61,947 nt of DNA from Nitrospirota bacterium (GTDB lineage Bacteria > Nitrospirota > Thermodesulfovibrionia > Thermodesulfovibrionales > UBA6898). The stretch lies in NCBI GenBank assembly GCA_021811105.1, contig JAJZPM010000015.1:1-61947 (forward strand). Reading direction: 5' to 3'. Below are positions 1 through 61,947 of this stretch, in pieces (position 1 is the stretch's first letter; every line of letters begins with the position of its first letter). The position numbers were made by a program, and so were the translations under genes. The notes beneath the pieces are model-generated. The model saw only the letters and a program-made list of their open reading frames with translations. It had not been told where the DNA came from and ran no database searches.

Positions 1-2
1 GG

Positions 3-2753
3 ATACCCTTTAAGCCTGTGATACAAGGCGGAAAGATAGGGAATTTCCAAATCGAAAGAATCTGGATCGAGAGCCTGATACCGTATGGCAATTATCGCGG
101 GGCCATAATAGACGACAGCGAAAAGATCTGGCTCGGCCTTGATACGAGCATCAAAGTGAAGGACTATACTTATAGTAATCCGATAGATATCTTTCAGCAA
201 TCAGCCATCGGCAATCAGTTCTCCGCTATAAGAGACGAATACCTCGGCGCAGTGCAAACCCAAACGCCGCTTGAATACATGGAAACGAAGCTTACAGCCG
301 ACGGGTATCAGCTTTCAGACTTGATGCTGACAAAGACCCTCGTCCCCGAAATACTGAAAATCCTTCCTGCGAGCCTGCAGTTCATGCAAAAAACCATAAC
401 CCATGAATACACCGAGATCCCCGATGAGCTGAAGCACAAAGTGAGGTTCACGGCAACAGACAAAGACAATAACGAGCTTTTCACTACTACCCTTGACACT
501 ATGGAACTCTCAAACAAACAGGTAGCCTTGAGCTACGAACCCGAGACAGTCGAAGACCAGCAGATAATCGACTCTTATGGGGGACTGGATAACACTCCGG
601 TATATCTGGTGAGGTTGAGGCCTGTGCTTAAGGTGGATGGCGAAAGGATGATCGTCGGCAGAGACGGCCTTCCGATGGGCGCTGATTATGACCTGACAAT
701 AGAACTGATCTCCCCCAATGGGACGGAGAGGATAACAAATACGCAGATCACAGGCAATATGGTAGCGATAGGGATAGTAGGTGGTAAAGTAACCCCCTCC
801 GGCTCCCCCTTGCCTCAAGGGGGAGACACTGTAACTCCCTCGCCCCTTGGGGGAGAGGGTGGGGGTGAGGGGGACAAAGACGCAGAAGAGCTTCTCTACG
901 AAGAGGCTATGCACTACATAGACAGATGGAACAAGGCGGAGGACGAACTTGCGTCGCTCCTTCACCTGGCGGTATCGAGACCTGTTCCCACGGTTGCAAT
1001 GGTAGGCGGTGTGATCGATGTTACCTATCTCCTTGACATGCCCCACGGGTTTGAATGGAAAGGGGTGTTTGTCGATGCGTCACTACGCGCGATTAATCTT
1101 GTAGGGACGAACGGCGGTTCAGTAACCCCCTCCGGCTCCCCCTTGCCTCAAGAGGGAGAGAAGTACAGGCAAAGGATATTCATGCAATTGTCCGCCCTCC
1201 AGGGCTCTGTGCTTGAGCACCGGATATTCGAAGACGATTTCGGGGTGGATTCGATCTCTACAGCTAAAATGTTGCAGATCGAAGGGGCGATTCATGAATT
1301 GCCCATACTCGACAAAACAAATATCGATACCGTCCTTCCCACACTCGACCTCGTCGAAAACATCAAGGAAGACATCACGAACGTCGTCAATCAGGGCCTT
1401 GTCGTGCGTATTCCCGACAGCGAGATCACGTACAAAGACTGGACCGGCATCGGTTATATCAAGGAAGATCCCTCAACCGGTGAGGCCGGATATATGCTTT
1501 CGGGCATGCTGGCCTCATCAAGTCCCGACCTGTCGGGAATCGCGGGAGGGATGACGGCGGTATCTCCAGACAGGTGGAGGACTCAAAATTTAAGATCACT
1601 GCTCAGTGATCCTTTCACCCCGCGATCGGAAAACAAGAAGGTTTTACCCCTTGGAGTAGTTATTGCCTTTCCTTTTGACGGTATGGTCGTTGCTTCATCG
1701 GCAATCGACGTGGAAGGGCTTGTCAGTGATCCCGGCTCGTCGGTTGAGGTCAATGGGGTAAAGGCAGCGGTCTCACAAGACGGCAGGTTCATCGCAAAAG
1801 GGGTCTTGCTCACAGAAGGCAGCAATCATATAACGGCAGGGGCAAAAGATCCCCTCGGGCAAGAGGCGGCATATACGGTAACTGTAGAGAGGACCACTCA
1901 GGATGCACCTCCGCTTATGGTTTCGATCGTATCCCCTGAAAACGGCGACGTGATAAACAGGCCATCGGTAATAGTAAAGGGGACGATAACAACGGATGCC
2001 AAAGAGGTTTCGATCAAGGTCAACGGGGTGCTTGCCGAGGTGTACGGCAATCAGTTTGTCGCCAATGGCATAACCTTGACCGAAGGGGACAACACCATTG
2101 TCGCATATGCTTCCGACACTAACGGGGCCACGGGCAGGGCAGAGGTGACGGTGAAAGCAATAACCACCGGTCCCTACATAAGTCTGAGCGCCAATATCAC
2201 AAGCGGCATACCGGCGCTGATTACGTACTTTGCGGTAGCAACTGAGTTGCCGAACCCCGTCATGACATACGAGATGGACTTTGAGGGAGACGGCGTCATG
2301 GATTATACTGGAGCTGCATTCGAGGACATCTCCTTTACCTATACGGCAGAGGGGATATATTATCCTACCCTGAAGGTGACTGACGATCAGGGGAACATCT
2401 ATTCGGATACGATCCCGGTCGTGGTCTTAAATAAAAAAAAGCTCGATGCACTGCTGAAGGAGAAGTGGGAGGGGATGAAGGCGGCGCTGTTAGCTGGGGA
2501 TATGGAAAAAGGATTGAGCTACATTATCCGCTCTGCACAGAGTCGTTATCGGGAGGCTTTTCAGGTGATAATTGAGGAACTTCCCCATATTGTCTCAGCC
2601 ATGCAGCCTATAGAGCTTATCTATCTGGTGGAAAATGCAGCAAAGTACCGTATCAACAGGGTTCAGGACGTTGATGGGCAACAAAGGACATTTAGCTACT
2701 ATATCTACTTTACAAAAGACGCAATAGGCAACTGGAAAATCGATCGGTTTTAG
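3..2753 (+). CDS. Exported transglutaminase-type protein, C-terminal part (5' partial)
   Basis: The reading frame is open to the window edge, so the gene starts upstream; a GTG at 18 is not a convincing start. The first residues (WIESLIPYGNYRG, then WLGLDTSIK) match the end of bacterial transglutaminase-like domains, so the catalytic Cys lies outside the window. About residues 545-705 form two Ig-like repeats of the glucodextranase-B type (VEVNGVKA, VKVNGVLA, each followed by LTEG-N-I), then a PKD domain (MDFEGDGVMDY...VTDDQGN, about 745-800) and a roughly 100-residue C-terminal domain. The layout fits a secreted or surface protein. Three repeat-like palindromes lie inside the coding sequence and are read through in frame. 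Family is moderately sure; function is unknown. Confidence 0.75.
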   Translation: MPFKPVIQGGKIGNFQIERIWIESLIPYGNYRGAIIDDSEKIWLGLDTSIKVKDYTYSNPIDIFQQSAIGNQFSAIRDEYLGAVQTQTPLEYMETKLTADGYQLSDLMLTKTLVPEILKILPASLQFMQKTITHEYTEIPDELKHKVRFTATDKDNNELFTTTLDTMELSNKQVALSYEPETVEDQQIIDSYGGLDNTPVYLVRLRPVLKVDGERMIVGRDGLPMGADYDLTIELISPNGTERITNTQITGNMVAIGIVGGKVTPSGSPLPQGGDTVTPSPLGGEGGGEGDKDAEELLYEEAMHYIDRWNKAEDELASLLHLAVSRPVPTVAMVGGVIDVTYLLDMPHGFEWKGVFVDASLRAINLVGTNGGSVTPSGSPLPQEGEKYRQRIFMQLSALQGSVLEHRIFEDDFGVDSISTAKMLQIEGAIHELPILDKTNIDTVLPTLDLVENIKEDITNVVNQGLVVRIPDSEITYKDWTGIGYIKEDPSTGEAGYMLSGMLASSSPDLSGIAGGMTAVSPDRWRTQNLRSLLSDPFTPRSENKKVLPLGVVIAFPFDGMVVASSAIDVEGLVSDPGSSVEVNGVKAAVSQDGRFIAKGVLLTEGSNHITAGAKDPLGQEAAYTVTVERTTQDAPPLMVSIVSPENGDVINRPSVIVKGTITTDAKEVSIKVNGVLAEVYGNQFVANGITLTEGDNTIVAYASDTNGATGRAEVTVKAITTGPYISLSANITSGIPALITYFAVATELPNPVMTYEMDFEGDGVMDYTGAAFEDISFTYTAEGIYYPTLKVTDDQGNIYSDTIPVVVLNKKKLDALLKEKWEGMKAALLAGDMEKGLSYIIRSAQSRYREAFQVIIEELPHIVSAMQPIELIYLVENAAKYRINRVQDVDGQQRTFSYYIYFTKDAIGNWKIDRF
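791..873. repeat. Palindromic repeat inside a coding region, copy 1
   Basis: Contains CTCCCCCTTGCCTCAAGG... and CGCCCCTTGGGGGAG arms that fold back on themselves. It is a sequence type normally found between genes. It is translated in frame as PSGSPLPQGG and PSPLGGEGGGEG, a low-complexity stretch in the middle of the protein. Confidence 0.7.
1122..1159. repeat. Palindromic repeat inside a coding region, copy 2
   Basis: Shares the segment AACCCCCTCCGGCTCCCCCT and the following TGCCTCAAG with the copy at 791, with AGAGGGAGA replacing GGGGGAGA. It is again in frame (TPSGSPLPQEGE). Confidence 0.7.
1523..1538. repeat. Short palindrome TCCCGA-N4-TCGGGA inside a coding region
   Basis: TCCCGACCTGTCGGGA is a perfect inverted repeat. 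It resembles the arms of the intergenic elements at 22549-22732 and is read as SPDLSGIAGG within the first gene. Confidence 0.45.
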
Positions 2754-2767
2754 AACGAGGATAATTT

Positions 2768-3334
2768 ATGAAAGACCATGTGATTAGGATACTGCTCATT
2801 ATGCTGATTACAACTGCGGGCTGCGCCGTCACCGAGCGCTATGATCAGTACCTAGGCAAAGTGGTAGATGCCGAAACAAAACAGCCGCTGGAAGGGGCCG
2901 CAGTAGTGGTTGTTTATAACACGCAGCATTGGGGCCTTGCAGGCTCGGTGACTTACTATGCCGATGCTCAAGAGACTGTGACAGACAAGAACGGGGAATT
3001 TAGGATCCCATCGATAAGGCTCTATACGTTGCAGATACTGAGTGGCTGGGAGCAGCACCCGAGAGTGACTATTTTTAAACCGGGATACGGCTGCTATCCA
3101 ACACACAAATATGCAGCACCGAAGTTTGAATATGGCTCGCTGCCTCCGAATCAATATGTGACGATTGAACTGTCCAAGTTAATCACAAAAGAAGAACGGT
3201 TACAGAATTACGGATGCTATCCCAGCGAAAGTGTTCCGGAAGTAAAATACGAGAAATTATTTCATTTAATACAGCAGGAGAGAGAAGATATAGGACTGGA
3301 TCCAAGCAGATCACCCCAGAGGAGTGCTAAATGA
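2768..3334 (+). CDS. Lipoprotein with carboxypeptidase-regulatory-like fold
   Basis: The 188-residue product starts with a basic-hydrophobic signal and a lipobox ending TTAGC at about residue 19, so it should be lipid-anchored. Residues 30-60 (GKVVDAETKQPLEGAAVVV) and TDKNGEFRIPSI match the carboxypeptidase-regulatory or CNA-B beta-sandwich pattern, common in surface and transport-associated lipoproteins. It lies 14 bases after the transglutaminase-type gene and overlaps the next gene by 4 bases (ATGA), so the three are probably cotranscribed. Its exact role is unknown. Confidence 0.7.
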   Translation: MKDHVIRILLIMLITTAGCAVTERYDQYLGKVVDAETKQPLEGAAVVVVYNTQHWGLAGSVTYYADAQETVTDKNGEFRIPSIRLYTLQILSGWEQHPRVTIFKPGYGCYPTHKYAAPKFEYGSLPPNQYVTIELSKLITKEERLQNYGCYPSESVPEVKYEKLFHLIQQEREDIGLDPSRSPQRSAK

Positions 3335-5676
3335 TTTGGGATGATATTAAGATCTTGCTTGTCCTTATGATCCTTTTTACAGCCGACTTAGCCTATTCAT
3401 ATGATAATGAATATATCCATCCAGCCGTCAACGAAATGGCTGCAAAACAATCGGAGAATATTACTTTAAGGATGCATGATCTTACCTTTCTAAAGGGGAT
3501 TGATAGCATCTTGAATGGAAAGGAAATCTATAGATGGCTTCGGGAAGGAGGAAAACAAGAAGACATACCTGACATCCGTTCAAACAATCACTTCCACGAT
3601 CCTCTTAGGGTATGGAGCGCGGCGGGACTCAAGAGCGGGACCTTGGGGGCTTCATCTCTTGTATGGGCGCAAGAGCAGTCGCTGGGCGGGCATATCGTCA
3701 TTGGCGGAGACCGGTCGTGGAAAAAAGCAAGGACGATGTTTTATGAAGGATTGACAGTAAGCGATAGGGGTACTCGAGAAAAGAGGCTGGTATATGTCTT
3801 TCAGTCTTTGGGGCAGATAATGCACCTCATTGCTGATGTGTCCGTGCCAGCCCATGTCCGAAATGATATACATGTGTTTCCTTATGAGGTGCTTGGCCAC
3901 CAAGTTGGAAGCCGATGGCAAACCTATGAAAGCTGGGCAAAACGCCGAATGACGTCCAATACCACAGGCGTATTAAACTTCGTTGGGGTGAGGCCGGCAA
4001 CCGATATATTTGACCGCGCAATAAAAACGACAGCGGCACCCGTGGCCATCTCAGCGTTATGGGACACTGACACATATACTGGTGCTGATATCCGCACAGC
4101 AACAGGCTTCAATATTGGGTTGGCCGAGTACACTAACGCCAACTTCTTCAGTGAAGACACGATATTCAGGGACTATCCTCATCCGACTTACGACGACACT
4201 AATTATCAAGTCGCTATGAATTCGCCTGTCTTGGTTGATGCTGAAGATGGCAAACTTGACAGCAGGGCGTACATAAAAAAGACTGTTGGCGATGCTGATG
4301 CGCGCCTCGCAGCCTTCAGTTATATTTCTTATGATATCCTGAAAAAGGGCAAAACTGAGTTATCACCTTTCGTATTGGATGACGAAGTGTATAAAGACTA
4401 CTCTGCCCTTCTCATCCCCCGCGCAGTCGGGTACACCACTGCATTACTCGACTACTTCTTTCGTGGCGACATCAGGCTCGGGTTCGAGACAAGTCCTGTG
4501 GCGGGATACGTATTTACCAACAATACCGGCGAGAAGATGGAAGGGGACTTCGATATCTACTATGACACTCCGGCCGAAACGAGGGCCCCTCTTTGGCGGG
4601 GGACGGGGTGGATTGGGCCAAACGGAGACCGTGCCGCCGGCATCGACTTCATCCCGCCTGCCGATGAAAAGGAGGGTGGGAAGTATATAGTCGTTTTCAA
4701 AGGGAAGATGGGCAACGAAGACGGGGCCGTGGCGGGCTATGTCTTTCACCGGCTTATCGAGATAAGCCCTCCGGAGCGGTTTGTCTATTCTATGATCTCA
4801 GCCGATGAAAATACCAGGCAATTTACCGAACTTCGGGCCAAGGTGCGAAACGCCTCAAACGAGACAATAGGCAGCGGCAGCCTCCAGGCGGTGGTCAAAT
4901 ACAAAAAAACGGTTGATGATGAAACATACTCCTATACAGTATCGGGGGCCCGGCCGGTAAGCTCCCTGAGTGAAACCGCATCCGAATTTACCTTTGACTT
5001 CAGGCAAGAGCCGATTCCGATCGATGCCACGGATGTCAGACTTATCATCCTGTTCAAAGGCATGATTGGACAGGAGCAAAACGCCCTGGCAATGGGTGAG
5101 CGTGACATCAGCGAGCCCACACCTGTGGACTTCTTCAACAACATGGACCTGGTCTGCATCGACGGATCGTGGTATGTTGCGGGGAGCCAGGAGGCCGTAG
5201 CCCAGGTCGATGCGGATCATGATGGTGTCCCGGAGTGGGACATCTATCCCCATGATATTCAGGACGCCTATCTTAAGGTATCTCCGGGAAACGCAGGGAA
5301 AGAGGCAGGACCTGGAGATTTTACCTTCCATATCTCCTCCCTGAAAGCAGGGGGATTCTCCCGGGCGTACGTCCTCAGTGAATACGAGGCAAGCCATAGC
5401 TCGCATGTTACGAAGGTAACAGCGGAGGCCGCTGATACCTGGCCCCATGCCATCGGTCAAAAGACGTGGCCGGGTGCGGCGCTGAAAAATCAGGTCGAAC
5501 TGCACGGAGACGAGGGGTATTGCCGGACGGTAGGACTGCCCGCCCCTTGCTATGTGGACAACAGAAACGTCATGTATCCTTTCCGTGGGCGGCAGATGTG
5601 GGGTTCGATGGGGGTCATCTTCGACAATCCGCCGTTTCCGCCAGGGAGCACGTGCGAGTGGGATGCGCTGAGGTAA
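3331..5676 (+). CDS. Secreted protein with phospholipase C/P1-nuclease-like N-terminal domain
   Basis: A 781-residue protein with an N-terminal hydrophobic export signal (ILLVLMILFTADLAYS). The segment IHPAVNEMAAK, then NNHFHDPLRVWSAAG (about 85-100) and LGQIMHLIADVSVPAHVRND (about 155-175), place His and Asp residues as in zinc-dependent phospholipase C/S1-P1 nucleases. The zinc site is inferred, not aligned. The C-terminal half is beta-rich and contains a calcium-binding-like stretch (VDADHDGVPEWD, about 628-640). It is translationally coupled to the lipoprotein (ATGA overlap). Substrate is unknown; a lipase-like or purely adhesive role are alternatives. Confidence 0.6.
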   Translation: MIWDDIKILLVLMILFTADLAYSYDNEYIHPAVNEMAAKQSENITLRMHDLTFLKGIDSILNGKEIYRWLREGGKQEDIPDIRSNNHFHDPLRVWSAAGLKSGTLGASSLVWAQEQSLGGHIVIGGDRSWKKARTMFYEGLTVSDRGTREKRLVYVFQSLGQIMHLIADVSVPAHVRNDIHVFPYEVLGHQVGSRWQTYESWAKRRMTSNTTGVLNFVGVRPATDIFDRAIKTTAAPVAISALWDTDTYTGADIRTATGFNIGLAEYTNANFFSEDTIFRDYPHPTYDDTNYQVAMNSPVLVDAEDGKLDSRAYIKKTVGDADARLAAFSYISYDILKKGKTELSPFVLDDEVYKDYSALLIPRAVGYTTALLDYFFRGDIRLGFETSPVAGYVFTNNTGEKMEGDFDIYYDTPAETRAPLWRGTGWIGPNGDRAAGIDFIPPADEKEGGKYIVVFKGKMGNEDGAVAGYVFHRLIEISPPERFVYSMISADENTRQFTELRAKVRNASNETIGSGSLQAVVKYKKTVDDETYSYTVSGARPVSSLSETASEFTFDFRQEPIPIDATDVRLIILFKGMIGQEQNALAMGERDISEPTPVDFFNNMDLVCIDGSWYVAGSQEAVAQVDADHDGVPEWDIYPHDIQDAYLKVSPGNAGKEAGPGDFTFHISSLKAGGFSRAYVLSEYEASHSSHVTKVTAEAADTWPHAIGQKTWPGAALKNQVELHGDEGYCRTVGLPAPCYVDNRNVMYPFRGRQMWGSMGVIFDNPPFPPGSTCEWDALR

Positions 5677-5702
5677 TAGGGGCAATTCATGTATTGTGCC
5701 CT
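5677..5702. repeat. GTAGGGGC-type intergenic palindrome, copy A
   Basis: TAGGGGCAATTCATGTATTG then TGCCC forms a near-perfect inverted repeat immediately after the preceding stop codon. Related palindromes lie at 33883, 36093, 39207 and 54719. Confidence 0.6.
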
Positions 5703-5826
5703 GCTGTCCCCGAAATCCTGTCACGTGATAATGTCATACAAGCTTACCGTCCGCTGCATAAGCTTTACTCCCACCGAAATTTTGTGATAAACTTTCTTAT
5801 CTTCGGTTCTCACGATTAAACCCTCA

Positions 5827-6774
5827 ATGAATGTGTCCAAACACTATGCGATAGGTATTGACCTCGGAGGTACCAACCTCAGAGTTGCGCTTGTAGCGGA
5901 AGACGGCGAAATATTGAAAAAAATCAAGAAGCCGTCGAACGAACAGGTCATGAGTTCTATCGTCGAATCGATCGGAGAGATCAGGCATGACGGAATTCAG
6001 GGGATAGGACTGGGGACCGCCGGACTCGTAGACAGAGAAAACAAGCGTGTATTCTTTTCCCCTAATCGTCGCGCAATTGAAGGTATCGATATCGCGGCTG
6101 AACTGCACGGGAAGTTCGGCGTCCCGGTCTTTCTGGAGAATGACGCGAACGCGGCCGCCCTGGGGGAGAAGATCAGCGGCGCCGGAAAAGGGTTCGGGAC
6201 CTTTGTCCTCCTCACGCTTGGCACCGGCATCGGCGGGGGAATCATCTATAAAGGAAAACTGATTGAGGAATCGGCTGAAATCGGGCATATGAGCATACAG
6301 GCCGACGCGGAAAAGTGTCCCTGCGGTAACCTAGGGTGTCTCGACAACTACGCCTCTGCGAGGGCGATGATATCCAAGGCGGTCTCGATGCTCGAGAAGG
6401 GTACGGAGAGCCTGCTGAAGGAATGCTGCAAGGGGAGTATTTATAAGATCACCTCCGAAGATATATACAGGACTGCGCTCGAAGGCGACACGCTTTCCAG
6501 GGAGATACTGAAAGAGGCGGGGAAGTATCTGGGAGTCGGGCTTGCGAATATCATCAACATCCTGAGTCCCAAGGCGATCATTCTGTCCGGCGGTCTCGTC
6601 GGGGCCTGGAACATATACGTGCAGGAGGCGATAAAAGAAGCTTCCAGACGGGCCTTCAAAGACCTCTTCGATTCTGTAAAGATCATCCCTTCCTCACTCG
6701 GAGACAACGCGGGGATCATCGGTGCGGCCTGTCTCGTATTCAAGGAACTCTCCAGAGATTTTCCTCTGCCCTGA
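5827..6774 (+). CDS. ROK-family sugar kinase (glucokinase-like)
   Basis: A cytoplasmic ATP-dependent hexose kinase of the ROK family, 315 residues, the usual length. The ATP-binding DLGGTNLRVALV is at the N-terminus, the catalytic Asp lies in ENDANAAALGE (about 104-114), and LTLGTGIGGGII is the phosphate loop. The ROK zinc site reads EIGHM followed by CPCGNLGCLDNYAS (about 160-175). It likely phosphorylates glucose, but N-acetyl-sugar kinases share these motifs. It lies 3 bases before lepA on the same strand and is probably at the head of that transcription unit. Confidence 0.88.
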   Translation: MNVSKHYAIGIDLGGTNLRVALVAEDGEILKKIKKPSNEQVMSSIVESIGEIRHDGIQGIGLGTAGLVDRENKRVFFSPNRRAIEGIDIAAELHGKFGVPVFLENDANAAALGEKISGAGKGFGTFVLLTLGTGIGGGIIYKGKLIEESAEIGHMSIQADAEKCPCGNLGCLDNYASARAMISKAVSMLEKGTESLLKECCKGSIYKITSEDIYRTALEGDTLSREILKEAGKYLGVGLANIINILSPKAIILSGGLVGAWNIYVQEAIKEASRRAFKDLFDSVKIIPSSLGDNAGIIGAACLVFKELSRDFPLP

Positions 6775-6777
6775 GAC

Positions 6778-8565
6778 ATGCCTAAAAATATACGCAATTT
6801 CTCGATTATCGCGCATATCGACCACGGGAAGTCCACGCTCGCAGACAGGCTCCTCGAGTACACCGGAGCGCTCAGTGCGCGCGAGATGACGGAGCAGGTA
6901 CTGGACTCTATGGACCTCGAGAGAGAGCGCGGCATCACGATAAAGGCGCATGCGGTCCGGCTCTCCTATAAGGCCGATGACGGGAAGCAGTATATCCTTA
7001 ATCTCATCGATACGCCTGGTCACGTCGACTTTTCCTATGAGGTTTCACGGAGTCTTGCCTCCTGCGAGGGGGCACTTCTTGTGGTCGACGCCACCCAGGG
7101 GGTGGAGGCTCAAACGCTCGCCAACGCCTACCTCGCCGTGGAGCATGACCTCGAAATCATCCCAGTGATCAATAAGATCGACCTGCCGAGCGCGGAACCG
7201 GAAAAGACCAAGGAACAGATTGAGGACGCCATCGGTATCGATTGTTCCGAGGCGGTGCTGGCGAGTGCGAAGGAAGGGATAGGCACCCATGAGATTCTCG
7301 AGGCAATCGTGAAAAAGATCCCGCCGCCTTCCGGGTCGGACGACAGGCCCCTGAAGGCGTTGATCTTTGATTCGTGGTTCGACAATTACCAGGGCGTTAT
7401 CGTCCTCGTCAGGGTATTCGACGGCAAGGTGAGGCCGGGAAGGAAGATCAGGATGATGGCTACGGGGAATGTCTTCGAGGTCTCCCAGGTCGGGGTATTT
7501 ACTCCTAAGATGGAGACAGCGGCAGAACTGCCTGCTGGAGAGGTAGGGTATATCATCGCCGGCATCAAGAGTGTGACCGATACCAAAATTGGAGATACCG
7601 CCACCGATGCCGACAACCCCGCCACCGAGCCCTGCCCGGGCTATAAAGACATCAAGCCGATGGTGTTTTGCGGTTTCTATCCCACCTCGACACACCAGTA
7701 TGAGAACCTGAGGGACGCGCTGAACAAACTCCGGCTGAACGACTCGTCTTTCAATTACGAGCCCGAGACTTCGCTTGCACTCGGATTCGGCTTCCGGTGC
7801 GGATTCCTCGGCCTGCTGCACATGGAGATCATACAGGAACGCTTGGAGCGGGAGTTTGACCTTTCTCTTTTGAGCACGGCGCCTACGGTTGTCTACAGGG
7901 TCACGAAAGCGGGCGGCGATATCATCTATATCGAAAACCCGGCGCTTCTCCCCGACAAGTTCGAAAAGATAGAGGAGCCTTTCGTGGTCACCACGATCTT
8001 CGTCCCCAAGGACTTCATCGGCCCCGTCCTGGACCTCTGCCAGGAGAAAAGGGGCGTCCAGAAGAATTTCTCGTATATCGGCAAGGACAGGATAAAGGTC
8101 GAATACGAGCTTCCGCTGAATGAGATCCTCTGGGACTTCTACGACAGATTGAAGTCCCTGTCGAAGGGTTATGCGTCCATGGACTATGAGTTCCTCGGGT
8201 ACCGCGAATCGGACCTCGTGAAGCTGAATATCCTCCTTAACGGCGAGCCTGTCGACGCCCTTTCCTTGATAGTTCACAGGGACAAGTCGTATTATAAGGG
8301 ACGACAGTTGACCGAGAAGCTCAGGGAGATCATCCCGAGACAGATGTATGAGGTCGCGATTCAGGCGTCTGTCGGCAGCAAGATCATCGCCCGGGAGACG
8401 GTCAGGGCACTGAGGAAAGACGTGATCGCCAAATGTTACGGCGGCGACATTACACGAAAGAGGAAGCTGCTCGAAAAACAGAAGGAGGGCAAGAAACGGA
8501 TGAAGCAGGTGGGGAGGGTCGAGCTTCCCCAGGAGGCCTTTCTTGCGGTTTTGAAGGTGAAATGA
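6778..8565 (+). CDS. lepA: Elongation factor 4 (LepA)
   Basis: A ribosome-associated translational GTPase that back-translocates stalled ribosomes. The 595-residue length is typical. G1 is [15 protein letters not shown], switch I carries RGITIKA, G3 is [16 protein letters not shown] and G4 is NKIDLPSA. The C-terminal LepA-specific domain ends in the basic [20 protein letters not shown]. The start at 6778 follows the previous stop by 3 bases, and the stop overlaps lepB by 4 bases (ATGA). The lepA-lepB pairing is conserved in many bacteria. Confidence 0.97.
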
Positions 8566-9194
8566 AGGCAAAGAAGAAGAAATCGAGCATACGGGAGACT
8601 ATCGAAGCGATCGTAACCGCCTTTTTTATTGCGATTGTGATCAGGACGTTCGTGATCCAGGCGTTTAAGATACCGTCGGGGTCGATGATCCCGACGCTTT
8701 TGGTGGGAGACCATATCCTGGTGAATAAATTCCTTCTCGGGACCCCGGTCGATATTCCCTTTACGAACGTCAACCTTTTCCATATGCCGGGCCTGAGAAA
8801 TCCCAAAAGGGGGGATGTCATCGTCTTTAAGTACCCGGAGGACCCCAAGAGGGACTTTATAAAAAGGGTAATAGGCATCGGCGGCGACGTAGTCATGGAA
8901 AAGGACAAGAATATATATGTAAACGGCCGCAGGCTCGTGGAGCCATATGTCCGGCACGTGGACAACGAGATCAAACCAGGTCAGTTCGACAGGAGGGACA
9001 ATTTCGGCCCGATCGTTGTCCCCAAAGGGTCTGTCTTCGTGATGGGCGACAACAGGGACCAGAGCTATGACAGCAGGTACTGGGGCTTTGTCGACGATTC
9101 GGAGATCAAAGGCAAGGCGATTATCATTTATTGGTCCTGGGACAGCGACAAATCATGGCCGCGATTTAACAGGATAGGGATGCTGATACATTGA
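8562..9194 (+). CDS. lepB: Signal peptidase I
   Basis: A membrane-bound serine/lysine protease that removes signal peptides from Sec and Tat substrates. A start at 8562 (ATGA overlap with lepA) gives 210 residues and keeps the expected single N-terminal membrane anchor ([20 protein letters not shown]). The catalytic Ser lies in [14 protein letters not shown] (about 37-50), the Lys in KRVIGIGGD, and box E is [17 protein letters not shown] longer frame upstream lies inside lepA and was rejected. A TTGA overlap leads into the next gene. Confidence 0.96.
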
Positions 9195-9547
9195 GAACAG
9201 GCAGCGAAAACCGGGGTTTTATCAAGGGCTTTTTCCTGCTGGCCCTTTTTGTCGGAGTGTCATTCCTGCTGATATCCTTTGGCAAGCCGTACTATCGCTA
9301 CAACACGCTCCGATCACACACAAAAGATATTCTGATGATGGAGCTTGGAAATATCGGCACAATCAAGGAAAATGTGATGGCTGAGGCGGTCGAACTCCAC
9401 GTGCCGCTGGAAGAAGAAAACCTTTCGGTGACCCAGCAGGGGCCGAATGGGAAGGTGATAAAGGTCAAGGCGACCTGGTCGGAAACGGTGAATTTCTGGG
9501 ACTACTATCAGAAGCGGCTCGATTTCGACATGGAGGAGGAGTACTGA
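9191..9547 (+). CDS. DUF4845-like small membrane protein
   Basis: A 118-residue protein with one N-terminal membrane helix (GFFLLALFVGVSFLLISFG) and a soluble tail. Position directly after lepB, size and layout resemble the DUF4845 family, whose function is unknown. It uses a TTG start overlapping the lepB stop (TTGA), which keeps it translationally coupled, and its stop abuts the next gene. The soluble part contains KVIKVKATWSETVNFWDYYQ. The family name is tentative. Confidence 0.65.
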   Translation: MRTGSENRGFIKGFFLLALFVGVSFLLISFGKPYYRYNTLRSHTKDILMMELGNIGTIKENVMAEAVELHVPLEEENLSVTQQGPNGKVIKVKATWSETVNFWDYYQKRLDFDMEEEY

Positions 9548-10183
9548 TTGTTTACCGGCTTGGTGGCGGAGATGGGAGAGGTCCTCTCGCTGAAGAAGAG
9601 AGACAGCGGAGCGAGGCTCTTCCTGGACGCGAAGTCTCTTGCCCCGAATGCCAGGCTAGGTGACAGCATCTCGGTGAACGGGACCTGTCTCACCGTAGAC
9701 GAAATCAAAGGCGGGACTCTTGCCTTTGATCTCTCCGATGAGACATTACGTTCGACAAACCTCGGCAGATTAACGACAGGGGCCGGAGTGAACCTTGAGC
9801 CTTCCTTGAGGCTCGATTCGAGACTTGGAGGCCATTTCGTTACCGGCCATATCGACGGAGTGGGAACGATCAGGACAAAGGCACGTACAGGGGACGTCTA
9901 TAAGATCGTGATCGCTGCCGATGACGGCCTCACCGGATTTCTTGTTGAAAAAGGCTCGGTCGCGGTGGATGGGATCAGCCTCACGGTTGTGGACGTGTTG
10001 AAAGACGGTTTCTCTGTGGTGATCATCCCCCATACCGCATCCCTGACTACGATAGGATTCAAGGGGCCGGGCGAGACGGTGAACATTGAGGTTGATATTT
10101 TAGGCAAGTATGTAGCAAAATTCCTGCAAAAGGGGAAGGATTCCCGCTTTATGCAGACCCTCTCAAGAGAGGGCTTTCTGTAA
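9548..10183 (+). CDS. ribE: Riboflavin synthase alpha chain
   Basis: Dismutates two 6,7-dimethyl-8-ribityllumazine molecules to riboflavin and a pyrimidinedione. The product opens with the diagnostic [12 protein letters not shown], read from a TTG start at 9548 directly after the preceding stop. It has two lumazine-binding repeats (about 1-97 and 98-200), each with the [13 protein letters not shown] or [13 protein letters not shown] signature, and [11 protein letters not shown] between them. At 211 residues it has the usual size. It heads a ribE-ribBA-ribH riboflavin cluster. I see no FMN riboswitch upstream, as the gene sits inside the lepA operon. Confidence 0.95.
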
Positions 10184-10225
10184 TCCTCTCCCCAGTCCCG
10201 AAATGTATGGTAAGGAGAATGTGAA

Positions 10226-11437
10226 ATGAGCAGACATACATGCAACACGATAGATGAGGCGATCGAAGACCTGGCGAAAGGCAAGATGGTGATCCTGGTC
10301 GACGACGAAGACAGGGAAAATGAGGGCGACCTCTGCATGGCCGCCGAAAAGGTCACTCCCGAGGCGATTAATTTTATGGCCAAATACGGAAGGGGGCTTA
10401 TATGTCTTTCGCTTAGCCCCGAACGGATCAACGAACTGAAGCTCCCGATGATGACGGACGATAATACCTCCTCGTTCGGCACCGCATTTACGGTCTCGAT
10501 AGAGGCGAAGAAGGGCGTTACGACCGGCATCTCGGCAGCAGACCGTGCGACGACGATCCTGACCGCTATCAATCCGGCAATGAAGGCCGAAGACCTCGCG
10601 AGACCCGGGCATGTGTTTCCGCTCAGGGCGCGGCCGGGAGGAGTGCTGCAGAGGGCCGGGCAGACCGAAGGGTCCGTCGACCTTGCCCGTCTTGCCGGAC
10701 TTTATCCGGCGGGGGTGATCTGCGAGATCATGAGCGATGACGGCACGATGGCGCGGATGCCCGAACTTCTGGAGTTTTCGAAAAAACACGACCTGAAGAT
10801 CGTCACGATCAAAGACCTTATCGGACACCGGATCAGGACCGAGCGCTTTGTTCACCGCGTTTCGACGACGAAACTCCCGACTGAATTCGGAGAATTCACG
10901 GTAATCGCCTACTCGAACGAAGTCGACAGCAACGTGCATCTCGCTCTGGTCAAGGGGGAGATCAAGCCGGGAGACGATGTGCTGGTGAGGGTGCATTCCG
11001 AATGCCTTACCGGTGACGTCTTTGGGTCCAGGCGTTGCGACTGCGGCGAGCAGCTCCACCGGGCGATGGAGATGATAAACGAAAAGGGCCAGGGGGTCAT
11101 GCTCTACATGAGGCAGGAGGGAAGGGGAATCGGCCTGGTGAACAAGTTAAAGGCTTATGAACTCCAGGACAAAGGGCTCGACACGGTCGAGGCAAATATC
11201 AAACTGGGGTTCAAAGCCGACCTCAGGGACTACGGGATCGGCGCGCAGATACTCGTCGACCTTGGCGTAAGGAAGATGCGGCTGATGACGAACAACCCCA
11301 AGAAGATCGTCGGCCTGGAAGGATACGGACTGAAGATGGTCGAGAGGGTACCGATGGAAACGAGCCCGCACGAAAGGAACCTGGTATATCTCAAGACAAA
11401 GAAGAAAAAACTCGGCCATATGCTGAGTAACGTGTGA
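10226..11437 (+). CDS. ribBA: Bifunctional DHBP synthase / GTP cyclohydrolase II
   Basis: Supplies both precursors of lumazine. The N-terminal half (about 1-205) is 3,4-dihydroxy-2-butanone-4-phosphate synthase, with [12 protein letters not shown] and [13 protein letters not shown]. The C-terminal half is GTP cyclohydrolase II, with zinc cysteines in [16 protein letters not shown] and the catalytic RQEGRGIGL. Both domains look intact across 403 residues. A GGTAAGGAGAATGTGAA stretch provides a good ribosome-binding site. It is followed 18 bases later by ribH. Confidence 0.96.
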
Positions 11438-11455
11438 TTTGCTGAGGAGGGAGAG

Positions 11456-11917
11456 ATGAAAATTATTCAGGGAGAGCTCCAGGCAAAGGGCCTGAAATTC
11501 GCGGTGGTAGTGAGCAGGTTCAACGACTTTATCACCGGCAAGCTCCTTGACGGCGCGGTCGATGCGCTGCTCAGGCACGGGGCGGAAGAGGAAGACATAG
11601 ATGTGGTGAAGGTCCCGGGAGCGTTCGAGATCCCGCTTGCGGCCAAGAAACTTGCGACAAAGGGCACGTATCACGCGGTGGTCTGTCTCGGGACCGTGAT
11701 CAGGGGGGCGACACCTCATTTCGAATATGTGGCGGCAGAGGTATCGAAGGGAGTTGCTTCCGCTTCTCTTGAGACGGGCGTGCCGATAGCATTCGGTGTG
11801 ATCACCTCGGACACGATCGAACAGGCGGTCGAGAGGGCCGGGACCAAAAGCGGCAACAAGGGGTTCGATGCAGCAATCACCGCCATTGAGATGGCGCAAG
11901 TCATGAAGAAGTTATAA
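11456..11917 (+). CDS. ribH: 6,7-dimethyl-8-ribityllumazine synthase
   Basis: Condenses the RibB and RibA-pathway products to form lumazine, usually as a 60-subunit capsid or pentamer. The 153-residue protein has the substrate-binding [19 protein letters not shown] and [14 protein letters not shown] motifs, with the catalytic His in TPHFEYV, and a GVIT phosphate-site loop. The ribosome-binding site is GAGGAGGGAGAG just before the ATG. It forms the end of the rib cluster ahead of nusB. Confidence 0.96.
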
Positions 11918-11939
11918 GTTAAAGGTAGAGAAGAGAGCC

Positions 11940-12014
11940 GAAAAGTGAGGAGCAACCCAGAGTGAAGGAAGTGAGTCTTAGACTATTCACTATTCACTAT
12001 TCACTTTTCACTTC
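11940..12014. repeat. AGTGA/TCACT repeat element between ribH and nusB
   Basis: The left half carries AGTGA units and the right half three TATTCACT units followed by TTTTCACTTC, giving an imperfect fold-back. The same TCACT-type low-complexity sequence occurs inside purL at 23231, 25592 and 25791. Confidence 0.65.
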
Positions 12015-12017
12015 CAT

Positions 12018-12428
12018 ATGAACCGTCGCAGGGCAAGGGAGTATGCGCTCCAGATGCTATTTCAATCGGAGTTTGCCGGGAAAGACGGTGAAGAGACGGT
12101 CCCCGAGGATGCGGGCGCGGGCAAGAACGACAAAGAGGAGCTGAAACATTTTGCTACGGAGATCTACCGGGGGACCCTGAAGCACCTCGAGGAGATAGAC
12201 CGGGTGATTCAGGAGGCCGCCGAACACTGGGACTTGCACAGGATGGCGGCGGTGGACAGGAATATCCTCCGGTTTGCCGTGTATGAAATACTCTACCGCC
12301 CCGACATTCCCTCTGCGGTGACGATCAACGAGGCGCTCGAAATCGCGAAGAAGTATTCGTCTCTTGAGTCCGTCCCGTTTATCAACGGCCTGCTCGACAG
12401 GATCGCCAGGAACTGCGCGAAGGCGTAG
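12018..12428 (+). CDS. nusB: Transcription antitermination factor NusB
   Basis: An RNA-binding partner of NusE/S10 in rRNA antitermination. The 136-residue all-helical protein begins NRRRAREYALQMLFQ and contains the family segments WDLHRMAAVDRNILRFAVYEILY and INEALEIAKKYSS, ending FINGLLDRIA. The ribH-nusB order is conserved in many bacteria. It is the last gene of the housekeeping run before the defence island. Confidence 0.95.
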   Translation: MNRRRAREYALQMLFQSEFAGKDGEETVPEDAGAGKNDKEELKHFATEIYRGTLKHLEEIDRVIQEAAEHWDLHRMAAVDRNILRFAVYEILYRPDIPSAVTINEALEIAKKYSSLESVPFINGLLDRIARNCAKA

Positions 12429-12519
12429 CTGTCTCCGTAATGAGTTGCTGTTAGCCATACGCTCCCTCTCTGCAATCGCATCTTCCCTGTTGTTGATTTT
12501 TCCTGGAAAAACTCATAAT

Positions 12520-13293
12520 ATGAATCACGTTGTCCAAAGGAGGGGATTGGATGTGACGAGGAAGCCTCGGGAGAAAGAGGGAGATGTAGCTTCCGACAAA
12601 GAGTTACACGGAGGTCATCGGGGACGCCTCAAGTCTCGATTCCTGAAAGAAGGGCTTGATAGTTTCGAGGATCACCAGGTGCTTGAGCTGCTTTTATTTC
12701 AGACTATCCCCCGTATTGATACAAATCCGATTGCCCACCGGCTGATGCAGCGTTTTGGAAGTCTTTCCTCTGTGCTTGAGGCCGACCCAAGAGACCTGGC
12801 GTCTGTAGAAGGTATCGGATTGAACGCAGCCTCCTTCCTCTCGATGATTCCACAGCTCACCAGAAGATACTTTCACGACAGGGTGAGACATTCACGGAAG
12901 GCCCTCAATACCTCGGAGGCCGCCGCAGAGTATCTTGCCCCTCTCATGGCCGGTCGGCCGGAGGAAGTGTTTTATCTCGTCTGTCTTGATTCCCAGCTCA
13001 AGGTACTTTATCCTGCCCTGATAAGCGAGGGTACGGTGAAGGATGCGCTTGTGCACCCACGGCACGTCGTCGAGGCTGCGGTGAGACACAAGGCTGCCTC
13101 CGTGATCCTTGCGCACAACCATCCTGCCGGAAGCGCCAAGCCATCTACCCATGACCATAGGCTGACTCGTAATCTGGTGCAGGTGCTCGGAGGCATCAAT
13201 GTGCAGGTTGTTGATCACATCATCGTGGCGGGGGAGCAGATTTACAGTTTCCAGCGCGAAGGGACATTGCCCACATTTGAGGCGGTGCGGTAA
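12520..13293 (+). CDS. radC: RadC-family JAB-domain protein
   Basis: A 257-residue protein from the ATG at 12520; an open frame further upstream overlaps nusB and was not used. The N-terminal part carries a helix-hairpin-helix-like SVEGIGLNAASFL. The C-terminal JAMM metal-binding motif is intact as AHNHPAGSAKPSTHD (about 205-220). RadC proteins are often carried by mobile elements and defence islands. Despite the name, a repair role is doubtful. It sits 26 bases before hsdR, which suggests it travelled with the restriction system. Confidence 0.9.
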   Translation: MNHVVQRRGLDVTRKPREKEGDVASDKELHGGHRGRLKSRFLKEGLDSFEDHQVLELLLFQTIPRIDTNPIAHRLMQRFGSLSSVLEADPRDLASVEGIGLNAASFLSMIPQLTRRYFHDRVRHSRKALNTSEAAAEYLAPLMAGRPEEVFYLVCLDSQLKVLYPALISEGTVKDALVHPRHVVEAAVRHKAASVILAHNHPAGSAKPSTHDHRLTRNLVQVLGGINVQVVDHIIVAGEQIYSFQREGTLPTFEAVR

Positions 13294-13319
13294 GATAACG
13301 ACGATCAGAGTGAATTTCA

Positions 13320-15665
13320 ATGACAACTGAAGCCGATGCCAGAATGCTGATAGATATGCTGCTTGAAAGAGCAGGCTGGACCATTACGAACAAAGCACAG
13401 GTTTCCACAGAGGAAGCGGCTGCCGACGGAAGGGCTGATTATTTGCTGAAAGACTCCCGTTCAAGGCCACTTGCTGTTATTGAGGCAAAACGTTTTGCTG
13501 TCGATCCATATACGGCCAAGGAGCAGGCGCGGGACTATGCAGCATCCCTCGGAGCTCCCTTCATCATGATGAGCAACGGTCAGGAGCATTTTTTTTGGGA
13601 TTATACAGACGGTGGAGATGCTCGCGCTATTATCGGAATGCCCGCGCAGGCCGACCTTGAGCGACGGGCCAACATTAAAATCCATCGGAAGGCTTCTCTT
13701 CAGGAATCATTAAGTGCTCTCTCATATCCGCTTCGCTTTATGTTCAAGGGGGAGGAACTCGAGGCCCGGCCGTATCAGTTGGAATGTTTGAAAAAGGCGG
13801 ATGAAGCGCTTATCACTGGTCGAAGAAGAATGCTGCTTGAAATGGCTACCGGCACCGGCAAGACGCTGACAATTGCCATGCTGATGAAACGCTGGTTTCA
13901 GTCCGCCGTTATCTCTCGAGTTTTGTTCCTTGTCGATCGGATTGAACTTGCAAAACAGGCGAAGGAGACATTTGACGAATATCTGTGCGACTGGCCTGCC
14001 GTAATCTTATACGGCGGCAGACGGAGCCTTGAGGGACAGATCGTCGTGGGGACACTCGACACAATCGCAGGTCAACTCGGGCCGAATGGCTTCGGTCATG
14101 CTTATTTTGATCTTGTGGTAACGGATGAGTGCCACCGCTCCATCTACAATACGCACCGGGCAACACTGGGGCACTTTGACGCCATCCATATCGGCCTCAC
14201 GGCGACGCCGAACCCCGGCGAACTTCACTGGATCAGTGAGCATGAACGTAGACTGGTACGTAATACGTATATCTTTTTCGACTGTTGGGATGCGGCAAAA
14301 CAAGAAGGACGTCCGACATTTGAATACGGTATTCAGAGGGCCATTAAAGAGGGTCACCTTGCAAAGTACCGCATTTATCATGCCGAAAGCGTGCTCACGT
14401 ATGAAGGCGCTGAATGGGAAGGGGAGGAAATAAAGCCGGGCAGTTGGGGACGGGATGTCGAATCCGAAGACCGGCTGACGACAATAATTCAGGAGTACTA
14501 TTCGGCGGATGCTGAGAGGGCAGTCCTGCGACCGAGGAAAACTATCGTCTTCTCCGTATCCGAAAGACAGGCTGCGGTATTGGTCAGGTTGTTCAATAAC
14601 ATTTTGTCGAATGAAGACTGTCTTAGAATTGCCGAACAGACAGGCCGAACTCCTTCTCAGGTGAGACAGGACTTTGCCAAGAAGATTACCTGCTATACCA
14701 ACAACGGCAATCCTAAACCTGTCATGGACGAATTCAAGTATGATCCTCTGCCCGTCATCGCAGTTTCGGTGGACATGCTCGATACGGGTTACGACCACAA
14801 GGAAGTGGAAAACCTGGTCATGCTGAGGCCGACACGCTCCGCGATCAAATATGCGCAGATGCGAGGGCGGGGAAGCCGCCTCTGTCCGCGAATTGAAAAG
14901 ACAGAGTTCATTATCTACGACTTCGCGGGTAACACAAAGAGGTTTAACGATCAGGGGGAGGCTTATCAAAAGCCGAGAATCGTGGGGGCATCGCCTGCAG
15001 CGGGCGCACCTTATTCTGTGAAAGAAAATGAAGAAGTACCGACTGCTGCGGCTGATGAGAGACGTTTTCAAGCCAGACGAGACGAATTTCTTGTTATTGG
15101 CAAAGGTTCGCTTGTCGACGAGATACGCGCGCGCGAAATTATTCTTGTGGGTCCTGAGGGGCTTGCGATAGACCGCAAAACCTATCGTGAGAAGTGGGAG
15201 GAGAAGATTGTCGAACTAAGGAAGACCGATCCCGCAGTTGAGAAGATATTCAGCAGTGAAGAGCTTGCCGAACAGGAATGGGAAGACCTCGCCAGGCGTC
15301 TCAATTCTCCTGAATACTTCTTTAACGAAGAATCGCTTAGGCGGGCCTTTGAGCAGCCCACCGGCTCGCTTACTGACTTTATCCGCGTGGCCTTGAAACT
15401 GGACAGGTTTCTGACACGGGAAGAACGAGTGGAATCTGTCTTCAATACTTGGGTGGCTGAACATTCAAACAGCATCAACCCGGCTCAGGCCCAGATGCTC
15501 CGCCTACTGAAGGCACGAGTCATGACTGGTGAAGAAATAACTATGAAGCTGTTCAGTCAGCCGCCTTTCTCTCTCTGGGGCGGTTTGACGCGCATGGAGC
15601 AGCTTTTCGGCAGAGGGCAGCTGCTGCAGATGGTAGATGAACTGAACACATTGTTAGCAGCTTGA
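13320..15665 (+). CDS. hsdR: Type I restriction enzyme, R (translocase/nuclease) subunit
   Basis: The motor and cleavage subunit of a type I restriction-modification system, 781 residues, the size of EcoEI/EcoKI-like HsdR. The N-terminal PD-(D/E)XK nuclease reads ADYLL then LAVIEAKRF (about 40-60). The superfamily 2 helicase follows with Walker A MATGTGKT, a DECH box, LTATP and the arginine-finger motif QMRGRGSRLC. The last 150 residues match the EcoEI-type C-terminal domain. The genes are in order R, M, S on one strand. No lesion is visible, so the enzyme looks functional. Confidence 0.94.
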   Translation: MTTEADARMLIDMLLERAGWTITNKAQVSTEEAAADGRADYLLKDSRSRPLAVIEAKRFAVDPYTAKEQARDYAASLGAPFIMMSNGQEHFFWDYTDGGDARAIIGMPAQADLERRANIKIHRKASLQESLSALSYPLRFMFKGEELEARPYQLECLKKADEALITGRRRMLLEMATGTGKTLTIAMLMKRWFQSAVISRVLFLVDRIELAKQAKETFDEYLCDWPAVILYGGRRSLEGQIVVGTLDTIAGQLGPNGFGHAYFDLVVTDECHRSIYNTHRATLGHFDAIHIGLTATPNPGELHWISEHERRLVRNTYIFFDCWDAAKQEGRPTFEYGIQRAIKEGHLAKYRIYHAESVLTYEGAEWEGEEIKPGSWGRDVESEDRLTTIIQEYYSADAERAVLRPRKTIVFSVSERQAAVLVRLFNNILSNEDCLRIAEQTGRTPSQVRQDFAKKITCYTNNGNPKPVMDEFKYDPLPVIAVSVDMLDTGYDHKEVENLVMLRPTRSAIKYAQMRGRGSRLCPRIEKTEFIIYDFAGNTKRFNDQGEAYQKPRIVGASPAAGAPYSVKENEEVPTAAADERRFQARRDEFLVIGKGSLVDEIRAREIILVGPEGLAIDRKTYREKWEEKIVELRKTDPAVEKIFSSEELAEQEWEDLARRLNSPEYFFNEESLRRAFEQPTGSLTDFIRVALKLDRFLTREERVESVFNTWVAEHSNSINPAQAQMLRLLKARVMTGEEITMKLFSQPPFSLWGGLTRMEQLFGRGQLLQMVDELNTLLAA

Positions 15666-15687
15666 AATTATGAAACGAGGCATCTGA

Positions 15688-17220
15688 ATGGACAGCGGCC
15701 AGATACAAAGCACTCTCAAGTCTCTTTGTAAAGTGATGTGGGACGGCAATGTCACCAATCCGATCACTTACGTCACTCAAATATCCTATCTGCTCTTTCT
15801 CAAGATGTTGGAAGAAATGGACCACGAACAGCAGGAAGCCCAAAACGGCAATTATCGCACATTGTTCGGAAAGTACAAGGTTGGTGACGAAAAACTGGAT
15901 TTCGACCCCCTGCGCTGGAGTGTGCTGACATCGAACCCGGACAATGAAATCATGCTACGCATTTTGCGCGATACGCTGCCGCAACTTGCCGGGCATCCTC
16001 ATCTCTCGCAAGGCGGGCGGGCCATTTTTCGCAATGCCTCAATTGTCATTCCTAATGGAGCTACCCTGCGGCGCGCAGTGGACATTATCGCGCCCATCTC
16101 GTTTCTCGGTATGGACGCTGATATCAAGGGTGATCTTTTTGAATACCTTTCCAGCGAACTCGGCGGTCAGAAAAAAGCCGCCCAATTTCGCACCCCACGC
16201 CACCTGATCCGAGTCATCACCCAAATGGTCAACCCGCAGATCGGAGACACGGTTTGTGACCCCGCGTGTGGTTCGGGAGGCTTTCTCATCGCAGCATATG
16301 AACATGTGCTTTTGGCAAATACGAGTCCGGAATTTATACACGAAAAGATCTCGCCCGATGGAATGGTCCGCAAGATCGGTATCGGCGACAAGCTCACCCG
16401 TGCACAGTGGGATTTTATGCAGACCAAAGCGTTCTATGGATTTGACGGCGACACGGACATTCTTCGCATGGCTGCCATGAATGCGATGCTGCACGGTTTC
16501 GACCGTTGCCCTATGGTGCAGCGGGATTCCATATGCGGTAGCGAAGACAGGTGGGATGAGATCAAGTTCGACTATATACTGGAGAACCCGCCGTTCTCCG
16601 GTTCGCGGGGCGATGCCAAAAGGTCTCTCCGTATCGAGAAGGGAGACAAGTACGTCCTCTTTCTCGCTCATGCCCTGCGCAGCCTGCGACCCGGCGGTAC
16701 CGCCGGGATCATCTTCCCTAATGGTATTCTTTTCGGCGATACTGGGAGTCACATTACCGTCAAAGAACGGCTGCTGAGGGAATTTGACTTACAGGCTGTA
16801 GTGGTCCTGCCAAAGGGGATGTTCGAACCTTACACGCCAAATCCGACGTGCTTCTTTATCTTCAGGAACACCGGCAAACTAACTAAAAACGTCTGGTTCT
16901 TTAAGGTGGAAGGTGACGGATCGTCACTCTCCAAATCTCGCAAATTCGGTTCTCAATTCCGGAATGATTTTCCAGATCTGCTTAAAATGTGGCCTAAGCG
17001 CAAGACAGAAGAAGGTCGTGCGTGGTTGGTTCCGGCAAAGAAGATCATCAACAATAACTACAATATGACTCTCTCCAGCCTTGGCTTGATCGAGGCTGAA
17101 ACAGTTGAACATCCCGAGCCGGAGGAGATTCTCATTTCCGCAGCTGCTAAAGAAGAGCGCATTCTCAAGCTTATTCAGGAGATGCGGGAACTTCTTGCGG
17201 AAGGGAATGGAAATGGTTGA
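15688..17220 (+). CDS. hsdM: Type I restriction enzyme, M (adenine methyltransferase) subunit
   Basis: An N6-adenine DNA methyltransferase subunit, 510 residues. The N-terminal HsdM domain (VMWDGNVTNPITYVTQISYL) precedes the SAM-binding motif DPACGSGGFLIAAYEH and the catalytic NPPF in FDYILENPPFSGSRGD (about 296). It needs HsdS for sequence recognition and protects host DNA. Its end overlaps hsdS by a few bases, and a short TGAATGGACAGC start follows hsdR. Confidence 0.95.
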   Translation: MDSGQIQSTLKSLCKVMWDGNVTNPITYVTQISYLLFLKMLEEMDHEQQEAQNGNYRTLFGKYKVGDEKLDFDPLRWSVLTSNPDNEIMLRILRDTLPQLAGHPHLSQGGRAIFRNASIVIPNGATLRRAVDIIAPISFLGMDADIKGDLFEYLSSELGGQKKAAQFRTPRHLIRVITQMVNPQIGDTVCDPACGSGGFLIAAYEHVLLANTSPEFIHEKISPDGMVRKIGIGDKLTRAQWDFMQTKAFYGFDGDTDILRMAAMNAMLHGFDRCPMVQRDSICGSEDRWDEIKFDYILENPPFSGSRGDAKRSLRIEKGDKYVLFLAHALRSLRPGGTAGIIFPNGILFGDTGSHITVKERLLREFDLQAVVVLPKGMFEPYTPNPTCFFIFRNTGKLTKNVWFFKVEGDGSSLSKSRKFGSQFRNDFPDLLKMWPKRKTEEGRAWLVPAKKIINNNYNMTLSSLGLIEAETVEHPEPEEILISAAAKEERILKLIQEMRELLAEGNGNG

Positions 17221-18322
17221 TTTTTTTCCAAACTCACCGTTCCCTAAAAAAAGCATTAAGAAACTGGTTCGAATAAATTATGGGAAGGGACTCGCCGCTA
17301 AAGAAAGAGAACCAAATGGAACAGTTCCTGTATATGGTTCAAATGGTATCATTGGTTATCACTCAGTAGCTTATACGAAAGCTCCCGCTATCATAATCGG
17401 GAGAAAGGGTTCTGTTGGCGAAGTAAATTATTCAGATGTGCCTTGCTGGCCAATTGACACATCATTTTTTATCGATGAATTTTCACAAGATTTAGATTCA
17501 AAGTGGCTCTTTTATTGCCTGAACCATCTGGAACTTGGTATTCACGCTCAAGGACCAAAACCGGGCATAAAGAGAGACCTCCTTTACTATGCCCATATCC
17601 CAGTACCACAGGATATTACTCAGCAACGCAAAATTATTGCGCGGATCGAAGAATTGACTCATCGCGCCGAAGAAGCCAAAAACGTGGCTGTTGCGAGAGA
17701 TGTCGAATTGGATCTGATGCTTCAATCCTTTTATGCACGACTAATCGAAGGCGCTGAATGGAAGCCTCTCACGGAAGCAGCTTCACTGGTGAGACGCTCA
17801 ATCAAAACTAAGCCCGACGAACAATATGAAGAGATGGGTATACGCAGTTTCGGAAAGGGCACGTTCAAGAAACCAGTCCTAACGGGCAATCAGATTGGTA
17901 ATAAGCGTATTTACCGGATACATGAGGGCGACTTAGTTTTCAGTAACGTGTTCGCCTGGGAAAAAGCTATTGCAGTCGCAAAAAAGGAAGATAACGGCCG
18001 CGTCGGTTCCCATCGGTTCATTACCTATGTGCCTCATAAAGGGCAGGCAACATCCGAATTCCTCTGCCACCATTTCCTCAGCGAACGAGGCATAGAAGAT
18101 ATTCGGGCTGCATCCCCGGGGTCGGCAGGAAGAAACCGCACGCTCGGCCTGACAAAGTTGGAAAAGATACTGGTACCAGTGCCAGATTACGAGGAACAAG
18201 AGCGATTTGCCGAAATCGCCAAGCGGCGCCAACATATCCGCCAGGAATCGGCTGGCATTGCAGGGGACTTGAAAATATTTACATCCGCCCTTCTTGCCAA
18301 AGCCTTTCGTGGAGAACTGTAG
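17207..18322 (+). CDS. hsdS: Type I restriction enzyme, S (specificity) subunit
   Basis: Carries two target-recognition domains separated by a helical spacer. The first spans about 1-165 (GTVPVYGSNGIIGYHS, APAIIIGRKGSVGEV), with the spacer helix at RKIIARIEELTHRAEEAKNV. The second is GDLVFSNVFAWEKA...GSAGRNRTLGLTKLEKI, followed by the C-terminal helix. The start is placed at ATG 17207 (or 17213) because the open frame before it lies inside hsdM. At 371 residues it is slightly short but complete. The recognition sequence cannot be deduced. Confidence 0.9.
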   Translation: MEMVDFFPNSPFPKKSIKKLVRINYGKGLAAKEREPNGTVPVYGSNGIIGYHSVAYTKAPAIIIGRKGSVGEVNYSDVPCWPIDTSFFIDEFSQDLDSKWLFYCLNHLELGIHAQGPKPGIKRDLLYYAHIPVPQDITQQRKIIARIEELTHRAEEAKNVAVARDVELDLMLQSFYARLIEGAEWKPLTEAASLVRRSIKTKPDEQYEEMGIRSFGKGTFKKPVLTGNQIGNKRIYRIHEGDLVFSNVFAWEKAIAVAKKEDNGRVGSHRFITYVPHKGQATSEFLCHHFLSERGIEDIRAASPGSAGRNRTLGLTKLEKILVPVPDYEEQERFAEIAKRRQHIRQESAGIAGDLKIFTSALLAKAFRGEL

Positions 18323-18324
18323 GA

Positions 18325-19203
18325 ATGCCGCAAAAGGTTATCAGTATTCCTACCCTGAATGACAGGGCATGGGATTTTCAGCAACTCTTTAATATCTGGA
18401 GCCAGGTTAACGACTATCGCGAGGATGTGCTTTTCAACTTCTCTGGATGCCATTTTTTGCGTCCTAATGCCGTGGCTTTTCTAGGAGGCGTGGCACGACT
18501 TATCGAGTTCCGCATGGGCACAGTTTATTTTGATTGGGATACTCTGCGAGACGATTGGGTAAAGAATACACTCAGTCAGAATGGGTTTGCCGGAGCATTT
18601 GGCAGTTCCTCCTCAGGTTGGTCCGGCCATTCTATCCCATATCGGGAAGACAGTAAATGGGATGCCAACAGCATTATAGATTATTTAGAGCTTTACTGGT
18701 TGGGAAGAGGCTGGGTTCATGTTAGTCCGCGGCTTAGGGATGCTATTATTGGGCATGTTTGGGAGATTTATAATAATGCTTTCGAACATAGCGGTTCGGA
18801 AATCGGCGTGTTTTCTTGCGGGCAACATTTCCATCGCAAAGATGAGTTGCTTCTTTCAGTGGTGGACTTTGGCCAAGGAATCCCGGCTAAGGTGCGAACA
18901 TTCCTCAGCAGTGATCCACGCGCCGACCAGTTGTTGGCAGCCGGTTGTCTTAGGTGGGCTTTCCAACGGGGCAATACTACGAAGGAAGATGAGCCTGGTG
19001 GACTTGGACTTGACCTGCTGAAGGAATTTATACAGCTCAATCAAGGCAAACTGGAAGTCTACAGCAATGAAGGTTATGCTATTATTGACAGGGATGGTGA
19101 ACGGTACGAAAATCGTGATATCTCTTTTGAAGGCACGGTGGTTCATATCACTTTGAGGTGCGACGAGAAGCTTTACCATTTCAAAGATGAAACGCCGTCA
19201 TAA
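18325..19203 (+). CDS. GHKL (histidine-kinase-type) ATP-binding protein with N-terminal STAS-like region
   Basis: A 292-residue protein starting 2 bases after hsdS. The C-terminal half has a GHKL/HATPase nucleotide site: N-box EIYNNAFEHSG (about 151-161), G1 VVDFGQGIPAKV and G2 GGLGLDLLKEF. There is no phosphoacceptor-histidine domain or membrane segment, so it resembles SpoIIAB/RsbW-type protein kinases more than a sensor kinase. The N-terminal segment FNFSGCHFLRPNAVAFLGG parallels the STAS-like pattern of the next gene. With its two neighbours it forms a compact module. Function is unknown; phosphorylation or sequestration of the STAS-like partner is an inference. Confidence 0.75.
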   Translation: MPQKVISIPTLNDRAWDFQQLFNIWSQVNDYREDVLFNFSGCHFLRPNAVAFLGGVARLIEFRMGTVYFDWDTLRDDWVKNTLSQNGFAGAFGSSSSGWSGHSIPYREDSKWDANSIIDYLELYWLGRGWVHVSPRLRDAIIGHVWEIYNNAFEHSGSEIGVFSCGQHFHRKDELLLSVVDFGQGIPAKVRTFLSSDPRADQLLAAGCLRWAFQRGNTTKEDEPGGLGLDLLKEFIQLNQGKLEVYSNEGYAIIDRDGERYENRDISFEGTVVHITLRCDEKLYHFKDETPS

Positions 19204-19217
19204 CGAGGAGAAGAACT

Positions 19218-19568
19218 ATGAAGATATCTATCAAAGACAAGATCGGTCCACGCTGCATCATCAAGGAAGACGGGCAGAAGGTTTATGATGCGATTTTCGA
19301 ACCCCTGTCGAGGGGAGAGAACATTACGCTGGATTTTGCTGGAGTGACTCAATTCGCCTCTCCTTTTTTTAATTTTGCCGTCGGTCAATTGCTGAAGGAT
19401 GTCAGAGAAAACGACTTACGTCGCTTGCTTCATATCGACAATCTTAACGAAACAGGGAAATTGGTCGTCGAGCGCGTTATTGAAAACGCAGCCAAGTATC
19501 ATGGTGATAAAGACTATCGGAAAATCGTGGATGACATTCTGGAGCAGCAGGCAAAGGAGAACGCCTGA
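19218..19568 (+). CDS. STAS-like protein (DUF4325)
   Basis: A 116-residue protein whose ITLDFAGVTQFASPFFNFAVGQLL segment (about 33-56, not quoted beyond this) is characteristic of the DUF4325/STAS-like fold of small partner-switching proteins. A good ribosome-binding site (AACGAGGAGAAG) precedes the ATG. Its stop overlaps the next start (TGATG). DUF4325 proteins commonly pair with GHKL ATPases, and here the pair is directly coupled to a PIN nuclease. The regulatory role is inferred. Confidence 0.75.
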   Translation: MKISIKDKIGPRCIIKEDGQKVYDAIFEPLSRGENITLDFAGVTQFASPFFNFAVGQLLKDVRENDLRRLLHIDNLNETGKLVVERVIENAAKYHGDKDYRKIVDDILEQQAKENA

Positions 19569-20179
19569 TGGCGATTAACTATACAATTCGAGCGACGGTC
19601 GTAGACATCACCACTGACACACCGAAGACCGAGGACATGTTTTTTGTGGATACCAATGTTTGGTATTGGATGACATACCCTAAGGCTACCTCCAATGTGC
19701 CGAGTCAATTAGCGGAATATCCAGGATACTTGAACAAGGCATTAGGCGCCAACTCGACGATTCATCATTCTGGACTTTCGCTGGCTGAACTCGCGCATCT
19801 CATTGAAAAAACTGAGCGAGAAATCTACGAAAGAACAGTCGGCGCCATTAAGACTAAAGAATACCGACACAACTTCCCAACGGAGCGCTCGCGCGTAGCT
19901 TCTGAGATAGAGGCAGCTTGGGGTCAAGTAACAAATCTGGCTGGTCCAATTTCAATTACCATTGACACCCCGACCACAACTGCCGCCCTAAATCGTTGTC
20001 AAGACGAAAAAGTCGACGGTTACGACCTCTTCATTCTTGAGTCCATGAAGAACCACGGCCTTGTGCAGGTAATTACCGACGACGGCGATTTCGCTACAGT
20101 GCCCGGCATTCAGGTCTTTACCGCCAACCGCAACGTTATCAGTGCAGCACGTAGCCATGGCAAACTGCTGAGAAGATAA
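19568..20179 (+). CDS. PIN-domain nuclease-like protein
   Basis: A 203-residue protein with the four acidic positions of a PIN ribonuclease: FFVDTNVWYW (about 26-35), GLSLAELAHLIEKTE, DGYDLFILESM and ITDDGDFATV. It is longer than typical VapC toxins (about 135 residues) and has an insert between the first two motifs. There is no adjacent VapB-like DNA-binding antitoxin; instead it is coupled to the DUF4325 gene by a one-base start/stop overlap. This suggests that the ATPase/STAS pair controls the nuclease, which is an inference. Confidence 0.75.
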   Translation: MAINYTIRATVVDITTDTPKTEDMFFVDTNVWYWMTYPKATSNVPSQLAEYPGYLNKALGANSTIHHSGLSLAELAHLIEKTEREIYERTVGAIKTKEYRHNFPTERSRVASEIEAAWGQVTNLAGPISITIDTPTTTAALNRCQDEKVDGYDLFILESMKNHGLVQVITDDGDFATVPGIQVFTANRNVISAARSHGKLLRR

Positions 20180-20240
20180 CCAGTTCGAAGGTCAACTCGA
20201 TGCAGATAGAAAAGGCCGTGTATGAGGTGAAAACAGGAAG

Positions 20241-20582
20241 ATGAAAAAGCAGGCAGGAAAAACTACAGTTCCTTCTCGTGAACAGGTAATTTCAATTCTA
20301 AAGAAAGAGCTGCCGAAACTGAAAGACCAATACGGGGTTGAAAGGATAGTCCTTTACGGTTCGTTCGCAAAAGGGACACAGAAGAAAGAAAGCGATATTG
20401 ATATCCTCGTCGATATTAGGAGGCCGATAGGTCTTGAATTTGTCTCGCTGGCCGACCGGCTTGAGGAACTATTGGGGCGAAAGGTGGACGTGGCAACATA
20501 CTCCCATTTCAGGAGAAGTTTCCAGAATCCAAGATATAGGCCGATTGCCGATGACATCATAAAGAGCATGATCTATGTCTAA
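20241..20582 (+). CDS. mntA: MntA-type nucleotidyltransferase antitoxin
   Basis: A minimal nucleotidyltransferase of 113 residues with the GS-x10-DxD signature (GSFAKGTQKKESDIDILVD, about 36-54). In HEPN/MNT systems this protein neutralises HepT by AMPylating it near its active site. The gene overlaps hepT by 8 bases, the usual arrangement. The ribosome-binding site is weak (GGAAG). The short stretch 20180-20240 separates it from the PIN gene and shows no gene. Confidence 0.9.
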   Translation: MKKQAGKTTVPSREQVISILKKELPKLKDQYGVERIVLYGSFAKGTQKKESDIDILVDIRRPIGLEFVSLADRLEELLGRKVDVATYSHFRRSFQNPRYRPIADDIIKSMIYV

Positions 20583-20919
20583 GAAGAGAAGAGACAAGGA
20601 TTTTCTTGGCGACATTAAGGAAGCGATGGATAGGATAGGCCTTTTTACTATGGGCTTAACGTACCGAAAGTTTCTTGAGGACAGAAAGACACAGGATGCT
20701 GTTGTGCGCAATTTGGAGGTGATCGGCGAAGCGGCAAAGAACATAGCAGCAGATTTCAAAGCAAAGCATCCTGAAGTCCCTTGGAAGACTTTGGCAGGAC
20801 TGAGAGATAAGCTCATTCACTTCTATTTCGGTATCGATTACAAAATCGTATGGGACATAGCAAAAAAAGAGCTGCCCAAACTTAAGGGACAAATCAAAGA
20901 CCTTCTACGAGCTGAATAG
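20575..20919 (+). CDS. hepT: HepT-type HEPN ribonuclease toxin (DUF86)
   Basis: A 114-residue helical HEPN protein with the catalytic R-x4-H-x-Y motif intact (RDKLIHFYFGID, about 82-93) and the family segment NLEVIGEAAKNI. HepT toxins cleave RNA and are controlled by the upstream MntA. Both partners look complete. The pair marks the downstream edge of the island between nusB and purB. Confidence 0.9.
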   Translation: MSKKRRDKDFLGDIKEAMDRIGLFTMGLTYRKFLEDRKTQDAVVRNLEVIGEAAKNIAADFKAKHPEVPWKTLAGLRDKLIHFYFGIDYKIVWDIAKKELPKLKGQIKDLLRAE

Positions 20920-20999
20920 AGCTAACCATCAGTGGGCTGGACGGTTGTGTGAGAAGACATCAAAACCATCTCAAAATTGATAAATATGCCTACTTGCTT

Positions 21000-21100
21000 A
21001 TAAACTATGAGGGCAAGCTGATCCGTTGACGCAACGGCCGGCAAGCCACCTGTGGGCTTGATATAAGCCGCTTCTTACCGGTTGTCTGCAGATAGTTTAT
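21000..21100 (+). ncRNA. Structured RNA, GEMM-like (c-di-GMP-I family) candidate upstream of purB
   Basis: A perfect 9-bp closing stem (ATAAACTAT at 21000-21008 with ATAGTTTAT at 21092-21100) encloses a hairpin CCGTTG-ACG-CAACGG (21023-21037) and a second GGCTT/AAGCC hairpin. GGGCAAGC follows the closing stem, GCAAGCCACC lies in the middle and AAGCCGCTTCTTACCGG precedes the return strand. This is the topology and part of the conserved sequence of GEMM riboswitches, though diverged. It lies 79 bases before purB. A different or degenerate element is possible. Confidence 0.45.
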
Positions 21101-21179
21101 TTTGAATTATTAGTGTTATTATTTTGTCTATTGTCAACCAGCGGCAATGGAATAAATTCTTTCATGTGAAGAGGAGAGT

Positions 21180-22484
21180 ATGATACCGCGTTATACCAGA
21201 CAGGAGATGGGAAGACTCTGGGAGCCGGAGAACAGGTTCCAAAAATGGCTCGACGTCGAGATCGCAGTATGCGAGGCATGGGCGGAACTGGGGAAGATTC
21301 CGAAGAAGTCCCTTGAGTTGATCAGACAAAAGGCGGGTTTCGACGTCGCAAGGATAGACGAGATAGAGGCTGTCGTGAAGCATGACGTGATCGCCTTCCT
21401 TACTTCCGTTGCCGAAAAGGTCGGCCCTGAGTCCAGGTATATTCACAAGGGGCTTACCTCCTCCGACATTGTGGACACCGCTCTCTCTCTCCTCATGAAA
21501 GAGGCGGCCGGCATTATCATCAAAGACTTAAGGAAACTCATGGCAGTGCTGCGGGATCAGGCGTTCAGGTATAAGGGTACCGCATGCATAGGCAGAAGTC
21601 ACGGGGTCCATGCCGAGCCCATGACCTTCGGGCTGAAGTTCGCCCTCTGGTACGAGGAGACTAAAAGAGACCTCGAGCGTATGGAGAGGGCGAAGAAGGC
21701 GATCAGCACGGGAAAATTTTCGGGGGCAGTCGGGACTTTTTCAAATCTGCCGACCGAGATAGAAGAAAAAGTCTGCTGGAAACTCGGCCTGAAGCCCGAG
21801 CCGGTTGCGACCCAGGTGGTGCAGAGAGACAGACATGCAGAGTACCTGACGACACTTGCGATCATCGCCGCCTCGGTCGAAAAGATCGCGGTGGAGATAC
21901 GGCATCTGCAGAGGACCGAGGTGCTCGAGGCGGAGGAGCCTTTTGCCAAGGGGCAAAAAGGTTCATCGGCTATGCCACATAAACGCAACCCCGTCGGCTG
22001 CGAAAACCTGTCAGGCCTCGCGAGGGTCGTGCGGGCGAATGCCTTCGCATCGCTCGAAAATGTTGCGCTCTGGCATGAACGGGACATCTCGCATTCTTCC
22101 GTCGAACGGGTGATTATCCCCGACAGCACGATACTTGTCGATTACATGCTTGGCAGACTGACGGGGATACTGGAGGGTCTCCAGGTCTATCCCGAGAGGA
22201 TGAAAGAGAACATGGGCCGCAGTTACGGCCTCTACAATTCACAGAACGTCCTCATCAGACTGACGGAAAAGGGCCTGACGAGGGAAGACGCCTATGCGGT
22301 GGTACAGAAGAACGCGATGATGAGCTGGAAAAAGAGAAAAGATTTCAGGGCGCTGCTCCTGAAAGACCCCGCGGTGAGGAAATACCTCTCCGCGAAGGAG
22401 ATCAATGCCATCTTCGACCTGAAACACTATTTCAGGAATATCGACTTCATTTTTGAAAGGGTATTCGGCGGTAAACGGCGCTGA
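21180..22484 (+). CDS. purB: Adenylosuccinate lyase
   Basis: Catalyses two fumarate-releasing steps in purine synthesis (SAICAR to AICAR, adenylosuccinate to AMP). The 434-residue protein has the superfamily signature SSAMPHKRNPVGCEN (about 262-276), the TSSDIVDTA loop and the catalytic His in GRSHGVHAEP. A GAAGAGGAGAGT ribosome-binding site fixes the ATG at 21180. Purine genes continue with purL downstream. No lesion seen. Confidence 0.97.
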   Translation: MIPRYTRQEMGRLWEPENRFQKWLDVEIAVCEAWAELGKIPKKSLELIRQKAGFDVARIDEIEAVVKHDVIAFLTSVAEKVGPESRYIHKGLTSSDIVDTALSLLMKEAAGIIIKDLRKLMAVLRDQAFRYKGTACIGRSHGVHAEPMTFGLKFALWYEETKRDLERMERAKKAISTGKFSGAVGTFSNLPTEIEEKVCWKLGLKPEPVATQVVQRDRHAEYLTTLAIIAASVEKIAVEIRHLQRTEVLEAEEPFAKGQKGSSAMPHKRNPVGCENLSGLARVVRANAFASLENVALWHERDISHSSVERVIIPDSTILVDYMLGRLTGILEGLQVYPERMKENMGRSYGLYNSQNVLIRLTEKGLTREDAYAVVQKNAMMSWKKRKDFRALLLKDPAVRKYLSAKEINAIFDLKHYFRNIDFIFERVFGGKRR

Positions 22485-22545
22485 GCAAACTTAGTTCGAG
22501 GTAATTATTGCGGCGGCTAATAGGCAGATGAAACTTTTTAGACAC

Positions 22546-22735
22546 GTCATTCCCCGACTTGATCGGGGAATCCAGTCTTTTCAGCATGGCTCTGGATTGT
22601 CCGGTCAAGCCGGACAATGACGACTCTAATGGATTTGCTTGCCCAAGTGATACATAGATGAAACGTGGTTTGTCATTCCGGCTTGTCCGGAATCTTTCTT
22701 TGTTTTCAGAGGGACTCCCGACAAGCGGGAGTGAC
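22546..22735. repeat. Composite palindromic intergenic repeats between purB and purL
   Basis: Four inverted repeats lie in two face-to-face pairs: TTCCCCGA-CTTGA-TCGGGGAA (22549-22570), ATTGTCCGG-TCAAG-CCGGACAAT (22596-22618), ATTCCGG-CTTGT-CCGGAAT (22675-22693) and ACTCCCG-ACAAG-CGGGAGT (22714-22732). Each pair starts GTCATT and ends AATGAC or GTGAC, so the two members are inverted copies of one another. They fill most of the 320-base gap. Confidence 0.75.
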
Positions 22736-22805
22736 AGATTATGAAAAAATTGCGTGGGTCATCGATGATTAGCAAATATCTGCTTTCCAAGAGTGAAAGG
22801 AAAAA

Positions 22806-25800
22806 GTGCGACTGATATACAGATATAAGAGACCGGCGGTAGACGAGGCAGCAAGGAAAAGGCTTTTGTCTCTTGTCAGGGAAAAGGTTTCAGGGGAGAT
22901 CAAAGACCTTGAAACCGAGTACTGTTTCTACATTGAAACGACTTCTCCCCTTTCACCAGATGACGTGGAGTTGCTGAGATGGCTCCTCAGCGAGACCTTC
23001 GAGCCTGAGAATTTCTCCGAAGAGAGTTTATTAACTCAGAACTCGGAACTCGGAACTCGGAACTTTCTTTTTGAGGTCGGGCCACGGATGAATTTTACGA
23101 CCGCCTGGTCCACGAATGCGGTATCTGTCTGCCGCAGCTGCGGCCTGGCGAAGATAAGGAGGATCGAGCGGTCCAGAAGGTACAAATTCCTGTCGGTCGA
23201 AGATGCGGGAATTCGGCAGTCTGATTTTCTCTCTTCACTCCTCACTTCTCACTCTTCACTGTTTTATGACCGCATGACCGAATGCCCCTATCCGCAACGG
23301 CTGGAGACCTTCGCGACCGGCATCAGGCCCGAGTCGTTTTATTACGTGCCGCTGATGCGGGAGGGCAGGCCGGCGCTCGAAAAGATCAACCGGGAGATGG
23401 GGCTTGGCCTCGACGACTGGGACATCGATTATTATTACAACCTCTTCGTAAATGACATCAAAAGGGACCCATCGAACGTGGAGTGCTTCGACCTGAGCCA
23501 GTCGAACAGCGAGCATTCCCGCCACTGGTTTTTTAAGGGAAGACTCGTGATCGACGGGAAGGAAATGCCCGGGAATCTCATGTCGATTGTCAGGGAGACG
23601 CTCGACAGAAATCCCAATAACAGCGTGATCGCCTTCAAGGACAATTCGAGCGCGATCAGGGGCTATCAGATAAGCACGATCACCCCGGACAGGCCGGGCG
23701 GTTTTTCGAAATTCGGGGAGAAAAGCCTCTCCTGCCACATAATTTTTACGGCGGAAACCCACAATTTCCCGAGCGGCGTGGCGCCTTTCCCGGGGGCAGA
23801 GACCGGCACCGGTGGAAGGATTAGGGATGTGCAGGCGACCGGCAGGGGAGCGCTTGTGATCGCAGGAACTGCGGCATACTGCGTCGGAAATCTGCAGATC
23901 CCAGGGTATGTCCTTCCATGGGAGGATGCATCTTTTGCCTATCCGAAGAACCTCGCAAGTCCGCTGACGATCGAAATAGAGGCCAGTAACGGCGCCTCCG
24001 ACTACGGGAACAAGTTCGGCGAGCCGGTGATCCAGGGTTTTACCAGGTCGTTCGGTCTCAGGCTTCCGGACGGAGAAAGGCGCGAGTGGATCAAGCCGAT
24101 CATGTTCACCGGCGGCATCGGGCAGATGGATGCCCGGCATATCGAAAAAAAGTCTCCGGCGAAAGGGATGCTTGTCACAAAAGTCGGAGGTCCTGCGTAT
24201 CGTATCGGGATGGGCGGCGGGGCGGCCTCGAGCATGATCCAGGGGCAGAACATCGCCGAACTCGACTTCAATGCGGTCCAGCGCGGCGACGCGGAGATGG
24301 AGCAGAAGATGAACCGGGTGATCAGGGCCTGCGTCGAGATGGGCGAAGACAACCCGATCGTCAGCATCCACGACCAGGGGGCCGGGGGTAACTGCAATGT
24401 GGTGAAGGAGATCATCTACCCGGCTGGTGCGAAAATCGAGATCAGAAAAATCCAACTGGGCGATAATACCCTCTCGGTCCTCGAGATCTGGGGCGCGGAA
24501 TACCAGGAACAGAATGCGCTTTTGATCCACCCTGAAAGGGCCGAAGAATTCCTCGGCCTCTGCAAAAGAGAGAAGGTCCCTTGCGCCTTCATCGGGGAGA
24601 TCACCGGAGACGGCTACATCGTGCTGCATGACGCAGCTGACGGCGGCACCCCGGTCAATCTGCACCTCGACAAGATCCTGGGCGACATGCCGAGGAAGAC
24701 GTTTCACCTGAACAGGGTGAAACGCGAACATACTCCGCTTTCTCTCCCGGAAGGGTTTGGGGTCAGGGACGCGCTCGACCGTGTTCTAAGGCTCGTCTCT
24801 GTCGGTTCGAAGAGGTTCCTCGCCAACAAGGTCGACAGGTCTGTCACGGGTCTGATCGCACGGCAGCAATGCGCAGGTCCGCTACAGCTCACCGTTTCCG
24901 ACGTCGCGGTCATTGCACAGAGCCATTTCGGCCTGACCGGGGCTGCCATTTCGATCGGGGAACAGCCGATCAAGGGCCTGATCAACCCCGCCGCGATGGC
25001 GCGGATGAGTGTTGCGGAGGCAATCACAAATATCGTCTGGGCAAAGGTGAGCAGACTTGAGGACATCAAGTGCTCCGGGAACTGGATGTGGGCGCCGAAA
25101 CTTCCGGGGGAAGGCGCCGACCTCTATGATGCCGCTGTGGCGATGCGCGATATCATGATCGAACTCGGCATTGCAGTAGACGGCGGGAAGGACAGCCTCT
25201 CGATGGCTGCCAGGGTGACGGATGAAAAGGGCGGGACCGAAACCGTTAAATCACCCGGTACCCTCGTCATCTCTGCCTATGCGACCTGCCCCGACATCAC
25301 GAAAGTGCTGACCCCTGACATTAAGAGACCCGGGCAGAGCAAGCTCCTTTTCATCGATTTGGGTAAGGGGAAGAACCGGCTTGGAGGCTCTGCGCTCGCA
25401 CAATGCTATAACCAGGTTGGCGACACACCGCCCGACGTGGATCCGCAACTCTTAAAGAAATCATTCCAGGCGATACAGAAATTAATCTCCGGCGACCTGA
25501 TACTGGCAGGCCACGACCGCAGCGACGGAGGGCTGATCACGACGCTTCTCGAGATGTCCTTTGCCGGAAATTGCGGGATAGAAATAGCTATGAGAGGTCA
25601 GGGGTCAGGAGTAAGAGACACCTCACACCCTTCCCCTCACTCCTTACTTCCGGTTCTCTTCTCCGAAGAACTCGGGATGGTTATCGAATACGTTCCGGAA
25701 AATGAAGAGATGATAACTTCGGAGCTTCAGAAACGGGATATCCCGTATCAGATGATAGGAAGAAGCTTAAGGGAAAAGAAGATAAGGGTCTCACTCCTAA

Positions 25801-26831
25801 ATCCTGACTCCTCACTCCTCACGGTCCTGGACGAAGATATGCGGGTACTGAGGGGCCTCTGGGAAGAAACGAGCTATCAGTTAGACAGATTGCAGCGAAA
25901 CCCCGAATGCGTTGAAGAAGAAAAGATGAACATTTACGATAGAGAGGGCCCGTCGTTCAGTCTGTCTTTTGTTCCGGGGCCGACGCCGCCGGAGCTGATC
26001 GCCCGCGCCGACAAGCCGAAGGTCGCCATTATCAGAGAGGAAGGGAGCAACGGCGACAGGGAGATGACCTCCGCGTTCTATCAGGCGGGATTTGAGCCTT
26101 GGGACGTTGCGATTCAGGATTTCATCGATGAGAAGGTTGACCTTTCCCTGTTCAGAGGGGTGGCATTTGTCGGCGGATTCAGCTACGCCGATGTGCTGGA
26201 TTCCGCAAAAGGCTGGGCCGGTGTCATAAGGTTCAACAGAAAAATATGGCAGCAGTTCGAGACCTTCTACCACCGGAGCGATACCTTCAGTCTCGGCGTA
26301 TGCAACGGCTGTCAGCTGATGGCGCTGCTTGGGTGGGTGCCGTGGCGCGGGATCTCCGACATGACACAGCCGAGGTTCATCCATAACAGGTCTGGGAGGT
26401 TCGAGTCGCGCTTTGCGACTGTCAGGATACTGGAGAGCCCTTCCCTTATGCTGAAGGGGATGGAAGGCTCTCTGCTCGGCATCTGGGTTGCCCACGGAGA
26501 GGGACTCGCTCACTTCCCTGATGACGCAATAAGAAGAAAGGTGCTGGACGAAGGACTCGCACCTGTGAGGTATGTCGATGACGAAGGAACAGTTACAGGT
26601 CGCTATCCCTTCAACCCTAACGGTTCGCCGGAGGGCATAGCCTCCCTCTGCTCTCCCGACGGGAGACACCTTGTCATTATGCCTCATCCCGAGAGGGCAT
26701 TCCTGAAATGGCAGTGGGGATGGATGCCCGAAGAATGGCGTACCGGGTCGAGCGGCCATCCGCCCCTACAGGCATCGCCATGGCTCAGGATGTTTCAGAA
26801 CGCCAGGGAATGGTGCGACAGCCCGAAATAG
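22806..26831 (+). CDS. purL: Phosphoribosylformylglycinamidine synthase, large single-chain type
   Basis: Converts FGAR to FGAM with glutamine and ATP. The single 1341-residue chain holds the N-terminal PurS-like domain, two AIR-synthase-like halves (SNSEHSRHWFF, AETHNFPSGVAPFPGAETG, GGAASSM) and a C-terminal glutaminase with nucleophile Cys in GVCNGCQLMALLGW and His/Glu in PHPERAF. It is somewhat longer than the roughly 1300 residues I recall for this type. The excess coincides with four low-complexity in-frame stretches (about residues 77-86, 142-152, 929-949 and 996-1006) that match repeat sequences found between genes. The start is GTG 22806. The active-site regions are intact, so the enzyme is probably functional. 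Confidence 0.93.
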   Translation: MRLIYRYKRPAVDEAARKRLLSLVREKVSGEIKDLETEYCFYIETTSPLSPDDVELLRWLLSETFEPENFSEESLLTQNSELGTRNFLFEVGPRMNFTTAWSTNAVSVCRSCGLAKIRRIERSRRYKFLSVEDAGIRQSDFLSSLLTSHSSLFYDRMTECPYPQRLETFATGIRPESFYYVPLMREGRPALEKINREMGLGLDDWDIDYYYNLFVNDIKRDPSNVECFDLSQSNSEHSRHWFFKGRLVIDGKEMPGNLMSIVRETLDRNPNNSVIAFKDNSSAIRGYQISTITPDRPGGFSKFGEKSLSCHIIFTAETHNFPSGVAPFPGAETGTGGRIRDVQATGRGALVIAGTAAYCVGNLQIPGYVLPWEDASFAYPKNLASPLTIEIEASNGASDYGNKFGEPVIQGFTRSFGLRLPDGERREWIKPIMFTGGIGQMDARHIEKKSPAKGMLVTKVGGPAYRIGMGGGAASSMIQGQNIAELDFNAVQRGDAEMEQKMNRVIRACVEMGEDNPIVSIHDQGAGGNCNVVKEIIYPAGAKIEIRKIQLGDNTLSVLEIWGAEYQEQNALLIHPERAEEFLGLCKREKVPCAFIGEITGDGYIVLHDAADGGTPVNLHLDKILGDMPRKTFHLNRVKREHTPLSLPEGFGVRDALDRVLRLVSVGSKRFLANKVDRSVTGLIARQQCAGPLQLTVSDVAVIAQSHFGLTGAAISIGEQPIKGLINPAAMARMSVAEAITNIVWAKVSRLEDIKCSGNWMWAPKLPGEGADLYDAAVAMRDIMIELGIAVDGGKDSLSMAARVTDEKGGTETVKSPGTLVISAYATCPDITKVLTPDIKRPGQSKLLFIDLGKGKNRLGGSALAQCYNQVGDTPPDVDPQLLKKSFQAIQKLISGDLILAGHDRSDGGLITTLLEMSFAGNCGIEIAMRGQGSGVRDTSHPSPHSLLPVLFSEELGMVIEYVPENEEMITSELQKRDIPYQMIGRSLREKKIRVSLLNPDSSLLTVLDEDMRVLRGLWEETSYQLDRLQRNPECVEEEKMNIYDREGPSFSLSFVPGPTPPELIARADKPKVAIIREEGSNGDREMTSAFYQAGFEPWDVAIQDFIDEKVDLSLFRGVAFVGGFSYADVLDSAKGWAGVIRFNRKIWQQFETFYHRSDTFSLGVCNGCQLMALLGWVPWRGISDMTQPRFIHNRSGRFESRFATVRILESPSLMLKGMEGSLLGIWVAHGEGLAHFPDDAIRRKVLDEGLAPVRYVDDEGTVTGRYPFNPNGSPEGIASLCSPDGRHLVIMPHPERAFLKWQWGWMPEEWRTGSSGHPPLQASPWLRMFQNAREWCDSPK
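23033..23063. repeat. Tandem GGAACTC repeat inside purL
   Basis: Several units of the 7-mer GGAACTC (AACTCGGAACTCGGAACT) encode the stretch TQNSELGTRN near residue 80 of PurL. Such runs are normally intergenic. Confidence 0.75.
23231..23260. repeat. TCACT-type low-complexity repeat inside purL, copy 1
   Basis: Runs of CTTCACTCCTCACTTCTCAC encode SSLLTSHSSL. This closely resembles the intergenic TATTCACT element at 11985-12010. Confidence 0.75.
25592..25651. repeat. AGGGGTCAGGAGT...TCACTCCTTACT repeat inside purL, copy 2
   Basis: A purine-rich left arm (GGTCAGGGGTCAGGAGT) and a pyrimidine-rich right arm (CCCCTCACTCCTTACTTCC) form a partial fold-back. It is translated as RGQGSGVRDTSHPSPHSLL. 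Confidence 0.75.
25791..25822. repeat. TCACTCC-type repeat inside purL, copy 3
   Basis: TCACTCCTAAATCCTGACTC followed by CTCACTCCTCAC, read in frame as LLNPDSSLLT. Same low-complexity family as the other copies. Confidence 0.7.
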
Positions 26832-26870
26832 ACCTTGTATCCGCCTGCGGGAAGAACGTAAAGACAGATA

Positions 26871-27449
26871 TTAGTCGAATGAATGCAGACAGATCTTGAG
26901 CGGCATTGTGTCGGGGACATGCATGAAACTTCCGAGATGGACAATCCCCGGCATCTTGTTGCCGTCTACGAGGATGTTGAAGGTGACGCAGTATTCGGGG
27001 CTGGTGGGCTTTACCGCAAAGTCGAACCCCGATACATTGTTGTCGAGGTTGTTGTTCGGCAACTCGACCCTGAAGGCGATAATGTTTTGTCTATAACGCA
27101 GGTCGTTCAGCGCGCCCAGGCCCTGCCTGTTCACATCGGCTATGAACGCGTTCTTGACTCGTATCTTGCCGGTAATTATGGGGCCTATCGCAGAGAGCGT
27201 CTGCGGCGTCTCGAGTCTCTTGGCGATCCGGACATGCCAGAGGTTGCCGTCTCTCCAGATGTAGCAGCCACCGGCAACCCGCAGGTCTATATTGGGTTTC
27301 CCTCTGACATACTCGTCGTATGGAGATAGCTGCTCGGCCTTGGGTGAGGGACCCGACTCACCGACACCGGCCAGTGTTGCACAGGACACAAGCAGGAATG
27401 ACGCCATCGAAATTGCAAGAAGTTTGTATAATAAAAGTATATTGCGCAT
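26871..27449 (-). CDS. Putative lipoprotein of unknown function
   Basis: A roughly 192-residue protein from the ATG at 27449. It has a hydrophobic leader and lipobox LLVSC (about residues 19-23), so it is likely anchored to a membrane. The mature part includes GGCYIWRDGNLWHVRIAKR and the central ITGKIRVKNAFIADVNRQGLG, a beta-rich pattern I do not recognise. The upstream sequence is AT-rich with no clear ribosome-binding site, so the start is uncertain. It points toward purL (convergent) and away from the rnf operon. Confidence 0.65.
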   Translation of the reverse strand: MRNILLLYKLLAISMASFLLVSCATLAGVGESGPSPKAEQLSPYDEYVRGKPNIDLRVAGGCYIWRDGNLWHVRIAKRLETPQTLSAIGPIITGKIRVKNAFIADVNRQGLGALNDLRYRQNIIAFRVELPNNNLDNNVSGFDFAVKPTSPEYCVTFNILVDGNKMPGIVHLGSFMHVPDTMPLKICLHSFD

Positions 27450-27598
27450 ATCTACATACAATAAAAGCATTTTATGCCGGGCATGTCAAGCGCAAAATCG
27501 GACCGCATCCGTTTTTTTCATTCATCTATGCATGGTTTTGACTTTCTGCTAGCGGAGACCTGAAGAGGGTCTAAATACGATAATTCTAAAATCAGGGC

Positions 27599-27628
27599 TT
27601 GACATACCGCGTCATGGCATGTTATTAC
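27599..27628 (+). promoter_or_regulatory. Sigma-70-like promoter of the rnf operon
   Basis: TTGACA at 27599-27604 and TATTAC at 27623-27628, spaced by 18 bases. It lies 47 bases before the rnfC start, which has a strong AAGGAGG ribosome-binding site. Confidence 0.55.
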
Positions 27629-27675
27629 ATATCGGCCTTTTTAGGCCTCCCATATCCCAAGGAGGAATCTTCAAA

Positions 27676-28983
27676 ATGGGTCTAGCAACGTTTAAAGGCG
27701 GAATACATCCGCCGGACAAAAAGATACTCTCTGCAAGCAGTCCCATCACCGCCACAAAGCCCCCGAAAATAATCGTTATCCCACTCAGTCAGCATGCGGG
27801 CGCACCCTGCAAACCCGTTGTCTCGATCGGTCAGGAGGTAAAAAAGGGCGAGATGGTAGGGGAACCGGGCGGGTTTGTCTCCGCGCCGGTGCATTCCTCT
27901 GTCTCTGGCAAGGTGATCGCTATCGCCGAATTTCAAAACGCAATGGGGCGCATGGTCAATTCGGTCGTGATCGAGAACGACCTTAAGGAAGAATGGACGG
28001 CCCTCAAAGACAGCCCGGATTACATGAACCTGCCTGCCGCAGAACTCAAGGAAAAAATAAAGGCCGCGGGTATTGTAGGCCTCGGCGGGGCCGCGTTCCC
28101 GACGTCAGTGAAGTTGTCGCCGCCGAAGGAAAAACCGATCGACGTGGTCATTATTAACGGCGCGGAATGCGAACCTTATCTCACCGCCGACTACCGCCTG
28201 ATGATCGAAAAGCCGAAGGATATTATAGAGGGGCTGAAGATACTTATGAAGATCCTCGGCGTGAGCAAGGGTTTTGTCGGTATAGAGAATAACAAGCCGG
28301 ATGCGGTCCGGAAGATGCAGGAGGCCGCAAAGGGCGCATCGGGGATCGAGGTGCTGGCGCTGGAGGTGAAATATCCGCAGGGTGCCGAGAAGATGCTTAT
28401 CAGGGCTGTCGCGGGCAGGGAAGTCCCGCCGCGCGGATTGCCGATGGACGTGGGTGCAGTGGTCCAGAACGTCGGGACAGCGCTCTCCATCTTCGAGGCC
28501 GCAAGGTACGGAAAACCACTGATAGAGAGGGTGGTTACGGTCACCGGAGAGGGCATAAAGGAGCCGAAGAACCTTATGGCACGGGTAGGGACCAAGATAT
28601 CCGAGCTCATCGAGGAATGCGGCGGCTTCAGGGACGACGTAGCAAAGGTCGTTGCCGGCGGGCCGATGATGGGCTTTGCGCTCTCTTCCCTCGATGTCCC
28701 GGTAACAAAAGGGACCTCCGGTGTCCTCGTCCTTCCCGAAGAAGGAGTGATGCATGCCGAAGACTATGGCCCCTGCATACGGTGCGGAAGGTGCATAGAC
28801 GTATGCGCGATGGGCCTCATGCCTTCCATGCTGAGCATCCTGTCGGAAAAGGGGATGTATGAGGAAGCGAAGGAGTATAATCTCTTCGACTGCTTCGAAT
28901 GTGGTTCCTGCGCCTTTGTCTGTCCTTCAAAGAGACCTATCGTGCAGCTGGTAAGATTAGCGAAATCCATGGTAAAGCCTTAA
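27676..28983 (+). CDS. rnfC: Rnf complex subunit C (NADH-binding, iron-sulfur)
   Basis: The peripheral electron-input subunit of the ion-translocating ferredoxin:NAD+ oxidoreductase. A start at ATG 27676, after AAGGAGG, gives 435 residues. The Nqo1-like FMN/NADH-binding core includes GLGGAAFPTSVKL and NGAECEPYLTADYRLM. The C-terminus has two [4Fe-4S] motifs, CIRCGRCIDVC and CFECGSCAFVCPSK. It is the first gene of a C-D-G-E-A-B operon, the order seen in many strict anaerobes. Confidence 0.96.
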   Translation: MGLATFKGGIHPPDKKILSASSPITATKPPKIIVIPLSQHAGAPCKPVVSIGQEVKKGEMVGEPGGFVSAPVHSSVSGKVIAIAEFQNAMGRMVNSVVIENDLKEEWTALKDSPDYMNLPAAELKEKIKAAGIVGLGGAAFPTSVKLSPPKEKPIDVVIINGAECEPYLTADYRLMIEKPKDIIEGLKILMKILGVSKGFVGIENNKPDAVRKMQEAAKGASGIEVLALEVKYPQGAEKMLIRAVAGREVPPRGLPMDVGAVVQNVGTALSIFEAARYGKPLIERVVTVTGEGIKEPKNLMARVGTKISELIEECGGFRDDVAKVVAGGPMMGFALSSLDVPVTKGTSGVLVLPEEGVMHAEDYGPCIRCGRCIDVCAMGLMPSMLSILSEKGMYEEAKEYNLFDCFECGSCAFVCPSKRPIVQLVRLAKSMVKP

Positions 28984-28994
28984 GGAGATTATTG

Positions 28995-30032
28995 ATGGAG
29001 GCAACGAAAAAAGAACATGAATTGATTGTTTCGGTCAGTCCTCACGTCAAGAGTGAGGAGACTACGAGCCGGATCATGTGGACGGTCAGCCTGGCCCTCC
29101 TTCCGGCTTTCCTTTCGGGAGTCTACTTCTTCGGGCTTAAGGCGCTCTTCATCACGGCATTATGCGTAGTCAGCGCGGTCGTATTCGAGCACTTTTACCT
29201 GAAACTCGTGAACAAGAAATCCGTGGTGGGCGACGGGAGCGGCTTTTTGACCGGACTCCTGCTCGGTATGAACCTGCCGGCGTCGCTTTGGTCCTTTTCG
29301 CCCTTTACCGTTCATGTCCCGATCATCGCGACATTCGTTGCGGTCGTGATCACCAAACAGCTCTTTGGCGGACTGGGATACAACGTTTTCAATCCGGCGC
29401 TCATAGGAAGGGCATTTGCGCTTATTTCATGGCCGCGGGCGATGACGATCTGGATGACTCCTACTGCGTCTTTCCTTACGATGGACGCCAAGACGACGGC
29501 GACCCCCCTGGGGATACTCAAAGAGGCTGGAATGTCAGAACTGATCAAGGTCTTCGGCGACAAGGTGAGCCTTTATGAGCATCTCCTCACCGGAAACCGC
29601 GCGGGGTCGATCGGTGAGACCTCGGCGATAGCTCTGCTCATCGGCGGCCTCTTTCTGCTCTATAAGAAGTATATCACCTGGCATATACCGGTATCGTTCC
29701 TAGGCACCGCCGCACTGATCGCCTGGGTCTTCGGCCAGAAGGGGGCGCTCTTTGCTGGGGATCCGCTCATCCATCTCTTTTCAGGAGGCATGATGCTCGG
29801 CGCCCTCTTTATGGCTACGGACTATGTCACTTCGCCATCCGTCAGGAAGGCCCAGTTGATCTTCGGAGCGGGTTGCGGCGCGCTGACGATGCTGATAAGG
29901 CTGAAGGGCGGATTCCCGGAAGGCGTCATGTTCGCAATCCTGATAATGAACTGTTTTGCGCCGCTTCTTGACCGGGGCTTCAGGTCCAAGGTGTTCGGGG
30001 CGGTAAAGACGGTAAAGGAGATAAAGAAATGA
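28995..30032 (+). CDS. rnfD: Rnf complex subunit D
   Basis: A polytopic membrane subunit (345 residues) homologous to NqrB. Many hydrophobic helices begin at about residue 28 (IMWTVSLALLPAFLSGVYF). The covalent FMN attachment threonine is expected in DAKTTATPLG (about 160). The start is set at ATG 28995, preceded by TAAGGAG; the open frame before it overlaps rnfC. The stop overlaps rnfG by 4 bases. Confidence 0.95.
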   Translation: MEATKKEHELIVSVSPHVKSEETTSRIMWTVSLALLPAFLSGVYFFGLKALFITALCVVSAVVFEHFYLKLVNKKSVVGDGSGFLTGLLLGMNLPASLWSFSPFTVHVPIIATFVAVVITKQLFGGLGYNVFNPALIGRAFALISWPRAMTIWMTPTASFLTMDAKTTATPLGILKEAGMSELIKVFGDKVSLYEHLLTGNRAGSIGETSAIALLIGGLFLLYKKYITWHIPVSFLGTAALIAWVFGQKGALFAGDPLIHLFSGGMMLGALFMATDYVTSPSVRKAQLIFGAGCGALTMLIRLKGGFPEGVMFAILIMNCFAPLLDRGFRSKVFGAVKTVKEIKK

Positions 30033-30622
30033 CCGGCAAGGACATTATTAAGATAACCTTTAACCTCGTCATTGTGTATCTGATAGGAGGGCTTATCCTT
30101 TCATTTGTATATGCTAAGGCCGCTCCCCAGATATACAAGAACAACGAAGAGGCCGAGAAAAAGGCGCTGAAGGAACTCATGCCCGATGCCGATTCGATCG
30201 TCAAGATGGGAGAGTGGGAGCCCCACGAAAAACATGCAAACTATTTCGTCGCAAAAAAGGGCGGCCAGGTTATCGGCTATGTCGTCCAGTCCTTCGGCAA
30301 AGGATATTCGAGTTTTATTAACACCCTTATCGCGGTCGACACGAACTTCACGGTCCAGAAGATCAAGATACTTTCCCACGGCGAAACACCCGGCCTGGGC
30401 GACGGGATCGAGGACGAATGGTTCCTGGCACAGTTCAAAGGAAAGACCCTCGATCATCTCAAGGTGATAAAAGGAGAGACAAAAGATGACATACAGGCGA
30501 TCTCCGGCGCAACCATATCGAGCCGTGCGGTCACCGAAGACGCGGTAAAAAACGGCGTGGCATTTCTGATCAAGACAATCAAGGGAGGAGGAACGGCAAA
30601 TGTCCAGCCACAGCACAGTTAG
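30029..30622 (+). CDS. rnfG: Rnf complex subunit G (covalent FMN)
   Basis: A 197-residue single-pass membrane protein with a periplasmic FMN-binding domain. The FMN is attached to a threonine in SGATISSRAVT (about 163-173). The N-terminal helix is VIVYLIGGLILSFVY, and GETPGLGDGI is a second conserved segment. Its start overlaps rnfD (ATGA) and its end overlaps rnfE by 23 bases, indicating tight translational coupling. Confidence 0.95.
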   Translation: MTGKDIIKITFNLVIVYLIGGLILSFVYAKAAPQIYKNNEEAEKKALKELMPDADSIVKMGEWEPHEKHANYFVAKKGGQVIGYVVQSFGKGYSSFINTLIAVDTNFTVQKIKILSHGETPGLGDGIEDEWFLAQFKGKTLDHLKVIKGETKDDIQAISGATISSRAVTEDAVKNGVAFLIKTIKGGGTANVQPQHS

Positions 30623-31247
30623 TTTAAAGGACCAGATCCTTAACGGCATCATAAAAGAGAATACGATCTTCAAACTCGCGCTCAGTCTCTGTCCCTCGAT
30701 CGCGGTGACCAACAATCTGAAAAACGGCGTCTTTATGGGCGGCGCGGTCCTGTTTGTCCAGGTGATGGTGAACATGACCATTTCTCTCATGAGAAACGTC
30801 ATCCATCCGAAGGTAAGGCTGCCGATCTTCATGCTCGTCATCTCCGGCTGGGTCACTGTCACCCAGATGCTCATGGCTGCTTTCGCCCCGGATGTGTATG
30901 CCAAGGTCGGCCTGTATATCGCGCTGATCGTTGCCTTTGCGTCGATCCTCGCGCGGGCAGAAATGTTCGCCTCGAAAAACAGATTAATGCCCTCTATGGC
31001 CGACGGCCTGGGTATGGGGATAGGCTTCCTTTTTGCGCTTACCACGATCAGTTTCTTCAGGGAGCTTGTCGGCAAGGGATCCTTATGGGGATATCCGATC
31101 ATCGATACGAAACCGGTCCTGCTGCTGATTCTGCCTGCAGGGGGGTTTTTCGCGGTCGGCATATTGATGGCGGGATTCAACTGGATAAATGCGAGGGCCG
31201 CGGCAAAAGCCGCCGCAAAGGCAAAGGCCGCGCTCGCTGCGCACTAA
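30600..31247 (+). CDS. rnfE: Rnf complex subunit E
   Basis: An integral membrane subunit, 215 residues, homologous to NqrD, with six predicted helices and the family segment NGIIKENTIFKLALSLCPS at the N-terminus. Cysteines in or near the membrane helices (as in SLCPS) bind an intramembrane iron-sulfur cluster with RnfA. The Ala/Lys-rich tail (ARAAAKAAAKAKAA) is an extension of no evident function. A strong AGGAGGA site lies inside the end of rnfG. Confidence 0.95.
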   Translation: MSSHSTVSLKDQILNGIIKENTIFKLALSLCPSIAVTNNLKNGVFMGGAVLFVQVMVNMTISLMRNVIHPKVRLPIFMLVISGWVTVTQMLMAAFAPDVYAKVGLYIALIVAFASILARAEMFASKNRLMPSMADGLGMGIGFLFALTTISFFRELVGKGSLWGYPIIDTKPVLLLILPAGGFFAVGILMAGFNWINARAAAKAAAKAKAALAAH

Positions 31248-31262
31248 AGGGAGGAAGCATAG

Positions 31263-31856
31263 ATGAGCCACGATTTCACAAAATTATTTGAACTCATAGT
31301 ATCGGCGTCTCTGATAAATAACTTTGTGTTCACACGGTTCCTCGGGCTCTGCATATTCTTCGGCGTCTCGAAGAAGATGGAGACGGCCGTGGGCATGAGC
31401 ATCACTTTCATCTCCGTCATGATGATAAGTGCCGCGGTCAGCTGGGTCATATTTAATCTCGTGCTGGTGCCCCTTGAGATTACCTTTCTTCAGATTATCG
31501 TCTTTATCGGCGTCATCGCCGGCCTCGTGCAGCTGTCCGACACCATCATGAGGAAGGTATCGCCGGGGCTGTATTATAAGCTTGGCATCTACCTCGCCCT
31601 TATCTCGACCAACTGCATCATCCTCGCGGTGCCGCTGATAAACGCCGAAGAAAAATACACGTTTATTCAGAGTCTCGCCTTCGGCCTCGGCTCCGGCCTG
31701 GGTTTTGCGCTTGCGCTTATCATAATGGCGAGCATCCGCGAAAAATTAGAACTTGCCGATGTGCCGGCGCCCTTCAAGGGCCTGCCGATGGCGTTTGTCA
31801 TAACCGGACTTATCGCCCTTGCCTTCACCGGGTTCTCGGGCCTGATCACGCTGTAA
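31263..31856 (+). CDS. rnfA: Rnf complex subunit A
   Basis: The membrane partner of RnfE, homologous to NqrE, 197 residues. The diagnostic N-terminal stretch INNFVFTRFLGLCIFFGVS and later STNCIILAVPL carry the cysteines of the shared intramembrane iron-sulfur centre. Six helices are predicted, and the protein inserts in the opposite orientation to RnfE. A GGGAGGA ribosome-binding site precedes the ATG. Confidence 0.96.
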   Translation: MSHDFTKLFELIVSASLINNFVFTRFLGLCIFFGVSKKMETAVGMSITFISVMMISAAVSWVIFNLVLVPLEITFLQIIVFIGVIAGLVQLSDTIMRKVSPGLYYKLGIYLALISTNCIILAVPLINAEEKYTFIQSLAFGLGSGLGFALALIIMASIREKLELADVPAPFKGLPMAFVITGLIALAFTGFSGLITL

Positions 31857-31909
31857 GTTTTATGGGTAAATATAGTAAAATATTTACAAATATATTTGAG
31901 GAGAGCACA

Positions 31910-33100
31910 ATGTCTAATGGGCCGATCATAAAAAAGACGGGGTTTAGTTTGTTTCTGATCACACTCTTCTGCGTTTCCGCGATTCTGCTCTTCTGCTCGC
32001 CCTCTCTTCTTTACGCCGGCGTCGGCGGCAGTGTCGAGGCCAAGAAAAGTGTCGACCTGATTCCTCTCGTTAAGTGGACGCTTGTCTTCCTCGCGGGAAT
32101 GGGCACTATCTTCGGGATCGGCATCGCCTTTGCCGCGAAGAAGTTCGCCGTCCAGATAGACCCCAGGGTTGAGAAGGTGAAAGACGTCCTCGCGCATGCG
32201 CATTGCGGGGCCTGCGGATACGCGGGCTGCGAGCAGTACGCCGAGGCGGTCGTGAAGAACCCGGACGTGCCTGCGAACCTTTGTGTCCCGGCCGGCGCCA
32301 AAGGCGCCGAGGCGGTGGCAATGATCACCGGGAAAAAGGCCGAGATTAAGGAGCCCCAGTTCGCCAGGATCATGTGCCAGGGCAGCTGGTCGAAGGCGGT
32401 AAAGAGGTTCAAATACGAGGGCATCCAGGACTGCAGGGCCGCGATACTCGCAGGCGGCGGGGACAAGGCATGCAGGTACGGCTGTTTGGGATACGGCACA
32501 TGTTCGAGGGTCTGTCCTTTTGGCGCGATCACCATGACCGAAGACCATCTTCCCTTTGTCGATATCACGAAGTGCACCGGCTGCAGGAAATGCGAACAGG
32601 CATGTCCGACGAAAGTCATCGAGGTCCTGCCGGCATCGAGACAGGTGCTCGTCACCTGCCATTCGAAAGACAAGGGCGGCGACACGCGCAAGAACTGCGA
32701 GGTCGGATGCATCGCCTGCGGCATATGTGTCAAGGTTTGTCCCTTCGACGCCCCTTCGGTCAGCAACAGCCTTTCGAGGATAGACATCGATAAGTGCAAG
32801 GTCTGCGGGCTTTGTGTCCCAAAATGCCCCACGAAGGCTATCACCGACTTTATCCCGCATCGTGAGAAGGCGTTTGTCATGGAAAACTGCATCGGCTGTC
32901 AGATCTGCGCGAAGGTCTGTCCGGTCGACGCTCCTTCGGGCGAGCTGAAGAAGATGCATGTGATCAACAAAGACAAATGCATCGGCTGCGGCATCTGCAC
33001 TGCAAAGTGTCCGGTACAGGCGATCAACGGCACGTTTAATGCACAGGAAGTATTTGCAGCGGCTGCGGCGAAGAAGGCGAAAAAAGCGGAAGCAGCGTAA
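31910..33100 (+). CDS. rnfB: Rnf complex subunit B, extended polyferredoxin form
   Basis: The ferredoxin-facing iron-sulfur subunit. A start at ATG 31910 (GAGGAGAGCACA before it) gives 396 residues. It has two N-terminal hydrophobic helices (about 12-36 and 52-76) rather than the usual one, then the Fe-S domain HCGACGYAGCEQY. Six ferredoxin-type cluster motifs follow, beginning at CRYGCLGYGTCSRVCP, CTGCRKCEQACP, CIACGICVKVCP, CKVCGLCVPKCP, CIGCQICAKVCP and CIGCGICTAKCP. Proteobacterial RnfB has two such motifs; expanded forms are known in clostridia. An alternative ATG at 31862 lacks a good ribosome-binding site. Confidence 0.95.
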   Translation: MSNGPIIKKTGFSLFLITLFCVSAILLFCSPSLLYAGVGGSVEAKKSVDLIPLVKWTLVFLAGMGTIFGIGIAFAAKKFAVQIDPRVEKVKDVLAHAHCGACGYAGCEQYAEAVVKNPDVPANLCVPAGAKGAEAVAMITGKKAEIKEPQFARIMCQGSWSKAVKRFKYEGIQDCRAAILAGGGDKACRYGCLGYGTCSRVCPFGAITMTEDHLPFVDITKCTGCRKCEQACPTKVIEVLPASRQVLVTCHSKDKGGDTRKNCEVGCIACGICVKVCPFDAPSVSNSLSRIDIDKCKVCGLCVPKCPTKAITDFIPHREKAFVMENCIGCQICAKVCPVDAPSGELKKMHVINKDKCIGCGICTAKCPVQAINGTFNAQEVFAAAAAKKAKKAEAA

Positions 33101-33131
33101 GAAAAATAATATAAAAATATAAAGCTGTAAC

Positions 33132-33159
33132 GGGGCCCTTTTTGAGGGTCCTTTTTTTT
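33132..33159 (+). terminator. Rho-independent terminator after rnfB
   Basis: GGGGCCCT-TTTTG-AGGGTCC followed by eight T residues, 31 bases beyond the rnfB stop. It closes the rnf operon. Confidence 0.8.
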
Positions 33160-33186
33160 AAAAAAATATAGAAGGAGGATGCGAAA

Positions 33187-33873
33187 GTGCGGGTATCAAA
33201 GGTCTTTATTATTCTTTTATTAACGGTCGCTGTCGCCGGGGTGGTGTATGCGGGAGCGGGGGAAGACTCTCTAAACAAACTGCTCGAAGGTAATAAACGG
33301 TTTGTGTCCGGGGAACTTGCCAAAAAAGATCTGGGGGAAGCCAGAAGACAGGAACTCACGAAAGGGCAGAGTCCCTTTGCAACGGTCCTTTCCTGTGCGG
33401 ACTCCAGGGTGTCTCCCGAACTCATCTTCGACGAGGGACTGGGGGATATCTTCATCATCAGGGATGCGGGGAACGTCGTGGGTCCCCTTACTTTGGGAAG
33501 TATCGAGTACGGAGTAGAGCATCTTCACACGCCGCTTCTTGTCATCCTTGGCCATGAGCAGTGTGGAGCGGTCACGGCGGCCCTCGACTCAAAAGGCGAT
33601 TTGGAGGGCAATATCGGTGCGATCCTGAAAAAGATCATGCCTGCAGTCAAGACGGCCAGAAGAGCAGGCAAGGACAGGGAAGGGACCCTGGATCTTGCAA
33701 TACAGGAAAACATCAGGAACACCTACAAGAACGTGATGAAGAGCAAGGTCGTGAGCGAACTTGTGCACGAGGGCAAACTCCAGGTTGTCGGCGCCGAATA
33801 TTATCTCGGGACCGGCAAGGTCGAGATGGTGGACCTCGGGTCTTCAGCCGGAGGTCATAAAGGGCATCATTGA
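33187..33873 (+). CDS. Beta-class carbonic anhydrase, exported
   Basis: Interconverts CO2 and bicarbonate. Zinc ligands are the Cys in LSCADSRVSPE (about 69), and the His and Cys in GHEQCGAVTAAL (about 122-126), with the Asp-Arg dyad in ADSR. An N-terminal signal (VFIILLLTVAVAGVVYAG) with an AYAG-like cleavage site predicts a periplasmic enzyme, less common than cytoplasmic forms. The GTG start at 33187 follows AGAAGGAGGATG. It lies behind the rnf terminator and so is likely transcribed separately. Confidence 0.92.
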   Translation: MRVSKVFIILLLTVAVAGVVYAGAGEDSLNKLLEGNKRFVSGELAKKDLGEARRQELTKGQSPFATVLSCADSRVSPELIFDEGLGDIFIIRDAGNVVGPLTLGSIEYGVEHLHTPLLVILGHEQCGAVTAALDSKGDLEGNIGAILKKIMPAVKTARRAGKDREGTLDLAIQENIRNTYKNVMKSKVVSELVHEGKLQVVGAEYYLGTGKVEMVDLGSSAGGHKGHH

Positions 33874-33882
33874 TTTTGCTTT

Positions 33883-33909
33883 GTAGGGGCGGCCCTGAGT
33901 GGCCGCCCT
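33883..33909. repeat. GTAGGGGC-type intergenic palindrome, copy B
   Basis: GTAGGGGCGGCC-CTGAGT-GGCCGCCCT, an inverted repeat just behind the carbonic anhydrase stop. It could also act as a weak terminator, but no T-run follows. Confidence 0.65.
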
Positions 33910-34218
33910 GGGATTAATGCGCTCATTCTCCATACCCTCTTGGTTTAAAAATATACTTGATGCAGAGGCATGCTCCAAAAAACTTTATAATGTCGCAATT
34001 TGCCTTCTTACGTTGTCGTCCTTCTTATCTGAAACAATAGCTCCTTCGGATAACAATTATCTTGCAAAGGTGGCGCAGATAAAGTTTTTTTCCCGCATGT
34101 CTCTGCCTATATTTCTCAAAACGGCGACGAAAGTAGGCCCAAGTCGCTCACCCAGTTCTCCCGCTGCTGTTTTGTATTTAATATCCAGGACTTAGACTGT
34201 TCACTTTCCACTGCCCTC
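33910..34218. other. Gene-free stretch with a possible decayed remnant on the minus strand
   Basis: No intact gene. On the minus strand one frame reads AAGELGERLGPTFVAVLRNI, then continues through two TAA stops into SEGAIVSDKKDDNVRRQIAT. It looks protein-like and may be the remains of a gene. The plus-strand frame in the same place (33899-34195) has no ribosome-binding site or family features. Confidence 0.35.
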
Positions 34219-34248
34219 TTGACAGTGAACGATTGTTCACCATATAAT
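34219..34248 (+). promoter_or_regulatory. lexA promoter with overlapping LexA operator
   Basis: TTGACA at 34219 and TATAAT at 34243 are separated by 18 bases that are almost filled by the perfect palindrome GTGAACGATTGTTCAC (34225-34240). The core GAAC-N4-GTTC is the LexA box known from Gram-positive and several other phyla. The -10 box ends only 6 bases before the lexA ATG, so the transcript is predicted to be leaderless. Confidence 0.85.
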
Positions 34249-34254
34249 GGAATC

Positions 34255-34848
34255 ATGACGAAGGACGTTAGAGAAGAAAGGCTGCGGTCTAGGGCAAGGG
34301 AGATATCCCGGTTTTACTCCCGGAGCGGCAGGATGCCGAGTTTCTCGGAGATCGGGGAGATGACAGGGATCCGTTCGAAGAACGCGGTCTACAAGCTCGT
34401 CAATAAGCTTGCGCAGCTTAGGGTCCTCGAAAGGGACGCGAAAGGGAGACTTATCCCGGGGTCGATCGCTGCCCCGGTGAAGATCCTCGGCACTATAGAG
34501 GCCGGGTTCCCGAGTCCCGCAGAGGAAGAACTGGTGGACACCCTTTCGCTGGATAACCTTCTTATCCAGAACCCCGAGGCTACCTTCCTCCTCAAGGTTT
34601 CCGGCGATTCGATGTCAGGGGCCGGGATACTTCCCGGAGATATGGTGCTCGTAGACAAAGGGCAGACGCCCAGGAGCGGCGACATCGTGATCGCCGAGGT
34701 CGACGGCGAATGGACTATGAAGTACCTGAGAAAGAGAGGGGAGAACGTGGCCCTCATCCCCGCAAACCCGAACTATAAGCCGATCAGACCGAAAAAGGAG
34801 CTCAAGATCGCCGGTGTGGTGACGGCGGTGGTGAGGAAATATAAATGA
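34255..34848 (+). CDS. lexA: SOS repressor LexA
   Basis: A 197-residue repressor with an N-terminal winged helix (RMPSFSEIGEMTGIRSKNAV) and a C-terminal S24-type self-cleaving domain. The Ala-Gly cleavage site is in TIEAGFPSP (about 82), the catalytic Ser in SGDSMSGAG (about 120) and the Lys in WTMKYLRK (about 157). RecA-stimulated cleavage derepresses SOS genes. The operator in its own promoter indicates autoregulation. The start is taken at ATG 34255, immediately downstream of the -10 box. Confidence 0.93.
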   Translation: MTKDVREERLRSRAREISRFYSRSGRMPSFSEIGEMTGIRSKNAVYKLVNKLAQLRVLERDAKGRLIPGSIAAPVKILGTIEAGFPSPAEEELVDTLSLDNLLIQNPEATFLLKVSGDSMSGAGILPGDMVLVDKGQTPRSGDIVIAEVDGEWTMKYLRKRGENVALIPANPNYKPIRPKKELKIAGVVTAVVRKYK

Positions 34849-34881
34849 CGGGAACAATAAATCACAAGGAGGAACAATAAA

Positions 34882-35061
34882 ATGGCTGACGGATTCATGC
34901 TGAAATTTTTTGGAGGACTTTTTTACCTGGTCGTCGCATTTTGTGCACTTTATGGCACTTGGGGTCTTTTCTGCAGATACAGGCGGATAAACTTGACAGT
35001 TATCAAGACCCATATTACTGCATATAAGCTCCAGAAGATGGTCGAGAGCCGCTTGCGGTGA
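34882..35061 (+). CDS. Small membrane protein (59 residues)
   Basis: A short gene with a strong CACAAGGAGGAACAATAAA ribosome-binding site. The product begins MADGFMLKFFGG, has one hydrophobic helix (LFYLVVAFCALYGTWGLF) and a basic C-terminal tail (CRYRRINLTVIKTHIT...). It lies 33 bases after lexA and may be cotranscribed with it, which would make it an SOS-controlled small membrane protein. I do not recognise the family. Confidence 0.6.
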   Translation: MADGFMLKFFGGLFYLVVAFCALYGTWGLFCRYRRINLTVIKTHITAYKLQKMVESRLR

Positions 35062-35125
35062 TGCACCCCCCCCCACCCTAAGCTAACTCGCAGCGAAAGG
35101 GGATTGTCAGGAAAAAAATGTAAAA

Positions 35126-35152
35126 TACAGGAGGGGCTGATTCCTGTATAAT
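35126..35152 (+). promoter_or_regulatory. Promoter-like site with TACAGGA/TCCTGTA inverted repeat
   Basis: TACAGGA (35126-35132) and TCCTGTA (35142-35148) form an inverted repeat that overlaps a TATAAT -10 box (35147-35152), 33 bases before the glycosyltransferase ATG. It may be an operator; the regulator is unknown. Confidence 0.4.
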
Positions 35153-35184
35153 AGCAGGGATTTGCAGATATCATTACACAGATC

Positions 35185-36093
35185 ATGACAAGCATTATTG
35201 TCCCGATACGGAATGCCCCCGAACAGGCCGGAGCTTTGCTGGCGAAATTGAAAACCCAGACCGTTTCGGACGAGATCATCATCGTCGACTCTTCAGCTGC
35301 CGGGCAGGAAGTATCCGTATCTTGGGGCGCTCGGGTGATCCGGGTGGACCCGCGGGACTTCGATCACGGCGGCACGCGCACCCTGGCCGCTGAGGCGGCA
35401 CAGGGCGATATCGTCGTATATCTCTCTCAAGACGCGCTGCCCTCTGACGACCGGGCGGTCGAAAAACTGGTGGAACCCTTCGGGGACGAGTCTGTTGCCG
35501 CTGCATACGGCAGGCAGTTGCCCCTCCCGGGGACCTCGCCCTTCGGCGCGCACCTGCGACTCTTCAATTATCCGGGGACTTCCAGCGTCCGGAGCATAGC
35601 GGACAAAGGAAGATTCGGAATCAAGACCCCCTTCTTGTCGAATGCCTTTGCGGCATACCGCAGGAAGGCGCTTGCCGGGATAGGAGGCTTTAAAAAGAGG
35701 CTAATCATGGGGGAGGATGTATACGCCGGCGCGAAATTGCTGATGGCCGGATACAGGATAGCGTATGCAGCTGATGCTACCGTGTATCATTCCCATAATT
35801 ATACGGCCCTTCAGGAATTCAGGAGGTATTTCGACATCGGAGTGTTCCACGAGACCGAGCGCTGGCTTCTCGATGAGTTCGGGCGGGCCGGGGGCGAAGG
35901 AATGCGATACATCGGCTCAGGGGTAACGTATCTGACAAAAGAGGGGAAGCCGTGGCTCGTGCCGGAATTCCTGCTGAGGAGCTGTCTCAAATATACGGGG
36001 TATGTGCTTGGCAGGAACTATGAAAATATGCCGCCCGCCCTGGTCAGAAAATTCAGCATGCACCCGCGATGGTGGGACGAGGGGAAAAAATAG
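35185..36093 (+). CDS. Family 2 glycosyltransferase (rhamnosyltransferase-like)
   Basis: A 302-residue GT-A fold enzyme: TSIIVPIRNAPEQAGALL at the N-terminus, EIIIVDSSA, the RTLAAEAAQGDIVVYLSQDALP donor-site region (about 72-92), and GEDVYAGAKLL as the likely catalytic-base loop. It resembles rhamnosyltransferases of cell-wall or exopolysaccharide assembly, but the sugar is not determinable. No other polysaccharide genes are nearby. No strong ribosome-binding site precedes ATG 35185. Confidence 0.85.
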   Translation: MTSIIVPIRNAPEQAGALLAKLKTQTVSDEIIIVDSSAAGQEVSVSWGARVIRVDPRDFDHGGTRTLAAEAAQGDIVVYLSQDALPSDDRAVEKLVEPFGDESVAAAYGRQLPLPGTSPFGAHLRLFNYPGTSSVRSIADKGRFGIKTPFLSNAFAAYRRKALAGIGGFKKRLIMGEDVYAGAKLLMAGYRIAYAADATVYHSHNYTALQEFRRYFDIGVFHETERWLLDEFGRAGGEGMRYIGSGVTYLTKEGKPWLVPEFLLRSCLKYTGYVLGRNYENMPPALVRKFSMHPRWWDEGKK

Positions 36094-36117
36094 TAGGGGC
36101 GTGATTGATCACGCCCT
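36093..36117. repeat. GTAGGGGC-type intergenic palindrome, copy C
   Basis: GTAGGGGCGTGATTGATCAC followed by GCCCT, an inverted repeat that begins right at the glycosyltransferase stop. Confidence 0.65.
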
Positions 36118-36191
36118 GTCCGGAATCATGGCGAAAAAAAGGCGCTTTTTTTATAATATCCATAGTATCGCAGAGAGGTCCGAAGCGCTGA

Positions 36192-36677
36192 ATGAAAACC
36201 GGAAGAAAGAAAAAGAAAACATTGCGGCCCGGCTGGGATGAATACTTCCTCAACATTGCCAAGGCGGTCTCCGCCCGCGCAACCTGCATGAGGCGCAAGT
36301 ACGGTGCGGTGATCACGAAGAACAACATTATTGTCAGCACGGGATATAATGGTGCTGCCGCAGGGACCAAAGACTGCCTAGCCGTCGGCAAATGCACCAG
36401 AAAAGAGCTGCAGATCCCCCACGGGCAGCGCTACGAACTCTGCCACAGCGTGCACGCCGAGGCGAATGCGATTATACGTGCGTCTGTTGATGAACTCGAA
36501 GGCTCGACGATCTATATCTCGGGAGCCGACAGCGATGCGGGCGAGTGCCATTCGGAGCCCTGCATGATGTGCAAACGGATGATCCTGAACGCAAGGATTT
36601 TAAAGGTAGTCTACTCCGACGGCAACGGCAAGTACCATGTCGTGAAACCCGCGCAGTGGCTCAAAGGGCGGATCTGA
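36192..36677 (+). CDS. dCMP/cytidine deaminase-family protein (ComEB-like)
   Basis: A zinc-dependent deaminase of 161 residues. The catalytic His-Ala-Glu is in HSVHAEANAII (about 92) and the remaining zinc ligands in SEPCMMCKRMI (about 122-128). The loop GYNGAAAGTKDC and the long insert before HAE resemble dCMP deaminase/ComEB. It probably makes dUMP from dCMP for thymidylate synthesis. The N-terminal KKKKTLRPGWDEYF is basic. No ribosome-binding site is obvious. Confidence 0.87.
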   Translation: MKTGRKKKKTLRPGWDEYFLNIAKAVSARATCMRRKYGAVITKNNIIVSTGYNGAAAGTKDCLAVGKCTRKELQIPHGQRYELCHSVHAEANAIIRASVDELEGSTIYISGADSDAGECHSEPCMMCKRMILNARILKVVYSDGNGKYHVVKPAQWLKGRI

Positions 36678-36718
36678 GACATATTAAAGGTCTCATAATT
36701 GAACGCACATTTCCGGAA

Positions 36719-36802
36719 AATCTCCCCTCGCCCCTGCCTACCGGCAGGCAGGCCTCTTTTCCTAAGAGGGGTGAATACCTCCCTTTGGCAAAGGGAGGTT
36801 AG
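36719..36802. repeat. Palindromic intergenic repeat cluster
   Basis: Holds CCTGCCTACCGGCAGGCAGG and ACCTCCCTTTGGCAAAGGG followed by AGGTT, both inverted repeats, plus CTCCCCTCGCCCCTG. These resemble the elements translated within the first gene at 791 and 1122. It lies between convergent genes and may also terminate them. Confidence 0.7.
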
Positions 36803-36876
36803 GAGGGATTTTCTGATAATCATGTGCATACTATTTCGAGACTGTTAATAAATGTGCATCGCCTGAAGGGGTATTT

Positions 36877-38505
36877 TCAGTGAAGCCATTTTCTCAATAA
36901 AAACTTTGCCCCTTCCTTGTCGAGCGGCTCGTTTCTGTTGCCGCACTGGGCGTCCTGCACGCATGAGGGGCAGCCCCCGGTGCACGGACATTCCTCGATG
37001 ATCCCAAGTGTCGCCTTCAGCCAGTCTCCCCCGATCTCGAGCGCCCTTTTCGCAAGCCCGACCCCTCCTTCATAGCCGTCGTACAGGAATATTGCGGGCA
37101 GGCCGAAGTCCGGAAAGCAGGTGTGGCTGAGACCGCCCATGTCTCCCCTGTCGCACAAGGCAAAGAGCGGCATGGCCGCGATGGCAGTATGTTCCACTTG
37201 CCTGAGGGGAAGTTCCGCTGCCGCGCAGACGAGATGTTTCCTGAGGATGTTCTTATTCTCGGGATCTACTACCACGGCCTCGTGGCTTTTTGCGAAGAAC
37301 TCCCCGGGGTGTCTCATGAAATATTGGTCCAGGGCGTCCTGAATCGCGATGAGTACCACGACCGACTCATCGCCCTGCCTTCCGACCCGGCCCGCCCTTT
37401 GCCAGGTGCTCGAGACCGATCCGGGATAACCGCAGAGGATGCAGCAGCCCAGCCCGCCTATATCTACGCCCAGTTCGAGCGCGCTGGTCGAGACGACACC
37501 GAGCAACTCCCCGCTGAAGAGTCTCGCTTCGATCTCGCGTCTTTCTTTCGGCAGGAAGCCGGCGCGGTACGGGCTTATCCTGCCCCGAAGTTCAGGAGCA
37601 GAGTGCAGTGTCCACGTGTAGATGAGCTCGGTGATCTTTCTTGCCTTTGTAAAGACGATCGTCCTGAGGCCCGCCTTCATGCATTGCACGAAGAGCCTCG
37701 TGGCCGCGGTGTATGGGCTTTCGATCGGGTTCATGAAATAGAAGTGCTTCCCGGCTGAGGGAGCGCCGTTTTCACGCACGGTCTCGAAGGGAAGGCCGGT
37801 GAGTTCGGCCGCCAGTTTTCCCGGATTGTCGATTGTGGCCGAGGCGGCAATGAACCGGGGAGCAGAGCCGTAGAATTCGCAGATCCGCCTCAGCCTCCTT
37901 AATATCTGCGCGACATGAGAGCCGAAGACGCCGCGGTAGGCGTGGATCTCATCGACTACCACATATTTCAGAGACCTGAAAAAGCCCTCCCATTTCTTGT
38001 GGAAGGGCAGGAGCGCAAGGTGGAGCATGTCGGGGTTCGTGAATATGACATTCGGCATCGTCTCCCTGATCTTCCGTCTCATATACGCCGACGTGTCCCC
38101 GTCGTATATCTCCCCCGCGTCGCCTATCCCCAGGAGACCCAACAGTTCGTTCAGGTTTCTCAACTGGTCCTGTTCGAGTCCCTTCAGAGGAAATATATAA
38201 AGGGCATTGGTGCGCGGATCGGCCTGTATGGATTCGAGGACCGGCAGATTGTACGCCAGGCTTTTGCCGCTTGCGGTAGGCGTCATCAGCACGACGTTTT
38301 TTCCCTGCCGTACCAGGCCGACCGTCTCTGCCTGATGACTGTAATACTGTGTGATCCCCTTGCGGGCAAGTGCGTCGCGCATCTTTTCGCCGACATTCAG
38401 CTCTCCGCGCCGGGCTGCAGCGGGCTCGATATACCTGTGTCCTGCCGTCTGAAGCTTAAACTCCCTGTCGTCCTCAAGAAACCTCACGAATTCTTCAATC
38501 GTCAT
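36877..38505 (-). CDS. DEAD/DEAH helicase, MrfA/YprA-like with DUF1998 tail and internal deletion
   Basis: A superfamily 2 helicase related to mitomycin repair factor A. From ATG 38505 it has 542 residues. Walker A is TPTASGKSLAYNLP, the DEAH-type box is VVDEIHAYRG, then SATIDNP and a helicase C domain (AGRVGRQGDESVVVLIA). The C-terminus has the DUF1998 zinc cluster CPCTGGCPSCVQDAQCGNR. Relatives have roughly 750 residues. Here KHLVCAAAELPL joins almost directly to EHTAIAAMPLFALCDRGD, so about 200 residues between helicase and DUF1998 are missing in frame. Activity is uncertain. Confidence 0.83.
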   Translation of the reverse strand: MTIEEFVRFLEDDREFKLQTAGHRYIEPAAARRGELNVGEKMRDALARKGITQYYSHQAETVGLVRQGKNVVLMTPTASGKSLAYNLPVLESIQADPRTNALYIFPLKGLEQDQLRNLNELLGLLGIGDAGEIYDGDTSAYMRRKIRETMPNVIFTNPDMLHLALLPFHKKWEGFFRSLKYVVVDEIHAYRGVFGSHVAQILRRLRRICEFYGSAPRFIAASATIDNPGKLAAELTGLPFETVRENGAPSAGKHFYFMNPIESPYTAATRLFVQCMKAGLRTIVFTKARKITELIYTWTLHSAPELRGRISPYRAGFLPKERREIEARLFSGELLGVVSTSALELGVDIGGLGCCILCGYPGSVSSTWQRAGRVGRQGDESVVVLIAIQDALDQYFMRHPGEFFAKSHEAVVVDPENKNILRKHLVCAAAELPLRQVEHTAIAAMPLFALCDRGDMGGLSHTCFPDFGLPAIFLYDGYEGGVGLAKRALEIGGDWLKATLGIIEECPCTGGCPSCVQDAQCGNRNEPLDKEGAKFLLRKWLH

Positions 38506-38760
38506 ATCTGATTGTAAAACAAATGAAATGGTGAGTTCATGAATATGACCACCGGCCGTTGGTGCAGCTCTCGCGAAAACTTTCTGGACACCCTCCTGCC
38601 GGATGCTGCATAACGTAAGGCGGAGATGCTGGAAAAAGCCATAAAAGCGGCGGGATTTCATTGTTATTCACGTAAACAGGGGGTGTTATGGGACAGTTAT
38701 GGCCACGGCGCCGCCGGGAATGTGCTAACATAAAACTGAACCGATAATATGAGGTGCCAT

Positions 38761-39210
38761 ATGAAAAGATCAATTTTTCTGTTGTTAGTGGTTGGCCTGT
38801 TCGTCGCTTCTTCCGCCTCTGCGGGAGACCTGGTGAACTGGTATACGCTCAAGGACGGCATGGCGAAGGCGACAGCAGAGAAGAAGCCGGTGGTGCTGGA
38901 CTTCTTTTACGGCAAAGGCTGTCCGCGTTGCGAATTTCTCGAAAAGGAAGTATACAGCAATCCGGTGATCGCCAAAAAGATAATGGAGGATTTCGTCCCG
39001 ATCAGGATAGACCTTAAAAAGAAGCTCTCGGCAGAGGAGCAGAGCCTGGGAGAGAAATACAATTTCAAGAACGACTGCCTCCTTATCTTTCTCGATGCAA
39101 AAGGAGATTTGGTGAAAGAGGCCGGCAAGAAGCTCTGTTTCATCGATAAGGTGGACCCTCAGGAGTTCATCAAATACCTCGATCTGGCAAAGGCCCAGGC
39201 GGCGAAGTAG
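38761..39210 (+). CDS. Exported thioredoxin-family protein
   Basis: A 149-residue thioredoxin-like protein with a cleavable signal (IFLLLVVGLFVASSASAG) and a CxxC redox site in FFYGKGCPRCEFLEKEV (about 50-62). It follows the DUF255/thioredoxin_7 pattern of periplasmic disulfide reductases. The cis-Pro loop is replaced near KNDCLLIFLDAKGD by another Cys. The start at ATG 38761 leaves a weak AGGTG ribosome-binding site. Divergent from the helicase. Confidence 0.85.
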   Translation: MKRSIFLLLVVGLFVASSASAGDLVNWYTLKDGMAKATAEKKPVVLDFFYGKGCPRCEFLEKEVYSNPVIAKKIMEDFVPIRIDLKKKLSAEEQSLGEKYNFKNDCLLIFLDAKGDLVKEAGKKLCFIDKVDPQEFIKYLDLAKAQAAK

Positions 39211-39230
39211 GGCGTGATTCATCGCGCCCT
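39207..39230. repeat. GTAGGGGC-type intergenic palindrome, copy D
   Basis: GTAGGGCGTGATTCATCGCG followed by CCCT, overlapping the thioredoxin stop codon; a related GGGATTGATCACCCC follows at 39235-39250. Confidence 0.55.
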
Positions 39231-39290
39231 TGCACGGGATTGATCACCCCTTGCCGTCCGCACGCAAAATTGGTGGCGGGCCGGGTGCAT

Positions 39291-39320
39291 TTGACAACCA
39301 CTCAGTCAATAGGTTATTCT
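39291..39320 (+). promoter_or_regulatory. Promoter of the initiator tRNA gene
   Basis: TTGACA (39291-39296), an 18-base spacer and TATTCT (39315-39320), 12 bases before the mature tRNA 5' end. Confidence 0.7.
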
Positions 39321-39332
39321 CTATACCTCTAT

Positions 39333-39409
<77 letters not shown>

Positions 39410-39436
39410 GAAAATATTTACATATTTCAATAGGCT

Positions 39437-39469
39437 AGAGGCTGCCCGACAAAAAGTCAGGCAGCCTCT
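39437..39469 (+). terminator. Strong hairpin downstream of tRNA-fMet
   Basis: AGAGGCTGCC at 39437-39446 pairs perfectly with GGCAGCCTCT at 39460-39469, with an inner GAC/GTC. No long T-run follows, so it may be a terminator or processing element. Confidence 0.6.
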
Positions 39470-39499
39470 GCTGTTTCAACAGGACAGTTGCAGGACAGT

Positions 39500-39521
39500 A
39501 GGTTCAAACCCTTCCTGCCGC
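39500..39521. repeat. tRNA 3'-end-like fragment (possible attachment-site remnant)
   Basis: AGGTTCAAACCCTTCCTGCC resembles the T-loop and acceptor end of the upstream tRNA-fMet (AGGTTCAAATCCTCTCCCCG). It is preceded by two CAGGACAGT direct repeats. It could be left by integration at the tRNA. No integrase gene is present. Confidence 0.35.
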
Positions 39522-39530
39522 TTCAAGATT

Positions 39531-39833
39531 ATGGCATCAAAGAAAGAAAAAAAAGATCGCCCTATTGTGTCCCTGGGTAGCGAAGAGAGTGAAGAGATCT
39601 GGGATGACCTCTACCTGAAAGAGGAGGGAGTCATCGTTGAATTTGATCCGAACTCGCGTACCGGCAAGGTTAGATCTCTCCACGACGACGGCATTTAACT
39701 GATTGACGGACGCAAAGTGCTGAAAACAAGAATCGAGCTGAGACCAGGGGACAAGGTTCTTTTTGCTCCTATCGAAGACGCCGACGGCGCCGACTATGCA
39801 AAAATAATAAAAATTTTCGAGCTCAATGCCTGA
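39531..39833 (+). pseudogene. Small OB-fold-like protein, nonsense-disrupted
   Basis: ATG 39531 opens a 101-codon frame (MASKKEKKDRPIVSLG... to FELNA) broken only by a TAA at 39696-39698 (codon 56). The sequence around it, GVIVEFDPNSRTGKVRSLHD then GDKVLFAPIEDADG, resembles a cold-shock/OB-fold barrel. Either it is a pseudogene or only a 55-residue fragment is made. It is followed by a 4-base ATGA-type overlap with the next, also damaged, frame. Confidence 0.55.
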
Positions 39834-40110
39834 AGAAAGGTGAGATTTTTGAGCAGACTGTTTTCGAAACGCCAAGTGCAGAAAGTCATCCAGTTATATA
39901 TATCTAGTTTCTGTTGCGGAAAGCTATTTTCCTGATGACATTGTTGCTGTAATTCTTTCGCCAATATCGTATCTGCCATTCGACATATCAATTTACGCCT
40001 TTAGCCATGCTTCTGCACTGATGTTGAAAACATCTGTCCAGCGAGCCTGCGAAATGCCACAGTTGCAAGGTCGTCTTCTTTACGTTCGCGCCAGCATTAT
40101 CAGGTTATGA
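39826..40110 (+). pseudogene. Unknown gene with compensating frameshifts, upstream of the Shedu gene
   Basis: ATG 39826 gives MPEER and stops. A second frame continues as GEIFEQTVFETPSAESHPVI. At the TATATATAT run near 39897 the first frame resumes as SVAESYFPDDIVAVILSP and runs open to TGA 40108-40110. Start and stop share the same frame, so two small indels would restore a roughly 95-residue protein. Its ends overlap both neighbours by about 4-8 bases as in a genuine operon. I do not recognise the family. Confidence 0.4.
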
Positions 40111-40887
40111 CAGAAAACAGCGCACCCCACACTTGAAGCAAAATTCTTAAATCCCTTAAAAAAGCACCTGCCGAGCTTGCGCGACTTTGTTGAGACGGAA
40201 GTTGATGGCGAGCAATTGTTTCGTCGCTATGTCGCAAAGCGGATCACCAAGCGAACAAAGAATTTCCGCCAGATATTCAGGCAAGCGGAGATCGAGAAGT
40301 ACCGCTTCTTACATGACAAGCTGGTCGTAATGCTAAATTCGGAATCAACATACAGCGAGACTGTTTGGCAAGCGGAAATCCTGCAAATTATTCTGCTGTT
40401 AAACCCTAAGTATATCAAGGCCCTCAGGGAAGCTCCTGTAAGAGACTATAGGAACACCACACGGAAGATCGACCTGCTGCTCATTGATGCCTCCGGGAAC
40501 ATAGACATTGTGGAGATTAAGCAGCCCTTCGGTAAATGCATCATCACAAACAGCCAATACCGCGACAACTACATCCCGCTTCGTGAATTGTCCGGCACGG
40601 TTATGCAGATTGAGAAGTATGTCTTCTATTTGAACAAGTGGGGCCAAGAAGGCGAAGAGCGCCTTACACAAAAATACAAAGCGGATTTACCGAACAATTT
40701 CTCAATCAAGATCACCAATCCAGGCGGGATCGTGATCATGGGGAGAGATAACAATCTTACTCAAGCTCAGAGGCAGGACTTTGGAGTTGTCAAGAGAAAG
40801 TACAAGAATATCATCGACATCATCACTTACGATGATCTACTCCGAAGACTTGACATCATCGTTCATCAGCTTAAGGCAGACAGCTAA
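40107..40887 (+). pseudogene. Shedu-family (SduA, DUF4263) nuclease, probable N-terminal frameshift
   Basis: The long frame (from about 40111, or TTG 40177) has the DUF4263 PD-(D/E)XK core: ETVWQAEILQIILLLNP, RKIDLLLIDA, the catalytic IDIVEIKQPF, then ETELSGTVMQIEKY-like RELSGTVMQIEKYVFYLNK and IVIMGR. Shedu proteins are single-gene antiphage nucleases. The only ATG (40107, ATGA overlap with the gene before) is in another frame and would join if the CCCC run at 40125-40128 lost one base. The nuclease domain is intact, so a shortened protein from TTG 40177 may still be made. Confidence 0.7.
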
Positions 40888-41157
40888 TCAGTCGTTTCCG
40901 CAGGGAATTGTTAAACTACCGCGGACTTCTCAGGCAAATCTTCACTGTTGCAGTTCATTGCAACGCGTCCGCTAAATGGGTGTCGGTGTTCCGCAAACGC
41001 CTCCGGGCCACGGAGCTTTACAAGAGAAAGAAACCATCCCTCGGCAAGGCTGCCGAGTCGTCGTCAATGCCACGCCGATTATCCCCCTTTCACGTAGAAG
41101 AAAGCTTGATCTCCTGCACAAAGAAAAAGCCCGGGCCTAAAAAGATAAGACCTTGCG
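40888..41157. other. Gene-free stretch between the Shedu gene and the nucleotidyltransferase cassette
   Basis: A 90-codon open frame (40908-41180) has no ribosome-binding site and a basic, low-information translation, so no gene is called. Nothing else recognisable. Confidence 0.4.
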
Positions 41158-41205
41158 CTTTTCCACCACATAAAGCATAATTAAGGCATGAAAGTGGTGG
41201 AAAAG
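41158..41205. repeat. Inverted repeat CTTTTCCACCAC/GTGGTGGAAAAG, copy 1
   Basis: A perfect 12-base inverted repeat (41158-41169 and 41194-41205) around a 24-base centre containing the start codon of the next gene. A second, slightly degenerate copy lies at 42183-42229, beyond the two-gene cassette. Confidence 0.7.
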
Positions 41206-41541
41206 GATAAGGTTGTAGGTGGCATGCTTCAAGATGAACTCAAGCGTTGCCAGGAGATGCTCAACGGCCTTCAGAAAGCCGTTTCCGGACTTCCAAAGGG
41301 TGTAATAAGCGAGCGGAAAAAGCATTATAAGGACAAGAGCTATTCTTACTACTATCTTAAATACCGCGATGGGGAAAAGGTTATCAGTAAGCACATCCCT
41401 AACAGTGAAATACAAGAGGTGAAGGAAAAGCTTTCGATGAGGAAGAAATACGAAAAGGAAATACTGTCTTATGAAAAAAGAATCGCCTATCTGAATAAGA
41501 TCCTGCGCGCCGGTGAGAGAAGACGTGGAAATATTGGTTAA
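41188..41541 (+). CDS. Small coiled-coil protein paired with a nucleotidyltransferase
   Basis: A 117-residue, strongly charged protein. Residues 45-62 (ISERKKHYKDKSYSYYYL) are an aromatic-basic motif, followed by a helix rich in Lys and Glu (VKEKLSMRKKYEKEILSYEK) likely to form a coiled coil. It overlaps the nucleotidyltransferase gene by up to 29 bases, as in toxin-antitoxin operons. It recalls DUF6788-type proteins, but that name is from memory. The start ATG sits within the right arm of an inverted repeat. Confidence 0.65.
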   Translation: MKVVEKDKVVGGMLQDELKRCQEMLNGLQKAVSGLPKGVISERKKHYKDKSYSYYYLKYRDGEKVISKHIPNSEIQEVKEKLSMRKKYEKEILSYEKRIAYLNKILRAGERRRGNIG

Positions 41542-42130
41542 GAACAAGAAAATTTTCCCGGCTGAAATCCAGGAGCTTCTGCAGGCGTTCTTTTCGGTCG
41601 GCTTTTTTGATGAATCCCTGCTTATTGGCAGCTGGGTGATGCCTCTCTATCAGGAGGCTTTCGGCATCCCTTATGTATTACGGACGATGGACATAGATTT
41701 TGCGGTCGAATTTGCTCTTTCAGACCGGGCAAAGAAAGTCGACCTCGAAAAGATTATTACGGATCTTGGTTACATCCCTGTTGTCATGCAGTCTGGCGTT
41801 CGCAGGTTTTCCCGGGAGAATTTCACTATTGAGTTTGTTGCCCACCGCAAGGGCGGAAGGGCGGACGAAGTTGTATCAATCAGAAAATGGAACATTGTGG
41901 CATCGCCCCTTCCTTTCGTTGATCTTCTTCTTAGTTTTCCTTTTACCGCCAATTTTGGAGATTTCAAAGCACGGGCGCCACTGCCTGAAGCCTTCTTTGT
42001 CCATAAGTTGATTACTGCACAGAGAAGGCCGAGGGAGAGCAAGAAAGATAAGGACCTCGACCAGTGTTCTATTATTGCTCGGCATCTTGACATGACACTG
42101 AGCGATTGGATTCGGTTATCGGGTCACTGA
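41513..42130 (+). CDS. Nucleotidyltransferase-fold protein (AbiEii/GSLPR-like)
   Basis: A 205-residue protein with LLIGSWVMPLYQEAFG (about 36-51) and TMDIDFAVEF (about 58-67), the GS and DxD positions of the nucleotidyltransferase fold. A downstream basic segment (RRPRESKKDKDLDQC) precedes the C-terminal helices. Similar enzymes serve as AbiE-type toxins or MNT-type antitoxins. The GTG start at 41513 overlaps the coiled-coil gene (a GTG at 41525 is an alternative). Role is unknown; toxin-antitoxin or abortive infection is an inference from the layout. Confidence 0.65.
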   Translation: MREDVEILVKNKKIFPAEIQELLQAFFSVGFFDESLLIGSWVMPLYQEAFGIPYVLRTMDIDFAVEFALSDRAKKVDLEKIITDLGYIPVVMQSGVRRFSRENFTIEFVAHRKGGRADEVVSIRKWNIVASPLPFVDLLLSFPFTANFGDFKARAPLPEAFFVHKLITAQRRPRESKKDKDLDQCSIIARHLDMTLSDWIRLSGH

Positions 42131-42182
42131 AGCTCAGTAATAAGACGAAGAGAGCGATGAAGGCTTCATGCGAGGCGATAGA

Positions 42183-42229
42183 TTTTCCTCCACAACAGTT
42201 AGGTTTAAAGTAAGTGTGTGGTGGAAAAG
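42183..42229. repeat. Inverted repeat TTTTCCTCCAC/GTGGTGGAAAAG, copy 2
   Basis: Same arms and nearly the same spacing as copy 1 at 41158-41205. After it, GTGGTGGAAAAGATATTG could encode the beginning of a second protein like the VVEK start of the coiled-coil protein, but the frame soon ends. It may be a duplicated control region with a lost gene. The stretch to 42360 holds only a GGCAAT/ATTGCC hairpin (42290-42328). Confidence 0.6.
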
Positions 42230-42360
42230 ATATTGAACCATCCGTGGGGGATCATAAGGCCCCCTGGGCATCAAGTATCCATTTTTTTAGGTAGGCAATT
42301 GTTCGTTGAAATCGAATGATTGCCCTATATTTTCCAAGTCCAGAGTCCGCAACCCTGAAT

Positions 42361-42702
42361 CTATTTGCAGCAGCATTTCTTGTATTTCTTTCCGCTTCCG
42401 CACGGGCAAGACTCGTTTCTGCCAATCTCGACTGCCTCATCAGCCATGCCACCATGATCGAAGAGAGCAAAAGGGAGTTCCACAATCCAGCCCATGATAT
42501 CGGTATCCATGTCCATGGCAATGTCCTCAAACAACTTGCCGTCAGGAACGTCGTCGGGTTTCAGAAGGAATTCGTAGAAACGCTTGGCAAGGCCATACTG
42601 CTCTCTCAGGGATTCCTTGTACGGATCTCCTTTGAGACCTTCGTAATACTCAAGTTTATCGTCGAGCTCTTCGATGAATTTATCGAGGTCAGAGTTATCC
42701 AT
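42361..42702 (-). CDS. SEC-C motif protein
   Basis: A 113-residue acidic protein ending in the zinc-binding SEC-C motif ([17 protein letters not shown], about 94-110), a module found on SecA and many accessory proteins. The N-terminal part ([18 protein letters not shown]) is helical. It directly follows the helical-repeat gene on the same strand with no gap, so the two are probably cotranscribed and work together. Function unknown. Confidence 0.75.
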
Positions 42703-43920
42703 CTATTTCGACAACTCTTTGCTGAGAATATCCGCGACAAACCTGACATCTGAAGTTTGCACCAGTTTGCGTATCCGGTCGCGTGTCTCCTGGACGCTGC
42801 ATGCATTCGCAGCAGCTTCCATTGTATGCCGGTAGGCAGACCATATATCCATAGAGGTAATTTCGTAGCCGTATCCCTCGCACAGCCATCTGAGCGCAGC
42901 CATTCCCGCTTCAACGCCGAATTCAGGATGCTCAGATGCGGCTTCTTTAGCAGCCCGGGTCAATGTCCTCGGATCACAGGGGGCTTTGTTAGCCAGAGCT
43001 ATTGCCTCGTCATACAGACCCGCAGATTTTGCTGAGGCAAACCACTTGCCTTCTTCTCCGGGTGTGCCTTCGACCAGATCGTGGAGTATCTCAGCGGCGG
43101 TTTTGTTAGGATATTTCTTTGCGATGGCCCGGAAGGTGGCCAGATGAGAAGTTCCGCGATTGGCGAGAAATGCATAGCGGGCATATGCTTCATCGCTCAT
43201 GCCGCTCGAAAGCAGGATATCCTCGCATGCCTCTGCAATTGCGCCCAGGGGATCGTTGATGCCGCGATTGTTCTCTGCGTAACGTATCGCCTCCGCCTTT
43301 CTGCCCATTGCGCTCAGGGCCTTCACTCCCCACTTTCTGTAATGCCAGTATTTATAGGGCGAGAGTTCAAGTAGGGCGAGAACTTCCTCATTCCGTCCGG
43401 CCTTGATAAGAGCGCTCAGACAAGCAATTGTTCCTTTGAAATGAACGTAATGCCCCGAACAAGTATTCTTCCATGCCATCCTTACCCCTTCGATAAAAGA
43501 ATCAGCCCATCGTGAGGCTCGCTCAGGGGTCGCACACAGATCTCCCCAATATTCGGGCAATAGCTCGATATAGGGAATATCATCATCCTCGACCGCTTGC
43601 CAGAGGCGTTCCAGCCATTTGTCCCGAACTGAATTGTCTGCCGGAGCGCCGGCTATAATCGACGCAAGGACATCGATAGCATTGTTCACCGCTGTGCCTA
43701 TCGCGCCTGAGGAGCTATCGACGTGGGCCAATGCAGGAGATACCTTTTCCAGAAACAGCACGGCGCCTTCGGCAGCCAGGACAGGATCCTTACGTACCAC
43801 TTTCTTAATCTCAGCCACTGCCCCTTTTACTCGGGCCAGTGCAGGTTGTGAGCGCCAGCCAAAGGCATTTCTGCGGAAACGCGGGGCAAAAATCCATTTG
43901 TGAGTGACAGGCGAAGTCAT
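42703..43920 (-). CDS. Helical-repeat protein of unknown function, partner of the SEC-C gene
   Basis: About 405 residues from ATG 43920 (a TTG at 43944 would add eight residues). The N-terminus carries FAPRFRRNAFGWRSQPALAR, a conserved-looking basic-aromatic stretch. The rest is built of helix pairs (VKALSAMGRKAEAIRYAEN, GLYDEAIALANKAPCDP), a TPR/HEAT-like pattern suited to protein binding. No catalytic motif was seen. Genes like this occur sporadically in accessory regions; I recognise no named family with certainty. Confidence 0.6.
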   Translation of the reverse strand: MTSPVTHKWIFAPRFRRNAFGWRSQPALARVKGAVAEIKKVVRKDPVLAAEGAVLFLEKVSPALAHVDSSSGAIGTAVNNAIDVLASIIAGAPADNSVRDKWLERLWQAVEDDDIPYIELLPEYWGDLCATPERASRWADSFIEGVRMAWKNTCSGHYVHFKGTIACLSALIKAGRNEEVLALLELSPYKYWHYRKWGVKALSAMGRKAEAIRYAENNRGINDPLGAIAEACEDILLSSGMSDEAYARYAFLANRGTSHLATFRAIAKKYPNKTAAEILHDLVEGTPGEEGKWFASAKSAGLYDEAIALANKAPCDPRTLTRAAKEAASEHPEFGVEAGMAALRWLCEGYGYEITSMDIWSAYRHTMEAAANACSVQETRDRIRKLVQTSDVRFVADILSKELSK

Positions 43921-44036
43921 TTTTTCAAATTCAATTTTAACCAAATAAGGCTATTGATGTCACACAGGTTCCAGAAGCACTAAGAGAGAACGGCATCTGA
44001 GGGACTGCTTACCGATGGTTGTGGGATGCAATCCGT

Positions 44037-45416
44037 TCACAAAACTACCTCGCCCTTGAACAGGCTGACATTTTCCTTGGAAGCAGTCTTAACCATCGCA
44101 TCTGTAAATCCTGTCTTGCTGAAGAGACAGAAATATTCTTTTCTGTCCTTCTTGCCCCATTCTACGAGTTTGGATTTCCCCCTCAATGCCTCGTAGACGT
44201 CGATCCCCACCTGCCTTTCGCTCCACTTTACCTCGCAGAAAAGGATCGAGTTCAGATCGGGATTGATCCCGACCGCGTCTATCTCTTCGTTCCTCTCCCA
44301 CCACCTACCCACTGCCATAAAGGGGAAGAACCTGTCCATATTCTTCCAAAGATGCTCAACCGCCACTTTTTCATAGACAGAGGGAAGGTGCTGGGGCATC
44401 GCTTTTCTGATATCCGAAAGGACTTCGTCAATTCTTTCCATCTCAAGCTCACCCCTCCTCGGAAAGACAAACCTGAACCAGAACTGAAAGAATTCATCTG
44501 AGATGCGGTATAGGCCCTTCTTGCTTTTAAGCGGCTTTTCTTCCGTGACCGGAAGCTCCCTTTTCACAATCTTGAGATCGGAAAGCACACCCAGATATTT
44601 GTTCGCCATAGGCTGGGTTATGCCCGTGGCGTTCACGATCTCTGAGAGCTTTCTTTTCCCCTGCGAGATGGCCTGAAGGAGGGCAAAATAATACCGGGGC
44701 TCCCTGAGTTCCTCCTTGAGGATAAGTTCCACCTCCTCATAAAGCATCTCGCCCTTTTTGAGTACATGGTCCTTAAGATTCCTGAAGATATCCTTTTCCT
44801 TCGAAAACTGAAGCCAGTAGGCAGGGATTCCGCCGGCAACGGCATAATGCATCAGTCTGTCCTCAAAGGGTTTCCCCTTCCTGAAGCTGCCCGCCTGTTC
44901 AAATGTTATGGGGTCAACCCTCCACTGTCCTGTCCTTCTGCCGTAAAGAGGGGCTCTGTAACCAAGTACCTCCGTCTCCATCATCGATATGCTTGAGCCA
45001 AGAAGGATAAGAAAAACATTGCTTTTGGTAAGGTATTCATCCCATCCCTTCTGGAAGATGGAGGGGATTGCCCGGTTCGATTCTATGAGATAAGGGAATT
45101 CGTCAATAGCGAAGACGAATCTCTGCTTCTTATCTCTGACATAGCGAAAACCTTCTTCCCAGTCCGCAAATCCCCTCGTTTGAAGCAGGGACTCATTGAA
45201 ATGACTGCCTATAGCGTTTGAGAATCTTCTCAGCTGCTCAACTTCATTAACACTTTCGGAAAGGAAGTAAACGTGAGGCTTGTCCTTCACGAACTGCTTA
45301 ACGAGTTCGGTCTTTCCGACACGGCGCTTTCCCCATAGGACTATGAGCTGGGCCTTTGGCTCCCGCCACTTTTCTTCGAGAAAGGTCAGTTCTTTTTTTC
45401 TGTTTATGAATTCCAT
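44037..45416 (-). CDS. Archaeal-type AAA ATPase with DUF234 C-terminal domain
   Basis: A 459-residue ATPase. Walker A is WGKRRVGKTELV (about 29-40), Walker B is FVFAIDEFPYLIE (about 99-111), and GSSISMME is the sensor region. A winged helix (LSEIVNATGITQPMANKYL, about 258-276) precedes the DUF234 nuclease-like domain with ILFCEVKWSERQV. Such proteins are common in archaea and accessory islands, often with proposed mobile or defence roles. A 16-base palindrome covers its promoter. The C-terminus looks complete. Confidence 0.85.
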   Translation of the reverse strand: MEFINRKKELTFLEEKWREPKAQLIVLWGKRRVGKTELVKQFVKDKPHVYFLSESVNEVEQLRRFSNAIGSHFNESLLQTRGFADWEEGFRYVRDKKQRFVFAIDEFPYLIESNRAIPSIFQKGWDEYLTKSNVFLILLGSSISMMETEVLGYRAPLYGRRTGQWRVDPITFEQAGSFRKGKPFEDRLMHYAVAGGIPAYWLQFSKEKDIFRNLKDHVLKKGEMLYEEVELILKEELREPRYYFALLQAISQGKRKLSEIVNATGITQPMANKYLGVLSDLKIVKRELPVTEEKPLKSKKGLYRISDEFFQFWFRFVFPRRGELEMERIDEVLSDIRKAMPQHLPSVYEKVAVEHLWKNMDRFFPFMAVGRWWERNEEIDAVGINPDLNSILFCEVKWSERQVGIDVYEALRGKSKLVEWGKKDRKEYFCLFSKTGFTDAMVKTASKENVSLFKGEVVL

Positions 45417-45445
45417 CTCATCCTCAGAGATATACTTTAGAGTAT

Positions 45446-45461
45446 TATACTCATGAGTATA
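45446..45461 (-). promoter_or_regulatory. 16-base palindrome upstream of the DUF234 ATPase
   Basis: TATACTCATGAGTATA is a perfect palindrome 30 bases before the ATPase start, and its TATACT on the minus strand can serve as a -10 box. A likely operator; the regulator is unknown. Confidence 0.45.
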
Positions 45462-45591
45462 TAAAAATCAAGACTGTAGCCAAAATGTAACCAAAAATGT
45501 CCCAAAGGGCATAAAATGCCCGAAAATACCGTAAAGGATGGAATGACAAAACTCCTTGAAAATAGTGTATAATTCCAAAAATGGAGGTAGA

Positions 45592-45720
45592 ATGCGAATG
45601 ACTATCCTCGAGATATTTCTTGAAGATTATAAAAGAAGCTTCGGAAAATTTCCTCCAGATCTGGCGGTGTTAAGAGAATATGCATGGAAGGAATATGGAT
45701 ATAAACTTAAAAATTTATAA
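45592..45720 (+). CDS. Very small protein (42 residues)
   Basis: ATG 45592 follows a good AATGGAGGTAGA ribosome-binding site and a promoter-like ATGACA...TATAAT (45542-45573). The product MRMTILEIFLEDYKRSF... has an N-terminal amphipathic helix and a basic C-terminal YKLKNL. No family recognised; it may be a fragment of a larger decayed gene. Confidence 0.4.
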   Translation: MRMTILEIFLEDYKRSFGKFPPDLAVLREYAWKEYGYKLKNL

Positions 45721-46074
45721 TCCATGGGGACAGAAGGTGGTTTACAATCCAACGAATAATGCTGAAAAATATTTTATCGCGCCTGGTAGTGACATTCAGT
45801 GACGGGTGTAAGAATTGGAGGTACAATAAACTAAACTCGCTTCGCTCGTTGCGACACCACGAACAGGTTGATTAAGGTAGTAAACCGGGCTGAAGATGAA
45901 ATAAAGAGCGTCACCTTCAAATACGATCATAGACCCGGCGGTTGCACGACACCCTCAAGGGAAGGCCACAGGAAGGATCAAAAGAAGTTTTCTTATTGTC
46001 CCAGTGATATTGACAACGGGAACCACCTCAGTTAGACTAGTTAATTAGTTCAACTTTCCAACAAGGAGATCAGT
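45721..46074. other. Gene-free stretch with probable gene debris
   Basis: No intact frame. The segment around 45868-45930 translates as LIKVVNRAEDEIKSVTFKYD, which looks protein-derived but is open for only about 60 codons without a start. CTAGTTAATTAG at 46037-46048, just before the abrB-like gene, is an inverted repeat that could be its operator. Confidence 0.35.
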
Positions 46075-46347
46075 ATGTCGTTAGTCAAAGTCAAAAGCAA
46101 ATATCAGATAGTAATTCCGGAAGACGTCAGAAAAAAACTCCACGTTGAGATAGGGGATACCTTTGAACTTGAAGAAAAGGATGGCGTTCTGATCGCTAAG
46201 CCCGTCATAGTAATCGACAAGTCTCAGGCGTATTTCTGGACGGAGGAATGGCAAAAAGGGGAGAAAGAGGCGGAAGAAGCAAAGAAGAAGGGTAAGTTTA
46301 AGGAGTTCGATGAGGCCGCCGAGGCGATCAAATGGCTAAAAAGCTGA
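46075..46347 (+). CDS. AbrB/MazE-type antitoxin
   Basis: A 90-residue protein whose N-terminal 45 residues are a SpoVT-AbrB swapped-hairpin DNA-binding domain (VKSKYQIVIPEDVRKKLHVEIGDTFEL). The charged C-terminal half (EEWQKGEKEAEEAKKKGKFKEF) would wrap the toxin. An AACAAGGAGATCAGT ribosome-binding site precedes the ATG. It overlaps the toxin gene by 16 bases. It probably represses its own operon. Confidence 0.88.
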   Translation: MSLVKVKSKYQIVIPEDVRKKLHVEIGDTFELEEKDGVLIAKPVIVIDKSQAYFWTEEWQKGEKEAEEAKKKGKFKEFDEAAEAIKWLKS

Positions 46348-46595
46348 GGATCCTCAGCACCTTTAAGAAAGATTATGGCAAACTTCCTCCTGAAATTCGC
46401 GAGAAAGTGGACAAACAACTGACTTTTCTCCTCGGCAGTCCGGACCACCCATCCCTGAATCTCCATCCGCTCCGAGGGACAAAGGGGATATGGGAGGGAT
46501 ATATCGATTATCACTACAGATTTACTTTTGAGGTGGATGGTGAATTTTACGTGCTCCGGAAAGTGGGTGCTCATGATGTTATCAAAAGTCCCTAG
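46332..46595 (+). CDS. RelE/ParE-superfamily toxin
   Basis: An 87-residue basic protein with the RelE-fold pattern: TFKKDYGKLPPEIREKVDKQ at the N-terminus, HPLRGTKGIWEGYID in the middle and YRFTFEVDGEFYVLRKVGAHD at the end, with Arg and His at the expected catalytic positions. It is probably a ribosome-dependent or free mRNA interferase held inactive by the AbrB-type partner. The pair closes the accessory region before transaldolase. Confidence 0.85.
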   Translation: MAKKLRILSTFKKDYGKLPPEIREKVDKQLTFLLGSPDHPSLNLHPLRGTKGIWEGYIDYHYRFTFEVDGEFYVLRKVGAHDVIKSP

Positions 46596-46659
46596 GTTTT
46601 GGCGCAGATCTCGGTCCCTTGTTTCCCAGATGTGAAAAAATTGGCCCATGTTCAGCGGA

Positions 46660-47538
46660 CTAATTCGCAGCGGCGTGTCGGATCAGGGATTCCCAGTCTT
46701 CCGAGAAATTCTTCATCCCCTTGACCGTCAGGTCATGGAATATATCGAAGTCGCGCCAGTCCCGGGCGAGGTCGAGCTCTTTATATGGGATCGCCTTAAG
46801 GCCGGTTGCGGGATAGGTGTAGTCGCTTCCTGGCATCGGGAGCCCTTTCTCCGCCCACTCCCTCAGTATCTTGCCCGGCACGGTGATGATGTCCGAGCCT
46901 AGCTTGATCGCATAGAGGAGATGATCGAGGTTTCGCACGCTGGCGGTCAGCACTTCCACATGCCCGTCGCCTTTCCGGTACATGCGGATGATATTGGCGA
47001 TCACGTCCATGCCGTTTTCCTTCCGGTCGTCGAGCCTGCCCACAAAAGGTGAGACAAAGACATTCCCTTTTCGGGCGCCCCGGGTGGCCGCATAAACCGC
47101 GGCAGCTTGTTCCTGGCTGAAACAGAGTGTCATGTTCACCCTCAAACCGTCTTTCGCCGCCTGTTCGGCGGCCTTCAACCCTTCAGCGGTGGACGGGAAC
47201 TTGATATGAGCGTTCGGGATCCAGCCGAACATCATCTTCCCCTGCGAAAGCATCTGCCCTGCCTTGGTCTCGAGGTCTGCGTAGACCTCGACCGAGACAG
47301 ACCCTACCGGCAGCATCCCGGAGATTTCTTTTACGACAGAGTGGTAAAAGTCTATGATCTCATGTTTTGAAAACTTCTCTCCCCTGTCGAGTCGTTTGCG
47401 CGCCTCGGGGTTCTTCGAGATGAGCGTGGGGTTTGTTGTCTGTCCGTCTAGAAACCCCAGGAGGCCCATGATCTCACGGGTCTCTTCCGGGTCCCCGCCG
47501 TCAAGAAATATCTTTGAGATAAGGCTTTTCGGTTTCAT
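46660..47538 (-). CDS. tal: Transaldolase
   Basis: Transfers a dihydroxyacetone unit between sugar phosphates in the non-oxidative pentose phosphate pathway. ATG 47538 follows AAGGAGTTATCGCC on the minus strand, giving 292 residues; the longer open frame was not used. Conserved pieces are LDGQTTNPTLISKNPEA, the lysine region AHIKFPSTAEGLKA, NMTLCFSQEQAAA and FVSPFVGRLDD. The Schiff-base Lys may be replaced or relocated, since the usual NxKIP segment is not obvious. It lies divergent from zwf, another pentose phosphate gene. Confidence 0.88.
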   Translation of the reverse strand: MKPKSLISKIFLDGGDPEETREIMGLLGFLDGQTTNPTLISKNPEARKRLDRGEKFSKHEIIDFYHSVVKEISGMLPVGSVSVEVYADLETKAGQMLSQGKMMFGWIPNAHIKFPSTAEGLKAAEQAAKDGLRVNMTLCFSQEQAAAVYAATRGARKGNVFVSPFVGRLDDRKENGMDVIANIIRMYRKGDGHVEVLTASVRNLDHLLYAIKLGSDIITVPGKILREWAEKGLPMPGSDYTYPATGLKAIPYKELDLARDWRDFDIFHDLTVKGMKNFSEDWESLIRHAAAN

Positions 47539-47944
47539 GGCGATAACTCCTTTCCGTTTGCCTGTGATCGCTGCCCCGGGTTTGTTCTGTAAAGGGATGC
47601 CTGCCGTCCGGGTGTATGTGCGAAGAAGCGCCTCTGCCTGTTTCCATGCTATCATAATCAGCACGCCTGTCAAGACGAGGCAAGTCACGTGCTACACATA
47701 AAACTTGAATCGTAAATGGTAATTGTGGATTGGGACCGGGAACTGGCGGTCTGCGCTATGCTCTTTGCCCTATGCTCTCAATGCGGAAGGTCGTTTGACA
47801 GACGGGCTCTTTCATGATAGAGATGAATGAAACGGTTTTGATTCAAGAGATGATTTTTCGTTAGGTGAACACGAAAAAAGATGCGGCAGACGCGATAACC
47901 ACCGGGAAAGGGCGGGCTTTACCGGTTAACAGAGGAGATTTTAA
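47539..47944. other. Divergent spacer between transaldolase and zwf
   Basis: About 400 bases without a gene. CTATGCTCTTTGCCCTATGC followed by TCTCAATGC (47757-47780) is a low-complexity repeat of the type seen elsewhere in gaps. Promoters for both genes must lie here but none stands out. Confidence 0.4.
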
Positions 47945-49318
47945 ATGACTGCTCCTGCTTCGGACGCATTTGTCTTCTTCGGCGCAACAGGCGATCTTGC
48001 CTATAAGCAGATATTCCCGGCGCTTCAGGCCCTCATCGTAGGGGGGCGCCTCGATGTTCCGGTCATCGGCGTGGCAAAATCCGGCTGGAATCTCGAAAGA
48101 CTCAAGGAGCGCGCAAGAGAAAGTCTCGAAAAACACGGCGGGGTCGACGAGGAGGCATTCACAAAACTTTGCTCCCTCCTCCGGTATATAGACAGCGATT
48201 ATCATGATGAGTCGACCTACCAGGAACTGCGCCGGGTGCTCGGGGAGGCGCGGCAGCCCCTTTACTATCTGGCGATCCCTCCGAGCATGTTCGCAACAGT
48301 CATAGACGGACTCTGCAGGACCGGTTGCGCCGAGGAGGCACGCGTCATCGTCGAGAAGCCCTTCGGCCGCGACCTTTCATCCGCCCGGGAGCTGAACCGC
48401 ATTCTCACTAAGGTCTTCCCCGAGAAGGCGATCTACCGCATCGACCACTTTCTCGGGAAGGAGCCCGTCCAGAACATTTATTACACCCGTTTTGCAAACT
48501 CGATCTTCGAGCCGATCTGGAACCGGAACTATATCGCGAGCGTGCAGATTACCATGGCCGAAAACTTCGGGGTCCAGGGGAGAGGGAAATTTTACGAGGA
48601 GGCGGGTGCGATCCGGGACGTGCTGCAGAACCACCTGCTGGCGATCGTGGCGTTTCTTGCAATGGATGCGCCGAGCGGCGACGACCCCGGGGCGCAGCGG
48701 GACGAAAATACCCGCCTTCTTAGGGCGATACGGCCCCTCGATCCGGCTGAAGTAGTACGGGGCCAGTTTCGGGGCTACCGTCAGGAGCCGGGCGTGGCCC
48801 CGCATTCCACGGTCGAGACCTTCGTGGCAGTCAGGCTTCTTATCGACTCATGGCGTTGGGAAGGCGTCCCCTTCTATATAAGGTCCGGCAAATGCCTGCC
48901 TGTCTCTTCGACGACCGTTACGGTCGAGTTCAAGCGTCCGCCCCGGGAGGCATTTGGAGAGGTTGTCCCGCTGATGTCGAACCACTTCAGGTTCCGGCTC
49001 AGTCCGGACGTGTTGATCGAGCTCGGAATCAGAGTAAAGATGCCGGGTGAAATCGGGGTCGGTGAAGATGTCGCTCTAAAGCTTGTCCAGAACGAAGGCG
49101 ATGCCATGGAGCCTTACGAGCGGCTGCTGGGCGACGCCCTGGTCGGAAACCCGGCACTCTTTGCGCTCGAATCCACTGTCGAGGAGCAGTGGCGGATCGT
49201 GGAGCCGATACTCGGGGGCGCAACGCCGCTTTACTTCTATGAGCAAAACACCTGGGGCCCTGCAGAGGCGGACCAGATCATAGCCGGGGACGGTTTCTGG
49301 TACAACCCCGCGCCGTAA
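47945..49318 (+). CDS. zwf: Glucose-6-phosphate dehydrogenase
   Basis: Oxidises glucose-6-phosphate to 6-phosphogluconolactone with NADP+. The nucleotide site is FFGATGDLAYKQIFPAL (about 11-27), with the substrate site and catalytic His in IYRIDHFLGKEPVQN (about 160-174). VEKPFGRDL is a second family signature. At 457 residues it is slightly shorter than the usual 480-500. A CAGAGGAGATTTTAA ribosome-binding site fixes the ATG. It pairs functionally with the divergent transaldolase. Confidence 0.95.
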   Translation: MTAPASDAFVFFGATGDLAYKQIFPALQALIVGGRLDVPVIGVAKSGWNLERLKERARESLEKHGGVDEEAFTKLCSLLRYIDSDYHDESTYQELRRVLGEARQPLYYLAIPPSMFATVIDGLCRTGCAEEARVIVEKPFGRDLSSARELNRILTKVFPEKAIYRIDHFLGKEPVQNIYYTRFANSIFEPIWNRNYIASVQITMAENFGVQGRGKFYEEAGAIRDVLQNHLLAIVAFLAMDAPSGDDPGAQRDENTRLLRAIRPLDPAEVVRGQFRGYRQEPGVAPHSTVETFVAVRLLIDSWRWEGVPFYIRSGKCLPVSSTTVTVEFKRPPREAFGEVVPLMSNHFRFRLSPDVLIELGIRVKMPGEIGVGEDVALKLVQNEGDAMEPYERLLGDALVGNPALFALESTVEEQWRIVEPILGGATPLYFYEQNTWGPAEADQIIAGDGFWYNPAP

Positions 49319-49370
49319 CGGTGTCCTCTACCCAACAGGGTTAAAATGACTTCCCTGCGCTTTTGCCGCG

Positions 49371-50918
49371 TTATTCTCCGAGAATGGATGAAATCAACTG
49401 CTGTTTCAGTTCCCAGAGTTTTTCGCTTAAAGAAACGTGATAGATATGTGGGTTGACGAGCCGCTTTACTCCTGAATCGAGCCGCTCCACATCGTCGTTT
49501 CTCACCTTCCTCATGTCGTCGATCGACGGGAGTTCATAAACCAGCTTGCCTTTTCTCATAATTTCCACGAGGAGTGGTTCTATCCCGGAGATGTCTTGCC
49601 GGACGAGGATGCGTGATTTCGAGCGCTCTATCGGGTGACGAAGGACGATCGTGTCCATCTTCTCAGGCTCCTCTCCCTCCCTGCAGATCAGATCGGCGGT
49701 GGCCTTGTTGCGTCCGTTGTAGATCCGCCGAATGCTTTTGAACCCGGGGTTGATGGTCTTTTCAGGCGTCTCGGAGACCTTGATGGCAGGGACCCATTCG
49801 TCTCCATGCCTGATCGCCACGAGCTTGTAAACACCTCCCAGTGCAGAATGTCCCTGGGAGGTGATGAGCCTCGTACCGACACCGTAGATCAGCCTGTCTA
49901 TGACGTGGTCTGCGTCCATCCCGCAGCGGGGGGCCTCCTCCTGTATCTGCGTGATGATCTGCCAGATGACGAGTTCATCCAGCTCGTTCGAAATCACTAT
50001 CTTCGTATCAGAGAATCCGGCCTCATCCAGCATCTTCGCCGATTGAACGGCAAGATAGGCGAGGTCTCCCGAGTCGAGACGAATACCTGCCGGTCTGTGG
50101 CCCCTTTTCTTCAGCTCTTCGAAGACCTTTATCGCATTTGGAACACCGCTTTCGAGGGTGTTGATTGTATCGACCAACAGGAGACAGTCGTCGGGATAGA
50201 CTTCGGCGTAGGCCCTGAAGGCCCCGAGTTCGCCTTCGCCGAGCGCCATGAAAGCCTGGACCATGCTGTGGGCATGGGTCCCTTTCGGCGGGTATCCAAG
50301 CACATGAGAGATGCCTACGTTCGACGTAAAGTCAGCGCCGCCGATAAGCGCCGCTCTGGCGCCGGCATTCGCCCCGGTGTTGTGGGCGCGGCGCATGCCG
50401 AACTCAATTAACGGCCTTCCCCGCCCGCTTTCGTGGATGCGCGCCGCTCTGGTCGCTATCAGGGTCTGGTAATTGAGGTGGTTGAGAAGGGACGTCTCCA
50501 GGATCTGGGCCATTGCAAGGTGGCCCTGGACAACGGTCAGCGGCACATTTGGATGGACGACCCTTCCCTCCGGAATCGCATGCATGGTTATGCTTTCGAA
50601 GTTGCCGTTTTTTCTCAGCCAACCGAGAAAGTCATCCCCGAAGACCTTCCCTCCCGATGCGCTCCGCTGGCCTCTCAAGTATTCGATATCCTCATCCCTG
50701 CACCGCGACTCCTGCATCCAGTCGAGGAGCCATTCGAGGCCCGCGTTGACACAATAGCCCGCCATGTGCAGGCCGAAATCAGGATAGTGCCGGAAGAAGT
50801 GGTCGAACTGGGCATGCCTTTCGTGGAGACCCATTCTGAAATAGAGCTGTGCCATGGTGAGTTGATACTGGTCCGTGAATAAAATGCCTTCCGCTGCGGG
50901 ACGTTCCGTGGATTTCAT
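49371..50918 (-). CDS. pncB: Nicotinate phosphoribosyltransferase
   Basis: Salvages nicotinate to NAD via nicotinate mononucleotide, using PRPP and ATP. The 515-residue protein starts with [17 protein letters not shown]. It contains [20 protein letters not shown] (about 172-191), [11 protein letters not shown], the [15 protein letters not shown] and [13 protein letters not shown] phosphate-binding loops and [10 protein letters not shown]. All family motifs look complete. It stands alone on the minus strand, convergent with zwf. Confidence 0.94.
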
Positions 50919-51037
50919 GGATCGTTTGTTCCTTCCATCTTCACGCCGCCTATTCCTTATTTTTTTCGCTGATTCGTCCTTTCAGCGGAAAGGGGTAGGT
51001 ACGGGGTGACACTTTTCCCCTTCATCATGGAACTGTA

Positions 51038-51568
51038 TTACACGGCCACCACCGAATCATCGACACCAAAGGGGCTTTTCACGTATTTGTCCGCATGCCA
51101 GTCATTTTCCCATCTTTTGCCGTCGATGAGATAGCGGAAACGGTATTCCTTACCCGAAGCCAGTTCGAGTGTCACCATGAAGTCACCGCCCTCCATTTTT
51201 CTCAAAGGAGTGGCCTCCTGGTTCCAATTGTTGAAGTCCCCTACGATCGTTACCTTCCGGGCCTTTGGTGCGGCCTGGGAGGGGAGCCTGAAAGTGACCC
51301 TGCTCCTGTTGCCCGGCTTCACCGACTCTTTTTTGATCCCCATCGGTTCAGAAGTCCGCATTTCGGAGGCAGGTCTGCTTGCGCCCGGACTGATTTTGGC
51401 ACCGGCCAAGAGTTTATCTGCCGCGCCCGGTTTCTCCGAAACAGAGCGTTCTACAGCCGTCACGTCCGTTGCAGCAGGTATTGCGGGGGTATGAGTTTTT
51501 TCACTTGCGTTTTTTTTGGTCTTTCCCGATTCTGCGATCGACTCCTTTTTTGTCTTTTTTGTCTTCAT
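51038..51568 (-). CDS. Stand-alone glycogen-binding (CBM48) protein
   Basis: ATG 51568, behind TAGGAGGAATTGAG, gives about 176 residues. The C-terminal 85 residues are a CBM48/AMPK-type glycogen-binding domain: KVTIVGDFNNWNQEATPLRK, GKEYRFRYLIDGKRWENDW and a final YVKSPFGVDDSVVAV. The N-terminal half is a Lys/Ala/Ser-rich, probably disordered linker with KKTKKESIAES. There is no catalytic domain, so it probably targets a partner to glycogen or senses it. Such small CBM48 proteins are often found with a response regulator, as here. Confidence 0.85.
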   Translation of the reverse strand: MKTKKTKKESIAESGKTKKNASEKTHTPAIPAATDVTAVERSVSEKPGAADKLLAGAKISPGASRPASEMRTSEPMGIKKESVKPGNRSRVTFRLPSQAAPKARKVTIVGDFNNWNQEATPLRKMEGGDFMVTLELASGKEYRFRYLIDGKRWENDWHADKYVKSPFGVDDSVVAV

Positions 51569-51942
51569 CTCAATTCCTCCTAAAAAGGTTTTCTTCAAAT
51601 ACCGTTTTTCTTACTTCAGTAACCCGGAGCTCTCTTTCCCAGGGGTCGGTATAGAGGTCCTGAATTCCGCAGACAGCCCCCGCAGAATTCCTTCGTCACC
51701 GAGACCTGCATCCCACTCTTCGACAGCGAATCAATCAGCGATAATAACGAAAGCCTTCATAAGCTTCTTCTCAGCCTGGAAATCAGAGAGGTCGGACTAC
51801 TCCTTCTACGCATCTTAGGGTATTCATGGGATGTTTCATATCGGCATCTGTCTGATAATCATGTCGGTATTTGTCTTACAGATAAATAACGCTGCATTTA
51901 GCCACGAAGCGATCAGATTGCGGCAGCCGCAGCAGGGGCCTG
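51569..51942. other. Gene-free stretch upstream of the CBM48 gene
   Basis: About 370 bases. Only the ribosome-binding site of the CBM48 gene is clear. A 100-codon plus-strand frame (51516-51818) overlaps that gene and shows no family features. Confidence 0.4.
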
Positions 51943-52395
51943 TTATGGGCGTCCTGCGACCACTTTCAACTCCTCTTCCAGCAGACAGGGGTCAAACGGT
52001 TTTTTCATGAATTTATATGCGCCTGCTTCGAGAAAAGCCTGTTCCATGTCATACCACGCGCTCATCGCAATAACGGGAAGACCGGGATTCCTTTCTTTGG
52101 CGCGTTTTACCAGTTCGACCCCGTTCATTTCCGGCATGAGGTAATCGACGATGACAACGTCGAAAGAACCTTCCTCGATACACCGGAGCCCCGCGAGTCC
52201 GTCGCCGGCGCATTTCGCCTCGTACCCGTTTACGGAGCAAAACTCTGCAAGGAACGCCCGGAGGTCGACCTCATCATCGACGACCAGGATTTTGAGTTTC
52301 TTGCCGGGTTGCGGCGCATTTGTCTGTTCCGCCGAGGCGGGCTCCCTCCTACTGGGATTATCGGCACGCAGAATGTTTCGGTGAAGTGCGTCCAT
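51943..52395 (-). CDS. Single-domain response regulator
   Basis: A 150-residue receiver domain with a roughly 30-residue polar N-terminal extension. KILVVDDEVDLRAFL holds the acidic pair, VVIVDYLMPEMNGVELV the phosphoacceptor Asp (about 87), IAMSAW the switch Ser, and FMKKPFDP the conserved Lys. There is no output domain, so it acts by protein contact. No sensor kinase is adjacent. Confidence 0.9.
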   Translation of the reverse strand: MDALHRNILRADNPSRREPASAEQTNAPQPGKKLKILVVDDEVDLRAFLAEFCSVNGYEAKCAGDGLAGLRCIEEGSFDVVIVDYLMPEMNGVELVKRAKERNPGLPVIAMSAWYDMEQAFLEAGAYKFMKKPFDPCLLEEELKVVAGRP

Positions 52396-52881
52396 GGCTA
52401 TGATCCCTCCATTCGCGAATATCCGCTAAATGTACTTCGCCTGGTTTCCGAAAAATAAACTTTCGCGGGGCCTGTTAGCGTAAAACGGTTCCTGTGAAAT
52501 CCCCTTTTCCGAACTGGCCCACAGCTATATTATATATCTATCGCATCAATTGTAAAGGAGAAAAAGGTGGTCATATTGCGACCCTTCCATTTCATTTATC
52601 AGGCGATTTTTCCGAAGGTCACCCAGCGGAGAGGTCTGAGAAAATGATGTCGGGGCCGAGACGGGAAATTCGGAAGCGCGCCTGATTTCAAGAGAAGAAT
52701 TCAGGTGCGTTTCTTGAATTATTTGTCTTCAGAATTTAGTATATATTACATATCTTCTTAAGGCTTCTGACATGCAGACTCCGGGATTTGGAGAAGATGT
52801 TCCAGTTAAGTCCGATATGGATTCACCTGATCGGTGAAGGTGTTGAAGTGATTAATCCTACATGAGAGCGGGGAAAACAAG
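52396..52881. other. Gene-free stretch between the response regulator and cysC
   Basis: About 485 bases. A 63-codon frame (52494-52685) has no supporting features. AT-rich sequence with TATAT runs near 52525 and 52740 could hold promoters for either neighbour. No repeat or RNA recognised. Confidence 0.4.
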
Positions 52882-53490
52882 TTGAGTAAAAACCACGTCA
52901 TCTGGCACAAGGTCCGTGTGGCCCGTGGGGACAGGGCACGGCTCAACAACCACCAAAGCGGCCTTGTCTGGTTCACCGGCCTGTCCGCCTCGGGCAAGTC
53001 CACGATTGCCCATGCCGTTGAGAAGATGCTCTTTGACCGGGGGGTGAGGACCTATGTGCTCGACGGCGACAACGTGCGGCACGGGATCAACTGCAACCTT
53101 GGGTTTACCCGGGAAGACAGGAAAGAGAACCTCCGCAGGATCGTCGAAGTCTCGAAGCTTTTTATGGATGCAGGCATTCTTGTACTTGCCGCCTTTATCT
53201 CTCCTTACAGGGAAGACAGGCAGGCGATCAGGCAAAGTATTGAAGGAGACCACTTTCTCGAAGTCTACGTGAAGTGTCCGATCGAAGAATGCGAGAAGCG
53301 CGACCCCAAGAGACAATACAGGAGGGCCCGCGCCGGGATCATCAAGAACTACACAGGGGTATCCGCGCCTTACGAGGAGCCCGCAAATCCGGACATCCTG
53401 CTTGACACCATGAATATGGACCTTGACCACTGTGTAGATATCATCATCCGCAGCCTGGTCAGCCGGGGCATTATCCACGGGGATGGATAA
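52882..53490 (+). CDS. cysC: Adenylylsulfate (APS) kinase
   Basis: Phosphorylates adenosine 5'-phosphosulfate to PAPS. The 202-residue protein has the P-loop FTGLSASGKSTIAHAVE (about 30-46), VLDGDNVRHGINCNLGFTREDR (adenylylsulfate loop; about 57-78) and FISPYREDR. The TTG start at 52882 gives the expected N-terminus (SKNHVIWHKVRVARGDRARL). No cysN/D is next to it, so the sulfate-activation partner is elsewhere or the product serves sulfation. Confidence 0.93.
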   Translation: MSKNHVIWHKVRVARGDRARLNNHQSGLVWFTGLSASGKSTIAHAVEKMLFDRGVRTYVLDGDNVRHGINCNLGFTREDRKENLRRIVEVSKLFMDAGILVLAAFISPYREDRQAIRQSIEGDHFLEVYVKCPIEECEKRDPKRQYRRARAGIIKNYTGVSAPYEEPANPDILLDTMNMDLDHCVDIIIRSLVSRGIIHGDG

Positions 53491-53578
53491 GTTACGCGGG
53501 CCGCAAGCTCTCTTTTTTGCTTGACTCCGGGAATAATGATCGGCAGTATTTTTATGCAGGACTTGGAAAGGTGAAACG

Positions 53579-54700
53579 TTATTCGAGGATCGCGTAGCGT
53601 CTGATCGTCTCGGCCCTTTTTCCTCTTACGCCGAGGTCCTCGATGCGCCTGATCTTTCCCTCCCTCCGCGCCTTGAGAACCCTCTTTGCCGTCTCCGGTC
53701 CGATGCCGGGGATTCTCATGAGCGCCTCCCTGCTGGCGGAGTTGATCCTGACCGGATAGAACCCGGGATGGCTGTTCGCCCAAACCTGCTTCGGGTCCCT
53801 GTCGAGGTGGAGGTTGCCGTCCTTGTCGAAGGGGACCTCCTGTTCGGAGAAGCCGTATCTCCGGAAGAGAAAGTCGACCTGGTAGAGGCGGTGTTCCCGC
53901 ATGAACGGCTCTTTTCCGTCTGGAAGAATCCGCCTTTCCCCTGGTATGTCCGGGTTCCCGAGCCCCTTCTGGTAGGCCGAAAAGTAGACCCTCTTGAAGT
54001 TGAGCCGGCGGTAAAGGTCGCATGTATAACGGATGATTTCGGAGTCGGTCTCGTCGGAGGCGCCCACGATGAATTGCGTCGTGCATTTTATCCTGGAAAA
54101 CCTCATGCCTTCTCCGGTGAGCCTTCCCATCAGCCTGATCGGCCTGATGATGTCTCGGTCAAAATCTTTTTTCCCGGAGAGCAGGTCGAAGTGCTTTTTG
54201 CCGGGCGTCTCGATGTTCAGCGAGACCGCGGTTGAGAGGGAAAGGGCCTCCTCTATCGCCGCGTCGGAAGCGCCCGGGATAATTTTCAGGTGGATGTATC
54301 CGCGGTATTCATGTTTTTCCCTGAGGATGCGGGCGACGGTGTTGATCTTATCCATCGTATAATCGGGCGTGCCGATGACCGAGGAACTCAGGAAGAGGCC
54401 GAAGACCTTCCGCCGCCGGTAGTATTCCATAAAAACGCCGGCCACCTCTTCCGGCTGCAGAGTGCAGCGCCGGACGTTCGACCCCGAGCGCAGTGGACAG
54501 TACCGGCAGTCGTTTGCACAGGCGTTCGAAAGGAGCGTCTTGAGGAGCATAGAATAACCTCCCTGCGGCAGGGCGACCGGATAAAGCCACTTGCCGTCCA
54601 ATCCCCTCGTGCGGCGGTCGCCCTTGCTGGTGCCGCAGGCGCACGCCAGATCATACTGTGAGTCTTCGGAAAGGACCTTCAGTTTCTCGATAGTCTCCAT
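53579..54700 (-). CDS. Radical SAM protein, putative DNA modification/repair (TIGR03916-like)
   Basis: A 373-residue protein. The radical SAM cluster motif is CANDCRYCPLRSG (about 59-71), close to the N-terminus, and the C-terminus has a helix-hairpin-helix DNA-binding segment (ALMRIPGIGPETAKRVLKAR, about 330-350). This pairing matches the family annotated as putative DNA modification/repair radical SAM, which usually neighbours a TIGR03915-type partner (a uracil-DNA-glycosylase-like protein). No such partner is adjacent here. Activity unproven. Confidence 0.9.
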   Translation of the reverse strand: METIEKLKVLSEDSQYDLACACGTSKGDRRTRGLDGKWLYPVALPQGGYSMLLKTLLSNACANDCRYCPLRSGSNVRRCTLQPEEVAGVFMEYYRRRKVFGLFLSSSVIGTPDYTMDKINTVARILREKHEYRGYIHLKIIPGASDAAIEEALSLSTAVSLNIETPGKKHFDLLSGKKDFDRDIIRPIRLMGRLTGEGMRFSRIKCTTQFIVGASDETDSEIIRYTCDLYRRLNFKRVYFSAYQKGLGNPDIPGERRILPDGKEPFMREHRLYQVDFLFRRYGFSEQEVPFDKDGNLHLDRDPKQVWANSHPGFYPVRINSASREALMRIPGIGPETAKRVLKARREGKIRRIEDLGVRGKRAETIRRYAILE

Positions 54701-54718
54701 GGAACAAATTATAGCACG

Positions 54719-54750
54719 GTAGGGGTGGCCATATAGGGCCTCCCCTTTAC
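54719..54750. repeat. GTAGGGGC-type intergenic palindrome, copy E
   Basis: GTAGGGGTGGCC-ATATAG-GGCCTCCCCTTTAC, an inverted repeat in the gap between the divergent radical SAM and small hypothetical genes. Confidence 0.6.
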
Positions 54751-54760
54751 TTTTGGTAGT

Positions 54761-54775
54761 GGTACAGACTGTACC
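54761..54775. promoter_or_regulatory. Perfect inverted repeat GGTACA-GAC-TGTACC (operator candidate)
   Basis: GGTACAGACTGTACC lies in the divergent gap between two genes and fits a dimeric regulator site. A related GGTACAATAAACC half-site follows at 54819. Confidence 0.4.
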
Positions 54776-54866
54776 ATTACCCTACTTTTTGCGTTTTTGC
54801 CATAGGCAAAGCCGATCAGGTACAATAAACCGTTTCTTGTCGCAAAAAAATCGCAGGAGGACGTGT

Positions 54867-55199
54867 ATGCTTCTTGATGTGATCATCGACAAGGATTCGC
54901 TGCCGATAGAAATCCCTAATCCCTATCACCCGGACCTCGAGACTATTGTCGGCAGTATCGGCCGCTTTGCCGCTTCGAAAGGCGCCGACCTTTCCGGTCT
55001 GGACGTCCGGGGACTTATCCCGGCGATGATAAGGGGGGTAGCTGGTTGCGAAAAGGGCTGTCCCGCGAATGCCAAGGACCTTGCTTCTAAAGGATTTCAG
55101 TGCTTTGACCTCGAATACGTCGAGGGAGGGATCCTTACGGCGACGGCATCGGCAGGTGGCGACCGATTATTCTACCTCAAGATGTTTCCCGACTTTTGA
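54867..55199 (+). CDS. Small conserved-looking protein of unknown function
   Basis: A 110-residue protein from ATG 54867, fixed by GCAGGAGGACGTGT. It contains IPNPYHPDLETIVGSIGRF and GVAGCEKGCPANAKDLASKGF, the latter with two cysteines (CEKGC), then a beta-rich end. The Cys pair may bind metal. Its stop is 6 bases from the convergent HPF-like gene. No family recognised. Confidence 0.7.
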   Translation: MLLDVIIDKDSLPIEIPNPYHPDLETIVGSIGRFAASKGADLSGLDVRGLIPAMIRGVAGCEKGCPANAKDLASKGFQCFDLEYVEGGILTATASAGGDRLFYLKMFPDF

Positions 55200-55205
55200 T
55201 GACCT

Positions 55206-55784
55206 TCAGCGCCTTCTATGGTATGCCCTTGCCTTCCTCAAGATCTTGACGGAGCTGGCCTGGGGCCCTTTCTCACCTTCCTCTTCCTCGAAACGGACCT
55301 CGTTTCCTTTTTTTAGTTTCCCGAAACCGTCGAGCACGCTGTTTTGGTGAAAGTAGATCTCCCGTCCTCCGAAACTTTCGATGAAGCCGTAGCCTTCGCT
55401 GCGGAAGATCTTGGTCACCACACCGTGGGGCAGAAGATCGTGGGCTTTCACTTCCCTGGCCAGTTTGAGTGAATATTCTTCGAGCTGGCGGGCGGCGTCG
55501 TCGAAGGCATGGCGGACCGCGACGTATATGTTTTCGTTGACCTGATGAAAGGGGTTCTCCCGGCTTGCCACGATCTGTTTTCGCGGCACGTTCAGCGTGA
55601 TTGTCGCCCGGAAGAGGTTGCCGTCCTGATGCCTCTTGTGCGGCATTCCGACGACGACCCTGCAACTCACGATCGCGGGGAAGAACTTCTCGATCTTCTC
55701 CGCGAGGGTGTTGACCTCACCCTCTATGCTCTCCTTGTATTGCGGCTGTAAGTTCTTGTATGTAACCTTAAGCGGTACCTGCAT
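55206..55784 (-). CDS. Hibernation factor (HPF/RaiA-like) fused to a cold-shock domain
   Basis: A 192-residue protein. Residues 1-110 are the ribosome hibernation (HPF/S30AE) domain, with KVTYKNLQPQYKESIEGEV and FRATITLNVPRKQIVA. Residues 118-185 form a cold-shock/OB fold (HGVVTKIFRSEGYGFIES..., EIYFHQNSVL, GNEVRFEEEEGEKGPQA) with the RNA-binding FGFI-like pattern GYGFIES and YFHQNS. It is therefore an RNA-binding ribosome factor, likely active in stress or stationary phase. Such fusions occur in several bacteria but are poorly characterised. Confidence 0.9.
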   Translation of the reverse strand: MQVPLKVTYKNLQPQYKESIEGEVNTLAEKIEKFFPAIVSCRVVVGMPHKRHQDGNLFRATITLNVPRKQIVASRENPFHQVNENIYVAVRHAFDDAARQLEEYSLKLAREVKAHDLLPHGVVTKIFRSEGYGFIESFGGREIYFHQNSVLDGFGKLKKGNEVRFEEEEGEKGPQASSVKILRKARAYHRRR

Positions 55785-55857
55785 ATTCCCATGCTACCGG
55801 CGAATCCTGGGTCTGTCAACTCTTATCCGCCATGGCATGCAGGCTGCTCCTGCACGG

Positions 55858-55893
55858 ACAAAAAAATCCCCGGCTCAGGAGTGGCCGGGGAAA
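55858..55893 (-). terminator. Rho-independent terminator of hsp20
   Basis: On the minus strand CCCCGGCCACTCCTGAGCCG continues GGG then ATTTTTTTG: a GC-rich stem with a following T-run, just past the hsp20 stop. Confidence 0.8.
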
Positions 55894-55901
55894 GTCGGTG
55901 A

Positions 55902-56384
55902 TTACTCGATAGAGATGGTCTTGCTTTTCTGGACCGCTTCTGCCGACTTCGGAATCCTGATTTCGAGCACTCCGTTTTCGAGGTGAGCCTTCGCCTTTCC
56001 CGAGTCCATGCCGCCGGGCAGTTCAAAGCTGCGGGAGAATCTTCCATAGCTCGACTCGTACCTGTAATAATCTTTCTTTTCCACCTTATCCTCATGTTTC
56101 TTTTCGCCCGATATCGTCAGCATGTTGTCGGAAATATCGATCGCGACGTCGCTTTTCTTCACGCCGGGCAGGTCCGCCCTGACAACGATATCCTTGCCCT
56201 CTTCGTACATGTCTATGGCAGGTGAAAACTCTTCAAATTCCGCTGGTCTCAACCCTGTCCATAACGGCGATCTCAACAGCGAAAATGGTCTCATCCAGGA
56301 CTCTTCTAACCACTTTTCCATGTCTTCGAACGGAGTAACGAATCTCGGCTTATCGGCCCTGACAAGTTCTTTCGTTCCTTTCAT
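55902..56384 (-). CDS. hsp20: Small heat shock protein (Hsp20/alpha-crystallin)
   Basis: An ATP-independent chaperone of 160 residues. The alpha-crystallin domain (about 55-150) includes PAIDMYEEGKDIVVRADLPG, KKSDVAIDISDNMLTISGEK and GRFSRSFELPGGMD, followed by the LENGVLEIRIPKS signature. The C-terminal IxI-type motif is replaced by KTISIE. It has its own promoter and terminator, consistent with stress-driven monocistronic expression. Confidence 0.93.
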   Translation of the reverse strand: MKGTKELVRADKPRFVTPFEDMEKWLEESWMRPFSLLRSPLWTGLRPAEFEEFSPAIDMYEEGKDIVVRADLPGVKKSDVAIDISDNMLTISGEKKHEDKVEKKDYYRYESSYGRFSRSFELPGGMDSGKAKAHLENGVLEIRIPKSAEAVQKSKTISIE

Positions 56385-56430
56385 TGTTTACACCCCCTTT
56401 CTTTAATCAGGAGTCTTTTACTTCATATTC

Positions 56431-56459
56431 AATATATCTCGAACGCGGGTAGAATACAA
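56431..56459 (-). promoter_or_regulatory. Sigma-70-like promoter of hsp20
   Basis: On the minus strand TTGTAT (56454-56459) and TATATT (56431-56436) are spaced by 17 bases, with AAGAAAGGGGGTG as the ribosome-binding region before the ATG at 56384. No CIRCE repeat was seen. Confidence 0.45.
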
Positions 56460-56628
56460 AACCGAAAAACCGCTGAAAAAAGCCGAAAATTTGGCGGGAA
56501 GATAAATTAAGACTATATAACTCCTCTTTTAAAAGAATAGCCAACCCAATCAGCGCCTTAGATTTCACATTTCACGTTTGGCGTCTTTTTCTTGACTTTC
56601 CTTCTCTTTTGCGCTATTTTTTAAAAAT

Positions 56629-56877
56629 ATGGATATAAGTTCGAAACTGACTGTAATAATAGCGATTTTTTCGCTGACCCTGTTGATCAACCTCTTTTTC
56701 GGTCGTCTTAGAACGAGAACGAGGAAGTTTTCGCTGAACTGGTTTCTCTGTATCCACCTGCCGATTCCCTTTGTTTTTCTGGCGAGAGTCTCTTCTCATG
56801 TCAGCGCCTGGTATATCCCGCTTTTTGTCGTGGCGGCACTCGGCGGCCAAGTCCTTGGCGGGAAGATAGAGATCTGA
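56629..56877 (+). CDS. Small membrane protein of unknown function
   Basis: An 82-residue protein with two or three hydrophobic helices: VIIAIFSLTLLINLFF, NWFLCIHLPIPFVFL and AWYIPLFVVAALGGQVLGG, joined by a basic loop (RLRTRTRKF). No ribosome-binding site is evident. It ends 2 bases before the alcohol dehydrogenase gene and is probably its operon partner. No family recognised. Confidence 0.6.
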   Translation: MDISSKLTVIIAIFSLTLLINLFFGRLRTRTRKFSLNWFLCIHLPIPFVFLARVSSHVSAWYIPLFVVAALGGQVLGGKIEI

Positions 56878-56879
56878 TC

Positions 56880-57896
56880 GTGCTATCGGCCATTTTGTCC
56901 AGACCGGGCGAAATAGAACTGCGGGAAGTCGCCATACCGGAACCCTCCCAGGGTGAACTTCTCGTTGAGGTGAAGTCTTCGCTAACCTGCGGGACCGACC
57001 TGAAGGCCTTTTTAAGGGGGCACGCGCTCATACCGATGCCGGGCCCCTTCGGCCATGAGTTCTCGGGCGTAGTGGTCGAGAAGGGCAAGGGCGTACCTAA
57101 ATTCAAGGTCGGCGACCCGGTTATGGCGGTGCACAGCGCCCCCTGCCTGGAATGCGCATACTGCAAAAAGAAGCTCTTCAACCTGTGTGAAAACATTATG
57201 GCGTCAAAGGTGCTCGGCGCATTTTCAGAATATATCCTCGTACCGAAGCACATCGTCAAGCAGAACGTCTTCAAGAAGCCGAAGGGTCTTACTTTCGCCG
57301 AGGCCGCGTTTCTGGAGCCGCTGTCGTGTGTGGTGCATGGGATGGAGAATCTCCGGATCGGAAAGGAAGATACCGTTTTCATCATCGGCGCGGGCCCGAT
57401 CGGACTCCTCCACCTGCTTCTCGCAAAAGCGAAGGGGGCAAGAGTCATGATCACGGGGCTCGAGGAAGAAAGGCTCAAGACCGCCAAAAAGCTGGGAGCT
57501 GACCTTGTCTTCGACCCTTCCCAGACGATAAAATCGGTGCGTGACTTTACCGGAGGCATCGGGGCCGATTATATCTTCGAGTGCACGGGGCAGCCGGATA
57601 TCTGGGAGGCGGCTGTGGAGTATGTGCGAAGGGGGGGGACGGTGGTCCTCTTCGGCGGCTGCAAAAGCGGGGCGATTGTCAGATTCAAGGCGGAGCGGCT
57701 TCACTACGACGAGATCGACCTGAGGGGGACCTTCCATTTTACGCCCCAGGATGTGGCGAAGGCCTACGGGCTCCTGAAGGACCGAAAGATAGATGCCCGG
57801 AAACTGATATCCGGCACCTATCCCCTCTGTGAGATCAAAGAAGTATTTGCCAGGCTTGTCAAGGGCGACGGCATCAAATACGCGTTGATGCCGTAA
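56880..57896 (+). CDS. Zinc-dependent alcohol dehydrogenase (MDR family)
   Basis: A medium-chain dehydrogenase of 338 residues. The catalytic zinc ligands lie in SLTCGTDLKAF (Cys about 38) and FGHEFSG (His about 59); structural zinc is bound by CLECAYCKKKLFNLC. The NAD(P)-binding Rossmann motif is FIIGAGPIGLLHLLL. The pattern resembles threonine/sorbitol dehydrogenases and glucose dehydrogenase, but the substrate cannot be told. It uses a GTG start at 56880. Confidence 0.87.
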   Translation: MLSAILSRPGEIELREVAIPEPSQGELLVEVKSSLTCGTDLKAFLRGHALIPMPGPFGHEFSGVVVEKGKGVPKFKVGDPVMAVHSAPCLECAYCKKKLFNLCENIMASKVLGAFSEYILVPKHIVKQNVFKKPKGLTFAEAAFLEPLSCVVHGMENLRIGKEDTVFIIGAGPIGLLHLLLAKAKGARVMITGLEEERLKTAKKLGADLVFDPSQTIKSVRDFTGGIGADYIFECTGQPDIWEAAVEYVRRGGTVVLFGGCKSGAIVRFKAERLHYDEIDLRGTFHFTPQDVAKAYGLLKDRKIDARKLISGTYPLCEIKEVFARLVKGDGIKYALMP

Positions 57897-58015
57897 AAGT
57901 AAACACCTCGCGTCTCACGTCTTACACCTCACGTCTTTCCCTTTTTTTAACAATTTCCTTCAACGCGCGGGCATTCCGTATCGCAGATGCGCCGTGGCAG
58001 TTGTTGAACATCACA

Positions 58016-58035
58016 TTATGTGCTTAAGCACATAA
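58016..58035. repeat. 20-base perfect palindrome upstream of the mer operon
   Basis: TTATGTGCTTAAGCACATAA is its own reverse complement. Another pair, TTATGTTG (58042) with CAACATAA (58115), brackets the following stretch. The 57897-58248 gap holds no gene; its beginning has CTCACGTCTTACACCTCACG, a TCAC-type repeat. Confidence 0.55.
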
Positions 58036-58198
58036 CGTTTTTTATGTTGCGGATTCACTTATGTGTTATTGCTTTTGAATCTCCTGATAACTGCGAGATA
58101 TTATTGTTAATGCCACAACATAAGATAATCCTCCCTATCTCCCTCTTTTTTGCTCAGAAAATCAGCGTATCGCTATGCGGAAACATCTAAAAAAACTC

Positions 58199-58230
58199 TT
58201 GACTCTGGACCTGACTCCAGACTGTATAAT
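58199..58230 (+). promoter_or_regulatory. MerR-type promoter/operator of the mer operon
   Basis: TTGACT (58199-58204) and TATAAT (58225-58230) are spaced by an over-long 20 bases that contain the inverted repeat TCTGGA-CCTGAC-TCCAGA. Long spacing with a central dyad is the signature of promoters remodelled by MerR-family activators. Confidence 0.75.
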
Positions 58231-58248
58231 TAAATTAGAGGCAAGAAG

Positions 58249-58842
58249 ATGAAATACTTAACGATAGGTCAGTTGGCAAGAAAGGCGGAAGTGAATATAG
58301 ACACGATCCGGTACTATGAAAGAAGAGGTTTGATTTCCCCATCCAACCGAAAGGAATCCGGGTACCGGCAGTATCTTGATGATACCGTCGTCCGCATACA
58401 CTTCATCAAGCATGCGAAGGAACTCGGCTTTTCCCTTGATGAGATAGCCGAACTCCTCTCCTTAAAGCTGGATCCGAAGACAAAATGCGGGGACGTCAGG
58501 AAAAAGGCGCAGGAAAAGATCAACGAGATCGAGGGTAAAATCCAGATACTGGAGAGAATGCGACAAACACTTGTTCGACTGACGAGGATGTGCGAAGAAG
58601 GAAGGCAAGTAAGCGAATGTCCGGTACTCGAAGCGCTGGACGAGAATCCCGGCGTTGAAGAAGCGAGGCCTTTTGGTCGGGGTAGGTTTGAGCGCCTTTA
58701 CGTCTTACCTCGATTATGTTCTTTTTCCGGCTCTGGCGATTCTGCTTATCCTGACCATTGTCTCTTACGGAAAATGGAGACGTATGCAAGGCGGCGAGAA
58801 GTGAGCCGTGCACACCTGGTTTCAACCGGAGGTGAAAGATGA
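58249..58842 (+). CDS. merR: Mercury-responsive regulator MerR with abnormal C-terminal extension
   Basis: The N-terminal 137 residues are a normal MerR: DNA-binding TIGQLARKAEVNIDTIRYYE and the three mercury-binding Cys in TKCGDVR, TRMCEEG and SECPVLEAL. Typical MerR ends about there. Here the frame runs on 60 more residues with unrelated, Arg-rich sequence, because a deletion has joined merR to the remains of merF read out of frame. The stop overlaps merA (ATGA). The long spacer promoter upstream should be its target. Metal binding looks intact. Confidence 0.88.
   Translation: MKYLTIGQLARKAEVNIDTIRYYERRGLISPSNRKESGYRQYLDDTVVRIHFIKHAKELGFSLDEIAELLSLKLDPKTKCGDVRKKAQEKINEIEGKIQILERMRQTLVRLTRMCEEGRQVSECPVLEALDENPGVEEARPFGRGRFERLYVLPRLCSFSGSGDSAYPDHCLLRKMETYARRREVSRAHLVSTGGER
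58667..58804 (+). pseudogene. merF remnant (mercury transporter C-terminal half)
   Basis: In a different frame from merR, 45 codons read GLLVGVGLSAFTSYLDYV and LFPALAILLILTIVSYGKW, then a basic tail and TGA 58802-58804. This matches the second half of MerF-type mercury importers. The first helix with its vicinal cysteines and the start are missing, so a deletion has fused the end of merR to merF. Mercury uptake by MerF is therefore lost. Confidence 0.7.
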
Positions 58843-60242
58843 AAAGATACGATCTTATTATAATCGGCGGAGGGGCGGCCGCCTTTGGCGCTGCCATTCA
58901 TGCAAATGAGCTCCATTCTAATGCCGCGCTGATCAACGCTGGCCTTCCTCTCGGCGGCACATGTGTCAATGTCGGCTGTGTGCCCTCGAAAACGCTCCTT
59001 TACGCGGGGGAAATCCTTCATCTCGCAAAGCACCACGGCATCCCCGGCATAAAAATTGAGCAGGTTGAATTCGACTTCAGGAAGGTCGTTGCGGATGAAC
59101 TCGCTCTTGTTGAGAGGTTGCGCAAGGAGAAGTATGAAAAGGTCCTGAGCAGTCTCAATCATGTTACTCTTCTTGAGGGAAAGGCAAAATTTATCTCAAA
59201 AGACGCGGTGAGAGTAAACGGACAGGACCTCCACGCTGATAAGTTCATCATAGCCACCGGTTCGACAGCATCCGCACCGCCGATTGAGGGCATCCGTGAG
59301 GCGGGCTTTTTAACCCATATCGAGGCGTTGAAGTTGGAGAAGCAACCCAAGGAACTGATTGTGATCGGTGCAGGCCCCCTTGGACTTGAATTCGGGCAGA
59401 TGTATGCCCGCTTCGGCACAAAGGTAACAATTCTTGAACGCATGCCCTCCCTTTTTCCGCCTTCAGAAAAGGAACTCGTTGATCGTCTCGCTCTTATTTT
59501 TGCTCAGGAGGGGATCGCTGTCAGGTCAAGTGTGGAAGTCAGGCGAGCCTGGAAGGAAGGCGATAAGAAGGTTCTTTCATACATCGCGGAAGGGAAGGAA
59601 GAAAAGGTCTCAGGTGACGAAATACTGCTTGCTACGGGCAAGATCCCCAACACCCAGGAATTAGGGCTTGAACAAGCGGGTGTCGAGACCGACAGGCGAA
59701 AGGCTATTGCCGTCGACGAACACCTGCAGACCTCGCAGCCTCACATCTTTGCGGCAGGAGATGTGACAAATCTCCTGTTGCGGCTCGAAATCACGGCAGG
59801 GCATGAAGGAACGCTTGCGGCGGAGAATGCCCTCACGGGTTCCGGGAAAAGTATCGATTACAATACCGTGCCGTATACCATCTTTACCGATCCACAACTT
59901 GCCGGGGTAGGCTTTACCGAAGAAGAGCAGATGAGAAAGATTGGAGTTTGCGATTGTCGGACCGTGTCGTTTAGGGATGTCCCGAAGGCGATCATCATGC
60001 GGAGGACCGAAGGGCTTATCAAGATGGCCGTTCATCCCGAGACACGGCAGATCATGGGCGTCCACATCCTCGCGCCGTACGCCGGAGAACTCATAGCCGG
60101 GGCGATGATGCTTGTGAAAAACAGAAACACTATCGACGACGTGGTGGATTCACTGCCTATGTTCCCGACTCTTTCCGAATCGATAAAACTTGCGGCGCTT
60201 TCCTTTATGAAGGACATTTCAAAATTGAGTTGTTGTGTATAG
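58839..60242 (+). CDS. merA: Mercuric reductase
   Basis: A flavoprotein disulfide oxidoreductase reducing Hg(II) to Hg(0) with NADPH, 467 residues. FAD binding: LIIIGGGAAAFGAAIHANE; redox-active Cys pair in GGTCVNVGCVPSKTLLYAGE; NAD(P) site VIGAGPLGLEFGQMYARFG; C-terminal vicinal cysteines LSCCV. The N-terminal heavy-metal domain of longer MerA proteins is absent, as in many environmental forms. GGAGGTGAAAG precedes the ATG, overlapping the merR stop. Confidence 0.94.
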   Translation: MKRYDLIIIGGGAAAFGAAIHANELHSNAALINAGLPLGGTCVNVGCVPSKTLLYAGEILHLAKHHGIPGIKIEQVEFDFRKVVADELALVERLRKEKYEKVLSSLNHVTLLEGKAKFISKDAVRVNGQDLHADKFIIATGSTASAPPIEGIREAGFLTHIEALKLEKQPKELIVIGAGPLGLEFGQMYARFGTKVTILERMPSLFPPSEKELVDRLALIFAQEGIAVRSSVEVRRAWKEGDKKVLSYIAEGKEEKVSGDEILLATGKIPNTQELGLEQAGVETDRRKAIAVDEHLQTSQPHIFAAGDVTNLLLRLEITAGHEGTLAAENALTGSGKSIDYNTVPYTIFTDPQLAGVGFTEEEQMRKIGVCDCRTVSFRDVPKAIIMRRTEGLIKMAVHPETRQIMGVHILAPYAGELIAGAMMLVKNRNTIDDVVDSLPMFPTLSESIKLAALSFMKDISKLSCCV

Positions 60243-60258
60243 GCACAGGAGGACATTA

Positions 60259-60474
60259 ATGAAGATCGACTGCTATATTTCACAGGGATGCGGCTCCGAG
60301 GAAGCATTGAAAGAGAACATCGCTCGCGCTCTTGAAGCCGAAAAGATTCATGCCGAAGTAGGCATTCACAGGATCAGCAATGAAAGAGCTTCTGAATTGA
60401 AGCTCAGTGGATCGCCATCAATATTTATTGACGGAGAAGAATTGCAGCCGCAGGGTGTCGCCGGGTTTTCCTGA
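60259..60474 (+). CDS. Thioredoxin-like domain ending at an in-frame UGA (possible Sec codon), upstream part of a merB fusion
   Basis: ATG 60259 follows CACAGGAGGACATTA. The 71 residues (KIDCYISQGCGSEEAL... SGSPSIFIDGEELQPQGVAG) match the mer-associated thioredoxin-like family, with CGSE at the usual Cys-x-x-Cys place. Relatives, as I recall them, continue GF-x-Cys-Arg-...-DESGR-...-PSVETLR. Here the Cys position is TGA (60472-60474) and the next codons, in the same frame, give RMFKDESGRLVNVPSVETLR. So the reading frame runs on into merB. Either UGA encodes selenocysteine or the gene has a nonsense mutation. Confidence 0.7.
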   Translation: MKIDCYISQGCGSEEALKENIARALEAEKIHAEVGIHRISNERASELKLSGSPSIFIDGEELQPQGVAGFS

Positions 60475-60477
60475 AGA

Positions 60478-61245
60478 ATGTTCAAGGACGAGTCGGGCAG
60501 GCTCGTGAATGTTCCTTCAGTGGAGACGCTGCGAAAAGCGATGAAAGAGCGTACTTGTAAAGGAAGGAATACGTCCGATAAAGCTCAGTCCCCTCTGAAA
60601 AGTCTCATGGACCAGATCGGCGAAACGGTAAGGGGCAGACTGGCGGATGCGCGACTGAGTCCGTCAGAAGACGACGCGCGCAAATTCATTTTGAGGGAAT
60701 TCGCCAGGATCGGCAAGCCCCCATCAGAGAACGCTATTGCCGAGGCGATGAATCTTCCGACAATCGAATCGGCTAACCAGCTTGTTGAAAAACTGCACAA
60801 GGCGGACATCCTGACGAAGGAAGGCGATGAAATCATTTCAGCGTATCCTTTTTCCGCAAGAGCAACCCGCCATAGGGTTATTTTTAAGGACGGGCATGAG
60901 GTCTATGCGCTTTGTGCAACGGACGCTATGGGCATTCATTTCATGCTCCGCGAAGATATTGCCGTCCGATCCCGCTGCCCTGAATGTGAAAGTGAAATGA
61001 AAATCGAGCTGAAGGACGGCGAGGTCATCTCCTGTGTTCCTGAAGGCGTGGTTGAATTCGTCAGCAGCCGGGAGCAGTGCGGATGCACCGCAAAGACCTT
61101 CTGCCCGTTCATGAATTTCTTTTGCTCCGAGGCACATCTGGAAAAATGGCAAGACAAAAACCCAGTCTACGGAAAAGGGGAAATGTATCGTCTTCACCAG
61201 GTGCTGGAGCATGGGAAGTATATTTTCGGCGACTTCCTGAAATAG
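60478..61245 (+). CDS. merB: Organomercurial lyase (MerB), C-terminal part of a UGA-linked fusion
   Basis: Cleaves carbon-mercury bonds and passes Hg(II) to MerA. The catalytic Cys-Asp pair is YALCATDAMG and the second Cys lies in AKTFCPFMNFFCS. The MerB core begins around SLMDQIGETVRGRLAD (about residue 42). The first roughly 30 residues (FKDESGRLVNVPSVETLRKA) belong to the upstream thioredoxin-like domain, so ATG 60478 is unlikely to be a genuine start, and no ribosome-binding site precedes it. Expression needs UGA readthrough or reinitiation 3 bases after the stop. The C-terminus is intact. Confidence 0.85.
   Translation: MFKDESGRLVNVPSVETLRKAMKERTCKGRNTSDKAQSPLKSLMDQIGETVRGRLADARLSPSEDDARKFILREFARIGKPPSENAIAEAMNLPTIESANQLVEKLHKADILTKEGDEIISAYPFSARATRHRVIFKDGHEVYALCATDAMGIHFMLREDIAVRSRCPECESEMKIELKDGEVISCVPEGVVEFVSSREQCGCTAKTFCPFMNFFCSEAHLEKWQDKNPVYGKGEMYRLHQVLEHGKYIFGDFLK
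60488..60506 (+). promoter_or_regulatory. Candidate bacterial SECIS hairpin
   Basis: ACGAG-TCGGGCAGG-CTCGT forms a 5-bp stem with a 9-base loop starting 18 bases after the in-frame UGA. Bacterial SECIS elements are small hairpins at about this distance with a G-rich loop. It is short and could be chance. Confidence 0.35.
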
Positions 61246-61270
61246 ACAGACTTCAATTTCGGAGGAAAAG

Positions 61271-61627
61271 GTGAATAGAATGATAAAAAAGATTATTGCT
61301 ATTATAATTTTTGGCATGATGCTAATCTCGGCTAATCAATCCGCTTTGGCTTGTCAGGTGGACGATTTCTATCTTACAAAGGAAGGCGCTTTGGCCTCTT
61401 CTTCGCCGGAGGGTCTGAACGAGGCGATCAGGCTTGAAGAAGAGGGCAACAAGGAAAAGCTTGGAGACCTCGTGAAGAGCGGCGCAGTTTTGCAGCTTGC
61501 AGCCAATATCAAGGTTCAGGTCGAGGAGAGATCATTTGAATTCAAGATGCTAAAGGTGAAGTCCCCGGACATGCGAGAGCCATACTGGGTGAAGGACAGT
61601 TCGTTGAAGCAAATCAATTGCAACTAA
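61271..61627 (+). CDS. Secreted small protein of unknown function
   Basis: A 118-residue protein with a signal peptide (IIAIIIFGMMLISANQSALA) and a mature part with single Cys near the N-terminus (ACQVDDFYL) and another at the end (INCN). GTG 61271 follows TTTCGGAGGAAAAG; ATG 61280 is an alternative. It may be the last gene of the mer operon, although its role in mercury resistance is unproven. Confidence 0.65.
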   Translation: MNRMIKKIIAIIIFGMMLISANQSALACQVDDFYLTKEGALASSSPEGLNEAIRLEEEGNKEKLGDLVKSGAVLQLAANIKVQVEERSFEFKMLKVKSPDMREPYWVKDSSLKQINCN

Positions 61628-61723
61628 ACACGAAGTATATCTCATTAAGTTGGCCTATCCGCATGGCGGTGAGCGGCGAGATAGGAGGAAGCAGTGAGCG
61701 CATATAGGCAAATTCTCTTTTCT

Positions 61724-61888
61724 CTAAAGTGCTTTTAAAAACGCCATGAGGTCGGGCTTCTCTTTCCAACGCCTGGTTTCCTGCTCTGAAGTAAATATCT
61801 CACAATGAGCGAGCGCTTTTAGTTGTTCGTCGGATAATGAATATTCGTCTCGACTACTGTGCTGTCGGTCCGGATACGCTTGCCGTCT
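61724..61888 (-). pseudogene. C-terminal coding remnant in a second frame
   Basis: On the minus strand one frame reads EYSLSDEQLKALAHCEIF, then TSEQETRRWKEKPDLMAFLK to a TAG at 61724-61726. It looks like the C-terminus of a gene whose upstream part has been replaced by transposase sequence in another frame. Identity unknown; it may be a chance frame. Confidence 0.3.
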
Positions 61889-61947
61889 TCAAGCCCTTCT
61901 CCCATCGCAATCTTGTTGATAGCCACCAGCACTTTGTTCAGCGATTC
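61819..61947 (-). pseudogene. Transposase fragment (IS remnant), partial
   Basis: On the minus strand from the window edge to a TAA at 61819-61821: NKIAMGEGLEDGKRIRTDST followed by VVETNIHYPTNN. This is the catalytic-region motif (RTDTTVVETNIHYP) of DDE transposases of the ISNCY/IS1182 kind, which normally continue. The frame ends just after NIHYPTNN, so it is truncated. The gap 61628-61723 shows nothing else. Confidence 0.55.

Follow-up and report, generated by a model that had tools for sequence, protein, structure and literature searches.

In the mer operon of a Nitrospirota bacterium, a frame that holds a thioredoxin-like domain and an organomercurial lyase (MerB) is interrupted by a single TGA codon. 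This raises the question of whether the TGA ends one gene ahead of another or encodes selenocysteine (Sec) within one protein. We analysed the surrounding stretch of 61,947 nucleotides (the window; GenBank assembly GCA_021811105.1, contig JAJZPM010000015.1) together with relatives from other genomes. In the window, merR, merA, the fusion and a small open reading frame (ORF) follow one another, with the fusion directly after merA (Table 1). We consider it probable that 60259-61245 is a single selenoprotein gene, joining a Cys11/Sec72 domain to MerB; a relay of Hg(II) to MerA is the likeliest, though tentative, role of its front domain.

Table 1. Features of the mer locus, given as positions of the window
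Feature	Position	Strand	Evidence
merR-family regulator, overlaps the merA start; stop codon TGA	58249..58842	+	TIGR02051 134.5 bits, below the equivalog cutoff of 150.85; PF09278 and PF13411 above cutoff
merA, mercuric reductase with C-terminal vicinal Cys pair (SCCV)	58839..60242	+	TIGR02053 530.5 bits, over cutoff
Shine-Dalgarno sequence GGAGG of the fusion gene	60248..60252	+	precedes ATG 60259
Whole predicted selenoprotein gene (DF-like Sec domain and MerB)	60259..61245	+	328 residues, stop TAG
DF-like thioredoxin-fold domain, residues 1-99	60259..60555	+	NF049942 46.7 bits; predicted thioredoxin fold
Codon of Cys11, first chalcogen residue	60289..60291	+	invariant in aligned Sec and Cys fusions
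TGA, predicted selenocysteine 72	60472..60474	+	30 distinct relatives with TGA; five actinobacterial fusions with Cys
Stem-loop resembling a SECIS element (apical stem at 60488-60506, GGGCA loop at 60495-60499)	60472..60519	+	folding and conservation
Apparent merB ATG, within the DF-like domain	60478..60480	+	no Shine-Dalgarno sequence
MerB region, residues 115-328 (PF03243 at 198-323)	60601..61242	+	101.4 bits versus cutoff 27; MerB fold
Codon of Cys219, equivalent of MerB Cys96	60913..60915	+	alignment
Codon of Asp222, equivalent of MerB Asp99	60922..60924	+	alignment
Codon of Cys282, equivalent of MerB Cys159	61102..61104	+	alignment
Small ORF, signal-like N-terminus, without family match; probably part of the operon	61271..61627	+	ORF list, profile searches

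The TGA at codon 72 is the only stop within the frame, which terminates with TAG at 61243-61245. An ORF of 79 codons and one of 255 codons flank the TGA in this same frame, and read-through yields 328 residues, namely a DF-like domain followed by a complete MerB. The earlier note on this DNA had described a thioredoxin-like domain and merB in one frame with the TGA as the sole break, and all of its coordinates were right. It had also assigned the codons behind the TGA to the thioredoxin-like family rather than to MerB. Profile NF049942 indeed aligns across the TGA to residues 4-94 (profile positions 2-96 of 96), and both this alignment and standalone relatives place codons 73-95 (RMFKDESGRLVNVPSVETLRKAM) in the upstream domain. 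Since the equivalent stretch is equally conserved in standalone copies without MerB, it belongs to the upstream protein. A Shine-Dalgarno sequence was sought at the apparent merB start (ATG 60478) and at a further in-frame ATG (60607); it was absent at both, in agreement with the claim that the apparent start has no ribosome-binding site. Gene callers halting at the UGA would take 60478 as the merB start and miss the Sec domain.

Among 396 sampled Nitrospirota genomes, 72 gave matches, about 50 of which represent a DF-like domain with an in-frame TGA; the exact TGA position was checked in 30 of these. Codon 72 is TGA in every one of the 30 distinct Nitrospirota loci aligned, within a motif that mostly reads GFS-U-RMFxDESGRLxNVPSV. 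Most Nitrospirota copies of the domain are standalone, with no MerB downstream. Five actinobacterial plasmid fusions carry Cys (TGC) in the Sec column, within SCRLY, in line with the Cys-Arg motif that the earlier note had given for relatives at this position. The UGA/Cys alternation that it had suggested looking for is present, with independent genomes differing in this one column (30 TGA loci versus five Cys loci). Cys11 and residue 72 are the two chalcogen positions that Sec and Cys fusions have in common.

Intact Sec fusions were found at four loci: in the window, in L011 (= G073), in L012 (= G254), whose genome belongs to another genus of the same family as the window, and in L018 (= G223), from the same genus. 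The L011 and L012 fusions are near-copies. All Sec fusions come from draft or metagenomic assemblies, and L011 lies on a short, low-coverage contig. On either side of the TGA, identity among the intact fusions is 59-74%. A decayed relative, L019 (G213), has kept merA and the Sec domain and lost most of MerB. No relatives were found in the viral contigs and phages searched, or in plasmids searched at the nucleotide level. The fusion may have arisen once or twice: the Nitrospirota fusions were placed among standalone Sec copies in the DF-like tree, and in the MerB tree, Nitrospirota and actinobacterial fusions form separate clades, the deep forks being open. In L018 (minus strand), the upstream merR continues in frame, with no stop, into the DF-like-MerB fusion; this would be a fusion of three parts, unless translation starts internally.

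A small hairpin at SECIS-like distance from the TGA had been proposed at 60488-60506, and we found the stem exactly there. Folding of the RNA from the UGA onward gave -18.7 kcal/mol (z -3.3), with an apical stem of 7 bp and the GGGCA loop 20 nt downstream of the UGA. In stem, loop and distance this structure agrees with the published bSECIS rules (stem 4-16 bp, loop 3-9 nt with G in its first two positions, distance to the UGA 16-37 nt; PMC13188914). Five core pairs were followed over the 30 loci, and 147 of 150 are formed, whereas 2000 control trials with synonymous codons redrawn by the usage of the same genes averaged 102 (sd 5.2) and never exceeded 119; since this control ignores shared ancestry, the comparison does not translate into an exact probability. 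The Leu codon is CTC in 28 of the 30 loci (versus 19% usage). The covariation score was higher than in any of 500 shuffles, and sliding the structure to other positions gave far less pairing. In the Cys forms from Actinobacteria, only 0-3 of the five core pairs are formed. At the level of sequence, an RNA-level constraint that preserves the stem through synonymous codon choice is supported.

The Sec machinery, which the earlier note had named as something to look for, is present in the window's genome with selA, selB, selC and selD. selA and selB are adjacent on contig C37, selC has the UCA anticodon, and selD (L057) encodes a selenoprotein in its own right, its TGA lying in the classic CAG-U-AAK site. 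selA was also detected in the three other genomes with intact fusions and in the genome of the decayed one. Beside the true selC, another tRNA that resembles tRNA-Sec but carries the Cys anticodon GCA was observed (L003 1501-1591, minus strand, contig C10), which fits the selC*-type tRNA-Cys reported from Nitrospirae (PMC7609411).

How the UGA is read can be weighed against this background. Were it mostly a real stop, translation would release a thioredoxin-like protein of 71 residues and start afresh at ATG 60478 or 60607 to yield MerB, with translational coupling as a conceivable route. ATG 60478 lies 3 nt after the TGA, annotation software would pick it, and the methionine encoded at 60607 (M117) is conserved in L011 and L012. 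However, the M117 position is Leu in L018, neither ATG is preceded by a Shine-Dalgarno sequence, the SECIS-like constraint speaks against it, and the conservation of residues 73-95 in standalone copies without MerB indicates that the frame is read through; we regard a real stop as very unlikely. Decoding as an ordinary amino acid, either by a code change or as Cys through an unusual tRNA-Cys, might be suggested by the tRNA at L003 and its selC*-type counterparts (PMC7609411). But the anticodon of this tRNA is GCA and not UCA, a canonical UCA selC is present, and TGA is the ordinary stop for 10 of the 25 genes in the window, including merR, which leaves such decoding highly improbable. For a sequencing error or a pseudogene lesion speak only the stop itself and the existence of the decayed L019; the same TGA recurs in dozens of separately assembled genomes, and the intact fusions keep their identity on both sides of it, so that the chance of such a lesion is close to negligible. 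Error, code change and real stop were rejected on conservation, on the normal use of TGA as a stop in the window and on the SECIS-like constraint. From sequence comparison, Sec at codon 72 is very highly probable, and TGA 60472 is almost certainly read as selenocysteine. Each of the checks proposed in the earlier note that was run favoured its reading of the TGA.

The front domain resembles a selenoprotein family published in 2025, the 'hypothetical protein DF' of Desulfosediminicola flagellatus, which was assigned no function and was reported from one Desulfosediminicola genome, without a TGA-containing homologue elsewhere (PMC12013277); the family is also listed in PMC13188914. The domain aligns with this family (NF049942) over its full length and through the Sec codon, and Sec/Cys pairs and SECIS-like structures were described there too (PMC12013277). 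Its score of 46.7 bits (42.5 in the genome search) lies under the curated cutoff of 70, and we therefore call the domain DF-like; the published DF differs further in that it comes without MerB, without a function and without a second TGA homologue. Structure modelling predicted a thioredoxin fold (pLDDT 85). Foldseek, run with the front domain alone, returned weak thioredoxin matches (best E 1.4e-3), and VIA-align gave thioredoxins at Z ~8.5, which is near the background range quoted by VIA-align, so that the fold assignment rests on sequence profiles as well. A Pfam search gave no match to an HMA profile in the front domain, the predicted fold being that of thioredoxin instead. At locus L092, a standalone Sec DF-like domain and a Thioredoxin_3-like domain share one reading frame as a fusion, and an arsR-like gene follows.

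The MerB part holds four of the four signature residues of MerB (C96, D99, C117 and C159; PMC8261052), as C219, D222, C240 and C282, and is, judged by its residues, catalytically complete. It is also divergent: with the canonical MerB equivalogs NF033555 and NF009710 it scored 58.0 and 62.2 bits (cutoffs 200 and 193), and with the SaoL model NF040728 86.4 bits (cutoff 140). In this half of the fusion, no in-frame TGA follows codon 72.

Other Nitrospirota genomes encode separate MerB-like proteins of ~240 aa with two in-frame TGAs, of which we list six (L104, L105, L107, L108, L109 and L110; also L084-L086). Their TGAs align with the catalytic C96 and C159 of MerB, and Glu stands in place of D99 (in one protein, Lys). 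Both TGAs persist even where identity falls to 38%, and a hairpin follows many of them. These proteins pass the Pfam MerB cutoff (62-75 bits); none of the NCBIfam models reaches its cutoff. In G260, the double-TGA gene shares a contig with selA and lies a few kilobases from it, with a selB-like ORF, recognised by eye, in between (L108 4482-6362; G260:C9:36045-37139). G217, a genome rated 96% complete, has a double-TGA MerB-like gene (L086, L110) and gave no SelA match, which may reflect either a gap in the assembly or loss of the gene.

Upstream merA genes accompany the fusions of L012, L078 and L080 as well, with one small ORF in between in L012 and L080. In L078, merR, a thioredoxin-like gene, merT, an HMA protein and merA precede the decayed fusion. 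The L018 fusion follows merR directly, without an intervening merA, which weakens the case for an obligatory hand-off to MerA. A small ORF bordering the L012 fusion (5658-5975) encodes a signal-like N-terminus and a SHOCT domain. Standalone copies from several genomes adjoin genes for ArsR, an LMWPc-type arsenate reductase, an SBF-family transporter, an ArsP_1 permease and Thioredoxin_3 proteins (Sec loci L013, L062, L064, L065, L068, L069 and L073; one representative was scanned with Pfam for most clusters). With mer genes on the one hand and ars genes on the other, the DF-like domain goes along with the handling of metals and metalloids. A 'GDCCVxC domain-containing (seleno)protein' annotated in a merB/merT operon of a Jiella plasmid (L114 3052-3276) connects a further selenoprotein-type family with mer genes.

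For the protein itself we propose that translation would begin at ATG 60259 and that Sec would be put in at UGA 60472 via SelB and tRNA-Sec, directed by the stem-loop just downstream. MerB would then cleave the C-Hg bond using Cys219, Cys282 and Asp222, the Cys11/Sec72 pair would take Hg(II) from MerB (or bind the organomercurial), and the mercury would be handed to the C-terminal Cys pair of the MerA encoded upstream. In other MerA proteins, Hg(II) is delivered by NmerA, an HMA domain. An N-terminal domain of this kind was sought in the window's MerA with Pfam, without a match, and the front domain of the fusion may work like NmerA without being one. Because MerB is encoded behind the UGA, its synthesis should depend on selenium; we infer that it is made only by readthrough, and, barring a functional internal start, the full-length lyase should require selenium. 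For an Hg relay by Cys11/Sec72, the proposed chemistry and direction are plausible but tentative. That the pair is a dedicated MerB-to-MerA mercury relay, with the placement of the UGA making demethylation conditional on selenium, is possible, if somewhat doubtful. The Sec mercury-relay site of the earlier note is plausible from the operon but was stated too firmly.

The main rival of the relay is a redox role of Cys11/Sec72. The selenoprotein would be the same and its front domain a redox partner instead of a mercury carrier, in which a selenenylsulfide/selenolthiol couple would maintain the cysteines of MerB in reduced form or provide the thiol equivalents for Hg(II) release. Such a role would suit the predicted thioredoxin fold, the proximity of standalone copies to genes for Thioredoxin_3 proteins and arsenate reductase, and the Thioredoxin_3-like fusion partner at L092. 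But a CxxC motif is missing from the domain, the fusions having a residue other than Cys at position 14; metal binding would explain the association with mer and ars operons equally well; and a dedicated reductant is not known to be required by MerB. We consider the redox partner rather unlikely.

The relay, which remains our preferred reading, resembles the bifunctional organomercurial lyase/mercuric reductase MerBA and NmerA in that lyase, metal-carrying domain and reductase steps are physically coupled; the extra domain of the fusion is a Sec thioredoxin fold, neither a reductase nor an HMA fold. Closest in architecture are actinobacterial proteins of 325-334 aa annotated as 'alkylmercury lyase family protein' or merB (for example WP_065848419.1, WP_163738670.1 and WP_006438313.1), which have the same two-domain order. 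They share Cys11, the GSP and (S)CR motifs, the MerB catalytic residues and an adjoining merR-type gene, but they have Cys (TGC) for Sec, 0-3 of the five stem pairs, ~30-34% identity and no neighbouring merA in the stretches read. SaoL (NF040728), a MerB-like organometallic lyase, is likewise related to MerB and a selenoprotein in some members (PMC13188914). Its Sec lies in a CU motif, whereas the MerB half of the fusion is free of in-frame TGA and scores below the SaoL cutoff.

The earlier note had spoken of a new type of organomercurial detoxification protein. This is too strong, because Cys versions are annotated in Actinobacteria, the DF family is published and SaoL is known; that is, the DF selenoprotein family, SaoL and the Cys two-domain protein (annotated only as alkylmercury lyase) are already known. 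What stands is the Sec form. This form of the fusion, the wide distribution of the UGA in Nitrospirota and the linkage to mer and ars genes were not found in the literature searched, which covers selenoprotein papers in part.

Selenium-mercury antagonism is usually treated as a matter of toxicology; here, a selenol is apparently built into a mercury detoxification enzyme. In mine sediments, members of the Nitrospirota have been put forward as producers and as degraders of methylmercury (PMC9948709). Since an orphan selenoprotein domain is tied to mer and ars genes, its function becomes directly testable. If the relay is true, it would be the first function for a DF-like domain, and the standalone forms may act similarly for arsenic or other metals.
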